Source: a bacterium
Lineage (GTDB): Bacteria; Elusimicrobiota; Elusimicrobia; UBA1565; UBA9628
Assembly: GCA_021846045.1 (NCBI GenBank)
Contig: JAJZCM010000001.1
Location: 1 to 54,456, forward strand
Direction of reading: 5' to 3'
Length of the DNA: 54,456 nt
Each line of letters opens with the position of its first letter. Position 1 is the stretch's first letter. Positions 1-54,456 of this stretch are shown piece by piece. Under the pieces are notes generated by a model. It saw only the letters and a list, made by a program, of their open reading frames with translations, was not told the DNA's origin and searched no databases. The translations under genes and the position numbers were made by a program.

Positions 1-2755
1 CCAGTTCGGCAACCTTGCGCTGAAGGCTGACCTTCGTTTGCAGGTCCACGGCCTGGCGGAACTCGCGCTTGACGGAAGCGATTTCACGCTGAAGTTCCTT
101 GAGCTCGGACTCAAGGCCGTCCTTGAGATCAGCGGCCCAGTTCTCCAGCTTCTCAATCTCGGAATCAAAGAAAACACGGTTGTGCGATTGGGTGTCATCC
201 ATCAGCGACTTCACGCTAGCCTCGATACCTGCGTCTAGTTTGAGCGCGACATCATCCGGTACAGACGCGCCGCCGAGCGTTTCTCCCATGAAGTCAAAAA
301 GCCGCTTGCATGCCTCTTCGGACATTGGCTGGCCGTCGTCGCGTAGCCCGGTGAACACGAGGTGGTCTTCCGGCTCGAGCGACTCTAGCGAGATGAGCTG
401 GAGCTGTAGCCAGCCTGACAAGCCTTGCAGAGTCTCAACGGGAGAAACCTTTCGAAGGCGGTCGTAGTCGAAACGGACTGTTTGCGGCTCAAGGGGACGG
501 CGCCGAGCGGTGGAAATCAGGCGCTCCGCCAATGGGTGGCCAACACGGAAATGATGGGCGCCCTCAGGCATGTTGTCGGGAATGACAACATAATGTCCGG
601 TCTTGATGCCGTCCGCATCAACCGAAGCGGGCACGCTGTTGAGAGTGAATCCCATCGCATCGTCCGAGCCGAACTCCGCAAAGTCACGCAATTCTCCCTT
701 TGCGAACCACCATAGAAGGCTCTGGAATCTGTTTCTTTGCTGATTCTTCCCCTCCTGGCTGAGCCGCAGACGTTGCTGAACATCAACGTCAAAATGCTCC
801 AGGAGTTGGCTCTTTGCGGTCTCCAAACGAGACTGAATTTGCAACTCTAATTCCTGCTGAAGCTGATCGAAGGCGCCATCAATTTCTTCCGTCGTGCGAC
901 AGGATTGGTAGATATCGTTGACGCGTTTTTCGAAATCCACGCCCGATTCCAAGGCCCCAAGCACCTGGTCCGAGGCTCCAAAGATGCCTTCGAATAGCTT
1001 GAATTTCTGCGAGAGCAACTCGAAGACGCGCTTGTCCGCCGCGTTCTTGCGGTTGACGAAATTGATAACTACGACGTCGTGCTGTTGGCCGTAGCGGTGA
1101 CAGCGTCCGATGCGCTGTTCAATGCGCTGCGGGTTCCAGGGAAGGTCGTAATTGACAACGAGGCTACAAAACTGGAGATTGATGCCTTCTGCCGCCGACT
1201 CCGTAGCAATCATGATAGCGGCGCTGTCACGGAATTCCTCGACGAGCGCGGAGCGGATGTCAGCGCTCGGGGAGCCGGTCACGCAGTCTTGGCCCGCGTG
1301 ACGCGCCAGCCATTCTTTGTAAATCCGATGAGAGTCGGGATCGGTGTTGGTGCCGTTGAAGGTCACCAATTGCCCGGCGTAGCCGTTAGCCGCGAGCAGT
1401 TCTTTGAGGTAGGTTTGGGTCCGGCGCGACTCAGTGAAAATGAGAGCCTTGCGCTTTGCCCCAAGCTTTTCAGCCCAGGACATGCCCGTCTTGAGCGCGG
1501 TTAGAAGAGCGGCGCCCTTTTCGTTTTGCGTGATTGACTCAGCAAGCTTCTTGTAGTTCTTAAGGTCCTCCAGTTCTTTGCGGATTGCGTCCCGTTCAAG
1601 GTTGGCTGGATTGGCCGTAGTCTCACGACCGGGAGCAGGCGAGTCCACCGGAGCTTCGTCCCACTCTTCCTTAATTTGCGCGAGAGCTTCATACTCTGAA
1701 GCAAGAGCCGTGGTGGTGTCGCTGTCCGCTGGAGTTAAACTTTTCTCTTTCGCTTCAAGCCGATTGATAAGGGCGCCTAGAGTGTCAGCGATGGCGAAAG
1801 ATGAGGAAGCCAGAATCTTGCGAAGCACGAGCGTGATGAGGGCGCGTTGGCTAGCTGGCAGTGCATAAGACTGCGGACGCTGTAGATAGGCCGAGACCGC
1901 CTCATAAAGCTCCCATTCCTGATCGCTGGGAGTGAAATCCTGGGTATGGGAGCGCCTGTCGGTGTACCGGATATACTCAGACACTTGCCGCCGCAGCGTT
2001 CGCATGCAAACTGGCTGGATGCGCCGCTTCAAATCGGAGAATTCGTCTCCTCGGCCATTCACCAACCGTTTCGCAAATTGATCCCGGAACGATTCGGCAT
2101 TGCCGAACAGATGCGGATCAATGAAGCTGATGAGACCGTATAGCTCCATCAGGGAATTCTGAAGAGGTGTCGCGGTGAGAAGTATCTTCGGCCGCGCTCC
2201 GATGGCATCTCTAATGGCGCGCGCTATCCTGTTGTCGCTCTTATAGACGTTGCGCAAGCGGTGCGCTTCGTCTATCACCACTAAGTCCCAATGAGTCCGC
2301 TCGATCGCGGCGGCCTCCCGCCGCGCGAATTGAAATGAACACAGAACCACTCGGTTCTTCTGCTCGAAAGGGTTGGCAACGCCCTGGCCCTGAAGCGATT
2401 TGTAGCTTCCAGACTCAAGGATTACAGAGTCAATGAAGAACTTCTCGGCCAATTCCCGCTCCCATTGCTGGCGTAACGCCGCTGGCATGATGCAAAGCAT
2501 TCGTCGCTTGCCCTCGGCCCAGAGCTGACTCATGATCAGCCCGGCCTCAATCGTCTTGCCGAGACCGACCTCGTCCGCCAGTAATGCCCCGCGGGAAAGC
2601 GGAGATCTGAAGGCAAAGAGGGCAGCATCCACCTGGTGCGGGTTCAAGTCGATGGTGGCGTTGTTGAGCGACTGAGAGAGTTTCTCCAAGCTATTGGAGG
2701 AGCAACGCTTGGTAAGCTCGTGCGCGTAATACTTCGAGTGAAATGCTGTGCTCAT
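1..2755 (-). CDS. SNF2/RapA-type DEAH helicase, 3' end outside window
   Basis: The reading frame is open from an ATG at 2755 to the left edge (at least 918 codons), so the C-terminus is missing. The N-terminal helicase domain shows LLADEVGLGKTIEAG (Walker A, about residue 60), VVIDEAHR (DEAH box, about 160) and LTATPLQNS. The C-terminal helicase domain ends in QRIEQRIGRCHRYGQ at about residue 550. This is the complete SNF2-family ATPase motif set. A long charged, partly coiled-coil region follows. Relatives are DNA translocases often found in defence or accessory islands, such as DISARM DrmD-like or RapA-like proteins. No methylase or other defence partner is visible here, so the system cannot be named. 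The gene is visibly richer in G+C than its neighbours and a MITE fragment lies just upstream, which suggests horizontal acquisition. I am sure of the family and unsure of the role. Confidence 0.85.
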   Translation of the reverse strand, partial: MSTAFHSKYYAHELTKRCSSNSLEKLSQSLNNATIDLNPHQVDAALFAFRSPLSRGALLADEVGLGKTIEAGLIMSQLWAEGKRRMLCIMPAALRQQWERELAEKFFIDSVILESGSYKSLQGQGVANPFEQKNRVVLCSFQFARREAAAIERTHWDLVVIDEAHRLRNVYKSDNRIARAIRDAIGARPKILLTATPLQNSLMELYGLISFIDPHLFGNAESFRDQFAKRLVNGRGDEFSDLKRRIQPVCMRTLRRQVSEYIRYTDRRSHTQDFTPSDQEWELYEAVSAYLQRPQSYALPASQRALITLVLRKILASSSFAIADTLGALINRLEAKEKSLTPADSDTTTALASEYEALAQIKEEWDEAPVDSPAPGRETTANPANLERDAIRKELEDLKNYKKLAESITQNEKGAALLTALKTGMSWAEKLGAKRKALIFTESRRTQTYLKELLAANGYAGQLVTFNGTNTDPDSHRIYKEWLARHAGQDCVTGSPSADIRSALVEEFRDSAAIMIATESAAEGINLQFCSLVVNYDLPWNPQRIEQRIGRCHRYGQQHDVVVINFVNRKNAADKRVFELLSQKFKLFEGIFGASDQVLGALESGVDFEKRVNDIYQSCRTTEEIDGAFDQLQQELELQIQSRLETAKSQLLEHFDVDVQQRLRLSQEGKNQQRNRFQSLLWWFAKGELRDFAEFGSDDAMGFTLNSVPASVDADGIKTGHYVVIPDNMPEGAHHFRVGHPLAERLISTARRRPLEPQTVRFDYDRLRKVSPVETLQGLSGWLQLQLISLESLEPEDHLVFTGLRDDGQPMSEEACKRLFDFMGETLGGASVPDDVALKLDAGIEASVKSLMDDTQSHNRVFFDSEIEKLENWAADLKDGLESELKELQREIASVKREFRQAVDLQTKVSLQRKVAEL

Positions 2756-2782
2756 AATATATAAATTCGAAAATCCCCAACA

Positions 2783-2823
2783 CTCTGGACCCCGGCTTTC
2801 GCCGAGGTGACGTGAGTAGTTAC
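2783..2823. repeat. Right half of the dispersed MITE-like repeat
   Basis: The segment matches the right half of the complete element at 52576-52669: ctctggaccccggctt, a gccg-type palindrome arm, then the terminal GAGTAGTTAC at 2814-2823. The left half with GTAACTGCTC is absent. It lies between the helicase start and the end of the 2918-5125 gene, so it may mark a rearrangement junction at the edge of the helicase island. Confidence 0.75.
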
Positions 2824-2917
2824 CAGAAATTTATTTTAGCAATTACCATGTTGCTTGGCGATTTTTAAATGTGCTCGCGGGGTGGAGCGGAGGCGACTGA
2901 GCGGTTCCTACATTATA

Positions 2918-5125
2918 TTAAGGAAGTCCCCGGCGGCGCCGGAGTGTCCACTCTAAAATGAGAATCGCGCAGGATAGGGCCAGCCAAAACGGAGAAGCAA
3001 AAGGCCGGGCGCGGCGGTTGATTTGATAGCGGCGTTTGGGCGGAGGAAGAAGACTCAGCAAATTGTTCGCCGAGGTTTTTCCCAGTTCAAAAAATTTCCC
3101 TCCGGAATTAAGGGATACGCTTTTAAGTACGCTTCTCCGAACCGGGGAATAATTTTTGCCGGGGCTCCAGCTAAACGACAGGGAATCGCTTCCCAAAAGC
3201 CGCGAATTCCTATAAGCGGAAACCTTGAGGATATTGATTCCCGCTGGAATTCCCGTGAGCGAAACTCTGAAATATCCTGGCTTGACCATTTGCGGCTTTA
3301 AGTTTTGGGTTTTCCCATCGGGTTTGGTCCATAGAAGCGATAGGGCCGCCTGGCCTTCCGGCAGCGGGGAAAAGTCGCTGTCAAAGACGCTGAAAAAAAA
3401 GTGCGCCGGCTCAACCGGAACGATTTCATCCGGAATGGGAGAAAATCTCACGTGGGAAAGACTTAGGGTTCCCGTCAGATACTCAATAACGCGGGACCAG
3501 AAGCGATCGTAAAAATTGCGTCCCTGGGCTTTTTGGGCATTTTGCAATTTCCAGCGCCAAAGGGAATCGGAGCTGATGACCATCACCCGGCCCCGGCCGA
3601 ATTTTCTGACTGCCAGTATCGGAAGCGGGCTTCCCGAGGGCATTTTTTCGGAGGGATGAATTAAAACGGGAGTTGAGTCCGGTTTCAGCGCGGAGAAAAG
3701 TCCGAAGCCTTTGAGTTGTGGAAGAGTTTCCCATACCGCTTTTGAAACAGCGGGGTCGGAGTAGAGATTGATGAGAGGATGCTTAAAAGAAACCGGGCGG
3801 GGGGTAAAAATCCGTGAAACGAAATCCGGGATTTGGGAAGACAAGGCAACCGGAAGAGCTTCTTCAAGAGGCGTATTTTTGTATCCGCCCGCCGAGAACG
3901 CGTTTTGACCGCCAAGAACCAAAAGTGCGCCGCCTTTTTTGACGTAATTGGCGAGCGACTCAAGATAGACGGGCGGGAAGTTGAATTTTTGCGCGGAGAA
4001 ATTTTCAAGGATGAAGAGGTCAAACTGGGAGATATCCCTTAAAAAAATATTTTGGGCGGGAAAGGGGATAAGAGAAAGTTGATTATCCGGAATAAAGACC
4101 GGATTTTGAGGATTTCTAAGGATGACGAAGCTGACCAATTCCCGGCGGGGATCTTTTTTGATAAATCTTCTTAAAAATGAATATTCGTAGCTGGGGCGTC
4201 CGGCCAAATACATAATGCGGTATTTTTGCCGGATGACGGGAACCGTGATTTCCCGGCTGACCGGAGAAACTCCCGCCGCTTCCACTTGAAAGCGGTAACT
4301 TTCGCCGCCGAGTCTCTCCGCGATGGCCGTAAAACTATCCTCAAAAGATTCATAGTTCGACGAGGGGGTAAATTGCGACTGAGATAGAGTCTTCCAAGGA
4401 GAAGATTTGGATTCTTTTTTGAACAGGCTTAAGACGCAGGGGACTTGTTTGAGGTTTTGAGTCTCAACTCCGACTCCAAAAGTGAATTTTCCATGTAAAA
4501 ACGCGAAGTCGGGGGATTGGATATCACGGATAAGAAAGCCCTTTTTTTCGATGCTTCTCCCAACGGCGATGGAATCAACTGGAATCTTGAGTTCTTGGGC
4601 GGCGGCTAAGAGCTCCTCTTGCGGAGCGTTTCCATCGGAAAAAAACCAAGCCCTTTCAGGAGTTAAATTTTGCGATTCTGAGGCCGCCGCCGTCAAGGCT
4701 TCTTGCGGAGAAAAATCAGCTTGCGAAACTTTGAGATTTTGAAGGTCTTTAAATGAGGAAAGATTTTTGGCGTCGGAGGCGAGCGCAAACAGAGAGGTCT
4801 CCGCTGCGTCCTGAATTTTATTTTTGTTTTGCGAGAGCCAATTCTTGACGGTTTCAAGACGGTTGTATTTCCCGGCGGGACCCCCCATCGAATGCCCGCG
4901 ATCGATGAGGATGAGAAGATGAGGCTTGACGAAAATCGAACGCTTGAAAACGATTTCCGGATTTAAAGCCGCCAGGATAAGGGTTAAGACGCCCAGTATT
5001 CGCAGGACGGCAAGCGTCGGACCGGTTTTTACGGAGAATAGATGGCGGATGAGAAACAAAATCAGCGCTATAGATGCGAACTCAATCCAAAAATTGCCGC
5101 GCCAGATGACGGAAAATGAATTCAT
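2918..5125 (-). CDS. Membrane-anchored VWA/GATase-like protein (BatA cluster)
   Basis: A 735-residue protein. It has two N-terminal membrane segments (residues about 10-30 and 38-55), then a von Willebrand A-like domain beginning LLILIDRGHSMGG near residue 90. A glutamine-amidotransferase-like region follows around 365-410 (FDLFILENFSA, then VKKGGALLVLGGQNAFS), then a beta-rich region and a last membrane helix before an RRRR tail. The VWA metal site is degenerate: the usual DxSxS is DRGHS. It is the last gene of a four-gene minus-strand operon with MoxR, DUF58 and BatA-like proteins, and its ATG overlaps the preceding stop (TAATG at 5123-5127). Such clusters act in envelope or stress functions and MoxR-type chaperoning. 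The exact role is unknown. Confidence 0.8.
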   Translation of the reverse strand: MNSFSVIWRGNFWIEFASIALILFLIRHLFSVKTGPTLAVLRILGVLTLILAALNPEIVFKRSIFVKPHLLILIDRGHSMGGPAGKYNRLETVKNWLSQNKNKIQDAAETSLFALASDAKNLSSFKDLQNLKVSQADFSPQEALTAAASESQNLTPERAWFFSDGNAPQEELLAAAQELKIPVDSIAVGRSIEKKGFLIRDIQSPDFAFLHGKFTFGVGVETQNLKQVPCVLSLFKKESKSSPWKTLSQSQFTPSSNYESFEDSFTAIAERLGGESYRFQVEAAGVSPVSREITVPVIRQKYRIMYLAGRPSYEYSFLRRFIKKDPRRELVSFVILRNPQNPVFIPDNQLSLIPFPAQNIFLRDISQFDLFILENFSAQKFNFPPVYLESLANYVKKGGALLVLGGQNAFSAGGYKNTPLEEALPVALSSQIPDFVSRIFTPRPVSFKHPLINLYSDPAVSKAVWETLPQLKGFGLFSALKPDSTPVLIHPSEKMPSGSPLPILAVRKFGRGRVMVISSDSLWRWKLQNAQKAQGRNFYDRFWSRVIEYLTGTLSLSHVRFSPIPDEIVPVEPAHFFFSVFDSDFSPLPEGQAALSLLWTKPDGKTQNLKPQMVKPGYFRVSLTGIPAGINILKVSAYRNSRLLGSDSLSFSWSPGKNYSPVRRSVLKSVSLNSGGKFFELGKTSANNLLSLLPPPKRRYQINRRARPFASPFWLALSCAILILEWTLRRRRGLP

Positions 5126-7839
5126 TAGGGAATTCCGGAACGCATTTTTTCGATGAGATAGGGCTGATGAACCGCGTCGGCCTTATAGTCGCCGGTCAAA
5201 GCGTAGAGAATAATATTCAAGGTCAGACGCTTGCCTAGTTCCCTTTGGAGGCCTCCGCCGGGAATGACAGGATAGAGCGGGCGCCCCAGTGCGTCTTCCT
5301 CCCAAACTCCAAGCAAATCGTCGCGGTCATAGATAACGGCGATGCGTCCGTTATAGTCCAACGTTTCCAACCCCGGGTTTTCAATGCGAAGGCCGCTTGC
5401 TTCCTTCATCAGGAAAAAAGTCTTGAAAAGAATGTTACCCAGCTCAACCGGGCGGAGAGAAAGTTGAGGGAAGGCCGCTTTAAGGGTTTTTTGCGTCCAA
5501 TTTTCGAAGCCGCCCCCAGCTACTCCCGAATCATTTTCAATCCAGAGTATCCCGCCCGCCCGGATATAGTCGGAAAGAATGCGAATTTCCTGGGGAGTCA
5601 AATTCTCGGGGGATTCTTCTCCAGCGAGAATGACCATGGGAGAGAGAAAAAGCTCGGGGTCTTCCAGCGTGATCGCCCTTCTCTCAGGCGAAACCGGGAC
5701 GCTGGTCAGTTGCGAAACAAAGGAAAGAATATAGCGGTAAGCGTTTGGATAAGGGTCCCAGTTTGGGCCCATTTTGAGCTGCGTCCAGATAAAGGCGTCC
5801 GAGTCCAGAGCCTTGACCCTGGGAGGGAGGGCCAGTAAAAAAAGAAATAGGAACGGGAAAATCTTTTTACCCTTGGAAGATAAAAACATTTCCGCGCAAA
5901 AAAACGCGAGGACCAAAAAGAGAATAGCGGAACGCTCGTTTTGCCCCTTTAAATTTTTCATGAATTCTCCTACCCAGGAATGGGCGTCCAGGGAGCGCCA
6001 TGGCGGGTCTTTTTTAGGCGTCAAATCGCTTTCATTCAAATTTCGATTTGCGTTGACGGCGTAGAAAAAACGCTCATGGTTTACCGCGTCCAATTCGTAG
6101 AGACCGGGCAAGGTTGTCGCCGGGAAAAAGACGGAGCGATTTTGAACGTGGAGCTTGATCTTCTTTCCATTCGGGGTTTTTAAAAGGACATTTTCCGGCG
6201 CCGCGGAGTTCTTATCCCATTTTTTTACGATGGGATCCCCCACGGTCAGTTGATAGGATTTCGGCTTTTGAACCGGCCCCATGATTTTTTCAAAAACCAG
6301 GCGCAAAAAAGCGATCAGGGCGGGATGAACGGCGAGGTTGGAGTCTTCGATTCCAAGGGAAAAAGCGGAGACGCAGACGCGGGAATTGTGAGCGCAGATT
6401 AAAAGCGGATACCCCTGCGGAGATTTAAGAAACACGTCCCCATTTTTTTTATTCTCCAGGAGATGATAGCGCGTGATTTGAATTTGAGACAGATCGAGGT
6501 CTTGCCAGTCCTTGGCGGACTTTGATGCCGGGGATTTTAACCCCGAAGATTCTCCTCGGACTACGGGTCCCACCCCAGAGGGAAGAATGGACTTAAGCGA
6601 ATCGAAATCACGAGATGGGGAAGTCTCTCCGGGAATCACCCACAGACCTTTTCCTTGTCCGACAAATTCTTTGAGTTCTTGCGCTTCTCGTTGGGATAGG
6701 AAGCCGGGATGGCTAAGTATGACGGCCTGATAGGAGCTTAAATTCCACATGGCGTCCGGCCCCGCTTCCCGAAACGTAATTTGATAAGGCAAAAGCCCGC
6801 GCGCGGAGTTGTCGAGAATTTTTTTAAGAAAGTATCCGCCGTGCGGGGGCTCTAAAAACGAAGGAGCGGAATACAGGCATAGAATGGAGCCGGGATGCGG
6901 CGGCGCAAAAGAAAAGAAAAAAGAGTCATCGACCGGGAGAGAGTCTTCTCTAAGAGAAGCCTTGCCCGCAATTAATGCGTCGGAATTTATCTTTGGAAGG
7001 AGGAGGGTATTTTCGCGGATTCCGTCGCCTCCCTGAATAGGGCGTTCCACCTTTTGCCCTGAAAATGTGGAGACCGCCAGCGACGTGGGTTTTCGGTTGT
7101 GAGTGAAGACCGTGAGAGCGGGGCGTTTGGCGTCAAAGGGCTCGGAGATTTTGACGGAGTGGATATAGTCATTGTGAGATCGGGGGCCCCAATCAATGCC
7201 GAAAGTTCGATTCAGTTTTTCAACGGGCGCGCGAAAGCCGTGCTTGGCCCCATCGGACAAAACCAAAACGACGTGTTTTTCGACATCGGAGTCGGGCCAT
7301 AAAGCGCGGAGCGCTTTTAGCGGAAGGCTAAAGTCGGTACCGCCGTATCCAACGCGCAACGAAGGCAGATTTTTAAGAGTTGCGTTCGGAGTTTCCCATG
7401 CAAGGTTTTTCATCGGCGCGCCGATATGGTCTGAAAACGGAAGCAAAAGCACGCGGTCTTGGGGCTTCATTTGTTTGAGAAGATCCGACAAGGAATTCAT
7501 CAGCCAGGAAAAGCGCGTTTTTCCGCCTTCAAGATATCCCATCGAATAGGACTCATCAACCAATACCGCCAAGTCGATTCGAGTTTCCTTGGTGGCGCTT
7601 CCATATCTAATCGGGCCTGCGTAGGATAGGACTAAAAGGAAAATGATGGCGCAGCGAAGAAAGGTCAGAAGCGAGTTTTTAAGATTGGAACTCGATAGGG
7701 TTTGAGATTGAATTTTCCGGATTAAATAGAGGCTGCTAAATTCTATTTTGCGCCCTTGCCTTCGAATCCATAAGTTCGCCAGCCACGGAATTAGGGCGGC
7801 GGGCAGGGCCCATAAAATAAACGGAGATAAAAAACCCAT
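5125..7839 (-). CDS. BatA/VWA protein with C-terminal DUF4159
   Basis: A 904-residue membrane protein. The N-terminus (FLSPFILWALPAALIPW, then a second helix near 60-80) is the double-transmembrane BatA N-terminal domain. A VWA domain follows with an intact metal-site motif, LAVLVDESYSMG, near residue 92. The middle holds a class I glutamine-amidotransferase-like fold (LSSYQAVILSHPGFLS, then GKGLWVIPGE). After another membrane helix near residue 640 the C-terminus matches DUF4159: FIWTQLKMGPNWDPYPN, then YIRAGGILWIEND. DUF4159 is often a separate exported protein, so this is a fusion of cluster components. It is encoded 3 bases after the DUF58 gene and overlaps the next gene by one base. It is probably a periplasm-facing partner of MoxR. 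Confidence 0.85.
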   Translation of the reverse strand: MGFLSPFILWALPAALIPWLANLWIRRQGRKIEFSSLYLIRKIQSQTLSSSNLKNSLLTFLRCAIIFLLVLSYAGPIRYGSATKETRIDLAVLVDESYSMGYLEGGKTRFSWLMNSLSDLLKQMKPQDRVLLLPFSDHIGAPMKNLAWETPNATLKNLPSLRVGYGGTDFSLPLKALRALWPDSDVEKHVVLVLSDGAKHGFRAPVEKLNRTFGIDWGPRSHNDYIHSVKISEPFDAKRPALTVFTHNRKPTSLAVSTFSGQKVERPIQGGDGIRENTLLLPKINSDALIAGKASLREDSLPVDDSFFFSFAPPHPGSILCLYSAPSFLEPPHGGYFLKKILDNSARGLLPYQITFREAGPDAMWNLSSYQAVILSHPGFLSQREAQELKEFVGQGKGLWVIPGETSPSRDFDSLKSILPSGVGPVVRGESSGLKSPASKSAKDWQDLDLSQIQITRYHLLENKKNGDVFLKSPQGYPLLICAHNSRVCVSAFSLGIEDSNLAVHPALIAFLRLVFEKIMGPVQKPKSYQLTVGDPIVKKWDKNSAAPENVLLKTPNGKKIKLHVQNRSVFFPATTLPGLYELDAVNHERFFYAVNANRNLNESDLTPKKDPPWRSLDAHSWVGEFMKNLKGQNERSAILFLVLAFFCAEMFLSSKGKKIFPFLFLFLLALPPRVKALDSDAFIWTQLKMGPNWDPYPNAYRYILSFVSQLTSVPVSPERRAITLEDPELFLSPMVILAGEESPENLTPQEIRILSDYIRAGGILWIENDSGVAGGGFENWTQKTLKAAFPQLSLRPVELGNILFKTFFLMKEASGLRIENPGLETLDYNGRIAVIYDRDDLLGVWEEDALGRPLYPVIPGGGLQRELGKRLTLNIILYALTGDYKADAVHQPYLIEKMRSGIP

Positions 7840-7842
7840 TTC

Positions 7843-8733
7843 TTAACGGGCCTTAAGAGCGCTTTTTCTCAAGAAGCGTCGGAGAGATTCTTCCAGAGGC
7901 CTATCGGTCGTGAAAAGCTGATGGGAAATTTGATTCTGATGGAAGGCGCTTTGATAGGTCTTTATTTGTTTTTCAAACTCGGCTGCGTATCTGAGGCGAA
8001 ATTCTTGGTCGCCGACGGCGACCTCGCCTGCTTCTTCCATACCCTGAAAAACGACGGGAGCCTCGAAATTGAGATCTCTTTCCCGAGGATCGATGACGTG
8101 AAAAACGATGACTTCGTTTCTACCGGTTTTAAGAGAAACGATCCCTTTGATGAATTCTTCCGTGTTCCCCATTAAATCACTGATTAAAATAATAAGGGAA
8201 CGCTTTTTGATGTGAGAGGCTGTCATCGGCAAAGCGGTTTCCGGAGAGGAAAGGCCTTGGGGGGAGATTTCGGATAAGCGTGCATCCAGAATTTCCAAAC
8301 GCGGAAAACCGGAGCGGGGCGGAACTTCAATTCCGATGCCGCTTGACACCGTCATGAGCCCGAGGGCGTCTCCCTGGGAAAGCGCAAGCCATGAAATGGC
8401 CATCGCTAGGCGGCAGGCGTAATCCCATTTGGGAGGATTGGTATCGGAGTGAAAAATCATCGAGCGGGACTGATCGAGGATAATTTGGCTGGTGAACAGA
8501 TTTTCCGACTCAAATTCCCGAACGTAAAAGCGATCGAGGCGGGCGTAAACTTTCCAGTCGAGAGTCCGTGGGTCGTCTCCCGGAACATAGGGACGGTGCT
8601 GGAAAAAATCTCTTGAAAATCCGCGAACCGGGTTTTTGTGCGCGCCCGCCATTTCGCTGGAATTGGCTAGATTCTTGGGAAATAGGCGCAAGCCCTTAAG
8701 CTGCGTAATGGTGACGGCATCCAAGTATCTCAC
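7843..8733 (-). CDS. DUF58 domain protein
   Basis: A 296-residue protein with the DUF58 signature around residues 40-75: GFSRDFFQHRPYVPGDD, then RTLDWKVYARLDRFYVREF. A VWA-like fold follows (SQIILDQSRSMIFHSD). DUF58 proteins are almost always encoded directly after a MoxR ATPase and before BatA-type VWA proteins, as here. They are thought to be substrates or partners of the MoxR chaperone. There is no signal peptide or membrane segment. The gene starts 12 bases after the moxR stop and ends 3 bases before the BatA-like gene, so the four genes form one transcript. Family identity is firm. The biochemical role is not established. Confidence 0.9.
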   Translation of the reverse strand: MRYLDAVTITQLKGLRLFPKNLANSSEMAGAHKNPVRGFSRDFFQHRPYVPGDDPRTLDWKVYARLDRFYVREFESENLFTSQIILDQSRSMIFHSDTNPPKWDYACRLAMAISWLALSQGDALGLMTVSSGIGIEVPPRSGFPRLEILDARLSEISPQGLSSPETALPMTASHIKKRSLIILISDLMGNTEEFIKGIVSLKTGRNEVIVFHVIDPRERDLNFEAPVVFQGMEEAGEVAVGDQEFRLRYAAEFEKQIKTYQSAFHQNQISHQLFTTDRPLEESLRRFLRKSALKAR

Positions 8734-8745
8734 CCTGAGATGTCC

Positions 8746-9729
8746 TCAGCGGATGAGGCGCGAGATGATATCGTCCGCTTTCGCTCCATCGGCTTCCGCT
8801 TGAAAATTGAGGATCAGGCGATGGCGTAAAACAGGAGAGGAAACAGCCTTGACGTCTTCCTCGGTGGCGGCCAATCGTCCGGAAAGGACGGCTCGGGCCT
8901 TGGCTCCGAGAACCAAGGCTTGTCCGGCTCTGGGGCCTGCTCCCCACAAAATCCATTTTCGGATGAAATCAGGAGCCGTAGGGTCTTCTGGGCGAGATTG
9001 ACGGACGATGCGAACGGCGAGGTGCGCCGCGGAATCTGAAATCGGAACTTTACGGACCAGAGTTTGATAATCCAAAACTTCCCGGGCCGAAAGAATCTTA
9101 TTAAGAGACGCCGGATGGTTCCCAGTCGTTTTTGCGATAATTAAGCGCTCTTCTTCTTCGCTGGGGTATCCCATTTTAATTTGCAGGAAAAAGCGGTCAA
9201 GTTGCGCTTCGGGAAGAGGATAAGTGCCTTCTTGTTCGATGGGGTTTTCGGTCGCCATCACGAAAAATGGGAGCGGCAGAGCCCGGGTTGAACCCGCTAT
9301 GGTGACTTGAAATTCCTGCATGGCTTCCAAAACCGAAGCCTGGGTTTTGGGAGGAGTGCGGTTGATTTCATCGGCCAAAATCATGTTCGCGAAAATGGGT
9401 CCGGAAACGAAGCGAAACGAACGCTGTCGAGATGCGGGGTCTTCTTGCAAAATTTCCGATCCCGTCACATCCGACGGCATCAAATCCGGGGTGAACTGAA
9501 TGCGCGAGAATTTAAGATCGAGAATTTGAGAGAGGCTGGAAATAAGAAGAGTTTTGGCCAAGCCAGGAACGCCCATAATCAGGCAATGTCCGCGGGCAAA
9601 AAGGGAAATTAAAACTTGTTCGATGGCCTCGGACTGGCCGATGATGACCTTTGAAATTTCCGACAGAATCGCGGCTTTGGCTTCCTGCATTTTTTTTGCG
9701 GTTGAAACATCGTCTAATTCCGTGGACAT
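8746..9729 (-). CDS. moxR: MoxR-family AAA+ ATPase
   Basis: A 327-residue AAA_3-family ATPase. Walker A is GVPGLAKT (about residue 54) and Walker B is ILADEINR. The sensor region reads MATENPIEQEGTYPLPEAQ, followed by LDRFFLQIKMGYPS, the diagnostic MoxR stretch. MoxR ATPases are chaperone-like proteins that act with VWA-domain partners on metalloenzymes or envelope complexes. This is the first gene of the minus-strand operon running to 2918. The start ATG at 9729 lies only 6 bases after a TAAAAT -10 box (9736-9741) and there is no Shine-Dalgarno sequence in between, so the message looks leaderless. Confidence 0.93.
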   Translation of the reverse strand: MSTELDDVSTAKKMQEAKAAILSEISKVIIGQSEAIEQVLISLFARGHCLIMGVPGLAKTLLISSLSQILDLKFSRIQFTPDLMPSDVTGSEILQEDPASRQRSFRFVSGPIFANMILADEINRTPPKTQASVLEAMQEFQVTIAGSTRALPLPFFVMATENPIEQEGTYPLPEAQLDRFFLQIKMGYPSEEEERLIIAKTTGNHPASLNKILSAREVLDYQTLVRKVPISDSAAHLAVRIVRQSRPEDPTAPDFIRKWILWGAGPRAGQALVLGAKARAVLSGRLAATEEDVKAVSSPVLRHRLILNFQAEADGAKADDIISRLIR

Positions 9730-9735
9730 GAGTCC

Positions 9736-9741
9736 ATTTTA
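9736..9741 (-). promoter_or_regulatory. Putative -10 box of the moxR operon
   Basis: On the minus strand TAAAAT (5/6 to TATAAT) ends 6 bases before the moxR ATG. The -35 region is weak (TTCTTA at 17 bp spacing). The predicted transcript start falls at or next to the start codon. Confidence 0.45.
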
Positions 9742-9765
9742 TCAAATCACAATCGAAATAAGAAT

Positions 9766-9795
9766 TGGACAAAGAAGACCGGCTTGAAATAGAAT
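9766..9795 (+). promoter_or_regulatory. Putative promoter of the PLP-enzyme gene
   Basis: TGGACA (9766-9771), an 18 bp spacer, then TAGAAT (9790-9795). It is divergent from the moxR promoter. The predicted leader is about 27 bases and contains AGGGGG 7-8 bases before the ATG at 9829. Confidence 0.5.
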
Positions 9796-9828
9796 GGAGG
9801 GGAAGCATAGGAGCCTTAGGGGGATAAG

Positions 9829-11085
9829 ATGATGGGGAAACAAAGACATCCGGAAAGTTTGATGATGACGCAGGGCTATCGACCTGAGTGGTCCGAGGGT
9901 TCCTTGAAATGTCCGATTTTTCAGACATCGACTTTCGTCTTTAAAAACGCGAAATCAGGCCAGTCTTTCTTTGAGTTGGCCTATGGACTGCGTTCTAAAA
10001 AATCAAAAGAAAGCCCGGGGCTGATTTATAGCCGCATCAACAATCCCGACTTGGAGATTCTGGAGTCCAGGCTTTGTTTGTGGGACGAGGCCGATGCCGC
10101 CGCGGTTTTTTCCAGCGGCATGGCGGCGATTACGACGACCATCTTTGAGCTTTGTTCTCCCGGGGATGTCATTCTCTACAGCGAGCCTCTTTACGGAGGA
10201 ACGGCGCATTTCTTTGAAAAAATTTTGCCTCGGTTCTCAATCAAGGCGGTTCCGTTTCCCGCGGCCTTGGGCCCTGCGAAAGCGATTAAAAAACTAGATC
10301 ACGCGGGCAGTAAGAAGAAGGTGAGGCTTATTTTCATTGAAACTCCGGCAAACCCCACCAACGATTTGGTGGATATCTCCGCCTGCGTTGAATTCGCGCG
10401 GGAATTCTCCAGTTCAAAGAGTAAGACGGTGGTCGCGGTCGATAATACGTTCATGGGGCCTTTGTGGCAAAAACCTCTTTCTTTGGGCGCGGATTTAGTT
10501 TTGTATTCCGCGACGAAATTCTTGGGCGGACATAGCGATTTGATCGCCGGAGTTTGCCTAGGAAACAAAGAGCTCGTTGAGCGAGTGCGGGGCTTGCGCG
10601 CGTTTTTTGGATGCATGGCGGACGCCTGGACCGGCTGGCTTCTGCTCCGGAGTTTGGAGACGCTTAAAATCAGAATGACCGAGCAGTCTCAAAATGCCTC
10701 CCGCGTGGCGGAGCGCCTTTTGAATTTTCCAGAAGTCGAGCGCGTCTATTACCCAAGCTTATGGCCCAGCGATACTCCTCAAGGGCGCCTTTACGCCTCC
10801 CAGTGTCTGGGCCCCGGTTCGATGATATCTTTCGATATCAAGGGCGGGCGAACACAGGCGTTTAAATTTTTGGACCATCTTAAGCTCATCAAGCTTGCCG
10901 TCAGCCTTGGGGGGACGGAGTCCTTGGCCCAGCATCCCGCGACGATGACCCATGTTGATTTGGGGGATGCGGCTCGCCGGCGGTTGGGAATTGGAGAAAA
11001 GATGATTCGCCTTTCCATCGGCGTTGAAAATTATTCCGATATATTGTCGGACATCAAGGATGCGCTACGGGCGGCCATGCGATAA
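9829..11085 (+). CDS. Cys/Met-metabolism PLP-dependent enzyme (methionine gamma-lyase-like)
   Basis: A 418-residue fold-type I PLP enzyme of the Cys/Met metabolism family. The PLP-binding stretch SSGMAAITTT is near residue 90, FIETPANPT near 170, VAVDNTFMGPLW near 203, and the Schiff-base lysine lies in YSATKFLGGHSD near 225. The C-terminal SLGGTESLAQHPATMTH is typical of gamma-lyases and gamma-synthases. The family handles cystathionine, homocysteine, methionine or O-acyl-homoserine, and sequence alone does not decide which. Length is normal for the family. An insertion near residues 50-60 (LRSKKSKESPG) is longer than usual. ATG 9829 is preceded by AGGGGG at good spacing. The gene is monocistronic and convergent with the next gene. 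Confidence 0.9.
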   Translation: MMGKQRHPESLMMTQGYRPEWSEGSLKCPIFQTSTFVFKNAKSGQSFFELAYGLRSKKSKESPGLIYSRINNPDLEILESRLCLWDEADAAAVFSSGMAAITTTIFELCSPGDVILYSEPLYGGTAHFFEKILPRFSIKAVPFPAALGPAKAIKKLDHAGSKKKVRLIFIETPANPTNDLVDISACVEFAREFSSSKSKTVVAVDNTFMGPLWQKPLSLGADLVLYSATKFLGGHSDLIAGVCLGNKELVERVRGLRAFFGCMADAWTGWLLLRSLETLKIRMTEQSQNASRVAERLLNFPEVERVYYPSLWPSDTPQGRLYASQCLGPGSMISFDIKGGRTQAFKFLDHLKLIKLAVSLGGTESLAQHPATMTHVDLGDAARRRLGIGEKMIRLSIGVENYSDILSDIKDALRAAMR

Positions 11086-11088
11086 AAT

Positions 11089-12174
11089 TTAGCGAGATTT
11101 TTTTGGTTTCCGATAATGAAATGTGAAGTAGGCGGCCAGCACGGTCAAGACGAGCGCGAGTATTAATTCTGCTTTTGAGGGAAAAGCGTTCTTCGATGCC
11201 TTGAGCCTTGGAGTTTCTTTAAGAAGTCTTTCAATGACCGAGGGGCCGGGGGTCAGACTTTTAAAAACGGCGATGATCAATTCTTCGCTTCGGGGTCCTT
11301 CGGCCGAGACCTCATAGCTCCAGTAACACCATGGCATATATCCCAGGGCCTTGGCATTGAGCGCCCCTTCGCCTTTAACGCCGGCTGAAAGATAAATCAA
11401 CTCGGGCCCGGCCGGAGTCGTTAGGTTTTTCTCCGGAGAAATCAGCCACCGGTCAATGGATGAAAGAGATTTAAAATTTTTCTTTAAGATTTCGGATGCG
11501 TCCGTGGGGGAAGGCGTTTCTTGCGGGCTGAGTTTCTTAATGGAAAGGCTCGATCCTAGTCCCGATACGGAAAAGACAAGGCCGCTATTTCTTTCGGAAG
11601 AAGAGATGTCTTGAGGATGGAAGTTGTCCGGGAGTTGAAATAAAAGTTGCCCGTCAACGCTGGTAGTTTGCGGGGAGCTTTCAATTTCCGAAGGAGAAGT
11701 CCTGATTGATCTTAGGATCGAGTGGAGGGTAAGTTCCGGGATGGCGCTATTGATAAGGGCCAGATAATTTTTGTTTCCGTCGCTTACGACGGATAAAATC
11801 AGACGCGGCTTTCCATCGGCCTTTGCGCTGAGAGAGAGGGCTTTAATTCCATTGTTGAAATGAACTTCCCGCAGTTGCGATCCGAGGTCTAAGGGTATTC
11901 CCGTCTTTTCTTCCAGCGAATTCAAGACATCAATAAGAAAGGAAAGAACGGCCGGATGGCTTTTGGCATCCATGGGCCTGAGCCGCGTCATGATAAAGGA
12001 ACTGCCTGATGGGCCCTTGAAAAAAGCTACGGTATCGGTAGAACTGTTTTGAATTGCCGCTTCGGTCCAAGCCGGCGGGGGAGGGACTGAAATATGCGCG
12101 AAGGCTCCGGCGCGGCTTAAAATAATCAGCGCTGCCGATAGAATTTTTATTTTCGCCGATTTCCGCATAGCCAA
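11089..12174 (-). CDS. Secreted, C-terminally anchored protein of unknown function
   Basis: A 361-residue protein that I do not recognise. It begins with a basic n-region (MAMRKSAKIK) and a hydrophobic stretch ending at AFA/HIS, a likely Sec signal peptide. Near its end is one membrane helix (AELILALVLTVLAAYFTF) followed by a basic tail, so most of the protein should lie outside the cytoplasm with the C-terminus inside. The body is Ser/Leu-rich with no catalytic motif that I can identify. It stops 3 bases after the convergent PLP-enzyme gene. It starts 81 bases before rpsF and is transcribed divergently from it. Confidence 0.65.
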   Translation of the reverse strand: MAMRKSAKIKILSAALIILSRAGAFAHISVPPPPAWTEAAIQNSSTDTVAFFKGPSGSSFIMTRLRPMDAKSHPAVLSFLIDVLNSLEEKTGIPLDLGSQLREVHFNNGIKALSLSAKADGKPRLILSVVSDGNKNYLALINSAIPELTLHSILRSIRTSPSEIESSPQTTSVDGQLLFQLPDNFHPQDISSSERNSGLVFSVSGLGSSLSIKKLSPQETPSPTDASEILKKNFKSLSSIDRWLISPEKNLTTPAGPELIYLSAGVKGEGALNAKALGYMPWCYWSYEVSAEGPRSEELIIAVFKSLTPGPSVIERLLKETPRLKASKNAFPSKAELILALVLTVLAAYFTFHYRKPKKSR

Positions 12175-12215
12175 ATCAGTTTACCATGCTTTTCATGGGT
12201 TTGTAAATTTTTCCC

Positions 12216-12245
12216 TGGACGCGGGCGTTTCCATTTTGCTATAGT
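12216..12245 (+). promoter_or_regulatory. Putative promoter of the rpsF-ssb-rpsR-rplI operon
   Basis: TGGACG (12216-12221), an 18 bp spacer, and the extended -10 TGCTATAGT ending at 12245. The rpsF ATG is at 12255, so the expected leader is only about 3 bases. No Shine-Dalgarno sequence precedes the ATG. Confidence 0.6.
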
Positions 12246-12254
12246 AAATTCCAT

Positions 12255-12620
12255 ATGGCAAACTACGAAACAGTATTTGTGCTTGCGCCGACTCTTTCAG
12301 AGGCGGAATTGGCGGGCTTTATTGATAAAACTCGACAGACGATTACAAAAGACGGGGGAGAGGTCGTGAGTTTTGAAACATGGGGGAGACGAAAACTCGC
12401 TCACCCCATCGGCAAAACTCGCGAGGGGGTGTATGCCTGCCTTAAATACAAAGCCCTGCCGCCCTTATTTAAAAAGATCTCCCAAGATTTCCGCTTGGAT
12501 GATCGAGTGATTCGGGAAATGACGACTTTGATGCGCGAGAAAAAATTGCGTGAGAAGAAAGTTCGCGTGCGCGATTCCCGTGAGTCCCACGTCCTGCCCG
12601 CGAAAGCCCCGGTTGCATGA
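12255..12620 (+). CDS. rpsF: 30S ribosomal protein S6
   Basis: A 121-residue S6 protein. MANYETVFVLAPTLSEAEL and WGRRKLAHPIGKTREGVY are the family signatures, followed by the FRLDDRVIREMTT segment. S6 binds 16S rRNA together with S18, which is encoded two genes later. This is the first gene of the conserved rpsF-ssb-rpsR-rplI cluster. Its end overlaps the ssb ATG by four bases (ATGA at 12617-12620), so ssb translation should be coupled to it. The basic C-terminal tail (LREKKVRVRDS) is longer than in E. coli relatives. Confidence 0.96.
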   Translation: MANYETVFVLAPTLSEAELAGFIDKTRQTITKDGGEVVSFETWGRRKLAHPIGKTREGVYACLKYKALPPLFKKISQDFRLDDRVIREMTTLMREKKLREKKVRVRDSRESHVLPAKAPVA

Positions 12621-13072
12621 CAAGTCTTCGCTTACCTGAGCAGAATCAAGTTTTCTTGATTGGCCGCTTAACCAAGGACCCGGAACTCCGTTATACTCCA
12701 AAAGGGATCGCCAATTGCCGTTTTCGCATCGCCGTTTCTCGTCGTTACAAAGATACGGTCAGCGGTGAATGGAAAGACGACGCGGCGTTCATTAACATCG
12801 TGACTTGGCGCCAAGCTGCGGAGAATTGCGGAAAACGGCTGCATAAAGGGGCTCCGGTTTCTGTCGAAGGCCGTTTGCGGAGCTATGAATACGAGGATAA
12901 AAACAGCGGGGGAGCCAAACGCAGTATGATTGAAGTGGAAGCCCGCCGTGTTCAGATTTTAGAAAAAGCGGAAGGCGCGCCTTCCGAGGAAGTTTCAGTG
13001 AAAGGCAGCGCCGCTTCGTCTGCCGATAATAGTTCCGGAGATGTGTCCGAAGATGAGGAGGTTCCTTTCTAA
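12617..13072 (+). CDS. ssb: Single-stranded DNA-binding protein
   Basis: A 151-residue SSB. The OB-fold (residues about 8-110) carries [20 protein letters not shown], then [11 protein letters not shown] and [19 protein letters not shown] flexible Gly/Ser/Ala linker follows. The last residues EDEEVPF form the acidic tip that recruits replication and repair partners, equivalent to the DDDIPF end in E. coli. It lies between S6 and S18 as in many bacteria. Its TAA overlaps the rpsR ATG (TAATG at 13070-13074). Confidence 0.96.
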
Positions 13073-13413
13073 TGACGCCCAATGAAGCCGTAAAATCTGA
13101 AGAAATGTCCGGAGATAAAGCTCTCCCTGCTGTAGAGACCGCCGGAGAGGCTGTTGCCGCTCCCGCGCGTCGCACCGACTCTTTTCGTCGCCGCACGCCT
13201 TATGCCACGAAAAAAAAGGTTTGTCGCTTTTGCGCGGAAAATGCTCATGAAATCGACTATAAGCAAATCCAGTTATTGAGGACTTTTATGTCCGATACGG
13301 GAAAGATTCTTTCCAGCCGCATCACCGGAACCTGCGCTTCGCACCAGAGGATTCTCTCCAAGATGATTAAGCGCGCGAGAAATCTTTCTTTGCTTCCATA
13401 CGTTGTGAAATAA
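13072..13413 (+). CDS. rpsR: 30S ribosomal protein S18 with N-terminal extension
   Basis: A 113-residue S18. The core (from about residue 48) is typical: [17 protein letters not shown], then [17 protein letters not shown] and the ending LSLLPYVVK. The CxxC plus later Cys may bind zinc. About 45 residues rich in Ala, Glu and Arg precede the core, whereas most S18 proteins are about 75 residues. No better internal start is obvious, and the overlap with the ssb stop supports this ATG. Confidence 0.95.
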
Positions 13414-13430
13414 AAGACGAGAGAATAAAC

Positions 13431-13877
13431 ATGAAAGTGATATTGAAAGACGATATTCTGCATTTAGGACGCGCGGGCGAAGTCAAGCAGGTTTCCATAG
13501 GATATGCCCGCAATTATCTTTTTCCCAGAGGAATGGCCGTTGAAGCGACTGAATCCTCTCTAAAAGGGTGGGAAAAAGGCCGGGCTAAGCGCGAGAAGAT
13601 TTTCGCTGAGAAGCTTGAGGAGTCTAAATCTTTGGCTCAAAAGTTATCGGAAGTCAGCTTGTCTTTCTCCCAGCCGGCCAGCCCAGAGGGACGTCTTTTC
13701 GGTTCTGTTGGAAAAACAGAAATCGTTAAAAGCCTTAAAACTTGCGGATACTCCGTTAAAAAAGAATCTGTGATGATCGACTCTCCGTTTAAGGCGACCG
13801 GTTCTTACGAAGTGCCTTTGAGGCTTTTGTCCGACGTTACGGCTAAGATTAAAGTCACCGTAACCGCGAGAGAATAG
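13431..13877 (+). CDS. rplI: 50S ribosomal protein L9
   Basis: A 148-residue L9. MKVILKDDILHLGRAGEVKQV followed by YARNYLFPRGMAVEAT is the signature N-terminal rRNA-binding domain. A long connecting helix (residues about 45-75) and the C-terminal domain with RLFGSVGKTEIVKSL follow. Length matches the family. In the usual arrangement dnaB comes next. Here a repeat, a dnaB 5' fragment and a three-gene cassette lie between rplI and the intact dnaB. Confidence 0.96.
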   Translation: MKVILKDDILHLGRAGEVKQVSIGYARNYLFPRGMAVEATESSLKGWEKGRAKREKIFAEKLEESKSLAQKLSEVSLSFSQPASPEGRLFGSVGKTEIVKSLKTCGYSVKKESVMIDSPFKATGSYEVPLRLLSDVTAKIKVTVTARE

Positions 13878-13919
13878 TCCTCAGAGCTTAGCGCAGTGTC
13901 CCGTAAATTCATTTGCATT

Positions 13920-13982
13920 CGTCGCCCCGACGGAAGTCGGGGTCCAGACATCTTCTGGATTCTGGCTTTCGCCGGAATGACG
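13920..13982. repeat. Dispersed palindromic repeat (rplI-cassette interval)
   Basis: Two palindromic arms, ccccgacggaagtcgggg and attctggctttcgccggaat, are joined by a tccagacatctt spacer. It belongs to the same family as the copies at 26007, 46644 and 52576, but the GTAACT-type ends are not present. Together with the dnaB fragment it fills the 13878-14200 interval, which otherwise holds no gene. Confidence 0.8.
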
Positions 13983-14051
13983 ATGAGGCAAAAATAAAGA
14001 AGCGTTGGGGGCGCTGCATTAGTTTCGCCAACCGGCCGGGGTTTATTTTTT

Positions 14052-14204
14052 ATGGCTCAACTTGACGTCAATCTCCCGCCTCAAAACATAGAAGCCGAAG
14101 CGGCAGTTTTGGGTTCTATGCTGATTGAGCGCGGAGCGGTGGAAAAATATCGTTTCGATAAAATAGGCTTTGGGGTGGTTACCCTCGTATCGGAATATTC
14201 ATGA
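14052..14204 (+). pseudogene. Duplicated 5' fragment of dnaB fused to unrelated codons
   Basis: Starting with attttttATG, about 96 bases copy the start of dnaB at 16981. The encoded stretch MAQLDVNLPPQNIEAEAAVL runs on through GSMLIER, matching dnaB except for one Asn-to-Gly change. Other differences are third-position (gca/gcg, tct/tcg, att/atc, gtg/gtt). The frame then runs into unrelated sequence and stops at 14202-14204. The TGA overlaps the ATG of the AlaX-like gene (ATGA at 14201-14204), so this 50-codon remnant may serve as a translated leader. The silent differences argue for an origin in a related strain's dnaB, or an old duplication, not a recent exact copy. Confidence 0.8.
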
Positions 14205-15157
14205 GTTTATCAAATGTTAAGAGGAGTACATTAATTACCTTTCAGAACGGAGCGACTTCCGGCACATCAAAAGTGGTTGCCGCAAGAGAACTTGACCACG
14301 ACAGCAGAAAGGCATTGCTCCTCGTTGAAGAAACGCCTTTTCATCCTCTGGATTATGGGTGGCCCGACCAACCGCCTGATTCTGGAATAATAGTGATTAG
14401 GGGAGTCGCCCTTCCTGTCATAGACGCATGGGTGGGAGCGATGGACACTGCATCAGGGCAGCTGTATCTAGATAAAGACATCCCACTCAAAAAAGGGGGA
14501 ATCGATCTACTCTTCTTAGTCGCGCACATCGTGGTTTTTCCAGAAAAATTTCCAATTACGGAAATCTCAGGGGAGACGGCGGAGTTGCTGGTAGATTCCC
14601 AACGGCGTAAAAATCTGAGCGCGGCGCACTCTGCGTGCCATCTTATGGCTTTAGCGCTAAATAAATACGCCCGTAAGTTTTGGAAAAAAGAGGCCCCAAA
14701 GGACTCATTGGGGAACCCGGATACGGATCAACAGTCAATTCAGAGTTCAAAGATAACTGAAAAAGAGAGTCTTGATCATTATCGCTTTGGAAAATCGCTG
14801 AGGAAAGCAGGATTTGAAAGTCTTGTCCTAGTTGACCAGCTAAAAGATTTAGAATCATCTGTTAATGAGCAGTTGAGTATCTGGCTGAAATCCGGGTCAG
14901 AAATTTACATGGAAACTGCGGACTCAACCGCGACCATAGATTCGCGTAGGGCTTGGAGATGCCGCCTTCCTGATGGAGAAGTCAGCATTCCTTGTGGCGG
15001 CACCCATCTAAATTCTCTCCGAGAACTCAAGTCGGTCTCTGTCTCATTTGAGCCAGTTCCTGCTTGCCCAGAAATAAAAGCTCACACAGTTCCCATTCTT
15101 AATGAAGATTTGCATATGCCTTCGCTCATGGAGAATGACAGTGAAAATCGGCTTTGA
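14201..15157 (+). CDS. AlaX-like alanyl-tRNA editing-domain protein
   Basis: A 318-residue protein resembling free-standing alanyl-tRNA synthetase editing domains. The N-terminal part has VEETPFHPLDYGWPDQPPDSG, matching the AlaX substrate-pocket strand (usually TxFYPxGGGQPxDxG). The C-terminal SAD-type domain has all four predicted zinc ligands: HSACH (an HxxxH motif, about residues 148-152) and CGGTH (CxxxH, about residue 266). Such proteins hydrolyse mis-charged tRNA in trans. AlaX acts on Ser- or Gly-tRNA(Ala), and relatives protect producers of non-protein amino acids. It is the first gene of the inserted cassette, is coupled by ATGA to the dnaB fragment and overlaps the next gene by 23 bases. 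The substrate is unknown. Confidence 0.75.
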   Translation: MSLSNVKRSTLITFQNGATSGTSKVVAARELDHDSRKALLLVEETPFHPLDYGWPDQPPDSGIIVIRGVALPVIDAWVGAMDTASGQLYLDKDIPLKKGGIDLLFLVAHIVVFPEKFPITEISGETAELLVDSQRRKNLSAAHSACHLMALALNKYARKFWKKEAPKDSLGNPDTDQQSIQSSKITEKESLDHYRFGKSLRKAGFESLVLVDQLKDLESSVNEQLSIWLKSGSEIYMETADSTATIDSRRAWRCRLPDGEVSIPCGGTHLNSLRELKSVSVSFEPVPACPEIKAHTVPILNEDLHMPSLMENDSENRL

Positions 15158-15980
15158 CGAATCACATTCAGAGACTTGGACAATAGACTTAGCGAAGGCG
15201 GCGGAGATTAATCATTCTCTCCCTGAGTATCATTATTATGGTCATTTGGCAAAAATAATTGAGAAGTCAGCCCATGGTAAAATAAAGCGTTTGACTGAGT
15301 CTTGGTCGAGCATAACGCTTGATGCCATCGCTCATCCAGCAGATTCAACTATTGAAAGAGGTTGTGGCGGCATGTTCGTAATCGGAGAGTACAATATTTC
15401 GCACTGGGGCAGTAATATTAATGACGTCCTCGTGCCGTTCGGCATTACATTCAGTGATGATACGCTGAGTGTCGGGCAAAAAGATCCCAACTCTCATATC
15501 CTCGCCCGACATTTTCTATGTTCCAACGTAATAGAACATCAGGTTACAGATGGTGTAAGGAAAATCAGCTACCATCGAGGTTGCGCTGTGCGTGTCGATA
15601 CAAACCACGCGAACTCACTTATCCTTGCGCCACAAGGTCAATCGGTTTGTGCGGTGTCTTCCTACGGCAATGGAAACCCATACGATCCAAAGATGAAATA
15701 TGATCTAGATTTGATGGTGGGCCTTAATAAACAGGCAAAAGAGGCGCTAACGGAAATAAAATCTTCCGCGAATAAAGTAAAAAATTATGCGCGCTTGGAA
15801 GAAGGTGATCTTTTGATTATTGATAATCGAAAAAACGTTCATGGGAGCTCGCAATTTATTCCCAGATATGATGGGATGGCTCGCTGGCTTCAGCGGGTTT
15901 ATGTTGTGAGAGATATCGCGGCTTCCGAAGAAGAACGTGATAAATTAGAGCGCATTATTACGACGGAATTCGCAGTCTAA
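15135..15980 (+). CDS. Chimeric GATase-like/AsnO-type oxygenase C-terminal protein
   Basis: A 281-residue protein from ATG 15135; an upstream in-frame ATG at 15102 is less likely. Residues about 3-185 resemble a GATase-like (DUF4350-type) fold: KIGFDESHSE at the start, IAHPAD, then MFVIGEYNISHWGSNINDVL and an ILAPQG strand. The region between HPAD and GCGGMF looks about 20 residues shorter than expected. From YDPKMKYDLDLM onward (about 190-265) it resembles the C-terminus of asparagine-oxygenase/clavaminate-synthase-like Fe(II)/2-oxoglutarate enzymes: EEGDLLIIDNRKNVHG, then PRYDGMARWLQR. The distal iron His and the 2-oxoglutarate Arg are present but the HxD/E half of the iron site is missing. 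It may be an inactive in-frame fusion left by a deletion, or a genuinely new architecture. Confidence 0.55.
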   Translation: MTVKIGFDESHSETWTIDLAKAAEINHSLPEYHYYGHLAKIIEKSAHGKIKRLTESWSSITLDAIAHPADSTIERGCGGMFVIGEYNISHWGSNINDVLVPFGITFSDDTLSVGQKDPNSHILARHFLCSNVIEHQVTDGVRKISYHRGCAVRVDTNHANSLILAPQGQSVCAVSSYGNGNPYDPKMKYDLDLMVGLNKQAKEALTEIKSSANKVKNYARLEEGDLLIIDNRKNVHGSSQFIPRYDGMARWLQRVYVVRDIAASEEERDKLERIITTEFAV

Positions 15981-16001
15981 ATAAAATTGGAGGAATCAAT
16001 C

Positions 16002-16853
16002 TTGTCTCGCCGTTCCTACGCTGAGTTCTATCTCTTTCTTGCCACTTTTGTTTGGGGCGGGACTTTTCTCGTCGTCAAGAAAGGGTTATTGGATGTTTCT
16101 CCTTTGCTCTTGGTTGCCCTTCGGTTTTCAATTGCCTCGATTCTCCTGCTTTTAATTTCGCCCAGATGCGCGCTCAACGCGAATCGCCAAACTCTTTTTC
16201 AAAGCGCTCGGTTAGGTCTATTCCTTTTCTTGGGGTTTGCCGCGCAAACTATAGGACTTGTCTATACGACGCCTTCTCGCTCCGCCTTCATTACAGGGAC
16301 TATGGTGATCTTCACTCCTATTTTTCAGGCCATTTTTGACAAAGAGAGTCTCAAACGCGCTACTATTATCGGTATTTGCGTTATTATGGTCGGCCTTTGG
16401 CTCCTCACTTCGCCCAGAGGTGAGGGATTAAACCGCGGGGACATCTTGACTTTATTATGCGCTATGCTTTTCGGCTGGTATACCATCGATCTCAGCCGAG
16501 TTACGTCGTCGGCGGATATGATAGGTCAGATCACATTTCTCCAAATGGCGGCCACGGCTCTTTTTGCATGGATTAGTCTTCCGATGATTGAAACTCCTTT
16601 TATCCGCTGGACGCCGGCCGCTTGCGGCGCGCTCGCCTACACTGCGATTCCGGCGACCCTTATTACCACCGCTCTACAAACTCGATTCCAGCGGGACACT
16701 TCTCCGACTCGCGCTGCCGTTATCTTTACGATGGAACCCGTTTGGGCTTCAGCGTTGAGTTCTCTTGTTTTAGGAGAACGTCTCGGCTTGACAGAACTGG
16801 CGGGGGGAGGGCTCATTGTTTTTGGCATTCTTTTTTCCGAATTTCAACGGTGA
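16002..16853 (+). CDS. EamA/DMT-family exporter
   Basis: A roughly 283-residue membrane protein with about ten hydrophobic segments and two EamA repeats. The first starts FATFVWGGTFLVVKK-like (about residues 12-27). The second ends in IFTMEPVWASALSSLVLGER, the classic end of an EamA domain. The family exports amino acids, purines or drugs. I place the start at TTG 16002 because GGAGGA (15989-15994) precedes it by 7 bases; the in-frame TTG at 15987 overlaps that ribosome-binding site. As third gene of the cassette it could export the product that the AlaX-like protein guards against, which is inference. Confidence 0.85.
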   Translation: MSRRSYAEFYLFLATFVWGGTFLVVKKGLLDVSPLLLVALRFSIASILLLLISPRCALNANRQTLFQSARLGLFLFLGFAAQTIGLVYTTPSRSAFITGTMVIFTPIFQAIFDKESLKRATIIGICVIMVGLWLLTSPRGEGLNRGDILTLLCAMLFGWYTIDLSRVTSSADMIGQITFLQMAATALFAWISLPMIETPFIRWTPAACGALAYTAIPATLITTALQTRFQRDTSPTRAAVIFTMEPVWASALSSLVLGERLGLTELAGGGLIVFGILFSEFQR

Positions 16854-16897
16854 GATAAGACCTGTTCAATTTTGGGATAGGATATTCTCCCACAATG

Positions 16898-16928
16898 GAG
16901 GAAGGAATTTTGAGATGACCCCTTCCTC
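16898..16928. repeat. Inverted repeat before intact dnaB
   Basis: GAGGAAGG (16898-16905) and CCTTCCTC (16921-16928) are exact 8-base inverted arms around a 15-base loop, in the 127-base gap between the EamA gene and dnaB. An A-run follows on the plus strand and no T-run, so it does not look like an intrinsic terminator. A regulatory or cassette-end role is possible. Confidence 0.4.
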
Positions 16929-16980
16929 AAAAAACGAAAAGTCGCGAGTGAGTAGTTTGGGGTTCACCTAGGAATTTTTT

Positions 16981-18384
16981 ATGGCTCAACTTGACGTCAA
17001 TCTCCCGCCTCAAAACATAGAAGCCGAAGCGGCGGTTTTGGGTTCGATGCTGATCGAGCGCAATGCCGTTGAAAAAGCCATCGATATTCTTTCAGAAAAA
17101 GATTTCTACCAAGAAACCCATCGGCGCATTTTTTCAGGGATGTCTGCGATTTACGGCCGCGGGGAAGCGGTGGATGTCGTGACCATCGCCGCAGAATTAA
17201 AAAAATCTAAATTTTTAGATGAGATAGGGGGAATGGCGGGGCTTACCGACTTGGTCCATAAGGTCGCAACCGCCGCCCATGTCGATTATTACGCCCGCAT
17301 CGTCAAAAACAAATCCATTTTGCGGGAATTGATTTCAGTAGCGACTGGAATTGTCTCGGACTGCTATCGAGAAGCCAAGGATCCTTCGGGGATTTTGGAT
17401 GAGGCGCAAGAATCGGTCTTGAGAGTTTCGGAAAAACAGGTTTCTCGTGGAATCGCCTCCGTTGAGGAATTGACGCACGAGGTAATCGCAACTATTGAGG
17501 CAGCGCATAAGAGAAAGGCGTCCGTGACCGGAATTCCTTCCGGCATTAGAGATCTCGACCGTTTGACGACGGGCTTTCAAAAATCGGATTTGATTCTTAT
17601 CGCGGCTCGCCCAAGCCAGGGAAAAACCGCTTTGGCTCTCAATATCGCTTCGAATGTCGTCTTGGCCAAAGAGCCGAAGACCGTCCTTTTCTTTTCGATG
17701 GAAATGTCCAGACACGCGATTATGGAGCGCATGATCGCGGCCGAGGCGGGGGTGGATCTTCAAAAGGTAAAAACAGGTTTTTTTCCAAGGGATAAATGGA
17801 CGGATTTAACCAATGCCGCCGCGCGTTTTTCGGAATCGCCCCTTTACGTGGTGGATACTCCCGGTCTTTCTGTTTTAAACGTGCGCTCGATATCGAGACA
17901 ATTGACGGTCGATTTGCGCAGAAAAGGGAAATCCTTGGATTTGGTCATTCTCGACTACCTGCAGTTGATGCGCGGTAGCTCTTCAAGAATGGAGAGCCGC
18001 CAGCAGGAAGTATCAGAAATTTCCCGCGGTCTTAAATATTTAGCTCGCGACTTAAATATTCCCGTGATTGCCTTGTCGCAATTGTCCCGACGTCCGGAGG
18101 AAAAGGGCCGTTCCGACAGCCGGCCTCAACTTTCGGATTTGAGAGAAAGCGGCGCTTTGGAACAAGACGCGGACTTAGTCGCCTTTATTTACCGTGAGGG
18201 CTACTACAAGCAGAACGATCCTTCGGTGGATGATAAAAAAGCGGAAATCATCGTTTCCAAGCAGCGCCAGGGCCCTACGGGGACCGCCAATGTCATGTTC
18301 TTGCGTCAATATACCCGCTTTGTCGATGCTGACTCTCGTCCGGAGACGGAAGAGCCGGCGCCCTTTCAGACCCAATTTGATTGA
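16981..18384 (+). CDS. dnaB: Replicative DNA helicase DnaB
   Basis: A 467-residue DnaB, full length for the family. The N-terminal domain (NIEAEAAVLGSMLIERNAVE, residues 12-31) binds primase. The RecA-like domain has Walker A ARPSQGKTALALN (about 205), VLFFSMEMS, Walker B LVILDYLQLM (about 320) and LSQLSRRPEEK, followed by LRESGALEQDADLVAFIYR. TAGGAAT lies about 9 bases before the ATG. It normally belongs to the rpsF-rplI operon but is separated from it here by the cassette. Its stop overlaps the TTG start of alr (TTGA). The first 96 bases have a diverged copy at 14052. Confidence 0.97.
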   Translation: MAQLDVNLPPQNIEAEAAVLGSMLIERNAVEKAIDILSEKDFYQETHRRIFSGMSAIYGRGEAVDVVTIAAELKKSKFLDEIGGMAGLTDLVHKVATAAHVDYYARIVKNKSILRELISVATGIVSDCYREAKDPSGILDEAQESVLRVSEKQVSRGIASVEELTHEVIATIEAAHKRKASVTGIPSGIRDLDRLTTGFQKSDLILIAARPSQGKTALALNIASNVVLAKEPKTVLFFSMEMSRHAIMERMIAAEAGVDLQKVKTGFFPRDKWTDLTNAAARFSESPLYVVDTPGLSVLNVRSISRQLTVDLRRKGKSLDLVILDYLQLMRGSSSRMESRQQEVSEISRGLKYLARDLNIPVIALSQLSRRPEEKGRSDSRPQLSDLRESGALEQDADLVAFIYREGYYKQNDPSVDDKKAEIIVSKQRQGPTGTANVMFLRQYTRFVDADSRPETEEPAPFQTQFD

Positions 18385-19520
18385 CACTCCCGACATTTCT
18401 CTCACCCGCGCGTTTTTTTAGGCCTACCTGGGCCGAAGTTAATCTCTCTTATCTGCGCGAGAATTTTAGAACTTTGCGGACAATGCTTCCCGCAAAAGTG
18501 AAAATTTTGTTCGTGGTTAAGGCCAACGCCTATGGACACGGCGCGGCGCCCTTGGCGAAAGAGGCGGAGCGCTTGCGTTTAAAGGGCGAGCCCTCGGCCG
18601 ATTTCTTCGGGGTTTCTTCAGTTGAGGAAGGGGCGGCGCTCCGAAAGGCAAAGATTAAGACCCCTATCTTGATTTTGGGAAGCCTATACCCTTTTGAGAG
18701 TTTCTTGGAAGCCGCGCGCTTAAATTTAATTCCGACGGTCGCGAGCCTGGAAGGGGCGCGTCAATTGTCAGCAGCGGGGTTAAAAATTAAAAAGCGCTTG
18801 GCGGCCCATCTTAAAATTGATACGGGCATGGGGCGAGTCGGCGTCAGTCATAAAAACGCCTTTGAGGTCGTTGATTTCCTTTCGAAAAGCCGCGGAGCCG
18901 CTCTTACGGGAATTTATACGCATTTTTCTTCGGCCGATAGTGATTCCGGCTATACGCGGCTTCAAATTGAAAGATTTAACAAGGCGCTTAAAAACAATGG
19001 CCTTAAAAATGGCAAAATACTAATTCACGCTTCTAATTCTGCCGCGGTTTTAAATCATCCGGAGGCAAATTATGAGATGGTTCGTGTTGGAGGCGTTTTA
19101 TACGGGTTGTGGCCGGGTTTTAAGCCGCTTCTGAGTTTTAAGGCGCGCATTGTGTTCATTAAAAAAATGGAAAAAGGCGCGTCGGTGAGTTACGGAAGAA
19201 CCTTTCGTGCCCGAAAGCCTTTGAGGATTGCGACTGTTTGCGTGGGATACGCAGATGGGGCGCCAAGGGCTGAATCAAATAAAGGAGAAGTCTTGGTTGA
19301 GGGGCGCCGTTGTAAAATCATAGGAACCGTGACGATGGATATGCTGATGATTGATGTGACCGGGGTTTCCGGCGCGCGTGTCGGAAGCGAAGTCGTCTTG
19401 ATCGGAGAAGAGGGGAAAGAACAAATTTCTGCCTCTGAGGCCGCTGGTTTTTCTGGGACTATTTCCTATGAGACCCTTTGCGCCATTTCGCAGCGGGTTC
19501 CGCGGGTGTATCACTGGTGA
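18381..19520 (+). CDS. alr: Alanine racemase
   Basis: A 379-residue PLP-dependent alanine racemase that makes D-alanine for peptidoglycan. RPTWAEVNLSYLREN opens the barrel, with the Schiff-base lysine in VVKANAYGHG (about residue 49). The catalytic tyrosine lies in VSYGRTFRA near 273, and TVTMDMLMIDVT lies in the C-terminal domain. The TTG at 18381 overlaps the dnaB stop and no other start lies closer to the conserved RPTWAE. The stop overlaps the GTG of mlaE (GTGA at 19517-19520). It is one of a string of coupled genes running to mlaD. Confidence 0.95.
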   Translation: MTLPTFLSPARFFRPTWAEVNLSYLRENFRTLRTMLPAKVKILFVVKANAYGHGAAPLAKEAERLRLKGEPSADFFGVSSVEEGAALRKAKIKTPILILGSLYPFESFLEAARLNLIPTVASLEGARQLSAAGLKIKKRLAAHLKIDTGMGRVGVSHKNAFEVVDFLSKSRGAALTGIYTHFSSADSDSGYTRLQIERFNKALKNNGLKNGKILIHASNSAAVLNHPEANYEMVRVGGVLYGLWPGFKPLLSFKARIVFIKKMEKGASVSYGRTFRARKPLRIATVCVGYADGAPRAESNKGEVLVEGRRCKIIGTVTMDMLMIDVTGVSGARVGSEVVLIGEEGKEQISASEAAGFSGTISYETLCAISQRVPRVYHW

Positions 19521-20305
19521 ATAATATTTTCGAGCGGATGGGCAGGAAGATTCTCTTTTTCGTCGAATCTCTGGGGCATTTCGCGATTTTTGTTCGCTCC
19601 CTCATTCGCTGGGTTGTTGGGGGTTATTTCGAGTGGAAGCAGATCCTCATTCAAATGCTGAGAATCGGCGTCGAGTCGATGCCGGTCAGCGTCATGACGG
19701 CGTTTTTTACCGGAATGGTCTTGGCCCTTCAGTCCGGCGAATCTTCCAAGCATTTTCTTAACGAGCCGCTTTTTATCGGAACCTTGGTCAGTTTTTCCAT
19801 GGTCATGGAGTTGGCTCCGGTCATGACGGCGTTGGTGGTTAGCGGACGGGCCGGCGCGGCGATCGCGGCCGAATTGGGCACGATGAAGGTGACGGACCAA
19901 ATTGACGCCTTGTATACCTTGGGGACCGATCCCATTCGTTATTTGGTCATCCCCCGAGTGGCGGCTTTTCTTTTAGTTTTGCCATTCTTGACGGTTATGT
20001 CCGACTTCTCGGGAATCATGGGCGGATACTTGGTCGCAAAAGTAAAATTCGGCATCGCGCCGAACGTTTATTGGCACGACATTATCGACAATATGCGCAT
20101 CCGTCATTTCGTTCATGGCTATGTTAAAACCTATGTCTTTGCCTTCGCTATTTCCTTGATTTGTTGTTTCAAAGGCATTGAAACCCGCGGGGGGGCGGAG
20201 GGCGTGGGCAAATCAACGACGGCGGCGGTCGTCATCAGCATGGTTTCAGTTTTAATTTTAGACTATTTCGCAACGGCGGTTTTAGTCGCTCTGGGAATTA
20301 CATGA
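19517..20305 (+). CDS. mlaE: MlaE-type phospholipid ABC permease
   Basis: A 262-residue integral membrane permease (MlaE/YrbE family) with about five membrane segments. MRIGVESMPVSVMTAFFTGM and the later stretches ELGTMKVTDQIDAL and GGAEGVGKSTTAAVV are diagnostic. MlaE is the inner-membrane channel of the MCE lipid transporter that moves phospholipids between inner and outer membranes. I chose GTG 19517, which overlaps the alr stop; an upstream in-frame ATG at 19478 would add residues encoded inside alr. The end overlaps the ATPase gene by four bases (ATGA). Confidence 0.93.
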   Translation: MNNIFERMGRKILFFVESLGHFAIFVRSLIRWVVGGYFEWKQILIQMLRIGVESMPVSVMTAFFTGMVLALQSGESSKHFLNEPLFIGTLVSFSMVMELAPVMTALVVSGRAGAAIAAELGTMKVTDQIDALYTLGTDPIRYLVIPRVAAFLLVLPFLTVMSDFSGIMGGYLVAKVKFGIAPNVYWHDIIDNMRIRHFVHGYVKTYVFAFAISLICCFKGIETRGGAEGVGKSTTAAVVISMVSVLILDYFATAVLVALGIT

Positions 20306-21108
20306 TTGAAGCGAAAGGAGTTAAAAAAAGTTACGGCCATCGCCATATTCTCAGAGGAATAGATTTGACGGTTGAAACCGGGGAAACCTTGATTATTATC
20401 GGCGGATCCGGCATGGGAAAAAGCACGTTTTTAAAATGCGTGATCGGCCTGGCTCGCCCCGAGGAAGGTTCTATTTCCGTTGATGGAATTGAAATCGGAC
20501 GATTGCAGAGCGAAGAGGATTGGGCTCACTATCGCCAAAGAATCGGATATTTATTCCAAGAAGGCGCCTTATTTGATTCCTTGAGCGTTTGGGAAAACGT
20601 GTCTTTTGGGCTTCGCTACCTCACCGACATTCCGCCGTATCGTTATAGAAAAATCGCTTCTGAAAAATTGGCGTTGGTGGGACTTAAGGATGTTGAGGAC
20701 CTCAAACCCTCGGAATTGTCAGGAGGAATGAAAAAACGCGTCGCTTTAGCTCGAGCGATCGCTTCGGACCCCTCTTATATTTTGTATGATGAACCAACCA
20801 CGGGTCTTGACCCGATTATGTCGGATGTAATTAGCGATTTAATGCTGGATTTACAAAAGAAATTGAATGTGACTTCGATCGCTGTGACGCACGACATGAA
20901 ATTGGCCTATAAGGCGGCTAGCCGCATCGCGATGCTTCATGAAGGAAAGTTCTTAGCCGTGGGAACCCCCGAAGAGATTAAATCGAGCGCGAATCCCTAC
21001 GTGCGTCAGTTTGTTGATGGCAAGAGCGTGGGCCCTATTCATATGAAATTGCGGGATTTTGACCCGGACGAGGAATCCGAAGAACACGGAGACTTACGTG
21101 TCTCTTGA
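20302..21108 (+). CDS. mlaF: MlaF-type ABC transporter ATPase
   Basis: A 268-residue ABC ATPase. Walker A is GGSGMGKST (about residue 36), the Q-loop is LFQEGALFDSLSVWENV, the signature is LSGGMKKRVALARAIA and Walker B is YILYDEPTTGLDP. LFQEGALFDSLS is typical of MlaF, the ATPase of the Mla/MCE lipid transporter. It sits between the permease and MCE-protein genes and overlaps both, so the three subunits should be made together. Confidence 0.94.
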   Translation: MIEAKGVKKSYGHRHILRGIDLTVETGETLIIIGGSGMGKSTFLKCVIGLARPEEGSISVDGIEIGRLQSEEDWAHYRQRIGYLFQEGALFDSLSVWENVSFGLRYLTDIPPYRYRKIASEKLALVGLKDVEDLKPSELSGGMKKRVALARAIASDPSYILYDEPTTGLDPIMSDVISDLMLDLQKKLNVTSIAVTHDMKLAYKAASRIAMLHEGKFLAVGTPEEIKSSANPYVRQFVDGKSVGPIHMKLRDFDPDEESEEHGDLRVS

Positions 21109-22438
21109 AGCTAAAGTCGGGGCCTTTGTCGCGGGGGGGCTTTCCCTGATTGCCGCCTCCATTCTCTTGTTGGGAAATTATCATTTTGGAAAGCGGTATT
21201 TCATCTATGTCACCTTCCATGATGTTTCCAATTTAAACCGGAACGCTTCAGTCAAACTCTCGGGCGTGGATGTGGGGCAGGTCGAGGATATTCGTCTTGA
21301 CAATGATCATGTGGTGCTTAAACTCTCGATTAGAAAAGGCGTTCCCATCTATCAGGATTCCGTTTTTACCATCGGCTCAACTGGAATTATCGGTTCCAAG
21401 TATTTGCAAATAGATCAAGGCCATGCATCCTCGAACCCCGTGTCTCCCAATGCGACGGTGGCGGGAACGGAAGCCGCCGATATTCAGTCTTCTATCGCGC
21501 AAGCCCTTGGCAGCATTCAGAAGATGCTCAATGACTTAAACGGTCCGGGACCGAACGGTTCCTTGGTGGATAACTTGCGCGGTTCGGTCTCGAATATGCG
21601 GAAATTGACGGCCAACCTCAATGATTTAATCGCGACGATTAAGCCCTCAGCCGAACAGACGATGGCGAAAACCGGAGCCGTGACCGATAAGCTGGACAGC
21701 CTGTTATCGAAATCCAATGATATGATGACAAGTCTCACCACCAGCGAGGGGACGGTCGGGGCTCTTCTTCACGATCCGAAAATGAAGCAGAACGTGGAAA
21801 AGACTCTGGCCAGCGTCAAAGAGGCGGCCTCAACCGCCAATGATATGCTGAGCCGCATCAACCAGTTTCGCGTCTATTGGAATTTCGATGAACGCTATGA
21901 ACCTGCGATTTCCGGCGGCTTAGCGGACGCGGGAGTAAAAATCACTCCTCGCGACGGCCGCTATTATTACGCCGGAATCGAGAATATGGGCAACCCCACC
22001 AATGCGCCGGTGAGGGGCTATAATTATGAGAGACTCAATACCGTTGACGCGCTGCTTGGCTTTACCGGCAAATGGTACGACCTGGGTTTTGGCGTTGTTC
22101 GCTCGGCCGGCGGCGGGCGCTTGACCTTGACGCCTTTTTACAAGAATTCGTTCGGAAAACATTTCAGCCTATTTACGCAGGCGTATGATTTCGGGCAAAA
22201 CCGGATTGTCAACGGCGTGCACTTTAATAAACCTTCTTACGATGCGGGTCTTTTGGCCTGGATCAACAAATACTGGGCCGTGGGAGCCCGCGTTGACGAT
22301 ATCGCCCAAGAGCCAGTCTTTCAAGGGTGGGTTCACCTTAACTTCGAAGATAAGGACGTTTCTTATCTCTTCGGACTCATGACCTATGGGGCGGCGGGAA
22401 GCAAAGGCCGAGCCCCGAACAAGGACTCTGGGCCTTAA
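21098..22438 (+). CDS. mlaD: MCE-domain protein (MlaD-like) with long C-terminal extension
   Basis: A roughly 446-residue MCE protein. A single N-terminal membrane helix (KVGAFVAGGLSLIAASILLL) precedes the MCE domain (YFIYVTFHDVSNLNRNASVK, then GSTGIIGSKYLQIDQG). A helical region follows (about residues 140-275) with SNMRKLTANLNDLIATIKPS. The last 160 residues look beta-rich (VKITPRDGRYYYAGIENMG, then WYDLGFGVVRSAGG) and resemble outer-membrane-barrel-like strands. MlaD of E. coli is about 180 residues, so this version may span more of the periplasm. GTG 21098 is preceded by GGAG at 7 bases. A TTG at 21059 is a weaker alternative. Confidence 0.88.
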   Translation: MSLEAKVGAFVAGGLSLIAASILLLGNYHFGKRYFIYVTFHDVSNLNRNASVKLSGVDVGQVEDIRLDNDHVVLKLSIRKGVPIYQDSVFTIGSTGIIGSKYLQIDQGHASSNPVSPNATVAGTEAADIQSSIAQALGSIQKMLNDLNGPGPNGSLVDNLRGSVSNMRKLTANLNDLIATIKPSAEQTMAKTGAVTDKLDSLLSKSNDMMTSLTTSEGTVGALLHDPKMKQNVEKTLASVKEAASTANDMLSRINQFRVYWNFDERYEPAISGGLADAGVKITPRDGRYYYAGIENMGNPTNAPVRGYNYERLNTVDALLGFTGKWYDLGFGVVRSAGGGRLTLTPFYKNSFGKHFSLFTQAYDFGQNRIVNGVHFNKPSYDAGLLAWINKYWAVGARVDDIAQEPVFQGWVHLNFEDKDVSYLFGLMTYGAAGSKGRAPNKDSGP

Positions 22439-22457
22439 GGCTTCGTGACAGAATAAT

Positions 22458-23840
22458 ATGGGACGGTTAAAGACCATCTATCGCTGTCAAAGTTGCGGTT
22501 TTGGAGCGGCGAAGTTTCTGGGACAATGCCCTTCATGTGAGTCTTGGAATTCCTTGGTCGAGGAAGTTGTGGAAGAAATCAGCTCTTCTTCCGCCAAAAA
22601 CCGATCGCGTCTTCTGACTGATTTCTCATCGGAAATCGTTTCTTTGTCCGATCTTAAGCCCGAGGCTTCTCTCCGTTTGCCTACCGGAGTTTTGGAACTC
22701 GACCGTTTGCTTGGAGGGGGACTGGTCAAAGGGCAGATCGCCCTTTTGGCGGGGCCTCCGGGAATTGGAAAATCAACGATTGTGCTTCAGGCGGCGGCCC
22801 TTTTATCCGAGGCGGGACACAAGGTTCTTTACGTTTCAGGCGAGGAGTCCTTGGATCAGATTTCAAATCGGGCCAAACGCCTAAATGTCGCTAAAAGCCG
22901 TTTGTCTCTTTTGGCTGAAACCGATCTCACAAAAATTATCGCGGCTCTTGAGAGTTTAAATCCCGAGGTTTTGGTTCTGGATTCCATTCAGACCGTCTAT
23001 CATCCGGAGCTTGATTCCAGCCCCGGAACCGTCGTCCAGGTGCGGGAATGCGCCGCCCAGATTTTACGCTTCTCCAAAAATAAGGGTATTTCGGTTTTTC
23101 TTTTAGGTCATGTGACGAAAGATGGAAGCGTGGCGGGCCCTCGGGTCTTGGAACATTTGGTAGATACCGTTCTTTATTTCGATTCAGAACGCCAAGACGT
23201 CTTCAGGGTTTTGCGCGCGCAAAAAAATCGCTTCGGGCCGACCGATGAAGCCGGTTTTTTCGAGATGAGCTCCGTGGGTCTCAGAGAAGTCAAAAGCGTG
23301 TCATCGCTCTTTTTTGACTCAAGCAGGATGGAGGAAAAGCCGGGGCGGGCAATTTCGGTGGCGATGGAAGGTTCGCGTCCCGTTTTAATTGAAGTTCAGT
23401 CCTTGGTGGTCTCAACCAAATACCCGCTTCCTAGGCGCATGGCGACGGGGCTTGATTTAAACCGCGTTTTAGTTTTGTTGGCTTCGATGGAGAAGCATTT
23501 GCGCTTGAGGCTTGAGGATAAGGATGTGTTTTTAAATCTTGCCGGTGGCGTTAAAATCAGCGATCCGGCTTTGGACTTGGCCGTATGCGCTTCCGTTTTA
23601 AGTTCGGCTTATGACGCGCCCGTTCCTAAAGACATGGCGATTGTAGGGGAAGTGAGTTTGTTGGGAGATATTGGCAGCGTTCCGCGCGCAGATCAGCGTC
23701 TTAAAGAAGCGGCGAAGATGGGCTTTAAGAAAGCCTTGATGCCCGGCGGCAAGGAAAAGGGAGACTGGCCGTCATCGGTTCAGGCGATTGGGGTCTCGGA
23801 TTTAAAGCAAGCGTCTTCCGCTATTTTTGGAGGGAAATAA
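22458..23840 (+). CDS. radA: DNA repair protein RadA
   Basis: A 460-residue RadA (Sms). The N-terminal zinc finger is CQSCGFGAAKFLGQCPSC. The RecA-like core has Walker A AGPPGIGKSTIV (about residue 98), Walker B LVLDSIQTVYHPE and the RadA-specific KNRFGPTDEAGFF. The C-terminus is a Lon-like domain ending near VPRADQRLKEAAKMGFKKA. RadA is a hexameric helicase that extends recombination intermediates. It starts 19 bases after mlaD. Its stop lies just before the ATG of the PIN-TRAM gene, whose ribosome-binding site lies inside the radA 3' end. Confidence 0.96.
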   Translation: MGRLKTIYRCQSCGFGAAKFLGQCPSCESWNSLVEEVVEEISSSSAKNRSRLLTDFSSEIVSLSDLKPEASLRLPTGVLELDRLLGGGLVKGQIALLAGPPGIGKSTIVLQAAALLSEAGHKVLYVSGEESLDQISNRAKRLNVAKSRLSLLAETDLTKIIAALESLNPEVLVLDSIQTVYHPELDSSPGTVVQVRECAAQILRFSKNKGISVFLLGHVTKDGSVAGPRVLEHLVDTVLYFDSERQDVFRVLRAQKNRFGPTDEAGFFEMSSVGLREVKSVSSLFFDSSRMEEKPGRAISVAMEGSRPVLIEVQSLVVSTKYPLPRRMATGLDLNRVLVLLASMEKHLRLRLEDKDVFLNLAGGVKISDPALDLAVCASVLSSAYDAPVPKDMAIVGEVSLLGDIGSVPRADQRLKEAAKMGFKKALMPGGKEKGDWPSSVQAIGVSDLKQASSAIFGGK

Positions 23841-23841
23841 A

Positions 23842-24843
23842 ATGATTCTCTGGTTATTTAGAATTTTGATCGTGTCGGCTTGTCCTGCGATTGTGTATTT
23901 TGAGATTACAAGAGATTGGCGGGGCCTCCTTGTGGGGCTGGCCGTGGGTCTCTCAATTGTCGGTTTTGAAATGCTGGTCGCCGGAATTAGTTTGCTCACG
24001 ATGATTTCCGCCATCTTGGGCGCTTCCGGCGGCATCATCGTCGCCAAACTCATTGATTATACCGTCTTTCAAATCGGCAACAGTTCGCTTTACTTGACTT
24101 GGGCCCATTATGCCGCGCTTCGCTATTTCGCTTTTGCGGTTCTCGGCATGATTTTGGCGATCCGTAAATTGCCCGAGTTTGACGATCTTGATAAGGACCT
24201 TTTAAAGATGGGAAAAAAGCGCGGCGCCGAACTTAAGGTCTTGGATACCAGCGCCGTTATCGACGGACGGCTTATCGATATTGCCGAGACGCATTTTCTG
24301 TCAGGAACCTTCATCGTTCCGCGCTTTGTCTTATCCGAGCTTAACTTGCTGGCCGATTCCTCGGATTCGATGAAGCGCGCACGAGGCCGCCGGGGCTTAG
24401 ACATCTTGGCGCGGCTTCAGGAAAACTCCGAGCTTCCGGTTAAAATTATCGATACGGACTTTCCGGAGATAAAATCCGTGGATGGGAAAATCGTGCGCTT
24501 GGCCGGAGATTTGAATGCAAAAGTGATTACCACCGATTTTAACCTCAATAAGGTGGCCTCGCTCCAAGGAGTGACCTGCCTTAACGTCAATGATTTGGGG
24601 CTTGCCCTTAAGCCCGTGGCGCTGCCGGGTGAAAACATGGCGGTTTTCGTGATGAAAGAGGGAAAGGAAAAAGAACAGGGAGTCGGCTATTTAGACGACG
24701 GCACGATGGTCGTCATTGAAGACGGACGCAAACATATCGGCAAACGCGTGGATGCCGTGGTTATGTCGATTCTTCAAACCTCGGCCGGGCGCATGGTTTT
24801 TACGAAAGCGCGCGCCCAAGCCGCTGAAGAGAAGGCCGTTTGA
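23842..24843 (+). CDS. Membrane PIN-TRAM protein (YacL-like)
   Basis: A 333-residue protein. Four hydrophobic segments occupy residues 1-115. A PIN ribonuclease domain follows (KVLDTSAVIDGRLIDIAE, about 135-155) with RARGRRGLDIL and the acidic TTDFNLNK strand. A TRAM domain ends the protein (GYLDDGTMVVIEDGRKHIGK). YacL-type proteins of this build are common in Firmicutes and other phyla, often next to radA and ispD as here. ATG 23842 has GGAGGG (23829-23834) upstream, so I prefer it to the in-frame TTG at 23827. The stop overlaps the ispDF ATG (TGATG). Confidence 0.9.
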   Translation: MILWLFRILIVSACPAIVYFEITRDWRGLLVGLAVGLSIVGFEMLVAGISLLTMISAILGASGGIIVAKLIDYTVFQIGNSSLYLTWAHYAALRYFAFAVLGMILAIRKLPEFDDLDKDLLKMGKKRGAELKVLDTSAVIDGRLIDIAETHFLSGTFIVPRFVLSELNLLADSSDSMKRARGRRGLDILARLQENSELPVKIIDTDFPEIKSVDGKIVRLAGDLNAKVITTDFNLNKVASLQGVTCLNVNDLGLALKPVALPGENMAVFVMKEGKEKEQGVGYLDDGTMVVIEDGRKHIGKRVDAVVMSILQTSAGRMVFTKARAQAAEEKAV

Positions 24844-26003
24844 TGCGATCGTTTGCCATCATTGTCGCCGCCGGTTCCGGGACACGGATGGGAAAACCCA
24901 AGCAATTTTTGCCCTTGGCGGGGAAAACCGTGGTCGAATGGTCGCTGAAGGCTTTTTTGGAAACGCCGGACATTGAAGGCATCATTTTGGTGACGACCGC
25001 TGAAAATATAAAGGAACATTCTTCGCGCCTCTCTTCCGATAAGGTCAAGCTGGTTGAGGGCGGCGCGACCCGGATGGAATCGGTTCGGCGCGGATTTAAG
25101 GAGATTCCCGAAGACATCGATTTAATCGCTGTTCATGATGGTGCGCGTCCGTTGATTACCCCGTGGGTCATTCACGAAGTCTTGGAAGAAGCCTATGAGT
25201 CGGGCGCGGCGGTGGCGGCGGTTCCGGTCAAGGATACCCTTAAAAAAGTGACCAATAAGCAGCTTTGGGTTTCGGCGACCCCGGTGCGTAGTTCCTTTTG
25301 GCTGGCGCAGACGCCGCAATGCTACCGTCGGGAGATTTTAGAAGAAGCCCTTCAGAAATTTGCGGACGAGAAAAATGCGACCGATGAAAGCCAGTTGGTC
25401 GAAAAATCCGGCCACCGGGTGAAGGTGGTAACGGCGTCGTATGAAAATATTAAGATTACAACTCCAGAGGACTTGGTTATGGCGGAAAGTTTGATGGAAA
25501 AACGCATGGGCGGGCAAAAACATACTTGTGTCGGGATCGGCTATGACATTCATAAGCTGGTTGCCGGACGGGATTTGTGGCTGGGGGGAATTAAGATCAG
25601 CCACTCCAAGGGGCTTTTGGGACATTCAGACGGAGATGTCGTCTTGCATGCGGTCGGAGACGCAATTTTGGGCGCCTTGGGGGAAGGGGAAATCGGAATG
25701 ATGTTTCCGCCGGATAACCCAAAAATAAAAGGAATCGCAAGCAAAGAAATTATTGCGGCCGTCATGGAGAAAGTCGCGCAAAAAAAGGTCCAAGTTTCCC
25801 ATGTGGACATCAATATTCTTGCGGAAGAGCCGAAACTCAAACCGCATTATTTAGCGATCAAGGATTCGGTCGCCTCGATTTTAGGCCTTACCAAGGAGGC
25901 GGTCAATATCAAGGCAAAAACCCATGAAGGCCTTGATTCAATTGGAGAGGGCAAAGCCATAGCCTGCCAGGCGGTCGCTTCCGTTCTCATTTCCGTGTCA
26001 TGA
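24843..26003 (+). CDS. ispDF: Bifunctional IspD/IspF enzyme of the MEP isoprenoid pathway
   Basis: A 386-residue fusion. The N-terminal half is IspD, 2-C-methylerythritol 4-phosphate cytidylyltransferase: VAAGSGTRMGKPKQFLPL (about residue 8), HDGARPL, and QTPQCYRREIL. The C-terminal half is IspF, the cyclodiphosphate synthase: GIGYDIHKLVAGRDLWLGG (about 225), GLLGHSDGDVVLHAVGDA and the ending AKTHEGLDSIGEG. The two non-consecutive steps of isoprenoid precursor synthesis are fused, as in several alpha- and epsilon-proteobacteria and other lineages. The pathway would feed the polyprenyl diphosphate synthase at 33503. The stop overlaps an ATG at 26000 (ATGA). Confidence 0.95.
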   Translation: MRSFAIIVAAGSGTRMGKPKQFLPLAGKTVVEWSLKAFLETPDIEGIILVTTAENIKEHSSRLSSDKVKLVEGGATRMESVRRGFKEIPEDIDLIAVHDGARPLITPWVIHEVLEEAYESGAAVAAVPVKDTLKKVTNKQLWVSATPVRSSFWLAQTPQCYRREILEEALQKFADEKNATDESQLVEKSGHRVKVVTASYENIKITTPEDLVMAESLMEKRMGGQKHTCVGIGYDIHKLVAGRDLWLGGIKISHSKGLLGHSDGDVVLHAVGDAILGALGEGEIGMMFPPDNPKIKGIASKEIIAAVMEKVAQKKVQVSHVDINILAEEPKLKPHYLAIKDSVASILGLTKEAVNIKAKTHEGLDSIGEGKAIACQAVASVLISVS

Positions 26004-26006
26004 ACG

Positions 26007-26088
26007 GTAACTGCTCAGGTTCGTCATTCCGGCGCAAGCCGGAATCCAGAAGATCAATGCCCTGGACTCCGACTTTCGTCGGGGTGAC
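26007..26088. repeat. MITE-like repeat, left end intact, right end lost
   Basis: It begins with the terminal sequence GTAACTGCTC (26007-26016). The palindrome attccggcgcaagccggaat follows, then ccagaagatc, and a second palindrome gactttcgtcggggtgac. Compared with the copy at 52576 the right end GAGTAGTTAC is missing. It lies at the start of the downstream secreted-protein gene and is open in that gene's reading frame. Confidence 0.8.
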
Positions 26089-26659
26089 CAATATATTTCG
26101 CCGATTTTTATTTGGCCTGCTGCTAATCTTGGGTTTTTGCGGCATTGTTTTTTCCTCTTTCGCGCAGGATGACTCCTCAAAAACCGTCAATTATTTGGTC
26201 TCCGTCAAAGCCCATCATTACCGCTTCCAGCAGATCGGAACCTTCACCTACTTTGTGTGCGCTAAAAAAGATTCATCCGACGATTGCCAGAAAATTCAAG
26301 CGCTGAACCTCCAAGCCAATGTCGATTGGGATGGTTTGAAAAGGAAGGCGAAAAAAGCAAGCCTTAAAAATCCGGATGGAACCCTGGCATTGGAGACCTT
26401 TGTCGATCAATACGGCGGGCCTTGGGAAATCAAGATGAGAATTGCCAATGCCTCCGACGCTTCTCAAGATTCGTTAAAGCCATTCCACGCGGATATCTTA
26501 GCTCCTTTTTGGGGCTATAAGGTTTCTCAATCTCCATCCGGTGATATTTTGTCGGCCCAGACGCTTCTGAAAAAATCGGAATGGGACGCGGCTAAAAAGG
26601 CTCTCGGCCTTGTCCCCGCCAAGAAAAAAAAGTTTAGTTTTGGCGATTGGTTTCAGTAA
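26084..26659 (+). CDS. Secreted protein of unknown function
   Basis: About 191 residues from GTG 26084. After a basic start (TNIFRR) comes a hydrophobic stretch (FLFGLLLILGFCGIVFSS) ending FAQDD, a clear Sec signal peptide. The mature part is a soluble, lysine-rich domain that I do not recognise, with one possible disulfide pair (FVCAKKDSSDDCQ). An in-frame ATG at 26000 overlaps the ispDF stop, but the residues it adds (FRRKPESRR, then WTPTFVGVT) are translated repeat sequence. Either the repeat supplied the GTG start or the gene was extended in frame by it. No good ribosome-binding site precedes GTG 26084, so the start is uncertain. Confidence 0.6.
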   Translation: MTNIFRRFLFGLLLILGFCGIVFSSFAQDDSSKTVNYLVSVKAHHYRFQQIGTFTYFVCAKKDSSDDCQKIQALNLQANVDWDGLKRKAKKASLKNPDGTLALETFVDQYGGPWEIKMRIANASDASQDSLKPFHADILAPFWGYKVSQSPSGDILSAQTLLKKSEWDAAKKALGLVPAKKKKFSFGDWFQ

Positions 26660-26734
26660 ACTATTCACTTCTTAAAAACGCCTAACAGGTTTATTTCCGT
26701 CGGTACTTTTGGAGTTTAAAGGGCGCGAGAAAGC

Positions 26735-26740
26735 TATAAT
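26735..26740 (+). promoter_or_regulatory. Putative -10 box of the mtaB gene
   Basis: A perfect TATAAT ends 16 bases before GTG 26757, with CGGGGG (26745-26750) between them as ribosome-binding site. No good -35 lies at 16-18 bp; TTGGAG at 20 bp is the nearest. Confidence 0.45.
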
Positions 26741-26756
26741 TAAGCGGGGGATTTGG

Positions 26757-28040
26757 GTGAAAGCATTCTTTAAGACCTATGGGTGCCGGGTCAATCAATA
26801 CGAGACCGAAGCCTTACGGGAAAAATTAACCAAGAACCGCTTTGCGGAAGTCTCGGATGATTTTGCCGAGGCTGATCTTTGCGTCATCAACACCTGCACG
26901 GTGACCGAAGAGGCTGACCAAGACGCTTTAAGGCTGATTCGCAAAATTTCCCGCAGAAACCCCTTGGCGAGGCTGGTCGTGACGGGTTGTTTAGCCTCCC
27001 GCAGTCCCGAAGAGATTCAAAATGCGGCGCCTCAGGCCTTGATCGTCGGAAATAAGGATAAAGAAAATATTCCGGCCTTGATTGGCTGCGGCATTGCCCC
27101 GGCTCCGTCTTCCATCAGCGGGTTTTGGGGACATTCCCGCGCTTTTATCAAAATTCAAGATGGTTGCGATATGGGTTGCTCTTTTTGCATTATCCCCTCG
27201 ATTCGTCCGCAATTATCCTCGAGGCCTTTTGAGGAGTTTAAATCCGAAATTGAAGGTCTCCTAAAAAACCGCTGTCCCGAGATTGTTTTGTGCGGAGTTC
27301 GACTGGGGAGATACCTATCCCGAGACTTGGAAGGGCGGCGAGTTGACTTTGTGGGGCTTTTGGAACGCTTAATCAAACTTCCAGGAGACTTTCGTATTCG
27401 CCTTTCCTCTCTTGAAATTACCGATGTGACCGATCGTTTTATTTCCTTGATGGCGCGCTCGGAAGGGAAAATCGCGGCGTCGCTCCATCTTCCGCTGCAA
27501 TCAGGATCAGATAAGACCTTAAAAGAAATGAAGCGCTGGTACACAACGGGCTTTTTTAGAAAGCGCTTAGACGCCTTGCGGGAAAAAATTCCCCACTGCG
27601 CTGTTTTTAGCGATGTAATGTCGGGTTTTCCTGGGGAAAACAACGCGGATTTTGAGGAGAGTTTGGCCTTTATTCGCGAGATGAAATTCGCGGGGCTTCA
27701 CCCGTTTAGGTATTCTTCGCGGCCCGGGACTGAGGCGGAAAAAAGAACCGATCATCTGCCGGAAAAAACGATCCTTGCTCGCGCGCAATCTCTGCGCTCA
27801 TTGGATAAAGAGTTGCGGACAAAACTCGCTGCCCAGGCCGTAGGAAGCGTTCGCCGGGTTGTTGTCGAAGGCCGTCCGGGAAAACCCGAAGGCCTTTGCG
27901 AGGATTTCTTAAGCGTGTTCTTGAACCAATATCCCGGCCCCGGCTTTGCCCAAGTTCGGATTCTCTCTTCCAGTGGCCCGGATGCTTTCGCTGAGGTTTG
28001 CTCGCGGGAAGACCGCTCAGAAGTCGCGGCGGCGGCCTAA
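26757..28040 (+). CDS. mtaB: tRNA methylthiotransferase, MtaB/MiaB family
   Basis: A roughly 427-residue radical SAM methylthiotransferase. The N-terminal UPF0004 domain binds the auxiliary iron-sulfur cluster (TYGCRVNQYETEAL, INTCTVT, VTGCLA: three conserved Cys). The radical SAM motif is DGCDMGCSFCIIP (about residue 140). LHLPLQSGSDKTLKEMKRWY and DVMSGFPGE are family hallmarks. CRVNQYE and overall pattern suit MtaB (ms2t6A37 synthesis) better than MiaB. GTG 26757 with CGGGGG 6 bases upstream is preferred over an in-frame TTG at 26709 that would precede the -10 box. Confidence 0.9.
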   Translation: MKAFFKTYGCRVNQYETEALREKLTKNRFAEVSDDFAEADLCVINTCTVTEEADQDALRLIRKISRRNPLARLVVTGCLASRSPEEIQNAAPQALIVGNKDKENIPALIGCGIAPAPSSISGFWGHSRAFIKIQDGCDMGCSFCIIPSIRPQLSSRPFEEFKSEIEGLLKNRCPEIVLCGVRLGRYLSRDLEGRRVDFVGLLERLIKLPGDFRIRLSSLEITDVTDRFISLMARSEGKIAASLHLPLQSGSDKTLKEMKRWYTTGFFRKRLDALREKIPHCAVFSDVMSGFPGENNADFEESLAFIREMKFAGLHPFRYSSRPGTEAEKRTDHLPEKTILARAQSLRSLDKELRTKLAAQAVGSVRRVVVEGRPGKPEGLCEDFLSVFLNQYPGPGFAQVRILSSSGPDAFAEVCSREDRSEVAAAA

Positions 28041-28054
28041 GGAGCCTAACGCGC

Positions 28055-31000
28055 ATGATCGTTTCCTACGGCCCATTCCATCCGGCCCTTGAAGAAGCGT
28101 TTGCCTTAAGAATAAAGGAACTGATTTCTTCCAAAGAAATTCCGGTCTGTGTCATCGTGCCTTCCCGGCGCCTGGCTTTGCGCCTTGAACGCCTGTTGGC
28201 CATTGAAAAAGAAATTTCACTTCTCAATATCCATTTTCACACCTTTTACAGCCTGGCTTGGTCAGTCGCTAGGGACGAAGAGCCGTTAGATGGAGTTTTT
28301 ATTTCGGAACCGCTTTTTTTAAATCGTCTGGTCGGCGTTTTGGCGGAAACCGAAATGCCGCATTCTCTCTGGCCCAAGAAGTCAAAAAAACCCAAGGCCT
28401 TTTCGGAAAGCGTGCGATCAAGCCTTCGGGATTTGGTTGACGCCAATCTTGTTTTTGAGGACATCAACGCTTTCCGGGAGGAAACGCTCGAATTTGAGGG
28501 AGGAAGCATTCTTGAGCCTTTGTGCCGTTTTGCCCGGACTTACCAAGTTAAATTGAGAGATTTAGGAATTTTTTCCCTGGCGGAGTTGGTTCGCTTTGCC
28601 GCCCAAAAGTCTGAAGAGTCTCGTTTCTTAAAACAGTTTCGAGAAATCATCTATTACGGGTTTTATGATTTGACGGGGCTTCAGCTTGATTTTTTTGAGA
28701 ATGTGACGAAATCTCATTCCTGCCGTTTGTTTTTTCCTTACGTGAAGTCTCATCCCGCCTTTGCTTTCGCGAAAGATTTTTTTGAACAAAAACTCGCCGG
28801 TCACGAGTTAAGGGAATTAGATCCGGGCTTTAATCTAAAGCCCCTGGGACCCGTTTTGAAAAATCTTTTTTCTCCAGCGGAAAGAACGGCTTCTTTGAGT
28901 TCGGCGATTCGCTTTGTGTCGGCTTCCGGGACTGATGATGAAATCTGGTTCGCGGCCAAGGAAATATTGCGGCTGGTTGAGGAAGAAAAAATCAGGTTTG
29001 AGGAAATTGGCGTTGTTTTTCGTTCGCTGGATAGGGCTCGAAGTTCCATTGCCCGCATCTTTGATGAAAATAAAATCCCCTTCGACATGAAGGCCAAAGA
29101 ACCGTTGTTGCGCCGCCCCTTGGCTAAAACCCTTTTTAATTTTTTAAGTTTAGGCCGGCGGGATTTTCCCGTGTTTTCCGTCGAAGACATTCTTTCTTCT
29201 CCCTATTTTAACCCTGGAAATCTCAAGGAAGACTGGAAATGGGATGCCCGGCGCATTACTCGAGACCTAAAGTTGAGCGGCGGTTGGCTTCAGTGGAAGG
29301 GGCGCCTGGGAGAAATAGCTTCAGGGAAAGCGGCGATTCCCGAAGGTTTTCTGCTTGAATCCGCTACGGAGCTTTGGAATTTTTTAGTTCTTTGGCGGGA
29401 AATCTTTAAAACAAATCCCGCTTCATGGTCTAATTTCGTGAAAACCTCCTCGGATTTAATCGAGCGATTTTTTAAACTACCTGAGAATCCTTCCATCCAG
29501 GAAAAAGAGACTTGGGAATTGTTTTTAAGCGCTCTCCAATCGCTTTCCTTGCTGGACCGCCTTTCCCGTCCCAAGGATTTTGTCGATGCCTTGGACGCTC
29601 TTGAAGAGAAGCTCAAGCGCTCATCGTTTGAGACTTCTTCCGGACGAAAGGGCGTTCGAGTCCTAGACGCGATGGCCTCTCGGGGGGAACCTTTCCGCGT
29701 TTTGTTTCTCTTGGGGCTTAATGAAGGAATCTTTCCGCGAGTGATAGCGGAAGACCCGATTTTAAGAGATCGGGCGCGCGCTTTTTTGCGTTATCCGGCT
29801 GGATACTGGGTGCGTCCGAAAAAGGAAGGATACGAAGAGGAGAAACTCTTGTTTTACCTGCTCGCATCTTCCGTTCAAGAGAAACTTTACTGCGTTTATT
29901 CCCGTTCCGACGCGGAAGGCCGCGAACAAGCGCCCTCTTTTTACCTTTATGAACTGGCGCGCGCCGCTAATAGGCCCTTAGGGGAAGCCGATATTTTAAG
30001 GACGCCAAGAAATGTAGAGGAAAAATTAAGGATGTTTAAGCCGCAGTATCTTTCTCCGGACGAAATCAGCCTGTACGCGTCTTTTCGAAATCAAAGCGCC
30101 GTTCCCTATCTTCAAGCTCTCAATCTTCCGCAGGCGGAGATTCTTGCGGTGGGGCTTAAGGCAGCTGTAGAATTAAACGACTATTCATCCGGCGGGGAAA
30201 GAGACGGGATGATAGAGACGCCTGATAATTTTCTTCAAAGATGGAAGCATAATGTTTCTTCAAGCAGTCTTGAGCTTTACGTGCAGTGCCCGTTTCGTTT
30301 TTTCGCCGCCCGGATTTTGAGACTCCCGGAAGAAGAGAAAAACACGAAAGATGAGATTTCGCCTAAAATCATCGGGTTAATCTATCATGACGTTCTTAAG
30401 CGCTTTTACTCATCCTTGCCCGCTTCGGTTCTTGAGGGAGAAAAGTCCTACGATGATTTTTTGGACTTGGCGATCGAGGGCTCTTTTTCCGATTATGATT
30501 CAAATCGGCTTGGGGTCTATCCTCTTTTGTGGCTGTCGGCCAAAAACAATATGCGGGCACGGCTGCGGAAATTAGTTGAATGGGATATCCGGCGGCTTCA
30601 AGAAAAAAAAATGCGCCCCTTTGAATTTGAAAAAGAATTTCGCGCCGATATGCCTGGGCCTTCCGATTATGGGCTTCGCGGCGTTTTTGATCGAATCGAT
30701 GAGAGTTCGGACGGAAAAAGGCTTGAGCTTATCGACTATAAGACGAGTTGGCGAAAAGGCGAACCAAAAAAATTGGTGCAAGACGGAAGTTTCTTTCAAC
30801 TTCCGTTTTATTTCGAGCTTCTTTCCAAGAATTACCCCGGGAAAGAAATCGAAGGCTCCTTTCTCTATGAAATCGAAGGAAAATCGGAGGACGGTATTGC
30901 CTCGACTTACCCCTATTCATTTTCCGATTGGCAAAAGCAGCGCGAAGGCTTTTTTGAAAACGTGTCGCGTCTTCTAAGTTCCATTGAGAGCGGGTATTTC

Positions 31001-31141
31001 CCGATTAATCCGGACGATCAGAGCGAATACGGGCATTGCCGGTATTGCCGATTTCAAAGACTTTGCCGAAAAAATTACTCTCCTTCGAGGTTTCGCGCTA
31101 AGGTTTTCCTGAAAAAAGCGTTAGCGGAGAAAAAATCTTGA
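28055..31141 (+). CDS. AddB-like inactivated helicase / PD-(D/E)XK nuclease
   Basis: A roughly 1,028-residue protein of the AddB/RecB-nuclease type. The N-terminus (VCVIVPSRRLALRLERLLA) is UvrD-like but lacks a GxGKT Walker A, as in AddB-type subunits. The C-terminal nuclease domain has LELYVQCPFRFFAARIL (first cluster Cys, about residue 748), LELIDYKTSW (catalytic Asp and Lys region, about 892) and CRYCRFQRLC (three further Cys, about 993-1002), the 4Fe-4S staple of AddB and Cas4 nucleases. Its partner helicase AddA is not in this window. ATG 28055 has AAGGAG upstream. The upstream in-frame start at 27998 would overlap mtaB. Confidence 0.82.
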   Translation: MIVSYGPFHPALEEAFALRIKELISSKEIPVCVIVPSRRLALRLERLLAIEKEISLLNIHFHTFYSLAWSVARDEEPLDGVFISEPLFLNRLVGVLAETEMPHSLWPKKSKKPKAFSESVRSSLRDLVDANLVFEDINAFREETLEFEGGSILEPLCRFARTYQVKLRDLGIFSLAELVRFAAQKSEESRFLKQFREIIYYGFYDLTGLQLDFFENVTKSHSCRLFFPYVKSHPAFAFAKDFFEQKLAGHELRELDPGFNLKPLGPVLKNLFSPAERTASLSSAIRFVSASGTDDEIWFAAKEILRLVEEEKIRFEEIGVVFRSLDRARSSIARIFDENKIPFDMKAKEPLLRRPLAKTLFNFLSLGRRDFPVFSVEDILSSPYFNPGNLKEDWKWDARRITRDLKLSGGWLQWKGRLGEIASGKAAIPEGFLLESATELWNFLVLWREIFKTNPASWSNFVKTSSDLIERFFKLPENPSIQEKETWELFLSALQSLSLLDRLSRPKDFVDALDALEEKLKRSSFETSSGRKGVRVLDAMASRGEPFRVLFLLGLNEGIFPRVIAEDPILRDRARAFLRYPAGYWVRPKKEGYEEEKLLFYLLASSVQEKLYCVYSRSDAEGREQAPSFYLYELARAANRPLGEADILRTPRNVEEKLRMFKPQYLSPDEISLYASFRNQSAVPYLQALNLPQAEILAVGLKAAVELNDYSSGGERDGMIETPDNFLQRWKHNVSSSSLELYVQCPFRFFAARILRLPEEEKNTKDEISPKIIGLIYHDVLKRFYSSLPASVLEGEKSYDDFLDLAIEGSFSDYDSNRLGVYPLLWLSAKNNMRARLRKLVEWDIRRLQEKKMRPFEFEKEFRADMPGPSDYGLRGVFDRIDESSDGKRLELIDYKTSWRKGEPKKLVQDGSFFQLPFYFELLSKNYPGKEIEGSFLYEIEGKSEDGIASTYPYSFSDWQKQREGFFENVSRLLSSIESGYFPINPDDQSEYGHCRYCRFQRLCRKNYSPSRFRAKVFLKKALAEKKS

Positions 31142-32382
31142 AATTTTTCGATTATAAGGGAAAAAATCTCCATGCCGATAGAGTGGATATCGCATTCCTG
31201 GCTCGGAAATTTAAGACGCCGCTTTACGTCTATTCTCGTGCAAGGCTTATTCATCAGTATCGGAAACTTGCCCGCTTTTTTGAGCTTAGCCCGACTTTAA
31301 TTTGTTATGCGCTTAAAGCCAACTCCAACGCTCTTCTTTGCCGGACTCTTCAAAAAGAGGGCGCGGGCGCGGAAGTCGTGTCGGGAGGCGAAATTCTTTT
31401 AGCTCTTCGCGCGGGTTTTGAGTCTTCTAAAATTTTATTTTCCGGGGTGGGAAAAACTCGGGAAGAAATCAGGCTTGGAATTGGCCGCGGGATTTTGTCT
31501 TTTAATGTTGAGTCTTTTGAAGAGTTGAAAACCATAGCCGAGGAAGCTTCCAAAATGCGGCGGACTGCCCCGGTGTCGGTTCGAATCAATTTCCCCATCG
31601 AGGCCAAAACCCACCCTCATACGGTGACCTCCGGACGCCTCTCTAAGTTCGGGGTCGGCGAGAATGAGGCGTTTAAAATGTATCAATGGGCCAAAAAACA
31701 ACGTTCGCTTGAAATCGTCGGTCTTCATTCTCATGGAGGTTCTCAATTATTTTCGTCAAAGCCGTATGAGCAGGCCGCAAAACGGGCCGGAAATTTCCTC
31801 CGTCGTTTAAAAACTCAAAATATTTCCCTGTCCTTTGTTGACATGGGCGGCGGTTTCGGCGTGGGCGGTGAGGAGGAGAAAGATTTAAAACTTTCCCGAA
31901 TCGCGCGCGCCTACGCCCGGGAATTTAAAGATTTTCCTTCCATGAAACTCATCATTGAGCCGGGGCGGTTTTTAGTCGCGGAAAGTGGAGCTCTTTTAAC
32001 CCGTATCGTTTACGTGAAAGGCGAGAGGAAGCGCAAGTTTTTGATTGTGGACGCGGGAATGAATGATTTGTTAAGGCCGGCTCTTTATGGAGCGCATCAT
32101 CCAGTGATCCCAGTCGTTAAAAAAAAGGGCCAATCCGGAATTTTCGATGTGGCGGGCCCTATTTGCGAATCCGCCGATATTTTTGTCCGTGGAGAGAGGT
32201 TTGTTTCTCCGCAAGTGGGAGATCTCCTGGCAATTTTAAATGCCGGGGCCTACGGATTTTCGATGAGCTCTCAATACAACTCTCGCCCCAGAGCAGCCGA
32301 GGTTTTAGTGGATGGAAAAATCTCGCGCCTCATTCGCCGCCGCGAGTCCTTTGAGGATTTAGTCCGAACTGAACCGGCCTAA
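31138..32382 (+). CDS. lysA: Diaminopimelate decarboxylase
   Basis: A 414-residue fold-type III PLP decarboxylase that makes lysine from meso-diaminopimelate. TPLYVYSRARLIHQY starts the barrel. The Schiff-base lysine is in CYALKANSNALL (about residue 61), with VSGGEILLALRAGF, GLHSHGGSQL and MGGGFGVGGEEE for phosphate and pyridoxal binding. GPICESADIF carries the active-site Cys. The TTG at 31138 overlaps the upstream stop (TTGA), indicating coupling to the AddB-like gene. Length and motifs are standard. Confidence 0.95.
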   Translation: MKFFDYKGKNLHADRVDIAFLARKFKTPLYVYSRARLIHQYRKLARFFELSPTLICYALKANSNALLCRTLQKEGAGAEVVSGGEILLALRAGFESSKILFSGVGKTREEIRLGIGRGILSFNVESFEELKTIAEEASKMRRTAPVSVRINFPIEAKTHPHTVTSGRLSKFGVGENEAFKMYQWAKKQRSLEIVGLHSHGGSQLFSSKPYEQAAKRAGNFLRRLKTQNISLSFVDMGGGFGVGGEEEKDLKLSRIARAYAREFKDFPSMKLIIEPGRFLVAESGALLTRIVYVKGERKRKFLIVDAGMNDLLRPALYGAHHPVIPVVKKKGQSGIFDVAGPICESADIFVRGERFVSPQVGDLLAILNAGAYGFSMSSQYNSRPRAAEVLVDGKISRLIRRRESFEDLVRTEPA

Positions 32383-32386
32383 AAGA

Positions 32387-32461
32387 TGGTGCGCTCGCCG
32401 GGAATCGAACCTGGATACCAAGCTTCGCAGGCTTGGACACTATCCGTTGTGTTACGAGCGC
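32387..32461 (-). tRNA. tRNA-Arg, anticodon GCG
   Basis: On the minus strand a 72-base cloverleaf plus an encoded CCA. The acceptor stem GCGCTCG/CGAGCGC is perfect. The D-arm is ACAC/GTGT. The anticodon stem CAAGC-type pairs around the loop CTGCGAA, giving anticodon GCG. The T-arm is CCAGG TTCGATT CCCGG with one A-C mismatch. Most bacteria read CGU/CGC with an A34-modified ACG tRNA, so a GCG anticodon is unusual. Confidence 0.85.
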
Positions 32462-32550
32462 GAAAAACGAAACGACTCTTTATTTTATCTATTTTAGCCC
32501 TTCAGGTTCCAACTCAAAGCGATTTTTTTGCGGCCTGAGCGGCTTTGGCG

Positions 32551-32559
32551 TGCTATGAT
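32551..32559 (+). promoter_or_regulatory. Extended -10 promoter of the ArfB-like gene
   Basis: TGCTATGAT (32551-32559) is an extended -10 motif. The predicted transcript start coincides with the ATG at 32566, so the message would be leaderless. Confidence 0.5.
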
Positions 32560-32565
32560 TAATGG

Positions 32566-32970
32566 ATGGGCGCTATGGATAAATGGGATTTGCTTACGGC
32601 GCGCTTGGCGGGGCTGGGCGTGTTGGCGGAGGATTTAGTCGAGAGTTTTTCACGCTCGGGCGGAAAGGGCGGGCAGAACGTCAATAAAGTCGAGACCTCC
32701 GTGACCTTGATTCACCGGCCCAGCGGAGTTTCGGTTCGCTGTCAGGAAGCGCGTTCCCAAGGACAAAACCGTTTTTTGGCGAGATTGAGGTTGGTTGAAA
32801 AACTGGAAAGTCTAAAGCGCGAGGAAAAAGCGCGCGAGAAAAGCGCGATAGAAAAAATCAGGCGCCAAAAACGCGCAAGGCCCAAGGCCTCAAAGGCGCG
32901 CGTCTTAAAAGACAAGCGCCACCGCGCGGTCGTCAAAAAATTTCGCGCGCAAGTGAAGGCGGAGGATTGA
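32566..32970 (+). CDS. arfB: ArfB-like peptidyl-tRNA hydrolase (RF-1 domain)
   Basis: A 134-residue single-domain class I release-factor relative. The catalytic loop is [16 protein letters not shown] (about residues 29-44, GGQ present). [20 protein letters not shown] follows and the tail is very basic ([13 protein letters not shown]-like), as expected of proteins that rescue stalled ribosomes by inserting the tail in the mRNA channel. It lacks the stop-codon-recognition domains of RF1/RF2. A PrfH-like or unnamed RF-1-domain relative is possible. ATG 32566 or 32575 could be used. Its last 38 bases overlap the convergent DUF2127 gene. Confidence 0.85.
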
Positions 32971-33433
32971 CGTTGAGGCGCTCCCAACAAAGGAGCGCGA
33001 CAATCGCCAGATCCAAGAAAAAGAAGCACGCCAGCGCCAAGGAATGCGTGTAGCTCATTTGGTAGGCTTCATAGGCCATGAAGACGCTAAAAAAAACCAT
33101 CGCCCAAGGGTAGACCCATGCCCGTCCTCTCAATAAGTTAACGGCAAGAGCTACCTTCAAAACTCCATGAATCAGGAGGTAGGCGACCGCGAATAACTTG
33201 ACGTCGCTGGTGAGATGCCCGACAAGCGAACGAAGATGGTTGGCCACGAAATCCTTTGGATCCTCGGTCAGTTCATGCTGGGTCAAGGCGATGACTATGT
33301 GGTTGAGCGCCCCGCGATTGAATATCGATAAGAGGACTCCTCCTACTATCTCAAGAACCCCGTCTACGGCCTTGAGCGCTAGGCTTACGCGGAAGAAGCG
33401 CCGGGGGAAATTCGATGTATTTCGGAGCTGCAT
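32933..33433 (-). CDS. DUF2127 membrane protein
   Basis: A 166-residue protein with four predicted membrane helices. The N-terminus [20 protein letters not shown] followed by [20 protein letters not shown] and [13 protein letters not shown] is the DUF2127 pattern. The function of the family is unknown. It ends tail-to-tail inside the ArfB-like gene with a 38-base overlap, and it is divergent from the operon beginning at 33503. Confidence 0.85.
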
Positions 33434-33486
33434 ATTTAAAGGCGTTCCTCAATGTAACATTTTTTAATGGCGGAGGTTTTTGAGAA

Positions 33487-33495
33487 TGCTATAAT
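33487..33495 (+). promoter_or_regulatory. Extended -10 promoter of the radical SAM/RRE operon
   Basis: TGCTATAAT (33487-33495) is a perfect extended -10. No recognisable -35 lies 16-18 bp upstream, which is acceptable for extended -10 promoters. The expected transcript start is at about 33502, next to ATG 33503, giving a leaderless message. Confidence 0.6.
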
Positions 33496-33502
33496 TAATG
33501 AT

Positions 33503-34456
33503 ATGTTAGCTCTAGTGAGCCTTGAAGATTCGGTCGAGCGGGTTCGTCTTGGCATGGAAAACCGTTCCAAACGGCTTTCCGGCCGGGTTGGGGAGACCTT
33601 GGCTGGATATGTTGGACGCCCGGGAAAAATGTTGCGGGCGCGCTTTTGCCTGTTGCTGGCTAAAGCCTTGGGCGTCGATGAAAAAAAAGCGGAGGCGGCC
33701 TCTCGCGCGATGGAGTTTGTCCATAACGCTTCTCTTTTGCATGACGATTGCGTGGATAAAGCCGACACCCGCCGGGGACTCTCGACTCCGAATGCTCTTT
33801 TTGGAAATACGGTCGCTCTTCTTTTGGGCGATCTTGCCTTTTCCCAAGGTCTTGAAGAAGCCATTGACATTTCTCCACGAGCTCCGGAACATTTGGTGGC
33901 GACAGTTCGGGAAATGGCGGCCGGGGAGCTTCAGGAAGAATTTTTGAAGGGGAGCGCTGAGGTTTCGGTTGAGGCTTATTTAGGAATCGCCTCCCGGAAG
34001 ACCGGAGCCCTGTTTGAGTGGTGCGGAAAGGTTCTCTCTGAGATAAGCCCCTTTCCACATGAGGCGGCCGATCCGCCGAGGCTCGCCTTGTCGGCGGGAA
34101 TTTTGCTTCAGATCGTTGATGATATTCACGATTTTCTACTCACCGAAGAAGTCTCGGGCAAGCCGGCGGCCCAAGACTTGATGAACCGGCGCCTGACCTT
34201 GCCCTGCATTCTTGCCCTTCAAAACCCCAAGACCCGCGGAAACTTTTTGGATCTCTGGCGGCGCGGCGAAACCGACTCAAACGCGGTCAAACAGGCAATT
34301 TTCTTCGTTAAGGCGGAAGGATTTTTGGATGAGGCTAGAACCAAGGGACGAGAAATTGTTGATTCCATGAAAACCCTCTGCCAGGGCCTGCCTTTGAAAA
34401 ACGAGGCCAAGGAATTGTCTTTCTTCATTGAAGTGATGGCGAAGAGGGAATTTTAA
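33503..34456 (+). CDS. Polyprenyl diphosphate synthase
   Basis: A roughly 317-residue trans-polyprenyl diphosphate synthase. GRPGKMLRARFCLLL is near residue 40. The first Asp-rich motif is LLHDDCVDKADTRRG (DDxxD, about 75) and the second is LQIVDDIHDFL (DDxxD). Such enzymes extend allylic diphosphates with isopentenyl diphosphate. Chain length cannot be read safely. It opens the operon with RRE, radical SAM and UbiA genes and could supply the prenyl donor used by the UbiA enzyme. An in-frame ATG at 33467 exists, but the promoter -10 lies between it and 33503, so I prefer 33503. The stop overlaps the next ATG (TAATG). Confidence 0.88.
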   Translation: MLALVSLEDSVERVRLGMENRSKRLSGRVGETLAGYVGRPGKMLRARFCLLLAKALGVDEKKAEAASRAMEFVHNASLLHDDCVDKADTRRGLSTPNALFGNTVALLLGDLAFSQGLEEAIDISPRAPEHLVATVREMAAGELQEEFLKGSAEVSVEAYLGIASRKTGALFEWCGKVLSEISPFPHEAADPPRLALSAGILLQIVDDIHDFLLTEEVSGKPAAQDLMNRRLTLPCILALQNPKTRGNFLDLWRRGETDSNAVKQAIFFVKAEGFLDEARTKGREIVDSMKTLCQGLPLKNEAKELSFFIEVMAKREF

Positions 34457-34896
34457 TGTCCTATCAATCTCTTCTTAAAAAAGCCTGGAAATCGGGAGAC
34501 TTTGCCGTATTGAAAGAAGACGCAAACTCTAAAGACGTAGTCAGCGTTCAAAGCCGAGAAAACGTGCGGCGCGAACTTGAGGAAATCATTGAAAGAGAAG
34601 CGGCGGACGCTTCGGCGTGCTTGGCCGCATCAAAGGGAGGAGTTATGAAATTAGCGCCATTTGTGAAATTTAGAGAAGAGAAATTTGGAGCGGTTCTGTT
34701 TGAGACGCGCTCCGAGAAGGTTTATACCTTAAGTCCGACAGGCGCGGCGGTTGTCCGCGAGATTATCAGTGGAGCCGATTCCTCGTCATTAGTTGGGAAG
34801 CTTAAGGAAAAATACGAAGACGCGGCGGGAAACATGGAAAAAGAAGCCGTCGGCTTTTTGACCGATCTTAAAGGCAAGGGCCTCATCGTCGAATAA
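34456..34896 (+). CDS. PqqD-like RiPP recognition element protein with N-terminal extension
   Basis: A 146-residue protein. Residues about 64-146 have the PqqD-like winged-helix (RRE) pattern: KLAPFVKFREEKFGAVLFET, VYTLSPTGAAVVREIISG, then a helix and LKGKGLIVE. RRE domains bind leader peptides of ribosomally made natural products and present them to modifying enzymes. The first 63 residues are helical and charged, match nothing I know, and end in AADASACLAASKGG. A ribosome-binding-like GGGAGGAG (34635-34642) precedes an in-frame ATG at 34645, so a short RRE-only product may also be made. It overlaps both neighbours by one base (TAATG). Confidence 0.78.
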   Translation: MSYQSLLKKAWKSGDFAVLKEDANSKDVVSVQSRENVRRELEEIIEREAADASACLAASKGGVMKLAPFVKFREEKFGAVLFETRSEKVYTLSPTGAAVVREIISGADSSSLVGKLKEKYEDAAGNMEKEAVGFLTDLKGKGLIVE

Positions 34897-35873
34897 TGGC
34901 TTCTTTATCGGAAGTCAAAGAAAGGGAGGATTCCGTTTCTTCCGAGGATTTAGGCGCGCCTCTTTACGTCGCCTGGCAGATCACTAATGAGTGCAATCTC
35001 GCCTGCCTTCACTGCATCGAGGAATCCGGCCCGGGAAAAGCCTTTAAAGACGAACTGACGAAAGACGAGGCTTTTTCCGTCATTGATCAACTGATTGCCG
35101 GTCAGGTGCCTTATGTTTCTTTTTCCGGCGGAGAGCCGATGGTTCACCCGCATTTTTTCGAGATGGTCGAAAGGATCATCAAAGGCGGGGTGGGACTGAA
35201 AATAGAGACCAACGGCCATTATTTGACGCCTGAAAATTGCGAGCGCCTTAAGACTCTCGGGGTCAAGGCCGTTCAGGTTTCTTTAGACGGGGCGAACTCC
35301 GCGTCATTTAATAAGATGCGGATTCATGGGCGCTTTGAATCGGCGACGCGAGGAATTGAAAATCTTGCCGTAGCGGGAGTTCCTATTGAGATTAACTTCG
35401 TTCCTGCGAAATTCAATATCAAGGAAATTTCTGATGTCGTGGATTTGGCGTATAAACTTGGGGCTTACAGCTTCTATACCGGTAAAATCATGTATACCGG
35501 CAACGCCGTCAGGACTTGGGAAATAACCGCGCCTGACGAAGCCGATTATCCTGCGTTTTTCGACGCCTTGCGCGCCAAAGTCAAGGAATATGAAGGCCGG
35601 ATGAGGGTTTATTTCCATGAGATGGGACTTTTGGAAGAATTGAAATACCGCCTTGAAAACCCGGCGGCCCTTTTTATCATTTTGCCTAACGGAAAAGTAA
35701 AGCTCATTAACGCGCTTCCCTTTGTCTGCGGGAATTTGCGAAATGAGTCCTTGGGTCGGGTCTGGAAGCATTTTCAAGAAGCTTGGAAAAATCCGAAGGT
35801 CTATGGGTTTGTTCAAGAACTGGAAAAAGATCCGACTGTAGTATCAAAGCTTCATAAGTGGGTGGAGGTTTGA
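34896..35873 (+). CDS. Radical SAM enzyme 1 of the RRE operon (PqqE/MftC-like)
   Basis: A 325-residue radical SAM protein. The cluster motif is NECNLACLHCIEES (CxxxCxxC, about residues 32-39), with FSGGEPMVHPHFFEM (GGEP) and KIETNG. The C-terminal part resembles a SPASM/twitch region (ILPNGKVKLINALPFVCGNL) but has only one Cys there, so classical auxiliary clusters seem absent. It is closest in style to peptide-modifying enzymes such as PqqE and MftC. It starts at the stop of the RRE gene. The other two radical SAM genes of the operon are clear paralogs, sharing PYVxxxGGEP and CLHC. Its substrate is probably the peptide encoded at 37773. Confidence 0.88.
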   Translation: MASLSEVKEREDSVSSEDLGAPLYVAWQITNECNLACLHCIEESGPGKAFKDELTKDEAFSVIDQLIAGQVPYVSFSGGEPMVHPHFFEMVERIIKGGVGLKIETNGHYLTPENCERLKTLGVKAVQVSLDGANSASFNKMRIHGRFESATRGIENLAVAGVPIEINFVPAKFNIKEISDVVDLAYKLGAYSFYTGKIMYTGNAVRTWEITAPDEADYPAFFDALRAKVKEYEGRMRVYFHEMGLLEELKYRLENPAALFIILPNGKVKLINALPFVCGNLRNESLGRVWKHFQEAWKNPKVYGFVQELEKDPTVVSKLHKWVEV

Positions 35874-35875
35874 GC

Positions 35876-36784
35876 GTGTCTGAAGTATTAGATAAGCGTT
35901 CCGGAGTTTTGGGCGCGCCTTTCCAAGTCTTTTCTCTGATTCGCTATCGGTTTTTCCTCTACGCGGGGCTTCTTCCCTACCTTTTGGGCTCGGCTTGGGC
36001 CTATGGAATGGAGAAAACTTTTTCGATTCATCTTTTCGCTCTGGGGTTGTTCGGGATTTTTCTTTCTGTCGTTGGAGTAGAGTCTTTTAACGAATACTTC
36101 GACGCCCGCATGGGAACTGATCGCGTTTTTAATCCTTCCGATGATGAATATATCCCAGGGTGGATGTTGTGGCTGGGAATTGCCGCCTTTACGGTCGCGG
36201 CTTCGGTGGGGATTTACCTGTCAAAATTTGGCGGACTCCCCGTCATCCTTTACACTTTGCTCGGGGGTCTAGCGGCCCTTTTTTACGTCGGCCCTCCGAT
36301 TCGCTGGGTTTACCGAGGGATGGGGGAACTCATGATTGGTCTTTCTTATGGACCCTGGATGACTTTGGGGAGCTTGGCTCTTTATACGCATCATTTTTCT
36401 TGGGAGGCCTTGGCGGCGTCCTTGGTTCCCGGGCTTTTGATCATGTCTTTGGCCGTCGTCAACGCTATTCCGGATTTTTATCAAGATCGCTTGGTGGGAA
36501 AACGCAACCTCGTCGTGCGATTGGGAAGAAAAAACGGAGTTTTTTTGTATTTGGGGTTTTCTGCTTTGGGGCTGATGGTTGCGGTTGTGGGAGCGGTTTT
36601 GGGTGTTTTCCCCAAGGGCGCCTTTCTGGCGGCCTTGATCGGTCTTCCATTTTGGATACTTAGCGCCAAGACTGCTTTAAACGCATGGGATAGCCCGCGC
36701 CTGTTTATTCCCGCCATTAAAAATATCGTTTTATGTTATTTAGTTGCGACTTCGGTATTTACGCTGAGCTTGATTGTTAAATAA
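35876..36784 (+). CDS. UbiA-family prenyltransferase (MenA-like)
   Basis: A roughly 302-residue integral membrane prenyltransferase with eight or nine helices. The two Asp-rich motifs are present: ESFNEYFDARMGTDRVFN (about residue 70) and NAIPDFYQDRLVGKRNLVVR (about 200), the second typical of MenA-like enzymes. The family joins a polyprenyl diphosphate to an aromatic acceptor. Flanked by radical SAM genes and preceded by a polyprenyl synthase, it suggests that the pathway product carries a lipid tail. GTG 35876 has GGAGG (35864-35868) at 7 bases and follows the previous stop by 2 bases. Confidence 0.88.
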   Translation: MSEVLDKRSGVLGAPFQVFSLIRYRFFLYAGLLPYLLGSAWAYGMEKTFSIHLFALGLFGIFLSVVGVESFNEYFDARMGTDRVFNPSDDEYIPGWMLWLGIAAFTVAASVGIYLSKFGGLPVILYTLLGGLAALFYVGPPIRWVYRGMGELMIGLSYGPWMTLGSLALYTHHFSWEALAASLVPGLLIMSLAVVNAIPDFYQDRLVGKRNLVVRLGRKNGVFLYLGFSALGLMVAVVGAVLGVFPKGAFLAALIGLPFWILSAKTALNAWDSPRLFIPAIKNIVLCYLVATSVFTLSLIVK

Positions 36785-36787
36785 AAA

Positions 36788-37753
36788 GTGAAAATTTTCG
36801 AACTATCGGCTCCGAGTTTTGTCGCTTGGCAAATGACCCGGGATTGCAACCTGGCATGCCTTCATTGCTGCACCGATTCCGCGCCCCATAAGCCTTTTCC
36901 CAACGAATTAAATCGCGAGGAAGCCTTGTCGATTGCTTCCCAAATAATCCAAGCCCAGGTTCCCTATGTCTTGCTGGCCGGGGGAGAGCCCTTGACCGTT
37001 CCGCATTTTTTTGAAATTGCGGAGGCTTTAGGAAGGGGCAGGGTCTACTTGAAAGTCGAGACCAACGGACAAATTTTTGGAGAGAATGAGGCGGAGAGGC
37101 TCTCTCGTTTGCCTATTCGCTCCCTTCAAATTTCAATTGACGGCGCTTCCCAAGCCGTTTATTCGAAAATGCGTCCCGGAGGAGTCTTGGATAAAACCAT
37201 TTTTGCCTGCCGCGCGGCGCAAAAATTCAATCTTCCTCTTGAAATTACTTTTGCGCCCACTCAAATTAATATTTCTGAGGCTTCTAATGTCATTGATTTG
37301 GCGGCGGATCTTGGGGCTTTTCGTTTCAACAGCGGCAGTTTGATGCGGATTGGGACTGCCGCCAAGCTTTGGGAAAGGCTGAATTTGTCTTCTGCGGAAT
37401 ATGAAAAGTTTTATAATTTACTTGAGAGAAAAGAAAAAGAACTTAAGGGAAAGATGGAAGTCGCATTTAGACCGTTTTCTATTGAGGAAGATTTAAAGTC
37501 AAAAAAAAGCGCTATGCCCGCCACTATTTTAATTTTGCCGGATGGGCGTGTTCGCGTTTCGGGCTTTTTACCCTACACCTGCGCTGATTTAAGAAAAGAA
37601 ACTTTAATTCAAGCTTGGAAGGAATGCCAAAAGGCTTACCAAAATCCTAAGATATCTACAGGTTTTGATGAAATTCTTAAAGACGCTTCCGTCTTGGCGT
37701 TGGCAAACCAGTTGAGGTCTCTTGAAACATCCGATTTGCCGGTCATGGTCTGA
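36788..37753 (+). CDS. Radical SAM enzyme 2 of the RRE operon
   Basis: A 321-residue paralog of the neighbouring radical SAM proteins. FVAWQMTRDCNLACLHCCTDS carries the CxxxCxxC motif, followed by PYVLLAGGEPLTVPHFFEI and KVETNGQIFG. The C-terminal ILPDGRVRVSGFLPYTCADL again holds a single Cys where SPASM domains have several. It begins at GTG 36788, 3 bases after the UbiA stop. It ends 19 bases before the candidate precursor peptide. It presumably acts on the same peptide as the other two enzymes, at another residue or step. Confidence 0.88.
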   Translation: MKIFELSAPSFVAWQMTRDCNLACLHCCTDSAPHKPFPNELNREEALSIASQIIQAQVPYVLLAGGEPLTVPHFFEIAEALGRGRVYLKVETNGQIFGENEAERLSRLPIRSLQISIDGASQAVYSKMRPGGVLDKTIFACRAAQKFNLPLEITFAPTQINISEASNVIDLAADLGAFRFNSGSLMRIGTAAKLWERLNLSSAEYEKFYNLLERKEKELKGKMEVAFRPFSIEEDLKSKKSAMPATILILPDGRVRVSGFLPYTCADLRKETLIQAWKECQKAYQNPKISTGFDEILKDASVLALANQLRSLETSDLPVMV

Positions 37754-37772
37754 CCGAGCGTAAGGAGAAAGA

Positions 37773-37895
37773 ATGAACGACCAAAAAAACGTGAACGAGG
37801 GGGCGAAAGCCTCAAAAAAACTCGTCTGGGAAACCCCCAAAATGGAAGAAGTTTCCGAGCGGGTGATGGCGCAGCCCTACATTCGGTTCACGTGA
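37773..37895 (+). CDS. Candidate RiPP precursor peptide, 40 residues
   Basis: A 40-codon ORF with the best ribosome-binding site of the operon (TAAGGAGA, 37761-37768, 5 bases before ATG 37773). The peptide starts MNDQKNVNEG, is Lys-rich in the middle, then reads KKLVWETPKMEEVS and ends MAQPYIRFT. WETPKM has the aromatic-x-x-P-x-hydrophobic form of the YxxPxL leader motif that PqqD-like RRE proteins bind in lasso peptide systems. The last ten residues hold Tyr, Ile, Arg, Phe and Thr as possible modification sites. The TGA overlaps the GTG of the third radical SAM gene (GTGA at 37892-37895). Its role is inference from context, size and motif. Confidence 0.72.
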   Translation: MNDQKNVNEGAKASKKLVWETPKMEEVSERVMAQPYIRFT

Positions 37896-38878
37896 CTCAC
37901 GAGAGGGGGGCGCGGATCGTTGATTATAGCGCTCCCCTCTTTCTTGCTTGGCAGCTGACCAATCACTGCACTTCTTTTTGTCTCCATTGCTGCGAGGAGT
38001 CCGGCCCGGACAAGACTTGGAAAAAGGAACTCTCGAAAGAGGAAGCGCTGACCTTATCCCGCCAGATCGTTGAATTGGGAATTCCTTATGTCGCTTTCGG
38101 AGGAGGAGAGCCTCTTTTTGTCGAACACGTCTGGGACGTTTTTGAAATTTTAAGCCGCGGCGGGACACAAATTAAAATCGAGACCAATGGGCTGGCCATT
38201 GATTCAGCGGCGATTGAACGCTTAAAACATTTGGGAATTTCCTCCATTCAAATCAGCGTGGACGGCTCGACTTCGGAAATTCACGAGCAAGTCCGTCCCG
38301 GCGGTTCCTGGAAGAAAGCCGTGGATGCCCTAAAGGCCTTGGCACAGGCGGGGCTTGAACCGGAATTTGTTTTCGTGCCGAACCAATTGAACGTGGAAGA
38401 TGCCGTTTCGGCTTATGATTTGGCCGCTCAATTGGGCGCGCGTCTTTTTGTCACCGGTCCCATGATGCGTCTAGGCAGAGCCGCGGCGGCGTGGGACCGC
38501 TTGTCGATTTCAGATGAGGTCTGGCAAAAAACGCTTCAAAAAATTAGAGCGCGCGCCGATTCTTTTGGAAATCCGGTTAAAATTTCGGCTTATCCTTGGG
38601 ATATTCGCCGGGAAGCCGCAGTGAGACTTCAAAACCCGCAATCAATGGTTTTGGTCGTTCCCGACGGCAAGGTGAAACTTCTCAACGCCCTTCCTTTTTA
38701 TGCGGCGGACCTAAAAAAAGAAAGACTCGATGTCGCTTGGAAAAAAACTATAGAGGCTTGGCGCTCGCCTATCGTTAAAAAATTTATAGAACGGATGCAG
38801 GAAAACCCCGAGCTTTTGCTCCATGCCAATGAATGCTGGGACCCTTGGGATGAGTCAAAGCAATCTGATCAAAGATGA
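37892..38878 (+). CDS. Radical SAM enzyme 3 of the RRE operon
   Basis: A 328-residue third paralog. FLAWQLTNHCTSFCLHCCEES has the CxxxCxxC motif, then PYVAFGGGEPLFVEHVW and KIETNG. The SPASM-like segment VVPDGKVKLLNALPFYAADL has no Cys at the position where the other two paralogs keep one, so it very likely carries only the SAM-binding cluster. Its GTG overlaps the precursor stop and its TGA overlaps the caspase-like gene's ATG (ATGA at 38875-38878), so translation is coupled across all three. Confidence 0.88.
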   Translation: MTHERGARIVDYSAPLFLAWQLTNHCTSFCLHCCEESGPDKTWKKELSKEEALTLSRQIVELGIPYVAFGGGEPLFVEHVWDVFEILSRGGTQIKIETNGLAIDSAAIERLKHLGISSIQISVDGSTSEIHEQVRPGGSWKKAVDALKALAQAGLEPEFVFVPNQLNVEDAVSAYDLAAQLGARLFVTGPMMRLGRAAAAWDRLSISDEVWQKTLQKIRARADSFGNPVKISAYPWDIRREAAVRLQNPQSMVLVVPDGKVKLLNALPFYAADLKKERLDVAWKKTIEAWRSPIVKKFIERMQENPELLLHANECWDPWDESKQSDQR

Positions 38879-40437
38879 GGCGGCTTTCACTTCCCTTTCT
38901 TATTTTTGTTTTCCTTTGCTCTCCGCTTCCTTCTTTTGCCGGTCTTAATTCCGACTTTTTAGGCGCTGTCTCCGGCGGGAATTTGTCGCGGGCGCGAGAG
39001 TTGATCTTAAAGGGCGCCGATATCAATGCCGTGGATAAAGCCGGAGACACGGCCTTGATGGAAATCGCTTCCAACGGTCATGCGGATATGCCGCAGCTTT
39101 GGAATGACGCCGAGTTTATTCAACCCGCTTTTCGTTTTCCAAAATTTGGAGAGATCAAAGCTTGGCGTCCTCCTTTTTTAATTCCTAATAATAAAGAAAT
39201 GCGTATTGCGCGTTTTTTGACCCGCAGGGGAGCAAACCTTAACGCGAAGAATAGTTATGGCCGCACGGCCCTCATGTTGGCCGCAAAATATGGACAGGCG
39301 GGTTTGGTGAGGCTTTTTATCACGCATGGGGCCGATGTCAATATGGCGGATGAAAACGGCCGAACGGCTTTAGACTATGCCTATCAGACGGAGCATCAGC
39401 AGGTGGCGGCGCTCATCGAATATTACCGCCTTCATCCGCTTTCAGAGCGCGACCAGAAGGATGTGGAGCGGTTGTCTCGTCAGAATTTGTCGAGAGAAGA
39501 AATCGCGCGTATTGCCTCCCGTGTGGCTAAAGAGGCGCAAAACTCAACCCAAACAGGCATCGCGCGGCGCTTGGATATTCTGGCCAAGGAAATTGAAAGC
39601 CTCAAAAAGCGTTCGCATATTGCGAAAAAAATTAAAATGATTAAAAGCGATGTGGATGCGCCCCATTTTCAGGAACCCCTCCGGCAGGAAGATTTTGCCG
39701 TTGTGGTTGGGGTCGAGAAATATGCCGGAAGAGTCGCGCGTTCGGAATTTTCCCAAAGAGACGCTCTGACGGTTAAAAAATATATGCTCGCCTTGGGAGT
39801 GCCTTCGGGGCATATTCGTTTTCTTCTTAACGAAACGGCGACCAAAAGCGATTTATCGGCCTATCTGGAAGATTGGCTGCCTAAAAACGTTAAAAAAGAT
39901 TCCCGCGTTTTTTTTTATTTTTCCGGACATGGCGCGCCTAATCCCGAGAGCGGAGAGGCCTACCTAGTTCCCTTTGACGGCGATCCGGAATTCTTGGGCA
40001 AGACCGCTTATTCCTTAAAAAAACTCTATGCGGATATTTTGAATATCCCCGCGCGCAGGGAAATTGTTGTTTTAGACTCTTGTTTCTCCGGAATGGGGGC
40101 GCGTTCGATTATTCGTCCTGGTCTTCGCCCTCTGATGACCCGCATTAAGCCCGGCTTTGTTCCCGGAAACGGTAAAATCGTTGTTTTAACCGCCGCTCGC
40201 GATGATCAAACTGCTGGTGTCATTAAACGCCAAGGCCACGGACTTTTAACCTATTATTTTTTACGTGGGCTCAACGGAAAGGCGCTTAATCGCCAAAAAC
40301 GCGTGACCTTAAAGTCGCTTTACGATTATCTTGCGCCCGAGGTTCAAAGTCAGGCGGATTTAAAAAACCATTCGCAGAATCCCCAGCTTTTGCCGCGCAC
40401 CGCTCTCGCAAAAATTTTTCCCGTTATCTTGCGCTAG
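38875..40437 (+). CDS. Secreted ankyrin-repeat caspase-family protease
   Basis: A 520-residue protein. A Sec signal peptide (MRRLSLPFLIFVFLCSPLPS) is followed by ankyrin repeats (about residues 25-185): ILKGADINAVDKAGDTALM, then LNAKNSYGRTALMLAAKYG and VNMADENGRTALDYAY. A charged coiled-coil linker follows. The C-terminal half is a C14 caspase-fold peptidase with catalytic His in FFYFSGHGAPN (about 352) and Cys in VVLDSCFSGMGARS (about 403). Coupling to radical SAM enzyme 3 by ATGA suggests that it works with the operon, perhaps as the exported peptidase that trims the modified precursor. An independent envelope role is possible. Confidence 0.85.
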   Translation: MRRLSLPFLIFVFLCSPLPSFAGLNSDFLGAVSGGNLSRARELILKGADINAVDKAGDTALMEIASNGHADMPQLWNDAEFIQPAFRFPKFGEIKAWRPPFLIPNNKEMRIARFLTRRGANLNAKNSYGRTALMLAAKYGQAGLVRLFITHGADVNMADENGRTALDYAYQTEHQQVAALIEYYRLHPLSERDQKDVERLSRQNLSREEIARIASRVAKEAQNSTQTGIARRLDILAKEIESLKKRSHIAKKIKMIKSDVDAPHFQEPLRQEDFAVVVGVEKYAGRVARSEFSQRDALTVKKYMLALGVPSGHIRFLLNETATKSDLSAYLEDWLPKNVKKDSRVFFYFSGHGAPNPESGEAYLVPFDGDPEFLGKTAYSLKKLYADILNIPARREIVVLDSCFSGMGARSIIRPGLRPLMTRIKPGFVPGNGKIVVLTAARDDQTAGVIKRQGHGLLTYYFLRGLNGKALNRQKRVTLKSLYDYLAPEVQSQADLKNHSQNPQLLPRTALAKIFPVILR

Positions 40438-40471
40438 GGCTTAGACTCTCCGTCCCTGCGTCCCTGCCCAA

Positions 40472-40500
40472 TTGACAAAGACCCAAACTCCGCGCATAAT
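40472..40500 (+). promoter_or_regulatory. Consensus promoter of the Cys-rich protein gene
   Basis: TTGACA (40472-40477), a 17 bp spacer and CATAAT (40495-40500). The ATG is at 40507, the expected +1, so the message should be leaderless. Confidence 0.75.
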
Positions 40501-40506
40501 GATTTC

Positions 40507-41205
40507 ATGCGGAAATTACCCCAAATCCTGATGTTGTCGGCCTTTGCAGTGGGAATTCTAATTTTTTCTTCGTGGGCCCAGCAATTTCCGGGGTTAAATG
40601 GAGACGTTCCCGGATATCAGTCGGATAACACCGCAGTTGATTTCGCGAGACTTAAGAATAATTTTATCCACAATGTTGCCGTAAAATCCGTCTCCGGCGA
40701 TCAATTCGATGTTTCCCAGCCATCCGTGCGCTCGCCGACCGTGCGTTCGGCTTTCCATGGAAATTCGGCGGGAGAATATATTGCGGGCGCCTCGACAACT
40801 TCTTCATCCGGACAAAATACCGGCGTTTCCTCGCCGCCGGCCCCAGGGTTGAACCCTTCATGTTCCATGTTGCAATGCGCTGAGTGGAACTCAAAAATTT
40901 GCGTGAGAAACGGCGTTATCCACTGCGAGGCTGTCTATGCCGCGCTGGCGGAAGAGGAACTTGAGCGCTCCTGTAAGCCGAAATGCCGCGTCCGATGTCA
41001 AAAAGAGGGATATTTTGCTTCCTCAAAAAAAACCTGTCAAAAAGATTGTTTGCGGCATTGTCTTCAAAACGACGACTCTTATCAAAAATCGGTGCGTCTT
41101 CAAGGGCAATGCGAAGCCAAGGTTCAAAAAAACGAAGAGCTTCAGCAGGAATGTTTTTATCAGGCGCGTTATGGCTGCAAGGAGGGAACGGATTCGTGCT
41201 CCTAA
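40507..41205 (+). CDS. Secreted cysteine-rich protein of unknown function
   Basis: A 232-residue protein. The N-terminus (MRKLPQILMLSAFAVGILIF, then SSWAQQ) is a signal peptide. Residues 30-115 are Ser/Gly/Pro-rich and likely disordered. The last 115 residues hold about 15 Cys, with repeated CxxxC spacings (CKPKCRVRCQ, CQKDCLRHC), suggesting a disulfide-bonded domain. No match is apparent to me. It has its own promoter after the caspase gene. Its end overlaps by 4 bases the end of the convergent glycosyltransferase gene. Confidence 0.7.
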   Translation: MRKLPQILMLSAFAVGILIFSSWAQQFPGLNGDVPGYQSDNTAVDFARLKNNFIHNVAVKSVSGDQFDVSQPSVRSPTVRSAFHGNSAGEYIAGASTTSSSGQNTGVSSPPAPGLNPSCSMLQCAEWNSKICVRNGVIHCEAVYAALAEEELERSCKPKCRVRCQKEGYFASSKKTCQKDCLRHCLQNDDSYQKSVRLQGQCEAKVQKNEELQQECFYQARYGCKEGTDSCS

Positions 41206-42797
41206 GAACCCTTGGGGGCGCTTCTTAAACGGAAAAGGTAGAGAGTGTTTGTGTCGTTAAATTGAGGGAAAGCCGTTTCCGCTATAAATTGCGGCGGAGC
41301 GGCATTGGGCAAGACGGGCGTTTTCCCGACTAGGGAATATCGCGTTTTAAGGAGTTCCTGGATTTTATTTCTAAAATAGATTCCCAATGTCGAGCCGATA
41401 ACTTGAGAGCCCGCGATATCGCAATAGACGATCATGCTCGGAGGAGAATTCTTAAGCCGGGACAATTCTCTGATTATCTGGGCTTTATTCTTGGGAAACA
41501 AGGTCAAGGGGTAGGAGGTGATATAGGGGGTTGCGGATTCTCGTCCGCTATAGATGTAAATCTCAGGTTCCGAGCCGAAGATGTAAATTTTTTGCGTGGG
41601 GAGGGTCTGTTTCCTAATTTCTTCGGCAATGAGTTTCGATTCAAAAAGGGGATTGGGATAGAGAAGGGTTTTTGAAAGTTCAAGAGGAGATTCGTAAAAA
41701 TAAGCGCGGCTTTGGATGATGACCGGATAAAGGCAAACCGCGAAAATTAAAACCGCCAGGGAACGCGCGGACAAGCGATATTTTTCACGGAGGCATTCAA
41801 GCCCTTGCGCCGCTAAAATCGCCAGCGGAGGATAGATGGTAAAAAAGTAATGGGGAAACAAAAAAAGTCCGGTCATGGCTCCCATAAAGCTCGTTCCCAG
41901 CCAAAGAGTCGCCAAAACTCCGAAGCGGTTGTCTTCGTTTATTTTTAAAACGCTTAAGGCATAAAGGCAAAGCGCCCAAATCGTCCAGTTTGGAAGCACC
42001 ACTTTCATGCCGTACCAACCGCCCCACCAGATTAAAACGTGTTGGAGAATCGCGGGAAGTCCCAGTCTTGAAATAATTCCTATATATCGCCCGTTATTGA
42101 GAAAGGCCTGTTGGAGCAATGGGCGCAGGTCCGCGTGGGCAAAAAAATAAAGAATAAGGGCCGTGGGAAATAAAAAAACGCCCGCCCCGAAGAGAGTCGT
42201 TTGTTTGAGGGCTTTTGCGGGCGTAGTGTTTAAAATCAAGAGGGGGGCGAGGCTCAAGACGAACCAGAAAACGGTTTGCTTGGTCATGAGCGCCATTCCA
42301 CAAAAAAGGCCCGCTATAAATGCCCAGAGAAGACGCTGCGGATTTTTCCAGAATTTTAAGAGCACCCAAATGGAGACGACATTAAACAAGATCAGAAACA
42401 TTTCGCAGTTGGCCGAAAAGATATCCGCTAAAGGAGCCGAGCTTAAAACCGAGAAAATAGCCGGAGCGGATAGACGCGAAGCCGGACTCCAGGTTTCCGG
42501 AGTCAGAAGGAAAAGAAAGACCATGGTCAGGCACGAGAAGATAAAGCTGAGAATTCTAGGAGCGAGCGGGTTGCGGGAAAACCAATAGGCGAAGCGGTAG
42601 ATAAAGAAAACAAGGGGCGGCTTTTGATCGTAAGCGTCCTGATAAGGCAAGGCGCCATGAGCCATGAGATTCGCTTCATAGGCGTATTCGCCTTCATCGC
42701 TGATGAGGGGAATTGAGATTTGGTTTTTCCGCAGCAAAAAGAGGGCTAGCGGCAGGATGAGTAGAAGAAAAAACGCGGAAATTCTTTTTGCGGTCAA
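41202..42797 (-). CDS. GT39/ArnT-like membrane glycosyltransferase
   Basis: A 531-residue polytopic membrane protein with ten or more helices in residues 10-390. The N-terminal loop has SDEGEYAYEANLMAHGALPY followed by QDAYDQKPPLVFFIYRFAYW, the catalytic-loop pattern of the dolichyl-phosphate-mannose/ArnT (GT-C, GT39/PMT_2) family. A soluble C-terminal domain contains IYIFGSEPEIYIYSGRESAT. These enzymes move a sugar from a polyprenyl-phosphate carrier to lipids or proteins on the periplasmic face. It is the last gene of a minus-strand set with a PAP2 phosphatase, overlapping it by four bases. Confidence 0.85.
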   Translation of the reverse strand: MTAKRISAFFLLLILPLALFLLRKNQISIPLISDEGEYAYEANLMAHGALPYQDAYDQKPPLVFFIYRFAYWFSRNPLAPRILSFIFSCLTMVFLFLLTPETWSPASRLSAPAIFSVLSSAPLADIFSANCEMFLILFNVVSIWVLLKFWKNPQRLLWAFIAGLFCGMALMTKQTVFWFVLSLAPLLILNTTPAKALKQTTLFGAGVFLFPTALILYFFAHADLRPLLQQAFLNNGRYIGIISRLGLPAILQHVLIWWGGWYGMKVVLPNWTIWALCLYALSVLKINEDNRFGVLATLWLGTSFMGAMTGLFLFPHYFFTIYPPLAILAAQGLECLREKYRLSARSLAVLIFAVCLYPVIIQSRAYFYESPLELSKTLLYPNPLFESKLIAEEIRKQTLPTQKIYIFGSEPEIYIYSGRESATPYITSYPLTLFPKNKAQIIRELSRLKNSPPSMIVYCDIAGSQVIGSTLGIYFRNKIQELLKTRYSLVGKTPVLPNAAPPQFIAETAFPQFNDTNTLYLFRLRSAPKGS

Positions 42798-43360
42798 GAG
42801 CGTGCTGGTTTGAAAACGCCGGTTTTACGGGCGGCGCGTATCGCAATAAATGCAATTAAAGAACCCAGCACGGCCCCGCCGATTACATCGAGCGGATAAT
42901 GGACCCCGACGTAAACGCGGCTATAAGAGACAATGACGGCGGCGGAGTAAAAAAACGGGGTTAAAGACGGATAGGCGGCGCTTAGGACTGCGGCAGCGGC
43001 GAACATATTGGCCGCGTGATTGGAAGGAAAACTGAGTTTCCCGCCATAAGGCGCTCGCACGATAACGGGGATTCCTGACAAGGGGGGGCGGAGACGCCCG
43101 ACTAAGGGTTTTATAATTCGGTGGGCGATGATATCGGTAATCCCGGCGACGATTCCCAGGACCAAAATAACCCGAAGGGCTTCGCCTCTTCTTTTCCAAA
43201 TCCAAAAAAGGATGATGGCGGGTAAAAGGACAAAGCGAACTAGGGAAATTTTGTGAAAGTCCGTGATGGTGGGCATTACATAATCGAGCGGGCGGCAAAT
43301 AAGAACGCCGTTGATAATGTGGAATAAATAACGATCGAGGGATACGAGTATTTCTTTCAT
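42794..43360 (-). CDS. PAP2-family lipid phosphatase
   Basis: A 188-residue membrane phosphatase of the type 2 phosphatidic acid phosphatase family. The three active-site motifs are present: KPLVGRLRPP (KxxxxxxRP), PSNHAAN (PSxH) and SRVYVGVHYPLDVIGGA (SRxxxxxHxxxD). Members dephosphorylate undecaprenyl diphosphate or other lipid phosphates. Its place between TRL-like genes and a polyprenyl-phosphate-dependent glycosyltransferase fits carrier recycling. Both ends overlap neighbouring genes by four bases. Confidence 0.92.
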   Translation of the reverse strand: MKEILVSLDRYLFHIINGVLICRPLDYVMPTITDFHKISLVRFVLLPAIILFWIWKRRGEALRVILVLGIVAGITDIIAHRIIKPLVGRLRPPLSGIPVIVRAPYGGKLSFPSNHAANMFAAAAVLSAAYPSLTPFFYSAAVIVSYSRVYVGVHYPLDVIGGAVLGSLIAFIAIRAARKTGVFKPARS

Positions 43361-43809
43361 GTTTTCTGTCCTGCGCTTGGGATTGAAACTTTAAACGCGC
43401 GCGCTGAAAGCAGCAAGCATTGGCGCGTAAAGATTCCTAGAACGGTAATGATGTGAGTGTCAACCTTGACGTCGTAAATTCCGGAAATAGCGGGGTGAGC
43501 CTTTAAAATGTTCTTGACCGCCTTATTGTATCCATTTTCGCCGTAAGCGCCCGAGATCTTGCTCGCGGTCAAAGCCAAGGTGATTGGTATGCTTAGGGCA
43601 TAGGCGCAGCTTTGTCCCAGCACATTTCCCATGTCCGCGATATTTTTAGGCAATTCCCAACGCGTTGAGGGTTCAAAAGAAAGGGTTCCTTGAACATCAT
43701 AGACGATGAAGTATCCGCTGGGACTGACAACGGACGGGTGAGAAGTGTAGGTGGCGGAAAAGGCGTTTACGGGAAAAAACGCGGCAATCAAAAATAGATT
43801 CGGCTTCAC
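43357..43809 (-). CDS. TRL-like exported protein
   Basis: A 150-residue protein with a short signal peptide (FLIAAFFPVNAFSA). Residues 85-135 (GYNKAVKNILKAHPAISGIY, then VDTHIITVLGIFTRQCLLL) parallel the neighbouring TRL-like lipoprotein (YAIATQRALKTNPQGVLYDV, then VTSYLLGLWTRACTIV), so the two are diverged paralogs. The TRL family has no known function. Here the usual lipobox is missing. It is translationally coupled to both neighbours. Confidence 0.6.
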   Translation of the reverse strand: MKPNLFLIAAFFPVNAFSATYTSHPSVVSPSGYFIVYDVQGTLSFEPSTRWELPKNIADMGNVLGQSCAYALSIPITLALTASKISGAYGENGYNKAVKNILKAHPAISGIYDVKVDTHIITVLGIFTRQCLLLSARAFKVSIPSAGQKT

Positions 43810-44168
43810 ACGTGTCCGGATCTGCCGGTGACGATGGTGCAGGCCCTAGTCCATAACCCGAGCAAATACGAAGTGACTTTCAAATCCGATTTAACATCAT
43901 AAAGAACGCCCTGGGGATTGGTTTTTAAAGCGCGTTGTGTTGCAATGGCGTATCCCGAATTTCCCCAACTAACCAGCCATAAAACGGAATAGGTACATCC
44001 CTCTCCAGAAACGACGGGGTCGGAAATGGCCGCTTTGACGTCAATGGGCGTCGCCGAGCGGTAAGAATCGGGGGCGTAGGTGTTTGTGTAGAGGCATCCC
44101 GAAAATCCCGTTGCCAATAAGGCGAGGGCGATGAAAGCCGCGGTATTTTTCAGAAAGGGCATTTTCAT
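43806..44168 (-). CDS. TRL-like lipoprotein
   Basis: A 120-residue protein with a lipoprotein signal (LALLATGFSGC, lipid-accepting Cys about residue 26). After CLYTNTYAPDSYRSATPIDV the sequence follows the TRL pattern: GEGCTYSVLWLVSWGNSGYA, then VKSDLKVTSYLLGLWTRACT. The function is unknown. It is the first gene of the four-gene set TRL, TRL, PAP2, GT39, and the overlap with the next gene is ATGA. Confidence 0.7.
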   Translation of the reverse strand: MKMPFLKNTAAFIALALLATGFSGCLYTNTYAPDSYRSATPIDVKAAISDPVVSGEGCTYSVLWLVSWGNSGYAIATQRALKTNPQGVLYDVKSDLKVTSYLLGLWTRACTIVTGRSGHV

Positions 44169-44216
44169 TGGTGGGAATCTCTTGACCTTGTTATTTTACC
44201 CTTTTAGCGCCCAAAG

Positions 44217-45212
44217 TCAAATGAAATGCGCGAAAATGTGATAGCTGATGGCGGAAACGGCGGCGGCGCAAGGGATGGTTAAAACCCAAGCCACGATGAT
44301 CTCGTTGACGACTCCCCAGCGCACGGCGGAGAGCCTTTGGGTCGCGCCCACGCCCATGAGAGTTCCATTGACGAGATGGGTGGTCGAAATTGGAATGCCC
44401 GCCATTCCGCAAACAAACATCACCGTGCCTGCGCCTAGATCGGCGCAGAGGCCGCTTACGGGGCGAAGTTTGGTCACGCGTTGCCCAACTGTGTGGACGA
44501 CTTTCCAGCCTCCGGCCAGAGTCCCAAGGGACATGATGGCGTAGCAGCTGAGAATCACCCATTTGGGAATATAAAATTGCGGGCCCAAGACTCCATTTGA
44601 GAACAAGAGAATAGCGATAACGCCCATGGTTTTTTGCGCGTCGTTAAGGCCATGGGCAAGGCTTAGGAAAGCGGATGAGGCCAGTTGTCCTACGCGCGCG
44701 AAAACATCCACTTGTCTAGGAGAACTCTTTCGAAAAGCCCAAGAGCTTAAGACCATTAGGACATAACCTAAAATAAGCCCAAAGAGGGGGGAAATAATCA
44801 TGAAGGCGACCACCACGCCTATTCCCCAAGGCATCAAGCATCCCCAGCCCGCTTTCGCTACCGCCGCTCCGACAAGCCCCCCAATCAAGGAATGAGACGA
44901 GCTGACCGGAAGTCCAACGCGGAGGGTGAGATAATTCCAGAGGGATCCTCCAACGAGCGCGCCGAGGATGACGGCGTTATCCATGACTTTGGGAGAAATA
45001 AGCCCTTTGCCAACCGTGTTGGCGACATGGACGCCGAAGCCAAAAGCCGCAACCATGTGAAAGCAGGCGGCCCATAAAACCGCGTTTCTCGGAGAAAGAA
45101 CCCGGGTTGAGACAACGGTCGCGATTTCATTGGCGGCGTCGTGCATGCCGTTTAAAAAATCGAAGAAAAGGGCGATGCAAACGATGCCGTAAACAAGAGC
45201 TAGATGGGGCAT
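44217..45212 (-). CDS. pit: Pit-family inorganic phosphate transporter
   Basis: A 331-residue membrane protein. The duplicated PHO4 signatures are present: DFLNGMHDAANEIATVVSTR near residue 20 and SLAHGLNDAQKTMGVI near 195. VSSSHSLIGGLVGAAV and ISTTHLVNGTLMGVGA are the paired transport-core helices. Pit proteins move metal-phosphate with proton or sodium symport. Together with the DUF47 protein encoded immediately upstream (TAATG overlap at 45210-45214) it forms the common Pit-accessory pair. Confidence 0.94.
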   Translation of the reverse strand: MPHLALVYGIVCIALFFDFLNGMHDAANEIATVVSTRVLSPRNAVLWAACFHMVAAFGFGVHVANTVGKGLISPKVMDNAVILGALVGGSLWNYLTLRVGLPVSSSHSLIGGLVGAAVAKAGWGCLMPWGIGVVVAFMIISPLFGLILGYVLMVLSSWAFRKSSPRQVDVFARVGQLASSAFLSLAHGLNDAQKTMGVIAILLFSNGVLGPQFYIPKWVILSCYAIMSLGTLAGGWKVVHTVGQRVTKLRPVSGLCADLGAGTVMFVCGMAGIPISTTHLVNGTLMGVGATQRLSAVRWGVVNEIIVAWVLTIPCAAAVSAISYHIFAHFI

Positions 45213-45835
45213 TAAGAAGACTTAACGAGAATTGACTCTAAAACGTTGGCCACGTCCTCACATTTATCAACGGCTGTTTCAATGCCCTCGTAAATCTCTT
45301 TCCACTTGATGACTTCAAGAGGCTCCGGGCGGCCGTTGAAAAGATGAACGAGCGCTTCTTCAAGGGCTTTGTCCCCCGCGTTTTCAAGGCGATTGATTTC
45401 AATGCAGTAGTCCAAGACGCGCCGTTGCTTTTCAGGACGCCGCAATTCGGCGACGGCCTTTTGGATGTTTTCGGTCGAATTCAGCAAAATCTCAGCGAGA
45501 CTAAGAAGCGGAGCGTCCGAGCGGTCAATGCGGTATATTTTCATGCGAATCGAAACGGATTGGACCAAATCCACGATATCGTCGAGTTCTGACGCTAATT
45601 CGTGGATATCCTCGCGGTCAAAGGGAGTGATGAAGGTGCGGTTCAAACGATCATAGACTTCGTGGGTCGTGATATCGGCCTCATGTTCGATATCTTGAAG
45701 CTTCTGAAACGAGGGCGATTCAAGATTCCATTGGGCAATCAGATCCTTAAAGACGCGGGCGGCATGGACATTATGCTCTGCTTGAGCCTCGAAAAGGTCG
45801 AAAAATTTTTCTTCGCGGGGAATAAATCTAATCAT
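45212..45835 (-). CDS. DUF47/PhoU-like Pit accessory protein
   Basis: A 207-residue all-helical protein of the DUF47 family, PhoU-related. MIRFIPREEKFFDLFEAQAE, EHEADITTHEVYDRLNRTFI, and TPFDREDIHELASELDDIVD are diagnostic. DUF47 proteins are encoded next to Pit transporters and are thought to regulate them. TTGACA (minus strand, 45867-45872) lies upstream with a weak -10 near the start, so the pair is likely transcribed from there. Confidence 0.92.
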   Translation of the reverse strand: MIRFIPREEKFFDLFEAQAEHNVHAARVFKDLIAQWNLESPSFQKLQDIEHEADITTHEVYDRLNRTFITPFDREDIHELASELDDIVDLVQSVSIRMKIYRIDRSDAPLLSLAEILLNSTENIQKAVAELRRPEKQRRVLDYCIEINRLENAGDKALEEALVHLFNGRPEPLEVIKWKEIYEGIETAVDKCEDVANVLESILVKSS

Positions 45836-45931
45836 GGAGAAAGGGTATCGGTTTCAAGGCGTAGGTGTCAATGACCTTAGCGCAACAAACAGGTAACAAG
45901 TATATGACATTTTGGAAATTATGTTCGCGGG

Positions 45932-46180
45932 TCATTGAGACGCGCACCAATCCGCTTTGCCTCCGCAGATCATCTGTCGACTTTTTGCCGTTCCCGCGTT
46001 CATGAGCCATGGGAATTTCGCCTTCCTCATATTAGCGCCTTTGAAATCGAAGCGGGGGAGATTATAGGCGCGCAAGTCGGCGTTGGCGAGATCGGCGCAT
46101 TCGCCTTTTTCCATAAAAAACTCTTCAGGAATGTCATCGAGATCGATTGGGTTGCATCCCGGAGTTAGGTCGTCATCCAC
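45932..46180 (-). CDS. Pentapeptide-repeat fragment, probably 3' half of a broken gene
   Basis: An 82-residue frame beginning at GTG 46180. Residues 29-56 are pentapeptide repeats (ADLANADLRAYNLPRFDF, then KGANMRKAKF). Cys residues at PGCNP, KGECAD, MICGG and DWCASQ suggest a secreted disulfide-bonded protein, yet this piece has no signal peptide. The frame continues without break upstream into the signal-peptide ORF at 46238-46471 except for one TAA. The two are probably one gene split by a nonsense change. Independent translation from GTG is possible. Confidence 0.5.
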   Translation of the reverse strand: MDDDLTPGCNPIDLDDIPEEFFMEKGECADLANADLRAYNLPRFDFKGANMRKAKFPWLMNAGTAKSRQMICGGKADWCASQ

Positions 46181-46237
46181 GCATTGAAGTCCGACAAGCG
46201 GTTCTAAAAGCAGATGGAAGCGGATATTGGGGTTTTC

Positions 46238-46471
46238 TTATCCCTCTTGGCACAGCCGTCTTCTAACGTCAGAATCCGCGTTTGAGCAAGGATTTTCGGT
46301 TGATTGCGGCGCGGCTTGGGGGGAGGGGAGGTGTGCCTTGATTGTTTGACTCATTTCTCGGAAGCTTTGTCCTAAGTCGGCAACGCCTGCGGCCTTAGCG
46401 GCGGAAACGCTGACGAGAAGAAAAGTCCCGCAGATTAACGTCTTCACGACCTTGTCGCTGATTTTTTTCAT
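46238..46471 (-). CDS. Signal-peptide ORF, probably 5' half of a broken gene
   Basis: About 77 residues from ATG 46471: MKKISDKVVKTLICGTFLLV then SVSAAKAAG, a clear signal peptide, followed by a Pro/Gln-rich segment and NPCSNADSDVRRRLCQ. GAGGGG lies 8 bases before the ATG. It ends at TAA 46238-46240, after which the same frame runs on (ENPNIRFHLLLEPLVGLQCV) into the pentapeptide fragment at 45932. Longer in-frame starts upstream exist (46501, 46627) but add non-signal-peptide sequence. Confidence 0.5.
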   Translation of the reverse strand: MKKISDKVVKTLICGTFLLVSVSAAKAAGVADLGQSFREMSQTIKAHLPSPQAAPQSTENPCSNADSDVRRRLCQEG

Positions 46472-46643
46472 TTTTAAACCCCTCTGTTTTGATTTTTCCA
46501 TCCTCTTTATGATAGCGTGCCTTTGGCGGTAAAGACCATAGTAGCGATGCAAATTCCGTATGACGTTTAAATGACGAAGAGCGCGGGCTTGTTTTTGGTA
46601 AAATGAACGCGCGGATAGTGTAGTCATAAGTCTTTTTAGAATT

Positions 46644-46765
46644 CGTCACCCCGACGAAAGTCGGGGTCCAGTTTCTCGACGGAAGTCTGGCCGCTTTCCA
46701 ACGGATATGGAAGCGGCGCTTCCTCGCCGATGCTCGGTTGGATTCCGGCTTTCGCCGGAATGACG
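46644..46765. repeat. Composite palindromic repeat before tRNA-CAU
   Basis: cgtcaccccgacgaaagt plus its mirror open the element and ggattccggctttcgccgg closes it, as in the repeat at 13920. Between them about 70 bases contain another imperfect hairpin, ccgctttcc/ggaagcgg. It is the longest family member in the window and seems to be two elements nested or fused. Confidence 0.75.
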
Positions 46766-46770
46766 GCGAG

Positions 46771-46857
46771 ATGGCTTTATGCACGCGCCTGCGTTCATCG
46801 CTCGCGAAGCGAGAGCGTGCGTGGGCATCTATGGGAATGGTTTTATGCACGCGCCCG
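46771..46857. repeat. Direct repeat at the 5' end of tRNA-CAU
   Basis: The 21-base sequence atggctttatgcacgcgcctg (46771-46791) recurs with two mismatches at 46837-46857, where the second copy includes the first seven bases of the tRNA. The 45 bases between hold a hairpin, gctcgc-gaa-gcgagagc. This may be a partial duplication of the tRNA's 5' end left by a recombination event. Confidence 0.6.
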
Positions 46858-46924
46858 TAGCTCAGTTGGTCAGAGCACCCCGCTCATAACGGGAGGGTCG
46901 CAGGTTCAAGTCCTGCCGGGCGCA
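46851..46924 (+). tRNA. tRNA with anticodon CAU (Met elongator or Ile2)
   Basis: A 74-base cloverleaf. The acceptor stem GCGCCCG/CGGGCGC is perfect, the D-arm is GCTC/GAGC and the anticodon loop CTCATAA gives CAU. The T-arm is GCAGG TTCAAGT CCTGC, and A73 ends the gene. There is one C-A mismatch at the anticodon stem base. CCA is not encoded. CAU could be elongator Met or lysidine-modified Ile2, and it lacks initiator features. The leuS ATG follows 7 bases after A73. Confidence 0.88.
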
Positions 46925-46931
46925 AATTTTT

Positions 46932-49460
46932 ATGACTGATTCGATTGCTTTCTCTAAAATAGAGTTGAAGTGGCGGGAAAAATGGGAAGCCGCCGGGATT
47001 TTTAAAGCTCCAAAGATTCCCCGGGCCGGAAAGAAATTTTATTGCCTCGATATGTTTCCCTATCCCTCCGGGGCTGGGCTGCACGTAGGGCACCCTGAAG
47101 GCTATATTGCCACCGACATCCTTTGTCGTTTCAAACGCCGTCTTGGATTTGACGTTTTGCACCCGATGGGTTGGGACGCTTTCGGGCTTCCGGCTGAAAA
47201 TTTCGCGATTCAAACCGGTCGGCATCCGGAAGATATCACTAGAGAAAATATCGCCAATTTTAAGCGCCAAGTTAAGTCCTTGGGTTTCTCCTATGATTGG
47301 GACCGCGAGATTAACACCACCGATCCCGAATATTACAAATGCACGCAGTGGATTTTTTTGCAGCTTTTTAAAAAAGGCTTGGCCTATGAAAGCACGGCTC
47401 CGATCAACTGGTGTCCGTCTTGTAAAACCGGGTTGGCCAATGAAGAAGTTTTTAACGGCGTTTGCGAGCGCTGTCAAACCCAGGTTGAGAGAAAAAATAT
47501 CCGACAGTGGGCGCTTAAAATTACCGCCTACGCCGAAAGGCTGGAGAAGGATTTGGAGACTCTCGATTGGCCCCACTCGACTCTGGCAATGCAGAAGCAC
47601 TGGATTGGAAAATCCGAAGGGGCCGAGATTTATTTTAAGACCGAATCGGGCGAATCGCTTCCCATCTTTACCACACGGCCCGACACTCTTTACGGAGTTA
47701 CGTACCTGGTTTTATCTCCGGAACACCCCTTGTCTCTCAATCTTGCTTCTGCGGACAAAGCCGCGGCGGTGTCGGCCTATATCAATGAGGCAAAAAACAA
47801 AGCGGAACTTGAGCGCTCCGATTTGCAGAAAGACAAAACCGGCGTTTTCACCGGGTCTTACGCCGTTCATCCCTTGACTGGAAAAACCATTCCGGTTTGG
47901 GTTGCCGATTACGTTCTTGGAACCTATGGAACAGGGGCTGTCATGGCCGTTCCAGCGCATGACGCCCGAGATTTTGCTTTCGCCAAAAAATTCGGCCTTC
48001 CTATTATTCCCGTAGTCAGGCCTTTATCCGGTCTTTTGGAAGAAGCCAAGGAATTCGCTTATGTAGAAGACGGCATTGCGGCCAATTCTCCGGTCATCGA
48101 CGGGCTTCCCACTACGGAAGCAAAAGAAAAGATGACTCAGATTTTGGAAGAAAAAGAACTGGGAAAGCGGGCGGTCCAATACCGCTTGCGCGATTGGATT
48201 TTTTCAAGGCAGCGCTATTGGGGAGAACCCATTCCTATCATTCATTGCCCAAAATGCGGGACGCTTCCCGTGCCGGAAAAAGATTTGCCGGTTTTACTCC
48301 CAAAGGTGGATAATTACAAACCGACCGGCACGGGCGAATCTCCTCTCGCTTCTGTGACGGATTGGGTCAATGTCAATTGTCCGGAGTGTCAAAGTCCCGC
48401 CAAACGAGAAACCAATACCATGCCTCAATGGGCCGGATCGTGCTGGTATTACTTGCGTTTTATTGATCCGAAAAATCAAACTTTGGCGTGGGCGCCCGAG
48501 CTTGAAAAATCCTGGATGCCGGTTGACGTTTATGTGGGTGGAAGCGAGCATGCGGTGCTTCATCTTCTTTACGCCCGCTTCTGGCACAAAGTTCTTTTTG
48601 ATCAAGGAGCCGTCTCAACGCTTGAGCCTTTCCAAAAGCTGCGCCATCAAGGGCTTATTCTCTCTTTCTCCTATCGCGATTCAAATGGCCTCTATCATTC
48701 TTATGACGAGGTTTCGTTTAATTCCGAGGGCGAGCCTATTCTCTCTCAAACGGCGGAAAAACTTGTCGGTCAGATCGAGAAAATGTCCAAGTCCAAGAAA
48801 AACGTCGTCAGCCCTGATTCCGTCATTGAGCGTTATGGGGCGGATGTTTTCAGAATTTATGAAATGTTCATGGGGCCTTTTGAGCAGTCTAAACCTTGGG
48901 ATATGCGTTCCATTGAAGGCTCCTATCGCTTCTTAAGAAAAATCTGGACGATGGTCCATGAAGTTAAGTGGATGGATGGGGAAGGCTTGATTTCTCTAAG
49001 GAACCGAACGATTAAGAAAGTGACCGAAGACATCGAGGGATTCGGCTTCAATACGGGCGTTTCCACTTTGATGATCTATGCCAATGAAATTCACGCTGTG
49101 GATGAACCGGCCAAAATAGACATTGAAACCCTTTTATCCTTGATTAATCCGTTTGCCCCTCATCTCAGCGAGGAATTGTGGGAAGTTTTGGGACATCGTG
49201 ATTTTTTGGCGCAGCGCCCTTGGCCATCTTGGGATGCCCGTTATCTGGAAGATGACCAGATTGAATACGTCATTCAACTCAACGGCAAAAATAAAGAAAC
49301 TTTGACCGTTTCAAAAAATGCTTCCCAGGAATATTTAAAATCCACGGCCCTCTCTTTAGATAAAATAAAGATGATGACCCAGGGAAAAGAAATTGTCAAG
49401 ACCATCGTCGTGCCTCATCGACTGGTCAATATCGTGGTTAGGGAGATAATCGCGTCATGA
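46932..49460 (+). CDS. leuS: Leucyl-tRNA synthetase
   Basis: An 842-residue class I synthetase of bacterial LeuRS type. The HIGH motif is PYPSGAGLHVGHPEGY (about residue 50). The editing domain lies in the middle (TTRPDTLYGVTYLVLSPEHP), WAGSCWYYLRFIDPKN follows, and KMSKSKKNVVSPD is the catalytic KMSKS loop (about 620). A zinc-like CPKCG is present. The ATG lies 7 bases after the upstream tRNA with no Shine-Dalgarno sequence. Its mRNA is therefore probably freed by tRNA 3' processing. It overlaps lptE by four bases (ATGA). Confidence 0.97.
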   Translation: MTDSIAFSKIELKWREKWEAAGIFKAPKIPRAGKKFYCLDMFPYPSGAGLHVGHPEGYIATDILCRFKRRLGFDVLHPMGWDAFGLPAENFAIQTGRHPEDITRENIANFKRQVKSLGFSYDWDREINTTDPEYYKCTQWIFLQLFKKGLAYESTAPINWCPSCKTGLANEEVFNGVCERCQTQVERKNIRQWALKITAYAERLEKDLETLDWPHSTLAMQKHWIGKSEGAEIYFKTESGESLPIFTTRPDTLYGVTYLVLSPEHPLSLNLASADKAAAVSAYINEAKNKAELERSDLQKDKTGVFTGSYAVHPLTGKTIPVWVADYVLGTYGTGAVMAVPAHDARDFAFAKKFGLPIIPVVRPLSGLLEEAKEFAYVEDGIAANSPVIDGLPTTEAKEKMTQILEEKELGKRAVQYRLRDWIFSRQRYWGEPIPIIHCPKCGTLPVPEKDLPVLLPKVDNYKPTGTGESPLASVTDWVNVNCPECQSPAKRETNTMPQWAGSCWYYLRFIDPKNQTLAWAPELEKSWMPVDVYVGGSEHAVLHLLYARFWHKVLFDQGAVSTLEPFQKLRHQGLILSFSYRDSNGLYHSYDEVSFNSEGEPILSQTAEKLVGQIEKMSKSKKNVVSPDSVIERYGADVFRIYEMFMGPFEQSKPWDMRSIEGSYRFLRKIWTMVHEVKWMDGEGLISLRNRTIKKVTEDIEGFGFNTGVSTLMIYANEIHAVDEPAKIDIETLLSLINPFAPHLSEELWEVLGHRDFLAQRPWPSWDARYLEDDQIEYVIQLNGKNKETLTVSKNASQEYLKSTALSLDKIKMMTQGKEIVKTIVVPHRLVNIVVREIIAS

Positions 49461-50110
49461 GAATAAAAAACGTCCCGTTGGTTCTTTCCGCCGCTTTTGC
49501 GTGCTTGTTGCCTGTGTTTTACGGATGCAGCGCCGCTTCTGTCGAAGGGGTTGACGTTCAGTATAACCCGGCGGAACAACTCTTGCCCCACAATGTTCAA
49601 AAAATCGCGCTTCACCCGGTGGTCAATAAGACCCAGCAGTTTGGGATATCGGACAAGCTCTCGATTGTCATTCGGGATCATTTTATTCGGAATGGAGATT
49701 ATTTAATCGTTCCCGATAAAGAAGCGGAAGGAGTCGTTGAGACTTCGATTACCCGCTACATCAATACGCCGTTGACATTCAATCAAAATCTAACGCCCCA
49801 GACCTATCAGCTCCTCATGCTTTTGGATATACAGTTTGTCGATGTCAAAACCAACACTGTTTTGTGGGATCAGCCCAATATCCAGGAATCGGTCAACTAT
49901 ACGGATGCGGCGATTCCCGGCGGAATTACCGAGGAACAGGCGAGGGAAGAACTTTATCCGAAATTGGCCGATGATGTCGTAACGCGCGTCGTTCACGGTT
50001 TTGGAACGATCATGGGAGAGGCTTCTCGCGTGATTACCTCAACCGCTCCCTCGACTACGCCCGTGACTCAGCCGTCTTCAACGTTTACTCCGCCGGTTAC
50101 CCCCTATTAA
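49457..50110 (+). CDS. lptE: LptE-like outer-membrane lipoprotein
   Basis: A 217-residue lipoprotein. The signal ends in FACLLPVFYGCSAAS (lipidated Cys about residue 24). The body has two helices and a four-stranded sheet pattern as in LptE (NVQKIALHPVVNKTQQFGI, then VVETSITRYINTPLTF), and a Thr/Pro-rich tail. LptE plugs the LptD barrel that inserts lipopolysaccharide into the outer membrane. The leuS-lptE-holA-rpsT order is conserved in many diderms and supports the call, as sequence similarity within LptE is low. Confidence 0.8.
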   Translation: MRIKNVPLVLSAAFACLLPVFYGCSAASVEGVDVQYNPAEQLLPHNVQKIALHPVVNKTQQFGISDKLSIVIRDHFIRNGDYLIVPDKEAEGVVETSITRYINTPLTFNQNLTPQTYQLLMLLDIQFVDVKTNTVLWDQPNIQESVNYTDAAIPGGITEEQAREELYPKLADDVVTRVVHGFGTIMGEASRVITSTAPSTTPVTQPSSTFTPPVTPY

Positions 50111-50121
50111 CGAGAATTTTG

Positions 50122-51123
50122 ATGGAGTTGACTCCGGCCCAACTGTCAAAGGATTGGAAGGATGGGTCTTACCATCCGGCTTATTATTTATGCGGAGAAG
50201 AGGCCTCTTCCAAAAAAGCGGCTCTTTCTTTCATTAAAAAAAACGCCGATTCTTTTAATGTAAGAGAATTCTCCAAAACAACGGCTTTGGCCAAGACTTC
50301 TGAAATTGTTTCCGAACTTTTAAGCCTTCCTGTGTTTTCTTCGCATAGATTCATCATCGTTGAAATTCCCGACTCGGGCGTCGTTTTTAAAAAGGCTTTA
50401 GCGGATTATCTCAAATCGCCTCTGGCCTCATCGGTTCTCATCCTCCATTCAGAAGAAGCCAAGCCGGACATGAGAGATTCGCTCATCCATGAAATTTCTC
50501 GCCAAGGCGCTGTTTGTGTTTTTGCCAAACTCAAGGAAAATGAGGCTATTTCCCAAGCAATCAAGCTCGTTAAGAAAAATGGCAAGGACATCTCGCGCGA
50601 GGCTTGCGAATTTCTGGTCCGCGAAGTCGGCACGGACTGGGGCCTTCTAACTCAGGAAATTGAAAAACTTTGCCTGTTTGCGGAGGAAACGGAGGTGTCC
50701 TTAAAAGAAGTTGCCCTATCCTTGGGATACCGAAAGGAAAGCGATCCATTTCTTTTGTCGCGTTTGATTGAAAAACGGGATAAAAAGATGGTTTTATCCC
50801 ATCTCACCTTGTTTCTCAACGAAGGGAAAACCCAAGACCAAGCGTTTAGAGCTTTGTCTCAAATGAGCGCGGTCATCCTAAAACAGCTCAAGGCGAAGAT
50901 GATGTTTGAAGCGGGGCAGGAAAAAGCGGTGATTGAAAAAAATTTGAGGCTTCACCCCTATTGGGACAAAGGTTTTTTTGATCAGCTCTCAAGGGTGGAG
51001 GAGCGCACGTTGAGGAACAATCTGAAATCATGCCTTGAGACGGAAATAAAGCTCAAATCTCAGTCTTGGCTTAATCCGGCGATGGAAATTGAGCTTCTAG
51101 CCGATGTGATTTGCGATCATTAG
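50122..51123 (+). CDS. holA: DNA polymerase III delta subunit
   Basis: A roughly 333-residue clamp-loader delta subunit. YYLCGEEASSKKAALSFIKK at the N-terminus, then LLSLPVFSSHRFIIVEIPDS, CEFLVREVGTDWGLLTQEIE and the later SDPFLLSRLIEKRDKK and FRALSQMSAVILKQLKAKMM match the HolA fold. Delta opens the sliding clamp in the replicase clamp-loader complex. I chose ATG 50122 over the in-frame TTG at 50119. It lies 11 bases after lptE and converges with rpsT. Confidence 0.92.
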   Translation: MELTPAQLSKDWKDGSYHPAYYLCGEEASSKKAALSFIKKNADSFNVREFSKTTALAKTSEIVSELLSLPVFSSHRFIIVEIPDSGVVFKKALADYLKSPLASSVLILHSEEAKPDMRDSLIHEISRQGAVCVFAKLKENEAISQAIKLVKKNGKDISREACEFLVREVGTDWGLLTQEIEKLCLFAEETEVSLKEVALSLGYRKESDPFLLSRLIEKRDKKMVLSHLTLFLNEGKTQDQAFRALSQMSAVILKQLKAKMMFEAGQEKAVIEKNLRLHPYWDKGFFDQLSRVEERTLRNNLKSCLETEIKLKSQSWLNPAMEIELLADVICDH

Positions 51124-51136
51124 CGCCCGCGCGACT

Positions 51137-51454
51137 TTATGCCGCAGCGGCGGTTTTGGTCTCAGTTGCGGCTAAGGAACTGGTAACACGGCGAGCTAGA
51201 TAAGATTTCTTTCTGGCCACGGCCTTCCAGTGAATGAAGCCTTTCCTGGCCGCTTTGTCTAGGAGACTTGCGGTCTTGGACAAAGACTCGGCAGCTTTCG
51301 TGTTGTCTTTATTTTGAGAGGATTCCAACGCTTCCTTGAGAGACAAACGAATCGCTTTTTTAGCGAGACGATTGCGGAGATTCCTTTTTTCCGCTTGACG
51401 AACGGCTTTGATTGCAGAGTGGTGGCGGCCGGTTTTTTTCTTTGGTTGAGCCAT
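51137..51454 (-). CDS. rpsT: 30S ribosomal protein S20
   Basis: A 105-residue S20. MAQPKKKTGRHHSAIKAVRQ, then AEKRNLRNRLAKKAIRL and LDKAARKGFIHWKAVARKK are family signatures of this three-helix 16S rRNA-binding protein. The Ala/Thr-rich end (TSSLAATETKTAAAA) is an extension. The ATG lies about 3 bases after the predicted transcript start. It is convergent with holA. Confidence 0.96.
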   Translation of the reverse strand: MAQPKKKTGRHHSAIKAVRQAEKRNLRNRLAKKAIRLSLKEALESSQNKDNTKAAESLSKTASLLDKAARKGFIHWKAVARKKSYLARRVTSSLAATETKTAAAA

Positions 51455-51463
51455 ATATTAATT

Positions 51464-51493
51464 ATTAAAGCAATTTATAAGCCCGTTCGTCAA
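51464..51493 (-). promoter_or_regulatory. Putative promoter of rpsT
   Basis: On the minus strand TTGACG (51488-51493), an 18 bp spacer, and TTTAAT (51464-51469). The ATG at 51454 lies about 3 bases after the expected +1. The -35 lies inside the 3' end of the upstream HAD-like gene. Confidence 0.55.
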
Positions 51494-52092
51494 TATTGCG
51501 AAAGGGGAACTTTATGATCGTGGAATTCTCCAGGATGATAATCAGCCGGGTTGAAGAGACAATCTTTGGATTGGAGAATCCTGAGCGGATAAATATGCGC
51601 CTCTTTCGCGGCTATAATTTCGGAATCGGCGCCGCCAAAAAACAAGATGAAGTTTCCGCTGTCCAAGTATTGAACTCTAGAGGCGTTGGACTCGGTGAAA
51701 ATAAACCGCTTGGGGTTAACGAGGAGCCGCCAGTCTTTTTTGAGGCCGCTTGAATCAATATCGGGCCGTGAAGTGATGATGGATATTTTAAAGCCGAAAA
51801 CGCGGAAGATCCATGCGATGGCCATGGGGATGATTTTGGGACGCTCCAAATCATAGGAATGATTGACAATCGACCAGAAAGAGTAGGAATAAGGCGCGAC
51901 TCCTTCATCTATCGCTTTGCGGTAGGCGGCGGTTGAGCAGACCAAGGTCGTATCATAGCCGAAACCCACTTCCAGTTTCGCGATGGTGGCGATGCTGAAA
52001 ACGACTCCCCAAACCGCCAACAAAAAAACCATTTTTTTTGTCCTGGACCAATAGGTTTCCGCTTTTTCTTTTACTTTCTTATGAAGCGCCAT
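51490..52092 (-). CDS. Membrane-anchored HAD-like protein (class B acid phosphatase-like)
   Basis: A 200-residue protein with an N-terminal signal anchor (KMVFLLAVWGVVFSIATIA). The rest follows class B acid phosphatases of the HAD fold. VGFGYDTTLVCSTAAYRKA aligns with motif I (FDIDDTxLxSSxxxxxG), FKISIITSRPDID is the motif II region and LFFGGADSEI is the motif IV region (GDxDxDI). The nucleophile Asp of motif I appears as Gly and the final GD as GG, so catalysis as a normal HAD phosphatase is doubtful. The start overlaps the end of the upstream helical-protein gene by 14 bases. Confidence 0.65.
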   Translation of the reverse strand: MALHKKVKEKAETYWSRTKKMVFLLAVWGVVFSIATIAKLEVGFGYDTTLVCSTAAYRKAIDEGVAPYSYSFWSIVNHSYDLERPKIIPMAIAWIFRVFGFKISIITSRPDIDSSGLKKDWRLLVNPKRFIFTESNASRVQYLDSGNFILFFGGADSEIIAAKEAHIYPLRILQSKDCLFNPADYHPGEFHDHKVPLSQY

Positions 52093-52777
52093 TGAGGGTC
52101 TCCGTTGCGATGATTTCGCCCAGCGTCTTAGCCATTTTTTCGAGTGTGTTCGCTATCTCGGAAAACCTGAGCGCGATTTCCGAGTTCTTGAGGCCCCGCA
52201 CGCTTTTTTCATCTTTAAATGCGTCCTTGCGGGCTTTTTTAAATATTTGAAAAATTTCAAGAGAGCGGTTTCCCGCCGCCGCGATTGATTCGGCGGAGGA
52301 CTTTGCAGATAGGGATTTGAGGGATTCCGAAATAGCCTTGACGGCTTCCTTGGTTTTTTGAATCATCAAGATGGTTTCAGGCGTCGCAAGGAGGTCGAAC
52401 TGCGCGGTCTCGATGACGGCTAGGGAAATTTCTTCCGCTAGGCGATGGGCCAAGGCGGATAATAAAAGGGGAATTCGATTTTCTTGGGGGTTCATGCCGT
52501 CTTGAACTTTTTTCCAGATTTTCATTTCGGAATTTTTTAGGATTTTGATTTTTTCGACAAAAACATCGTTGGGAGGTAACTGCTCAGGTTCGTCATTTCG
52601 GCGCAAGCCGGAATCCAGAAAATCGCTGCTCTGGACCCCGGCTTGCGCCGGGGTGACGCGAGTAGTTACGTTGGGAGATTTGAAAAATTCACCGGCTATT
52701 GAGGAAATGTCGGAAATAATTTCGATTTGCGAGTGAATGACCGCCGATCCTAAAAAACAGTTTTTGAGATTGTTCAC
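52079..52777 (-). CDS. Helical protein of unknown function with in-frame MITE insertion
   Basis: A 232-residue protein. The body from about residue 67 is helical with Ala/Glu/Lys-rich heptads (IPLLLSALAHRLAEEISLAV, then SEIANTLEKMAKTLGEIIA), reminiscent of PhoU-like or four-helix bundles, but I cannot assign a family. Residues 37-70 (VTTRVTPAQAGVQSSDFLDS, then GLRRNDEPEQLPPN) are translated MITE sequence. Removing the 102 inserted bases rejoins KSPN to DVFVEK in frame. An alternative start at the Met before KIWKK, after the insertion, would avoid it. It sits downstream of rplM-rpsI and a small membrane protein. Confidence 0.6.
   Translation of the reverse strand: MNNLKNCFLGSAVIHSQIEIISDISSIAGEFFKSPNVTTRVTPAQAGVQSSDFLDSGLRRNDEPEQLPPNDVFVEKIKILKNSEMKIWKKVQDGMNPQENRIPLLLSALAHRLAEEISLAVIETAQFDLLATPETILMIQKTKEAVKAISESLKSLSAKSSAESIAAAGNRSLEIFQIFKKARKDAFKDEKSVRGLKNSEIALRFSEIANTLEKMAKTLGEIIATETLNGAS
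52576..52669. mobile_element. Complete MITE-like element with TIRs and target duplication
   Basis: A 94-base element with terminal inverted repeats GTAACTGCTC (52576-52585) and GAGTAGTTAC (52660-52669), 9/10 matching, and inner palindromes gcgcaagc and gcttgcgc. The flanking sequence CGTTGGGAG occurs on both sides (52567-52575 and 52669-52677), an 8-9 bp target-site duplication. Element plus duplication is 102 bases, so it inserts 34 codons without shifting the frame of the host gene. It encodes nothing itself and would need a transposase elsewhere. Confidence 0.85.
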
Positions 52778-52806
52778 AAGGGAAATTCTACTATTTTAAA
52801 AATGGT

Positions 52807-53142
52807 TTATTTAAATAGGTCAAGCAGCGCCGGTTTCTTAGGACGGTTGAGCGTTTTCGGTAGAAGTTTGGAATAGGCTCGTATTCCTGCGGCGAGGGCA
52901 AGACAGGCGGCTCCGTAAGAAAGCTCAAAGCCGGAATATCTCATCCATTGGGGAAGGGTGACAAATTGCCAAGGGCGGGCCGAGTAAAGGTTGGCTTCCG
53001 GCTCTCCCCAAAAAAGATCGTAGAAGGCCTTAAGAATAATCAATATTCCCCAGACCGAGAAAATCCAAGCCGCAAGGCGAGCCAAGGGCGCGATATAAAC
53101 CTTCTCCGTTTCTGCCGAAGAAGAATCTTCGTCCGAAGGCAC
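52807..53142 (-). CDS. Small membrane protein of unknown function
   Basis: A 111-residue protein with an acidic N-terminus (MPSDEDSSSAETEK) and two predicted membrane helices (LARLAAWIFSVWGILIILKA and FELSYGAACLALAAGI). I recognise no domain. It starts 5 bases after rpsI and so is probably transcribed with rplM-rpsI. Confidence 0.6.
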   Translation of the reverse strand: MPSDEDSSSAETEKVYIAPLARLAAWIFSVWGILIILKAFYDLFWGEPEANLYSARPWQFVTLPQWMRYSGFELSYGAACLALAAGIRAYSKLLPKTLNRPKKPALLDLFK

Positions 53143-53147
53143 GTAAA

Positions 53148-53543
53148 TCAGCGTTTCGAGTATTGGAAGCGCTTGCGGGCCTTGGGCTGACCGCTTTTTT
53201 TGCGCTCCACTTCTCGGGGGTCGCGGGTTAGAAAGCCCTCAGCGCGCATAATGCGGCGGTTTTTCTCTTCGAGTTTGACGAGAGCGCGCGCGATGGCGTG
53301 GCGGGCCGCTTCAGCTTGGCCGGTCAATCCGCCGCCGACGATTTTAAGGGTGAAGTCGTAATTCTTGGCGGCTTCAACCAACTTGAGGGGGGACAAAACA
53401 GAAAATTGTTTATGCTCGGTTCCGTGAAAATACTGCTCGACGGTTTTGGAATTGATCGTGACTTTTCCCGTGCCGTTGGGAATCATTCTCACCTGGGCGA
53501 CGGCGGTTTTCCTTCTTCCGGTTGCAAGCACCTGTGTTGACAT
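53148..53543 (-). CDS. rpsI: 30S ribosomal protein S9
   Basis: A 131-residue S9. ATGRRKTAVAQVRMIPNGTG near the start, GGGLTGQAEAARHAIARALV in the middle, and the ending ERKKSGQPKARKRFQYSKR carries the conserved basic tail whose last Arg contacts P-site tRNA. AAGG lies about 9 bases before the ATG. It follows rplM by 19 bases, the standard rplM-rpsI pair. Confidence 0.97.
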   Translation of the reverse strand: MSTQVLATGRRKTAVAQVRMIPNGTGKVTINSKTVEQYFHGTEHKQFSVLSPLKLVEAAKNYDFTLKIVGGGLTGQAEAARHAIARALVKLEEKNRRIMRAEGFLTRDPREVERKKSGQPKARKRFQYSKR

Positions 53544-53562
53544 GGTATACCTTTTCTTCTGT

Positions 53563-53985
53563 TTAGTTAGCGGATTGTTTTAAGGCGTTTACCGCGCCCT
53601 TAAAAATTCTAAGACGAGTTATCTGCCGGTCGCTCAAGCGATTTTTAGGCAACATTCTTTTGACGGCCAAATAGACGACCTTGCGGGGATCTTTCTCCAT
53701 CATGCGCTTAAGCGGGGTCATTTTCGCGCCCCGCGCATAGCCGGAGTGGCTGAAATAAGCTTTCGTCTCCATTTTATTCCCGCTCAACGCCACTTCCGCG
53801 GCGTTGGTGACGATGACAAAATCGCCGCAGTCAATGCTGGGAGCAAAAATCGTTTTATGCTTGCCGCGCAAAAGGCCCGCCGCTTGCGTCGCCAGACGCC
53901 CGAGTATTTTACCTTTGGCGTCCAAGGTGTGCCGCTTTCTAAGGTTTGAAGCCGCATTTGTGCTGATCATTGAAGTATTTTGCAT
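53563..53985 (-). CDS. rplM: 50S ribosomal protein L13
   Basis: A 140-residue L13. LDAKGKILGRLATQAAGLLR, then FAPSIDCGDFVIVTNAAEVA, and the C-terminal ILGR-type and AVKRMLPKNRLSDRQITRLR segments are diagnostic. GGAAGGAA precedes ATG 53985 at good spacing. An internal ATG five codons later is a less favoured start. It is the first gene of the rplM-rpsI operon. An inverted repeat lies 20 bases upstream. Confidence 0.96.
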   Translation of the reverse strand: MQNTSMISTNAASNLRKRHTLDAKGKILGRLATQAAGLLRGKHKTIFAPSIDCGDFVIVTNAAEVALSGNKMETKAYFSHSGYARGAKMTPLKRMMEKDPRKVVYLAVKRMLPKNRLSDRQITRLRIFKGAVNALKQSAN

Positions 53986-54004
53986 GGTTTCCTTCCAAAT
54001 TAAT

Positions 54005-54021
54005 GTATGAACATATCATAC
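54005..54021. promoter_or_regulatory. Operator-like palindrome upstream of rplM
   Basis: GTATGA-ACATA-TCATAC is a perfect inverted repeat (6-base arms, 5-base centre). On the minus strand it contains TATGAT, a possible -10 for rplM, so a regulator binding here could control the operon. No regulator is identified. Confidence 0.35.
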
Positions 54022-54070
54022 ACAATCCGCGCCGGGGCGTGCAAGGGGAAATTTTTTACCGAATTTTCAC

Positions 54071-54099
54071 TTGACATTCATTCAAGCGGGGGTTATTAT
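54071..54099 (+). promoter_or_regulatory. Consensus promoter of the right-edge gene
   Basis: TTGACA (54071-54076), a 17 bp spacer and TATTAT (54094-54099). It faces right, divergent from rplM. Confidence 0.7.
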
Positions 54100-54122
54100 C
54101 CTAATAAGAGAAGTGGTGATAT

Positions 54123-54456
54123 ATGACCAAGGAAATGGGCATGAATATTTTTTTTGCGGGGAGCCTTTTGTCTCTGGGATATTCGAGAGGCTTCGCGCGA
54201 GATTCTTTCAAAATAGCGGGGGGAGGAAATTGTCCCAACGGGTCAATTGTGCAGAGAACAAATTCCGCATTAGCGCCTTATATTTGCGTTCCTAAATCTA
54301 AAGCCCTGCCGCCTGCCGCTTCCACGTCCAAACCCTTGACTATCGCCCAGAAGAGTCAAGCCTTGGCTTGCGTGGATAAAAAAGTCAAGGGAAAACATTT
54401 GAGTCAAAAGCGACAAAATGCGATTGTTAAAGCCTGCTTTGCTCAAGCCGCGAAAA
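54123..54456 (+). CDS. Exported small basic protein, 3' end outside window
   Basis: An open frame from ATG 54123 to the right edge (111 codons). MNIFFAGSLLSLGYSRGFA resembles a signal peptide if translation starts at ATG 54141, which has AAGGA 7 bases upstream; ATG 54123 is the first start. The visible part continues with GGGNCPNGSIVQR and a Lys/Ala-rich stretch with Cys residues (SQALACVDKKVKG, then IVKACFAQAAK). I recognise no family. A consensus promoter precedes it. Confidence 0.55.
   Translation, partial: MTKEMGMNIFFAGSLLSLGYSRGFARDSFKIAGGGNCPNGSIVQRTNSALAPYICVPKSKALPPAASTSKPLTIAQKSQALACVDKKVKGKHLSQKRQNAIVKACFAQAAK

Follow-up and report, generated by a model that had tools for sequence, protein, structure and literature searches.

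What does a bacterium make from an operon that places a PqqD-like RiPP recognition element (RRE), three radical SAM enzymes and a tiny peptide beside a UbiA-family prenyltransferase and a polyprenyl diphosphate synthase? Such an operon lies in the window, that is, the whole stretch of 54,456 nucleotides of Elusimicrobiota DNA analysed here. The first-pass annotation described eight genes behind one extended -10 promoter, and proposed that their product is a membrane-bound, prenylated compound derived from a peptide, perhaps a redox cofactor. The locus is laid out as follows:

33485..33495, + strand: extended -10 promoter element AATGCTATAAT, identical in four same-genus genomes in which the flanking spacing differs
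33503..34456, + strand: polyprenyl diphosphate synthase (PF00348, E=1.4e-44; frame open from 33467)
34456..34896, + strand: PqqD-like RRE (PF05402, E=7.4e-10)
34896..35873, + strand: radical SAM enzyme 1, rSAM1 (PF04055, E=3.5e-24)
35858..36784, + strand: UbiA-family prenyltransferase, MenA/UBIAD1-like (PF01040, E=5.4e-19)
36788..37753, + strand: radical SAM enzyme 2, rSAM2 (PF04055, E=1.1e-18)
37773..37895, + strand: precursor peptide of 40 amino acids, with a counterpart in each complete locus of the family
37869..37892, + strand: coding sequence of the invariant C-terminal octapeptide, AQPYIRFT in 74 of 76 loci and AQPFIRFT in two
37892..38878, + strand: radical SAM enzyme 3, rSAM3 (PF04055, E=2.2e-24; a separate clade)
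38875..40437, + strand: secreted ankyrin and caspase-family protein (PF12796; PF00656, E=1.6e-10), overlapping rSAM3

All eight reading frames were confirmed; they share one strand, with overlaps or gaps of 3-19 bases, and Pfam matched every family first called: prenyl synthase, PqqD-like RRE, three radical SAM enzymes, UbiA and caspase. The extended -10 element was likewise borne out, AATGCTATAAT being kept letter for letter in four genomes of the genus. Its distance to the start codon varies among these genomes (7 or 14 bases) while the element stays constant, and the first gene is therefore taken to start at ATG 33503. A start codon at 33467 was rejected, since its distance from the conserved -10 element is out of frame in relatives. 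The extent of the operon had to be trimmed. Only within the same genus does the caspase gene come directly after rSAM3; it is a genus-level neighbour and was rejected as a component of the system. The conserved unit thus consists of seven genes, or of four in its minimal form.

Some 80 bacterial species, spread over at least seven phyla, have the gene set; the contig scan was made for UbiA and would pass over loci with RRE, radical SAM enzyme and peptide but without UbiA. All complete three-rSAM loci of the Elusimicrobiota order are arranged [prenyl synthase]-RRE-rSAM1-UbiA-rSAM2-peptide-rSAM3. Alpha-, beta- and gammaproteobacteria, among them the cultured Rhodopila globiformis, likewise have three-rSAM loci, and a minimal form, peptide-RRE-rSAM-UbiA, is found in Omnitrophota, Planctomycetota, Lentisphaerota, Bacillota and others. 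RRE, rSAM1 and UbiA are neighbours of one another in all lineages. Judging from gene content, one radical SAM enzyme suffices in the minimal form. The prenyl synthase keeps its place in nearly all three-rSAM loci of Elusimicrobiota and is absent from the proteobacterial ones; more distant synthases come after UbiA in Omnitrophota and one planctomycete. Apart from prenyl synthases, no extra flanking gene is common between lineages, and neither a transporter, an immunity gene nor a dedicated peptidase is conserved near the operon. Longest-ORF gene calling yielded many antisense false genes in high-GC flanks and was not relied on there. One Lentisphaerae locus has a methyltransferase after UbiA, with no counterpart elsewhere. 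The operon had no match in PLSDB, which was searched for plasmid carriage.

The small reading frame, first called a peptide from the letters alone, comes with a GGAG ribosome site, and each complete homologous locus contains a counterpart of it. Homologous loci lacking this frame and the RRE would have spoken against the first-pass reading. Instead, 76 of 80 encode a peptide ending in AQP[Y/F]IRFT-stop, the remaining four being cut by contig ends, and the PqqD-like RRE adjoins rSAM1 wherever the contig reaches far enough. The octapeptide reads AQPYIRFT in 74 loci and AQPFIRFT in two, so that Tyr at position -5 is replaceable by Phe. It is encoded by 56 distinct 24-nt versions among the loci compared, a diversity that indicates selection at the protein level. 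The corresponding DNA pattern was found in 47 of 341 Elusimicrobiota genomes, every one operon-bearing; a reversed-pattern control gave 0. A variable N-terminus, a leader motif (W-x-x-P-x-[LM]-E-[DE]-V-S) and an invariant C-terminal core complete the layout of a RiPP precursor, and by this conservation the small frame is identified as a genuine one.

The partner proteins are those of an RRE-dependent RiPP pathway. The PF05402 match spans residues 79-144 of the 146-residue RRE, which is the only PqqD match in the window's genome, and RRE homologues of distant loci also exceed the cut-off for this family. rSAM1, the counterpart of the single enzyme of minimal-form loci, has an intact CxxxCxxC motif with C33, C37 and C40 invariant. 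The sole further invariant cysteine is C278; rSAM1 has no SPASM cysteines and lacks the set of cysteines that an auxiliary cluster would need. Its closest solved sequences and folds are the RiPP maturases SkfB and PqqE. rSAM2 forms a paralogue clade of its own, kept in all complete three-rSAM loci, as rSAM3 forms another. The UbiA enzyme is predicted to adopt the UbiA fold, matching UbiA homologues, DGGGP synthase and UBIAD1, and its two Asn/Asp-rich motifs, N73xxxD77xxxxxD83 and N197xxxD201xxxD205, are invariant, which places it in the superfamily. A PDB profile search returned UBIAD1 as the only match. The best NCBIfam models are DHNA polyprenyltransferases (MenA) in four lineages, with the enzyme below every MenA cut-off.

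The gene content of the host genomes points to respiration. The window's genome encodes complex I subunits, alternative complex III (ActD, PF11821, 1.5e-53), two COX1 proteins of aa3-type oxidases, cytochrome c and CtaA/CtaB. MenD and MqnA/D are absent, and its only UbiA-family proteins are CtaB (haem O synthase) and the operon's enzyme. Among 341 Elusimicrobiota genomes, a haem-copper oxidase was found in 41 of 50 with the operon, 25 of 30 with MqnA/D and 18 of 261 with neither; the operon and MqnA/D never occurred together (0 of 341). Counted by genus, the operon-oxidase association gives p=1.7e-4, tests of this association being inflated by relatedness. NrfD/ActC-type genes were present in 38 of the 50 operon-bearing genomes. 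As for the classical and futalosine menaquinone pathways, none of the 50 operon-bearing Elusimicrobiota genomes had MqnA/MqnD at the threshold applied, nor did any of six other operon-bearing genomes searched. MenD was absent from all 51 genomes examined, operon-bearing or not, and MenB fell under its cut-off in 19 of 19 tested, with BadI as top match.

Cultured carriers point to a link between the operon and known quinones. Rhodopila globiformis produces MK-9 in addition to UQ-9 and RQ (PMC12542754), and menaquinone was modelled at QA of its reaction centre (PMC9640540). Its genome has no MenA, MqnA/D, MenD or MenB. A MenB-like protein, considered as a sign of the Men pathway, was rejected as BadI (464.7 bits), encoded beside dehydrogenase and ligase genes. 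The other UbiA-family enzymes of R. globiformis are CtaB, UbiA, BchG and a HAD-UbiA fusion; the one left without assignment is the operon's. In the family of Rhodovibrio, MK-10 has been reported for that genus (PMC11316597, PMC7179689), and Rhodovibrio sodomensis carries the operon.

This profile, in which oxidases are present, known quinone-pathway genes are absent and the operon never coincides with MqnA/D, is the circumstantial basis for a respiratory-quinone reading. We lean modestly towards the operon being a RiPP-type pathway for a prenylated quinone of the respiratory chain. The peptide-derived, prenylated, membrane-bound compound first proposed is thereby made more credible by the conserved peptide, the RRE and the gene profile. 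The RRE would bind the leader (W..P..E[DE]VS) of the 40-residue peptide and offer the C-terminal AQPYIRFT to the radical SAM enzyme(s), which may convert C-terminal residues into a phenolic or hydroquinone head group; one enzyme would do so in the minimal form and three specialised paralogues in the window's operon. Housekeeping peptidases would free the head group, the MenA/UBIAD1-like enzyme would join to it a long polyprenyl chain from the co-encoded synthase, and the lipid would act as the quinone pool that links complex I to alternative complex III. The parts, their conservation, the invariant peptide, the co-occurrence with oxidases and the absence of those known-pathway genes that were tested are read from sequence, from which we infer the chemistry of all steps. 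The product would be a fat-soluble electron carrier, probably a menaquinone-like quinone such as menaquinone or a close naphthoquinone analogue, made by a route not known to have been described. More tentatively, and with less than an even chance, this would be a third way of making menaquinone, or a naphthoquinone all but identical to it, starting from a ribosomal peptide: radical SAM chemistry forms the ring from C-terminal residues of AQP[Y/F]IRFT before MenA-like prenylation. The invariant Phe-Thr is one example of a candidate ring source.

Several observations run against the quinone reading. How an octapeptide becomes a quinone ring is not obvious, particularly with Tyr/Phe exchange at -5. 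Of 84 oxidase-bearing Elusimicrobiota, 18 have neither operon nor MqnA/D, and in the four of these checked CtaB is the only UbiA-family protein; another quinone source, independent of the operon, may therefore exist. COX1 is missing from nine of the 50 operon-bearing genomes. Besides the sub-cut-off MenA scores, a second MenA-like protein is encoded in Rhodothalassium (G342) and further MenA-like enzymes in genomes G164, G344 and G345.

It is unlikely, though by no means negligibly so, that the operon instead makes a prenylated, peptide-derived cofactor of the PQQ or mycofactocin type for one or a few membrane dehydrogenases, the pool quinone coming from elsewhere. RRE, radical SAM enzyme and invariant peptide tail follow the logic of both cofactors, related operon-negative respirers lack each of the known quinone pathways tested, and R. 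globiformis and Rhodothalassium already have a ubiquinone UbiA. Yet no dedicated dehydrogenase or peptidase accompanies the core in the flanks compared, the UbiA enzyme is MenA-like, operon and futalosine genes are mutually exclusive, and MK-9 of R. globiformis would be left without explanation.

The peptide might also be a scaffold or carrier rather than a carbon source, the radical SAM and UbiA enzymes acting on a peptide-held or peptide-activated, chorismate-derived aromatic to give a quinone. The futalosine route too employs radical SAM enzymes, invariance of the whole octapeptide would suit a recognition or carrier element, and the Y/F exchange suggests that a ring hydroxyl at -5 is dispensable. 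We nevertheless judge this improbable: the invariant residues reach the very C-terminus, as they typically do in core peptides, mycofactocin's among them, and we know of no carrier peptides with RRE and radical SAM maturases. Least probable is a secreted prenylated RiPP acting as an antimicrobial, signal or envelope lipopeptide. Prenylated RiPPs exist (PMC12715784), and in the window's genus the operon is followed by the gene of a secreted caspase-like protein; but a C-terminal tail invariant across phyla is unlike antimicrobials, no transporter, immunity gene or dedicated peptidase is conserved nearby, and the operon correlates with respiration.

To our knowledge, every lipoquinone head group whose origin is established is made from a small metabolite, for instance chorismate or tyrosine. 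Building a respiratory quinone, or indeed any prenyl lipid, on a ribosomally made peptide would, if true, be a new kind of pathway and tie RiPP chemistry to central respiration. It would supply the missing menaquinone route of a purple bacterium with menaquinone modelled at QA, accounting for MK-9 in R. globiformis, and would show how respiration is possible in the many Elusimicrobiota that have no known quinone pathway.

As in the first-pass reading, no described pathway with this gene set is known to us: the literature search found no paper with QPYIRFT and none joining PqqD, radical SAM and UbiA. PQQ and mycofactocin were ruled out as identities of the operon by model scores and missing partner genes, PqqB, PqqC and MftD-F being absent from the conserved unit as initially noted. 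The PQQ pathway (PqqA, PqqD, PqqE, PqqB, PqqC) shares the PqqD-like RRE, the radical SAM maturase, a tiny precursor with conserved residues and a quinone-type product, the last only proposed for the operon. It differs in having PqqB and PqqC, a PqqE with SPASM clusters (the operon scores 79 bits against an NCBIfam cut-off of 381) and a precursor with an internal E-x-x-x-Y, whereas the operon has a radical SAM enzyme without SPASM cysteines, UbiA, a prenyl synthase and AQPYIRFT at the very C-terminus. Mycofactocin (MftA-F) likewise combines an RRE (MftB), a radical SAM enzyme and invariant C-terminal residues. Among NCBIfam models, MftC scores highest on both rSAM1 and rSAM3, far under its equivalog cut-off (139 bits against 265), and UbiA stands in the conserved unit instead of MftD/E/F. 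SkfB and other SPASM/twitch RiPP maturases are closest to rSAM1 in solved sequence and fold, but rSAM1 has one extra invariant Cys in place of their auxiliary-cluster set. SynChlorMet (ScmA-F) also has at least two radical SAM enzymes alongside a PqqD-like protein; the NCBIfam models ScmD, ScmE and ScmF match operon proteins far below cut-offs, and we know of no UbiA described in that cassette. The menaquinone pathways (Men, Mqn) share a prenyl synthase and a prenyltransferase, the operon's UbiA being closest to DHNA prenyltransferases and UBIAD1, and the operon is found where a quinone is needed, never with MqnA/D. In contrast to those pathways, operon-bearing genomes, tested for MenD and MqnA/D and in a subset for MenB above cut-off, have none of these and carry RiPP machinery instead.

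It is nearly certain that the operon represents, as a family, a conserved and previously undescribed RiPP-type pathway with a prenyltransferase. The eight open reading frames described in the first-pass annotation were all found in the order given there, with ends overlapping or almost abutting, and each of its domain assignments was backed by Pfam. The window sits on a single contig of a 2.0-Mb genome that is 97% complete and whose closest named relatives belong to the Elusimicrobiota. Four genomes of the genus carry exactly the extended -10 promoter proposed in that annotation. Because AATGCTATAAT is fixed in these genomes while its distance to the start codon varies from 7 to 14 bases, the first start codon is placed at 33503.

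33485-33495 (+), extended -10 promoter, AATGCTATAAT
33503-34456, polyprenyl diphosphate synthase
37773-37895, 40-residue precursor peptide
38875-40437, secreted ankyrin-repeat and caspase-fold (Peptidase_C14) protein, overlapping rSAM3

The caspase gene lies immediately 3' of the third radical SAM gene (rSAM3) in the window's genus only; its product gave weak matches to PADLOC caspase and ankyrin models.

A search with rSAM1 located the operon in 37 of 57 relatives, and 50 of the 341 genomes of the phylum Elusimicrobiota carry it. Complete three-rSAM loci of the window's order share the arrangement [prenyl synthase]-RRE-rSAM1-UbiA-rSAM2-peptide-rSAM3, and family f14 of the same class has peptide-RRE-rSAM1-UbiA with a single radical SAM enzyme. 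When 84,980 species were scanned with a UbiA alignment, 81 places were confirmed and 80 retained, in Elusimicrobiota and in alpha-, beta- and gammaproteobacteria, including the cultured Rhodopila globiformis, Rhodothalassium salexigens and Rhodovibrio sodomensis. Records bearing the one-rSAM form are titled as Omnitrophota, Planctomycetota, Lentisphaerae and Bacillota; a deltaproteobacterium and a record labelled Dehalococcoides also have it. In genome G001 (L032:7297-8864), rSAM3 is broken after about 24 codons by 1.57 kb of inserted DNA that codes for a Fic-like protein (HPFADGNGRVARA motif). The single-contig genome CP096137 (G230; loci L076 and L122) has rSAM2 and rSAM3 each in two frames, through sequencing error or decay, and the operon UbiA gene of G004 (L035; C5:44469-45175) is in two frames, with a TAA.

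The co-occurrence of a small ORF, proposed earlier as a check, was borne out: an ORF ending AQP[Y/F]IRFT-stop is present in every locus long enough to hold one. Across the 80 loci, 74 have the Tyr form and two the Phe form, and four are cut by contig ends. Comparison of the 52 distinct C-termini shows a final octapeptide that varies only at -5 (Y/F), with Pro at -19 in all 52 and Trp at -22 in 51; the N-terminus is variable. The octapeptide is encoded in 56 different ways among homologous loci, with synonymous codons freely varied, which indicates selection at the protein level. Its DNA pattern was found in 47 of the 341 phylum genomes, all with the operon (reversed-pattern control, 0). The two most divergent loci (L149:8669-8761 and L152:8638-8766) carry AQPFIRFT, so the Tyr hydroxyl is not required there.

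PqqD-like proteins of the window and of distant loci alike match PF05402. All three radical SAM proteins retain CxxxCxxC and GGEP. rSAM1, nearest to SkfB and PqqE by sequence and predicted fold, has only one invariant Cys outside CxxxCxxC, so that no SPASM/twitch auxiliary cluster would be expected. The radical SAM tree has four clades (rSAM1, rSAM2, rSAM3 and the single-form enzyme), consistent with duplication and specialisation; proteobacterial sequences nest among those of Elusimicrobiota in the rSAM1 and rSAM2 clades, which suggests lateral transfer. No conserved peptidase was found to accompany the core genes.

The operon UbiA retains both Asn/Asp-rich motifs. In four lineages its top NCBIfam models are DHNA polyprenyltransferases, with scores under the cut-off; UBIAD1 is its sole PDB profile match, and its structure is predicted to share the fold of UbiA homologues, DGGGP synthase and UBIAD1. 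In Elusimicrobiota the unit includes a prenyl synthase; Omnitrophota and one planctomycete have a more distant synthase 3' of UbiA, and this ties prenylation to the pathway. A class I methyltransferase gene (L151:10831-11628) overlaps the UbiA gene at its end in the Lentisphaerae locus; its product, which lacks a counterpart in other loci, is possibly a methylase of the quinone ring.

The product is probably a respiratory quinone. Genes for complex I subunits, two COX1 proteins, cytochrome c, CtaA and CtaB are present in the window's genome, as is a cluster for alternative complex III that includes the diagnostic ActD (PF11821, E=1.5e-53). Alternative complex III oxidises quinol, and a quinone is therefore needed. 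MenD and MqnA/D were sought in this genome and are absent; throughout, absence of the menaquinone pathways refers to searches for MqnA/D, MenD and MenB. In the window's genome, the operon's enzyme is the only UbiA-family protein apart from haem O synthase. Across the phylum, a haem-copper oxidase occurs in 41 of 50 operon-bearing genomes, 25 of 30 with MqnA/D and 18 of 261 with neither, and operon and MqnA/D never share a genome. At genus level the operon-oxidase association gives p=1.7e-4, a kind of test that relatedness still inflates. The 18 oxidase-bearing genomes with neither must obtain quinone from another source, or have none. Four of these, from Elusimicrobiota of the same family (G007, G008, G009 and G020), have COX1 and NrfD-type genes with neither system, and CtaB is their only UbiA-family protein, so that they hold no known quinone prenyltransferase. 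In genome G000, a second NrfD-type cluster (L191; C26:1-9000), with a molybdopterin oxidoreductase and five-haem and one-haem cytochromes, resembles a variant alternative complex III.

The product may possibly be menaquinone itself, made by a third pathway. MK-9, UQ-9 and rhodoquinones have been reported in R. globiformis (PMC12542754), whose reaction centre was modelled with menaquinone in the QA site (PMC9640540). Neither MqnA/D nor MenD was found in its genome. A MenB-like protein was rejected as MenB, being BadI (464.7 bits vs 318.8 for MenB). Of its five UbiA-family proteins, four are assigned (CtaB, 4-hydroxybenzoate UbiA, BchG and a HAD-UbiA fusion), leaving the operon's as the best candidate for its menaquinone prenyltransferase. 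Among the Rhodovibrionaceae genera compared, MK-10 is reported for Rhodovibrio only (PMC11316597; PMC7179689). The operon is present in Rhodovibrio sodomensis. Rhodothalassium contains MK-10, and its genome has no MenD or MqnA/D; this case is less clean because of a second MenA-like prenyltransferase gene beside a NapC-type cytochrome gene (L170:2668-3660, contig C6).

It is conceivable, as speculation, that the quinone ring derives from the invariant Phe ring and side-chain carbons together with two carbons from the C-terminal Thr. The conservation of the peptide fits the precursor of a single fixed product, not an antimicrobial. The precursors of PQQ and mycofactocin likewise yield one fixed product and behave in the same way. 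RRE, radical SAM enzyme and short precursor form a known modular logic; making a prenyl lipid or a pool quinone in this way would be new.
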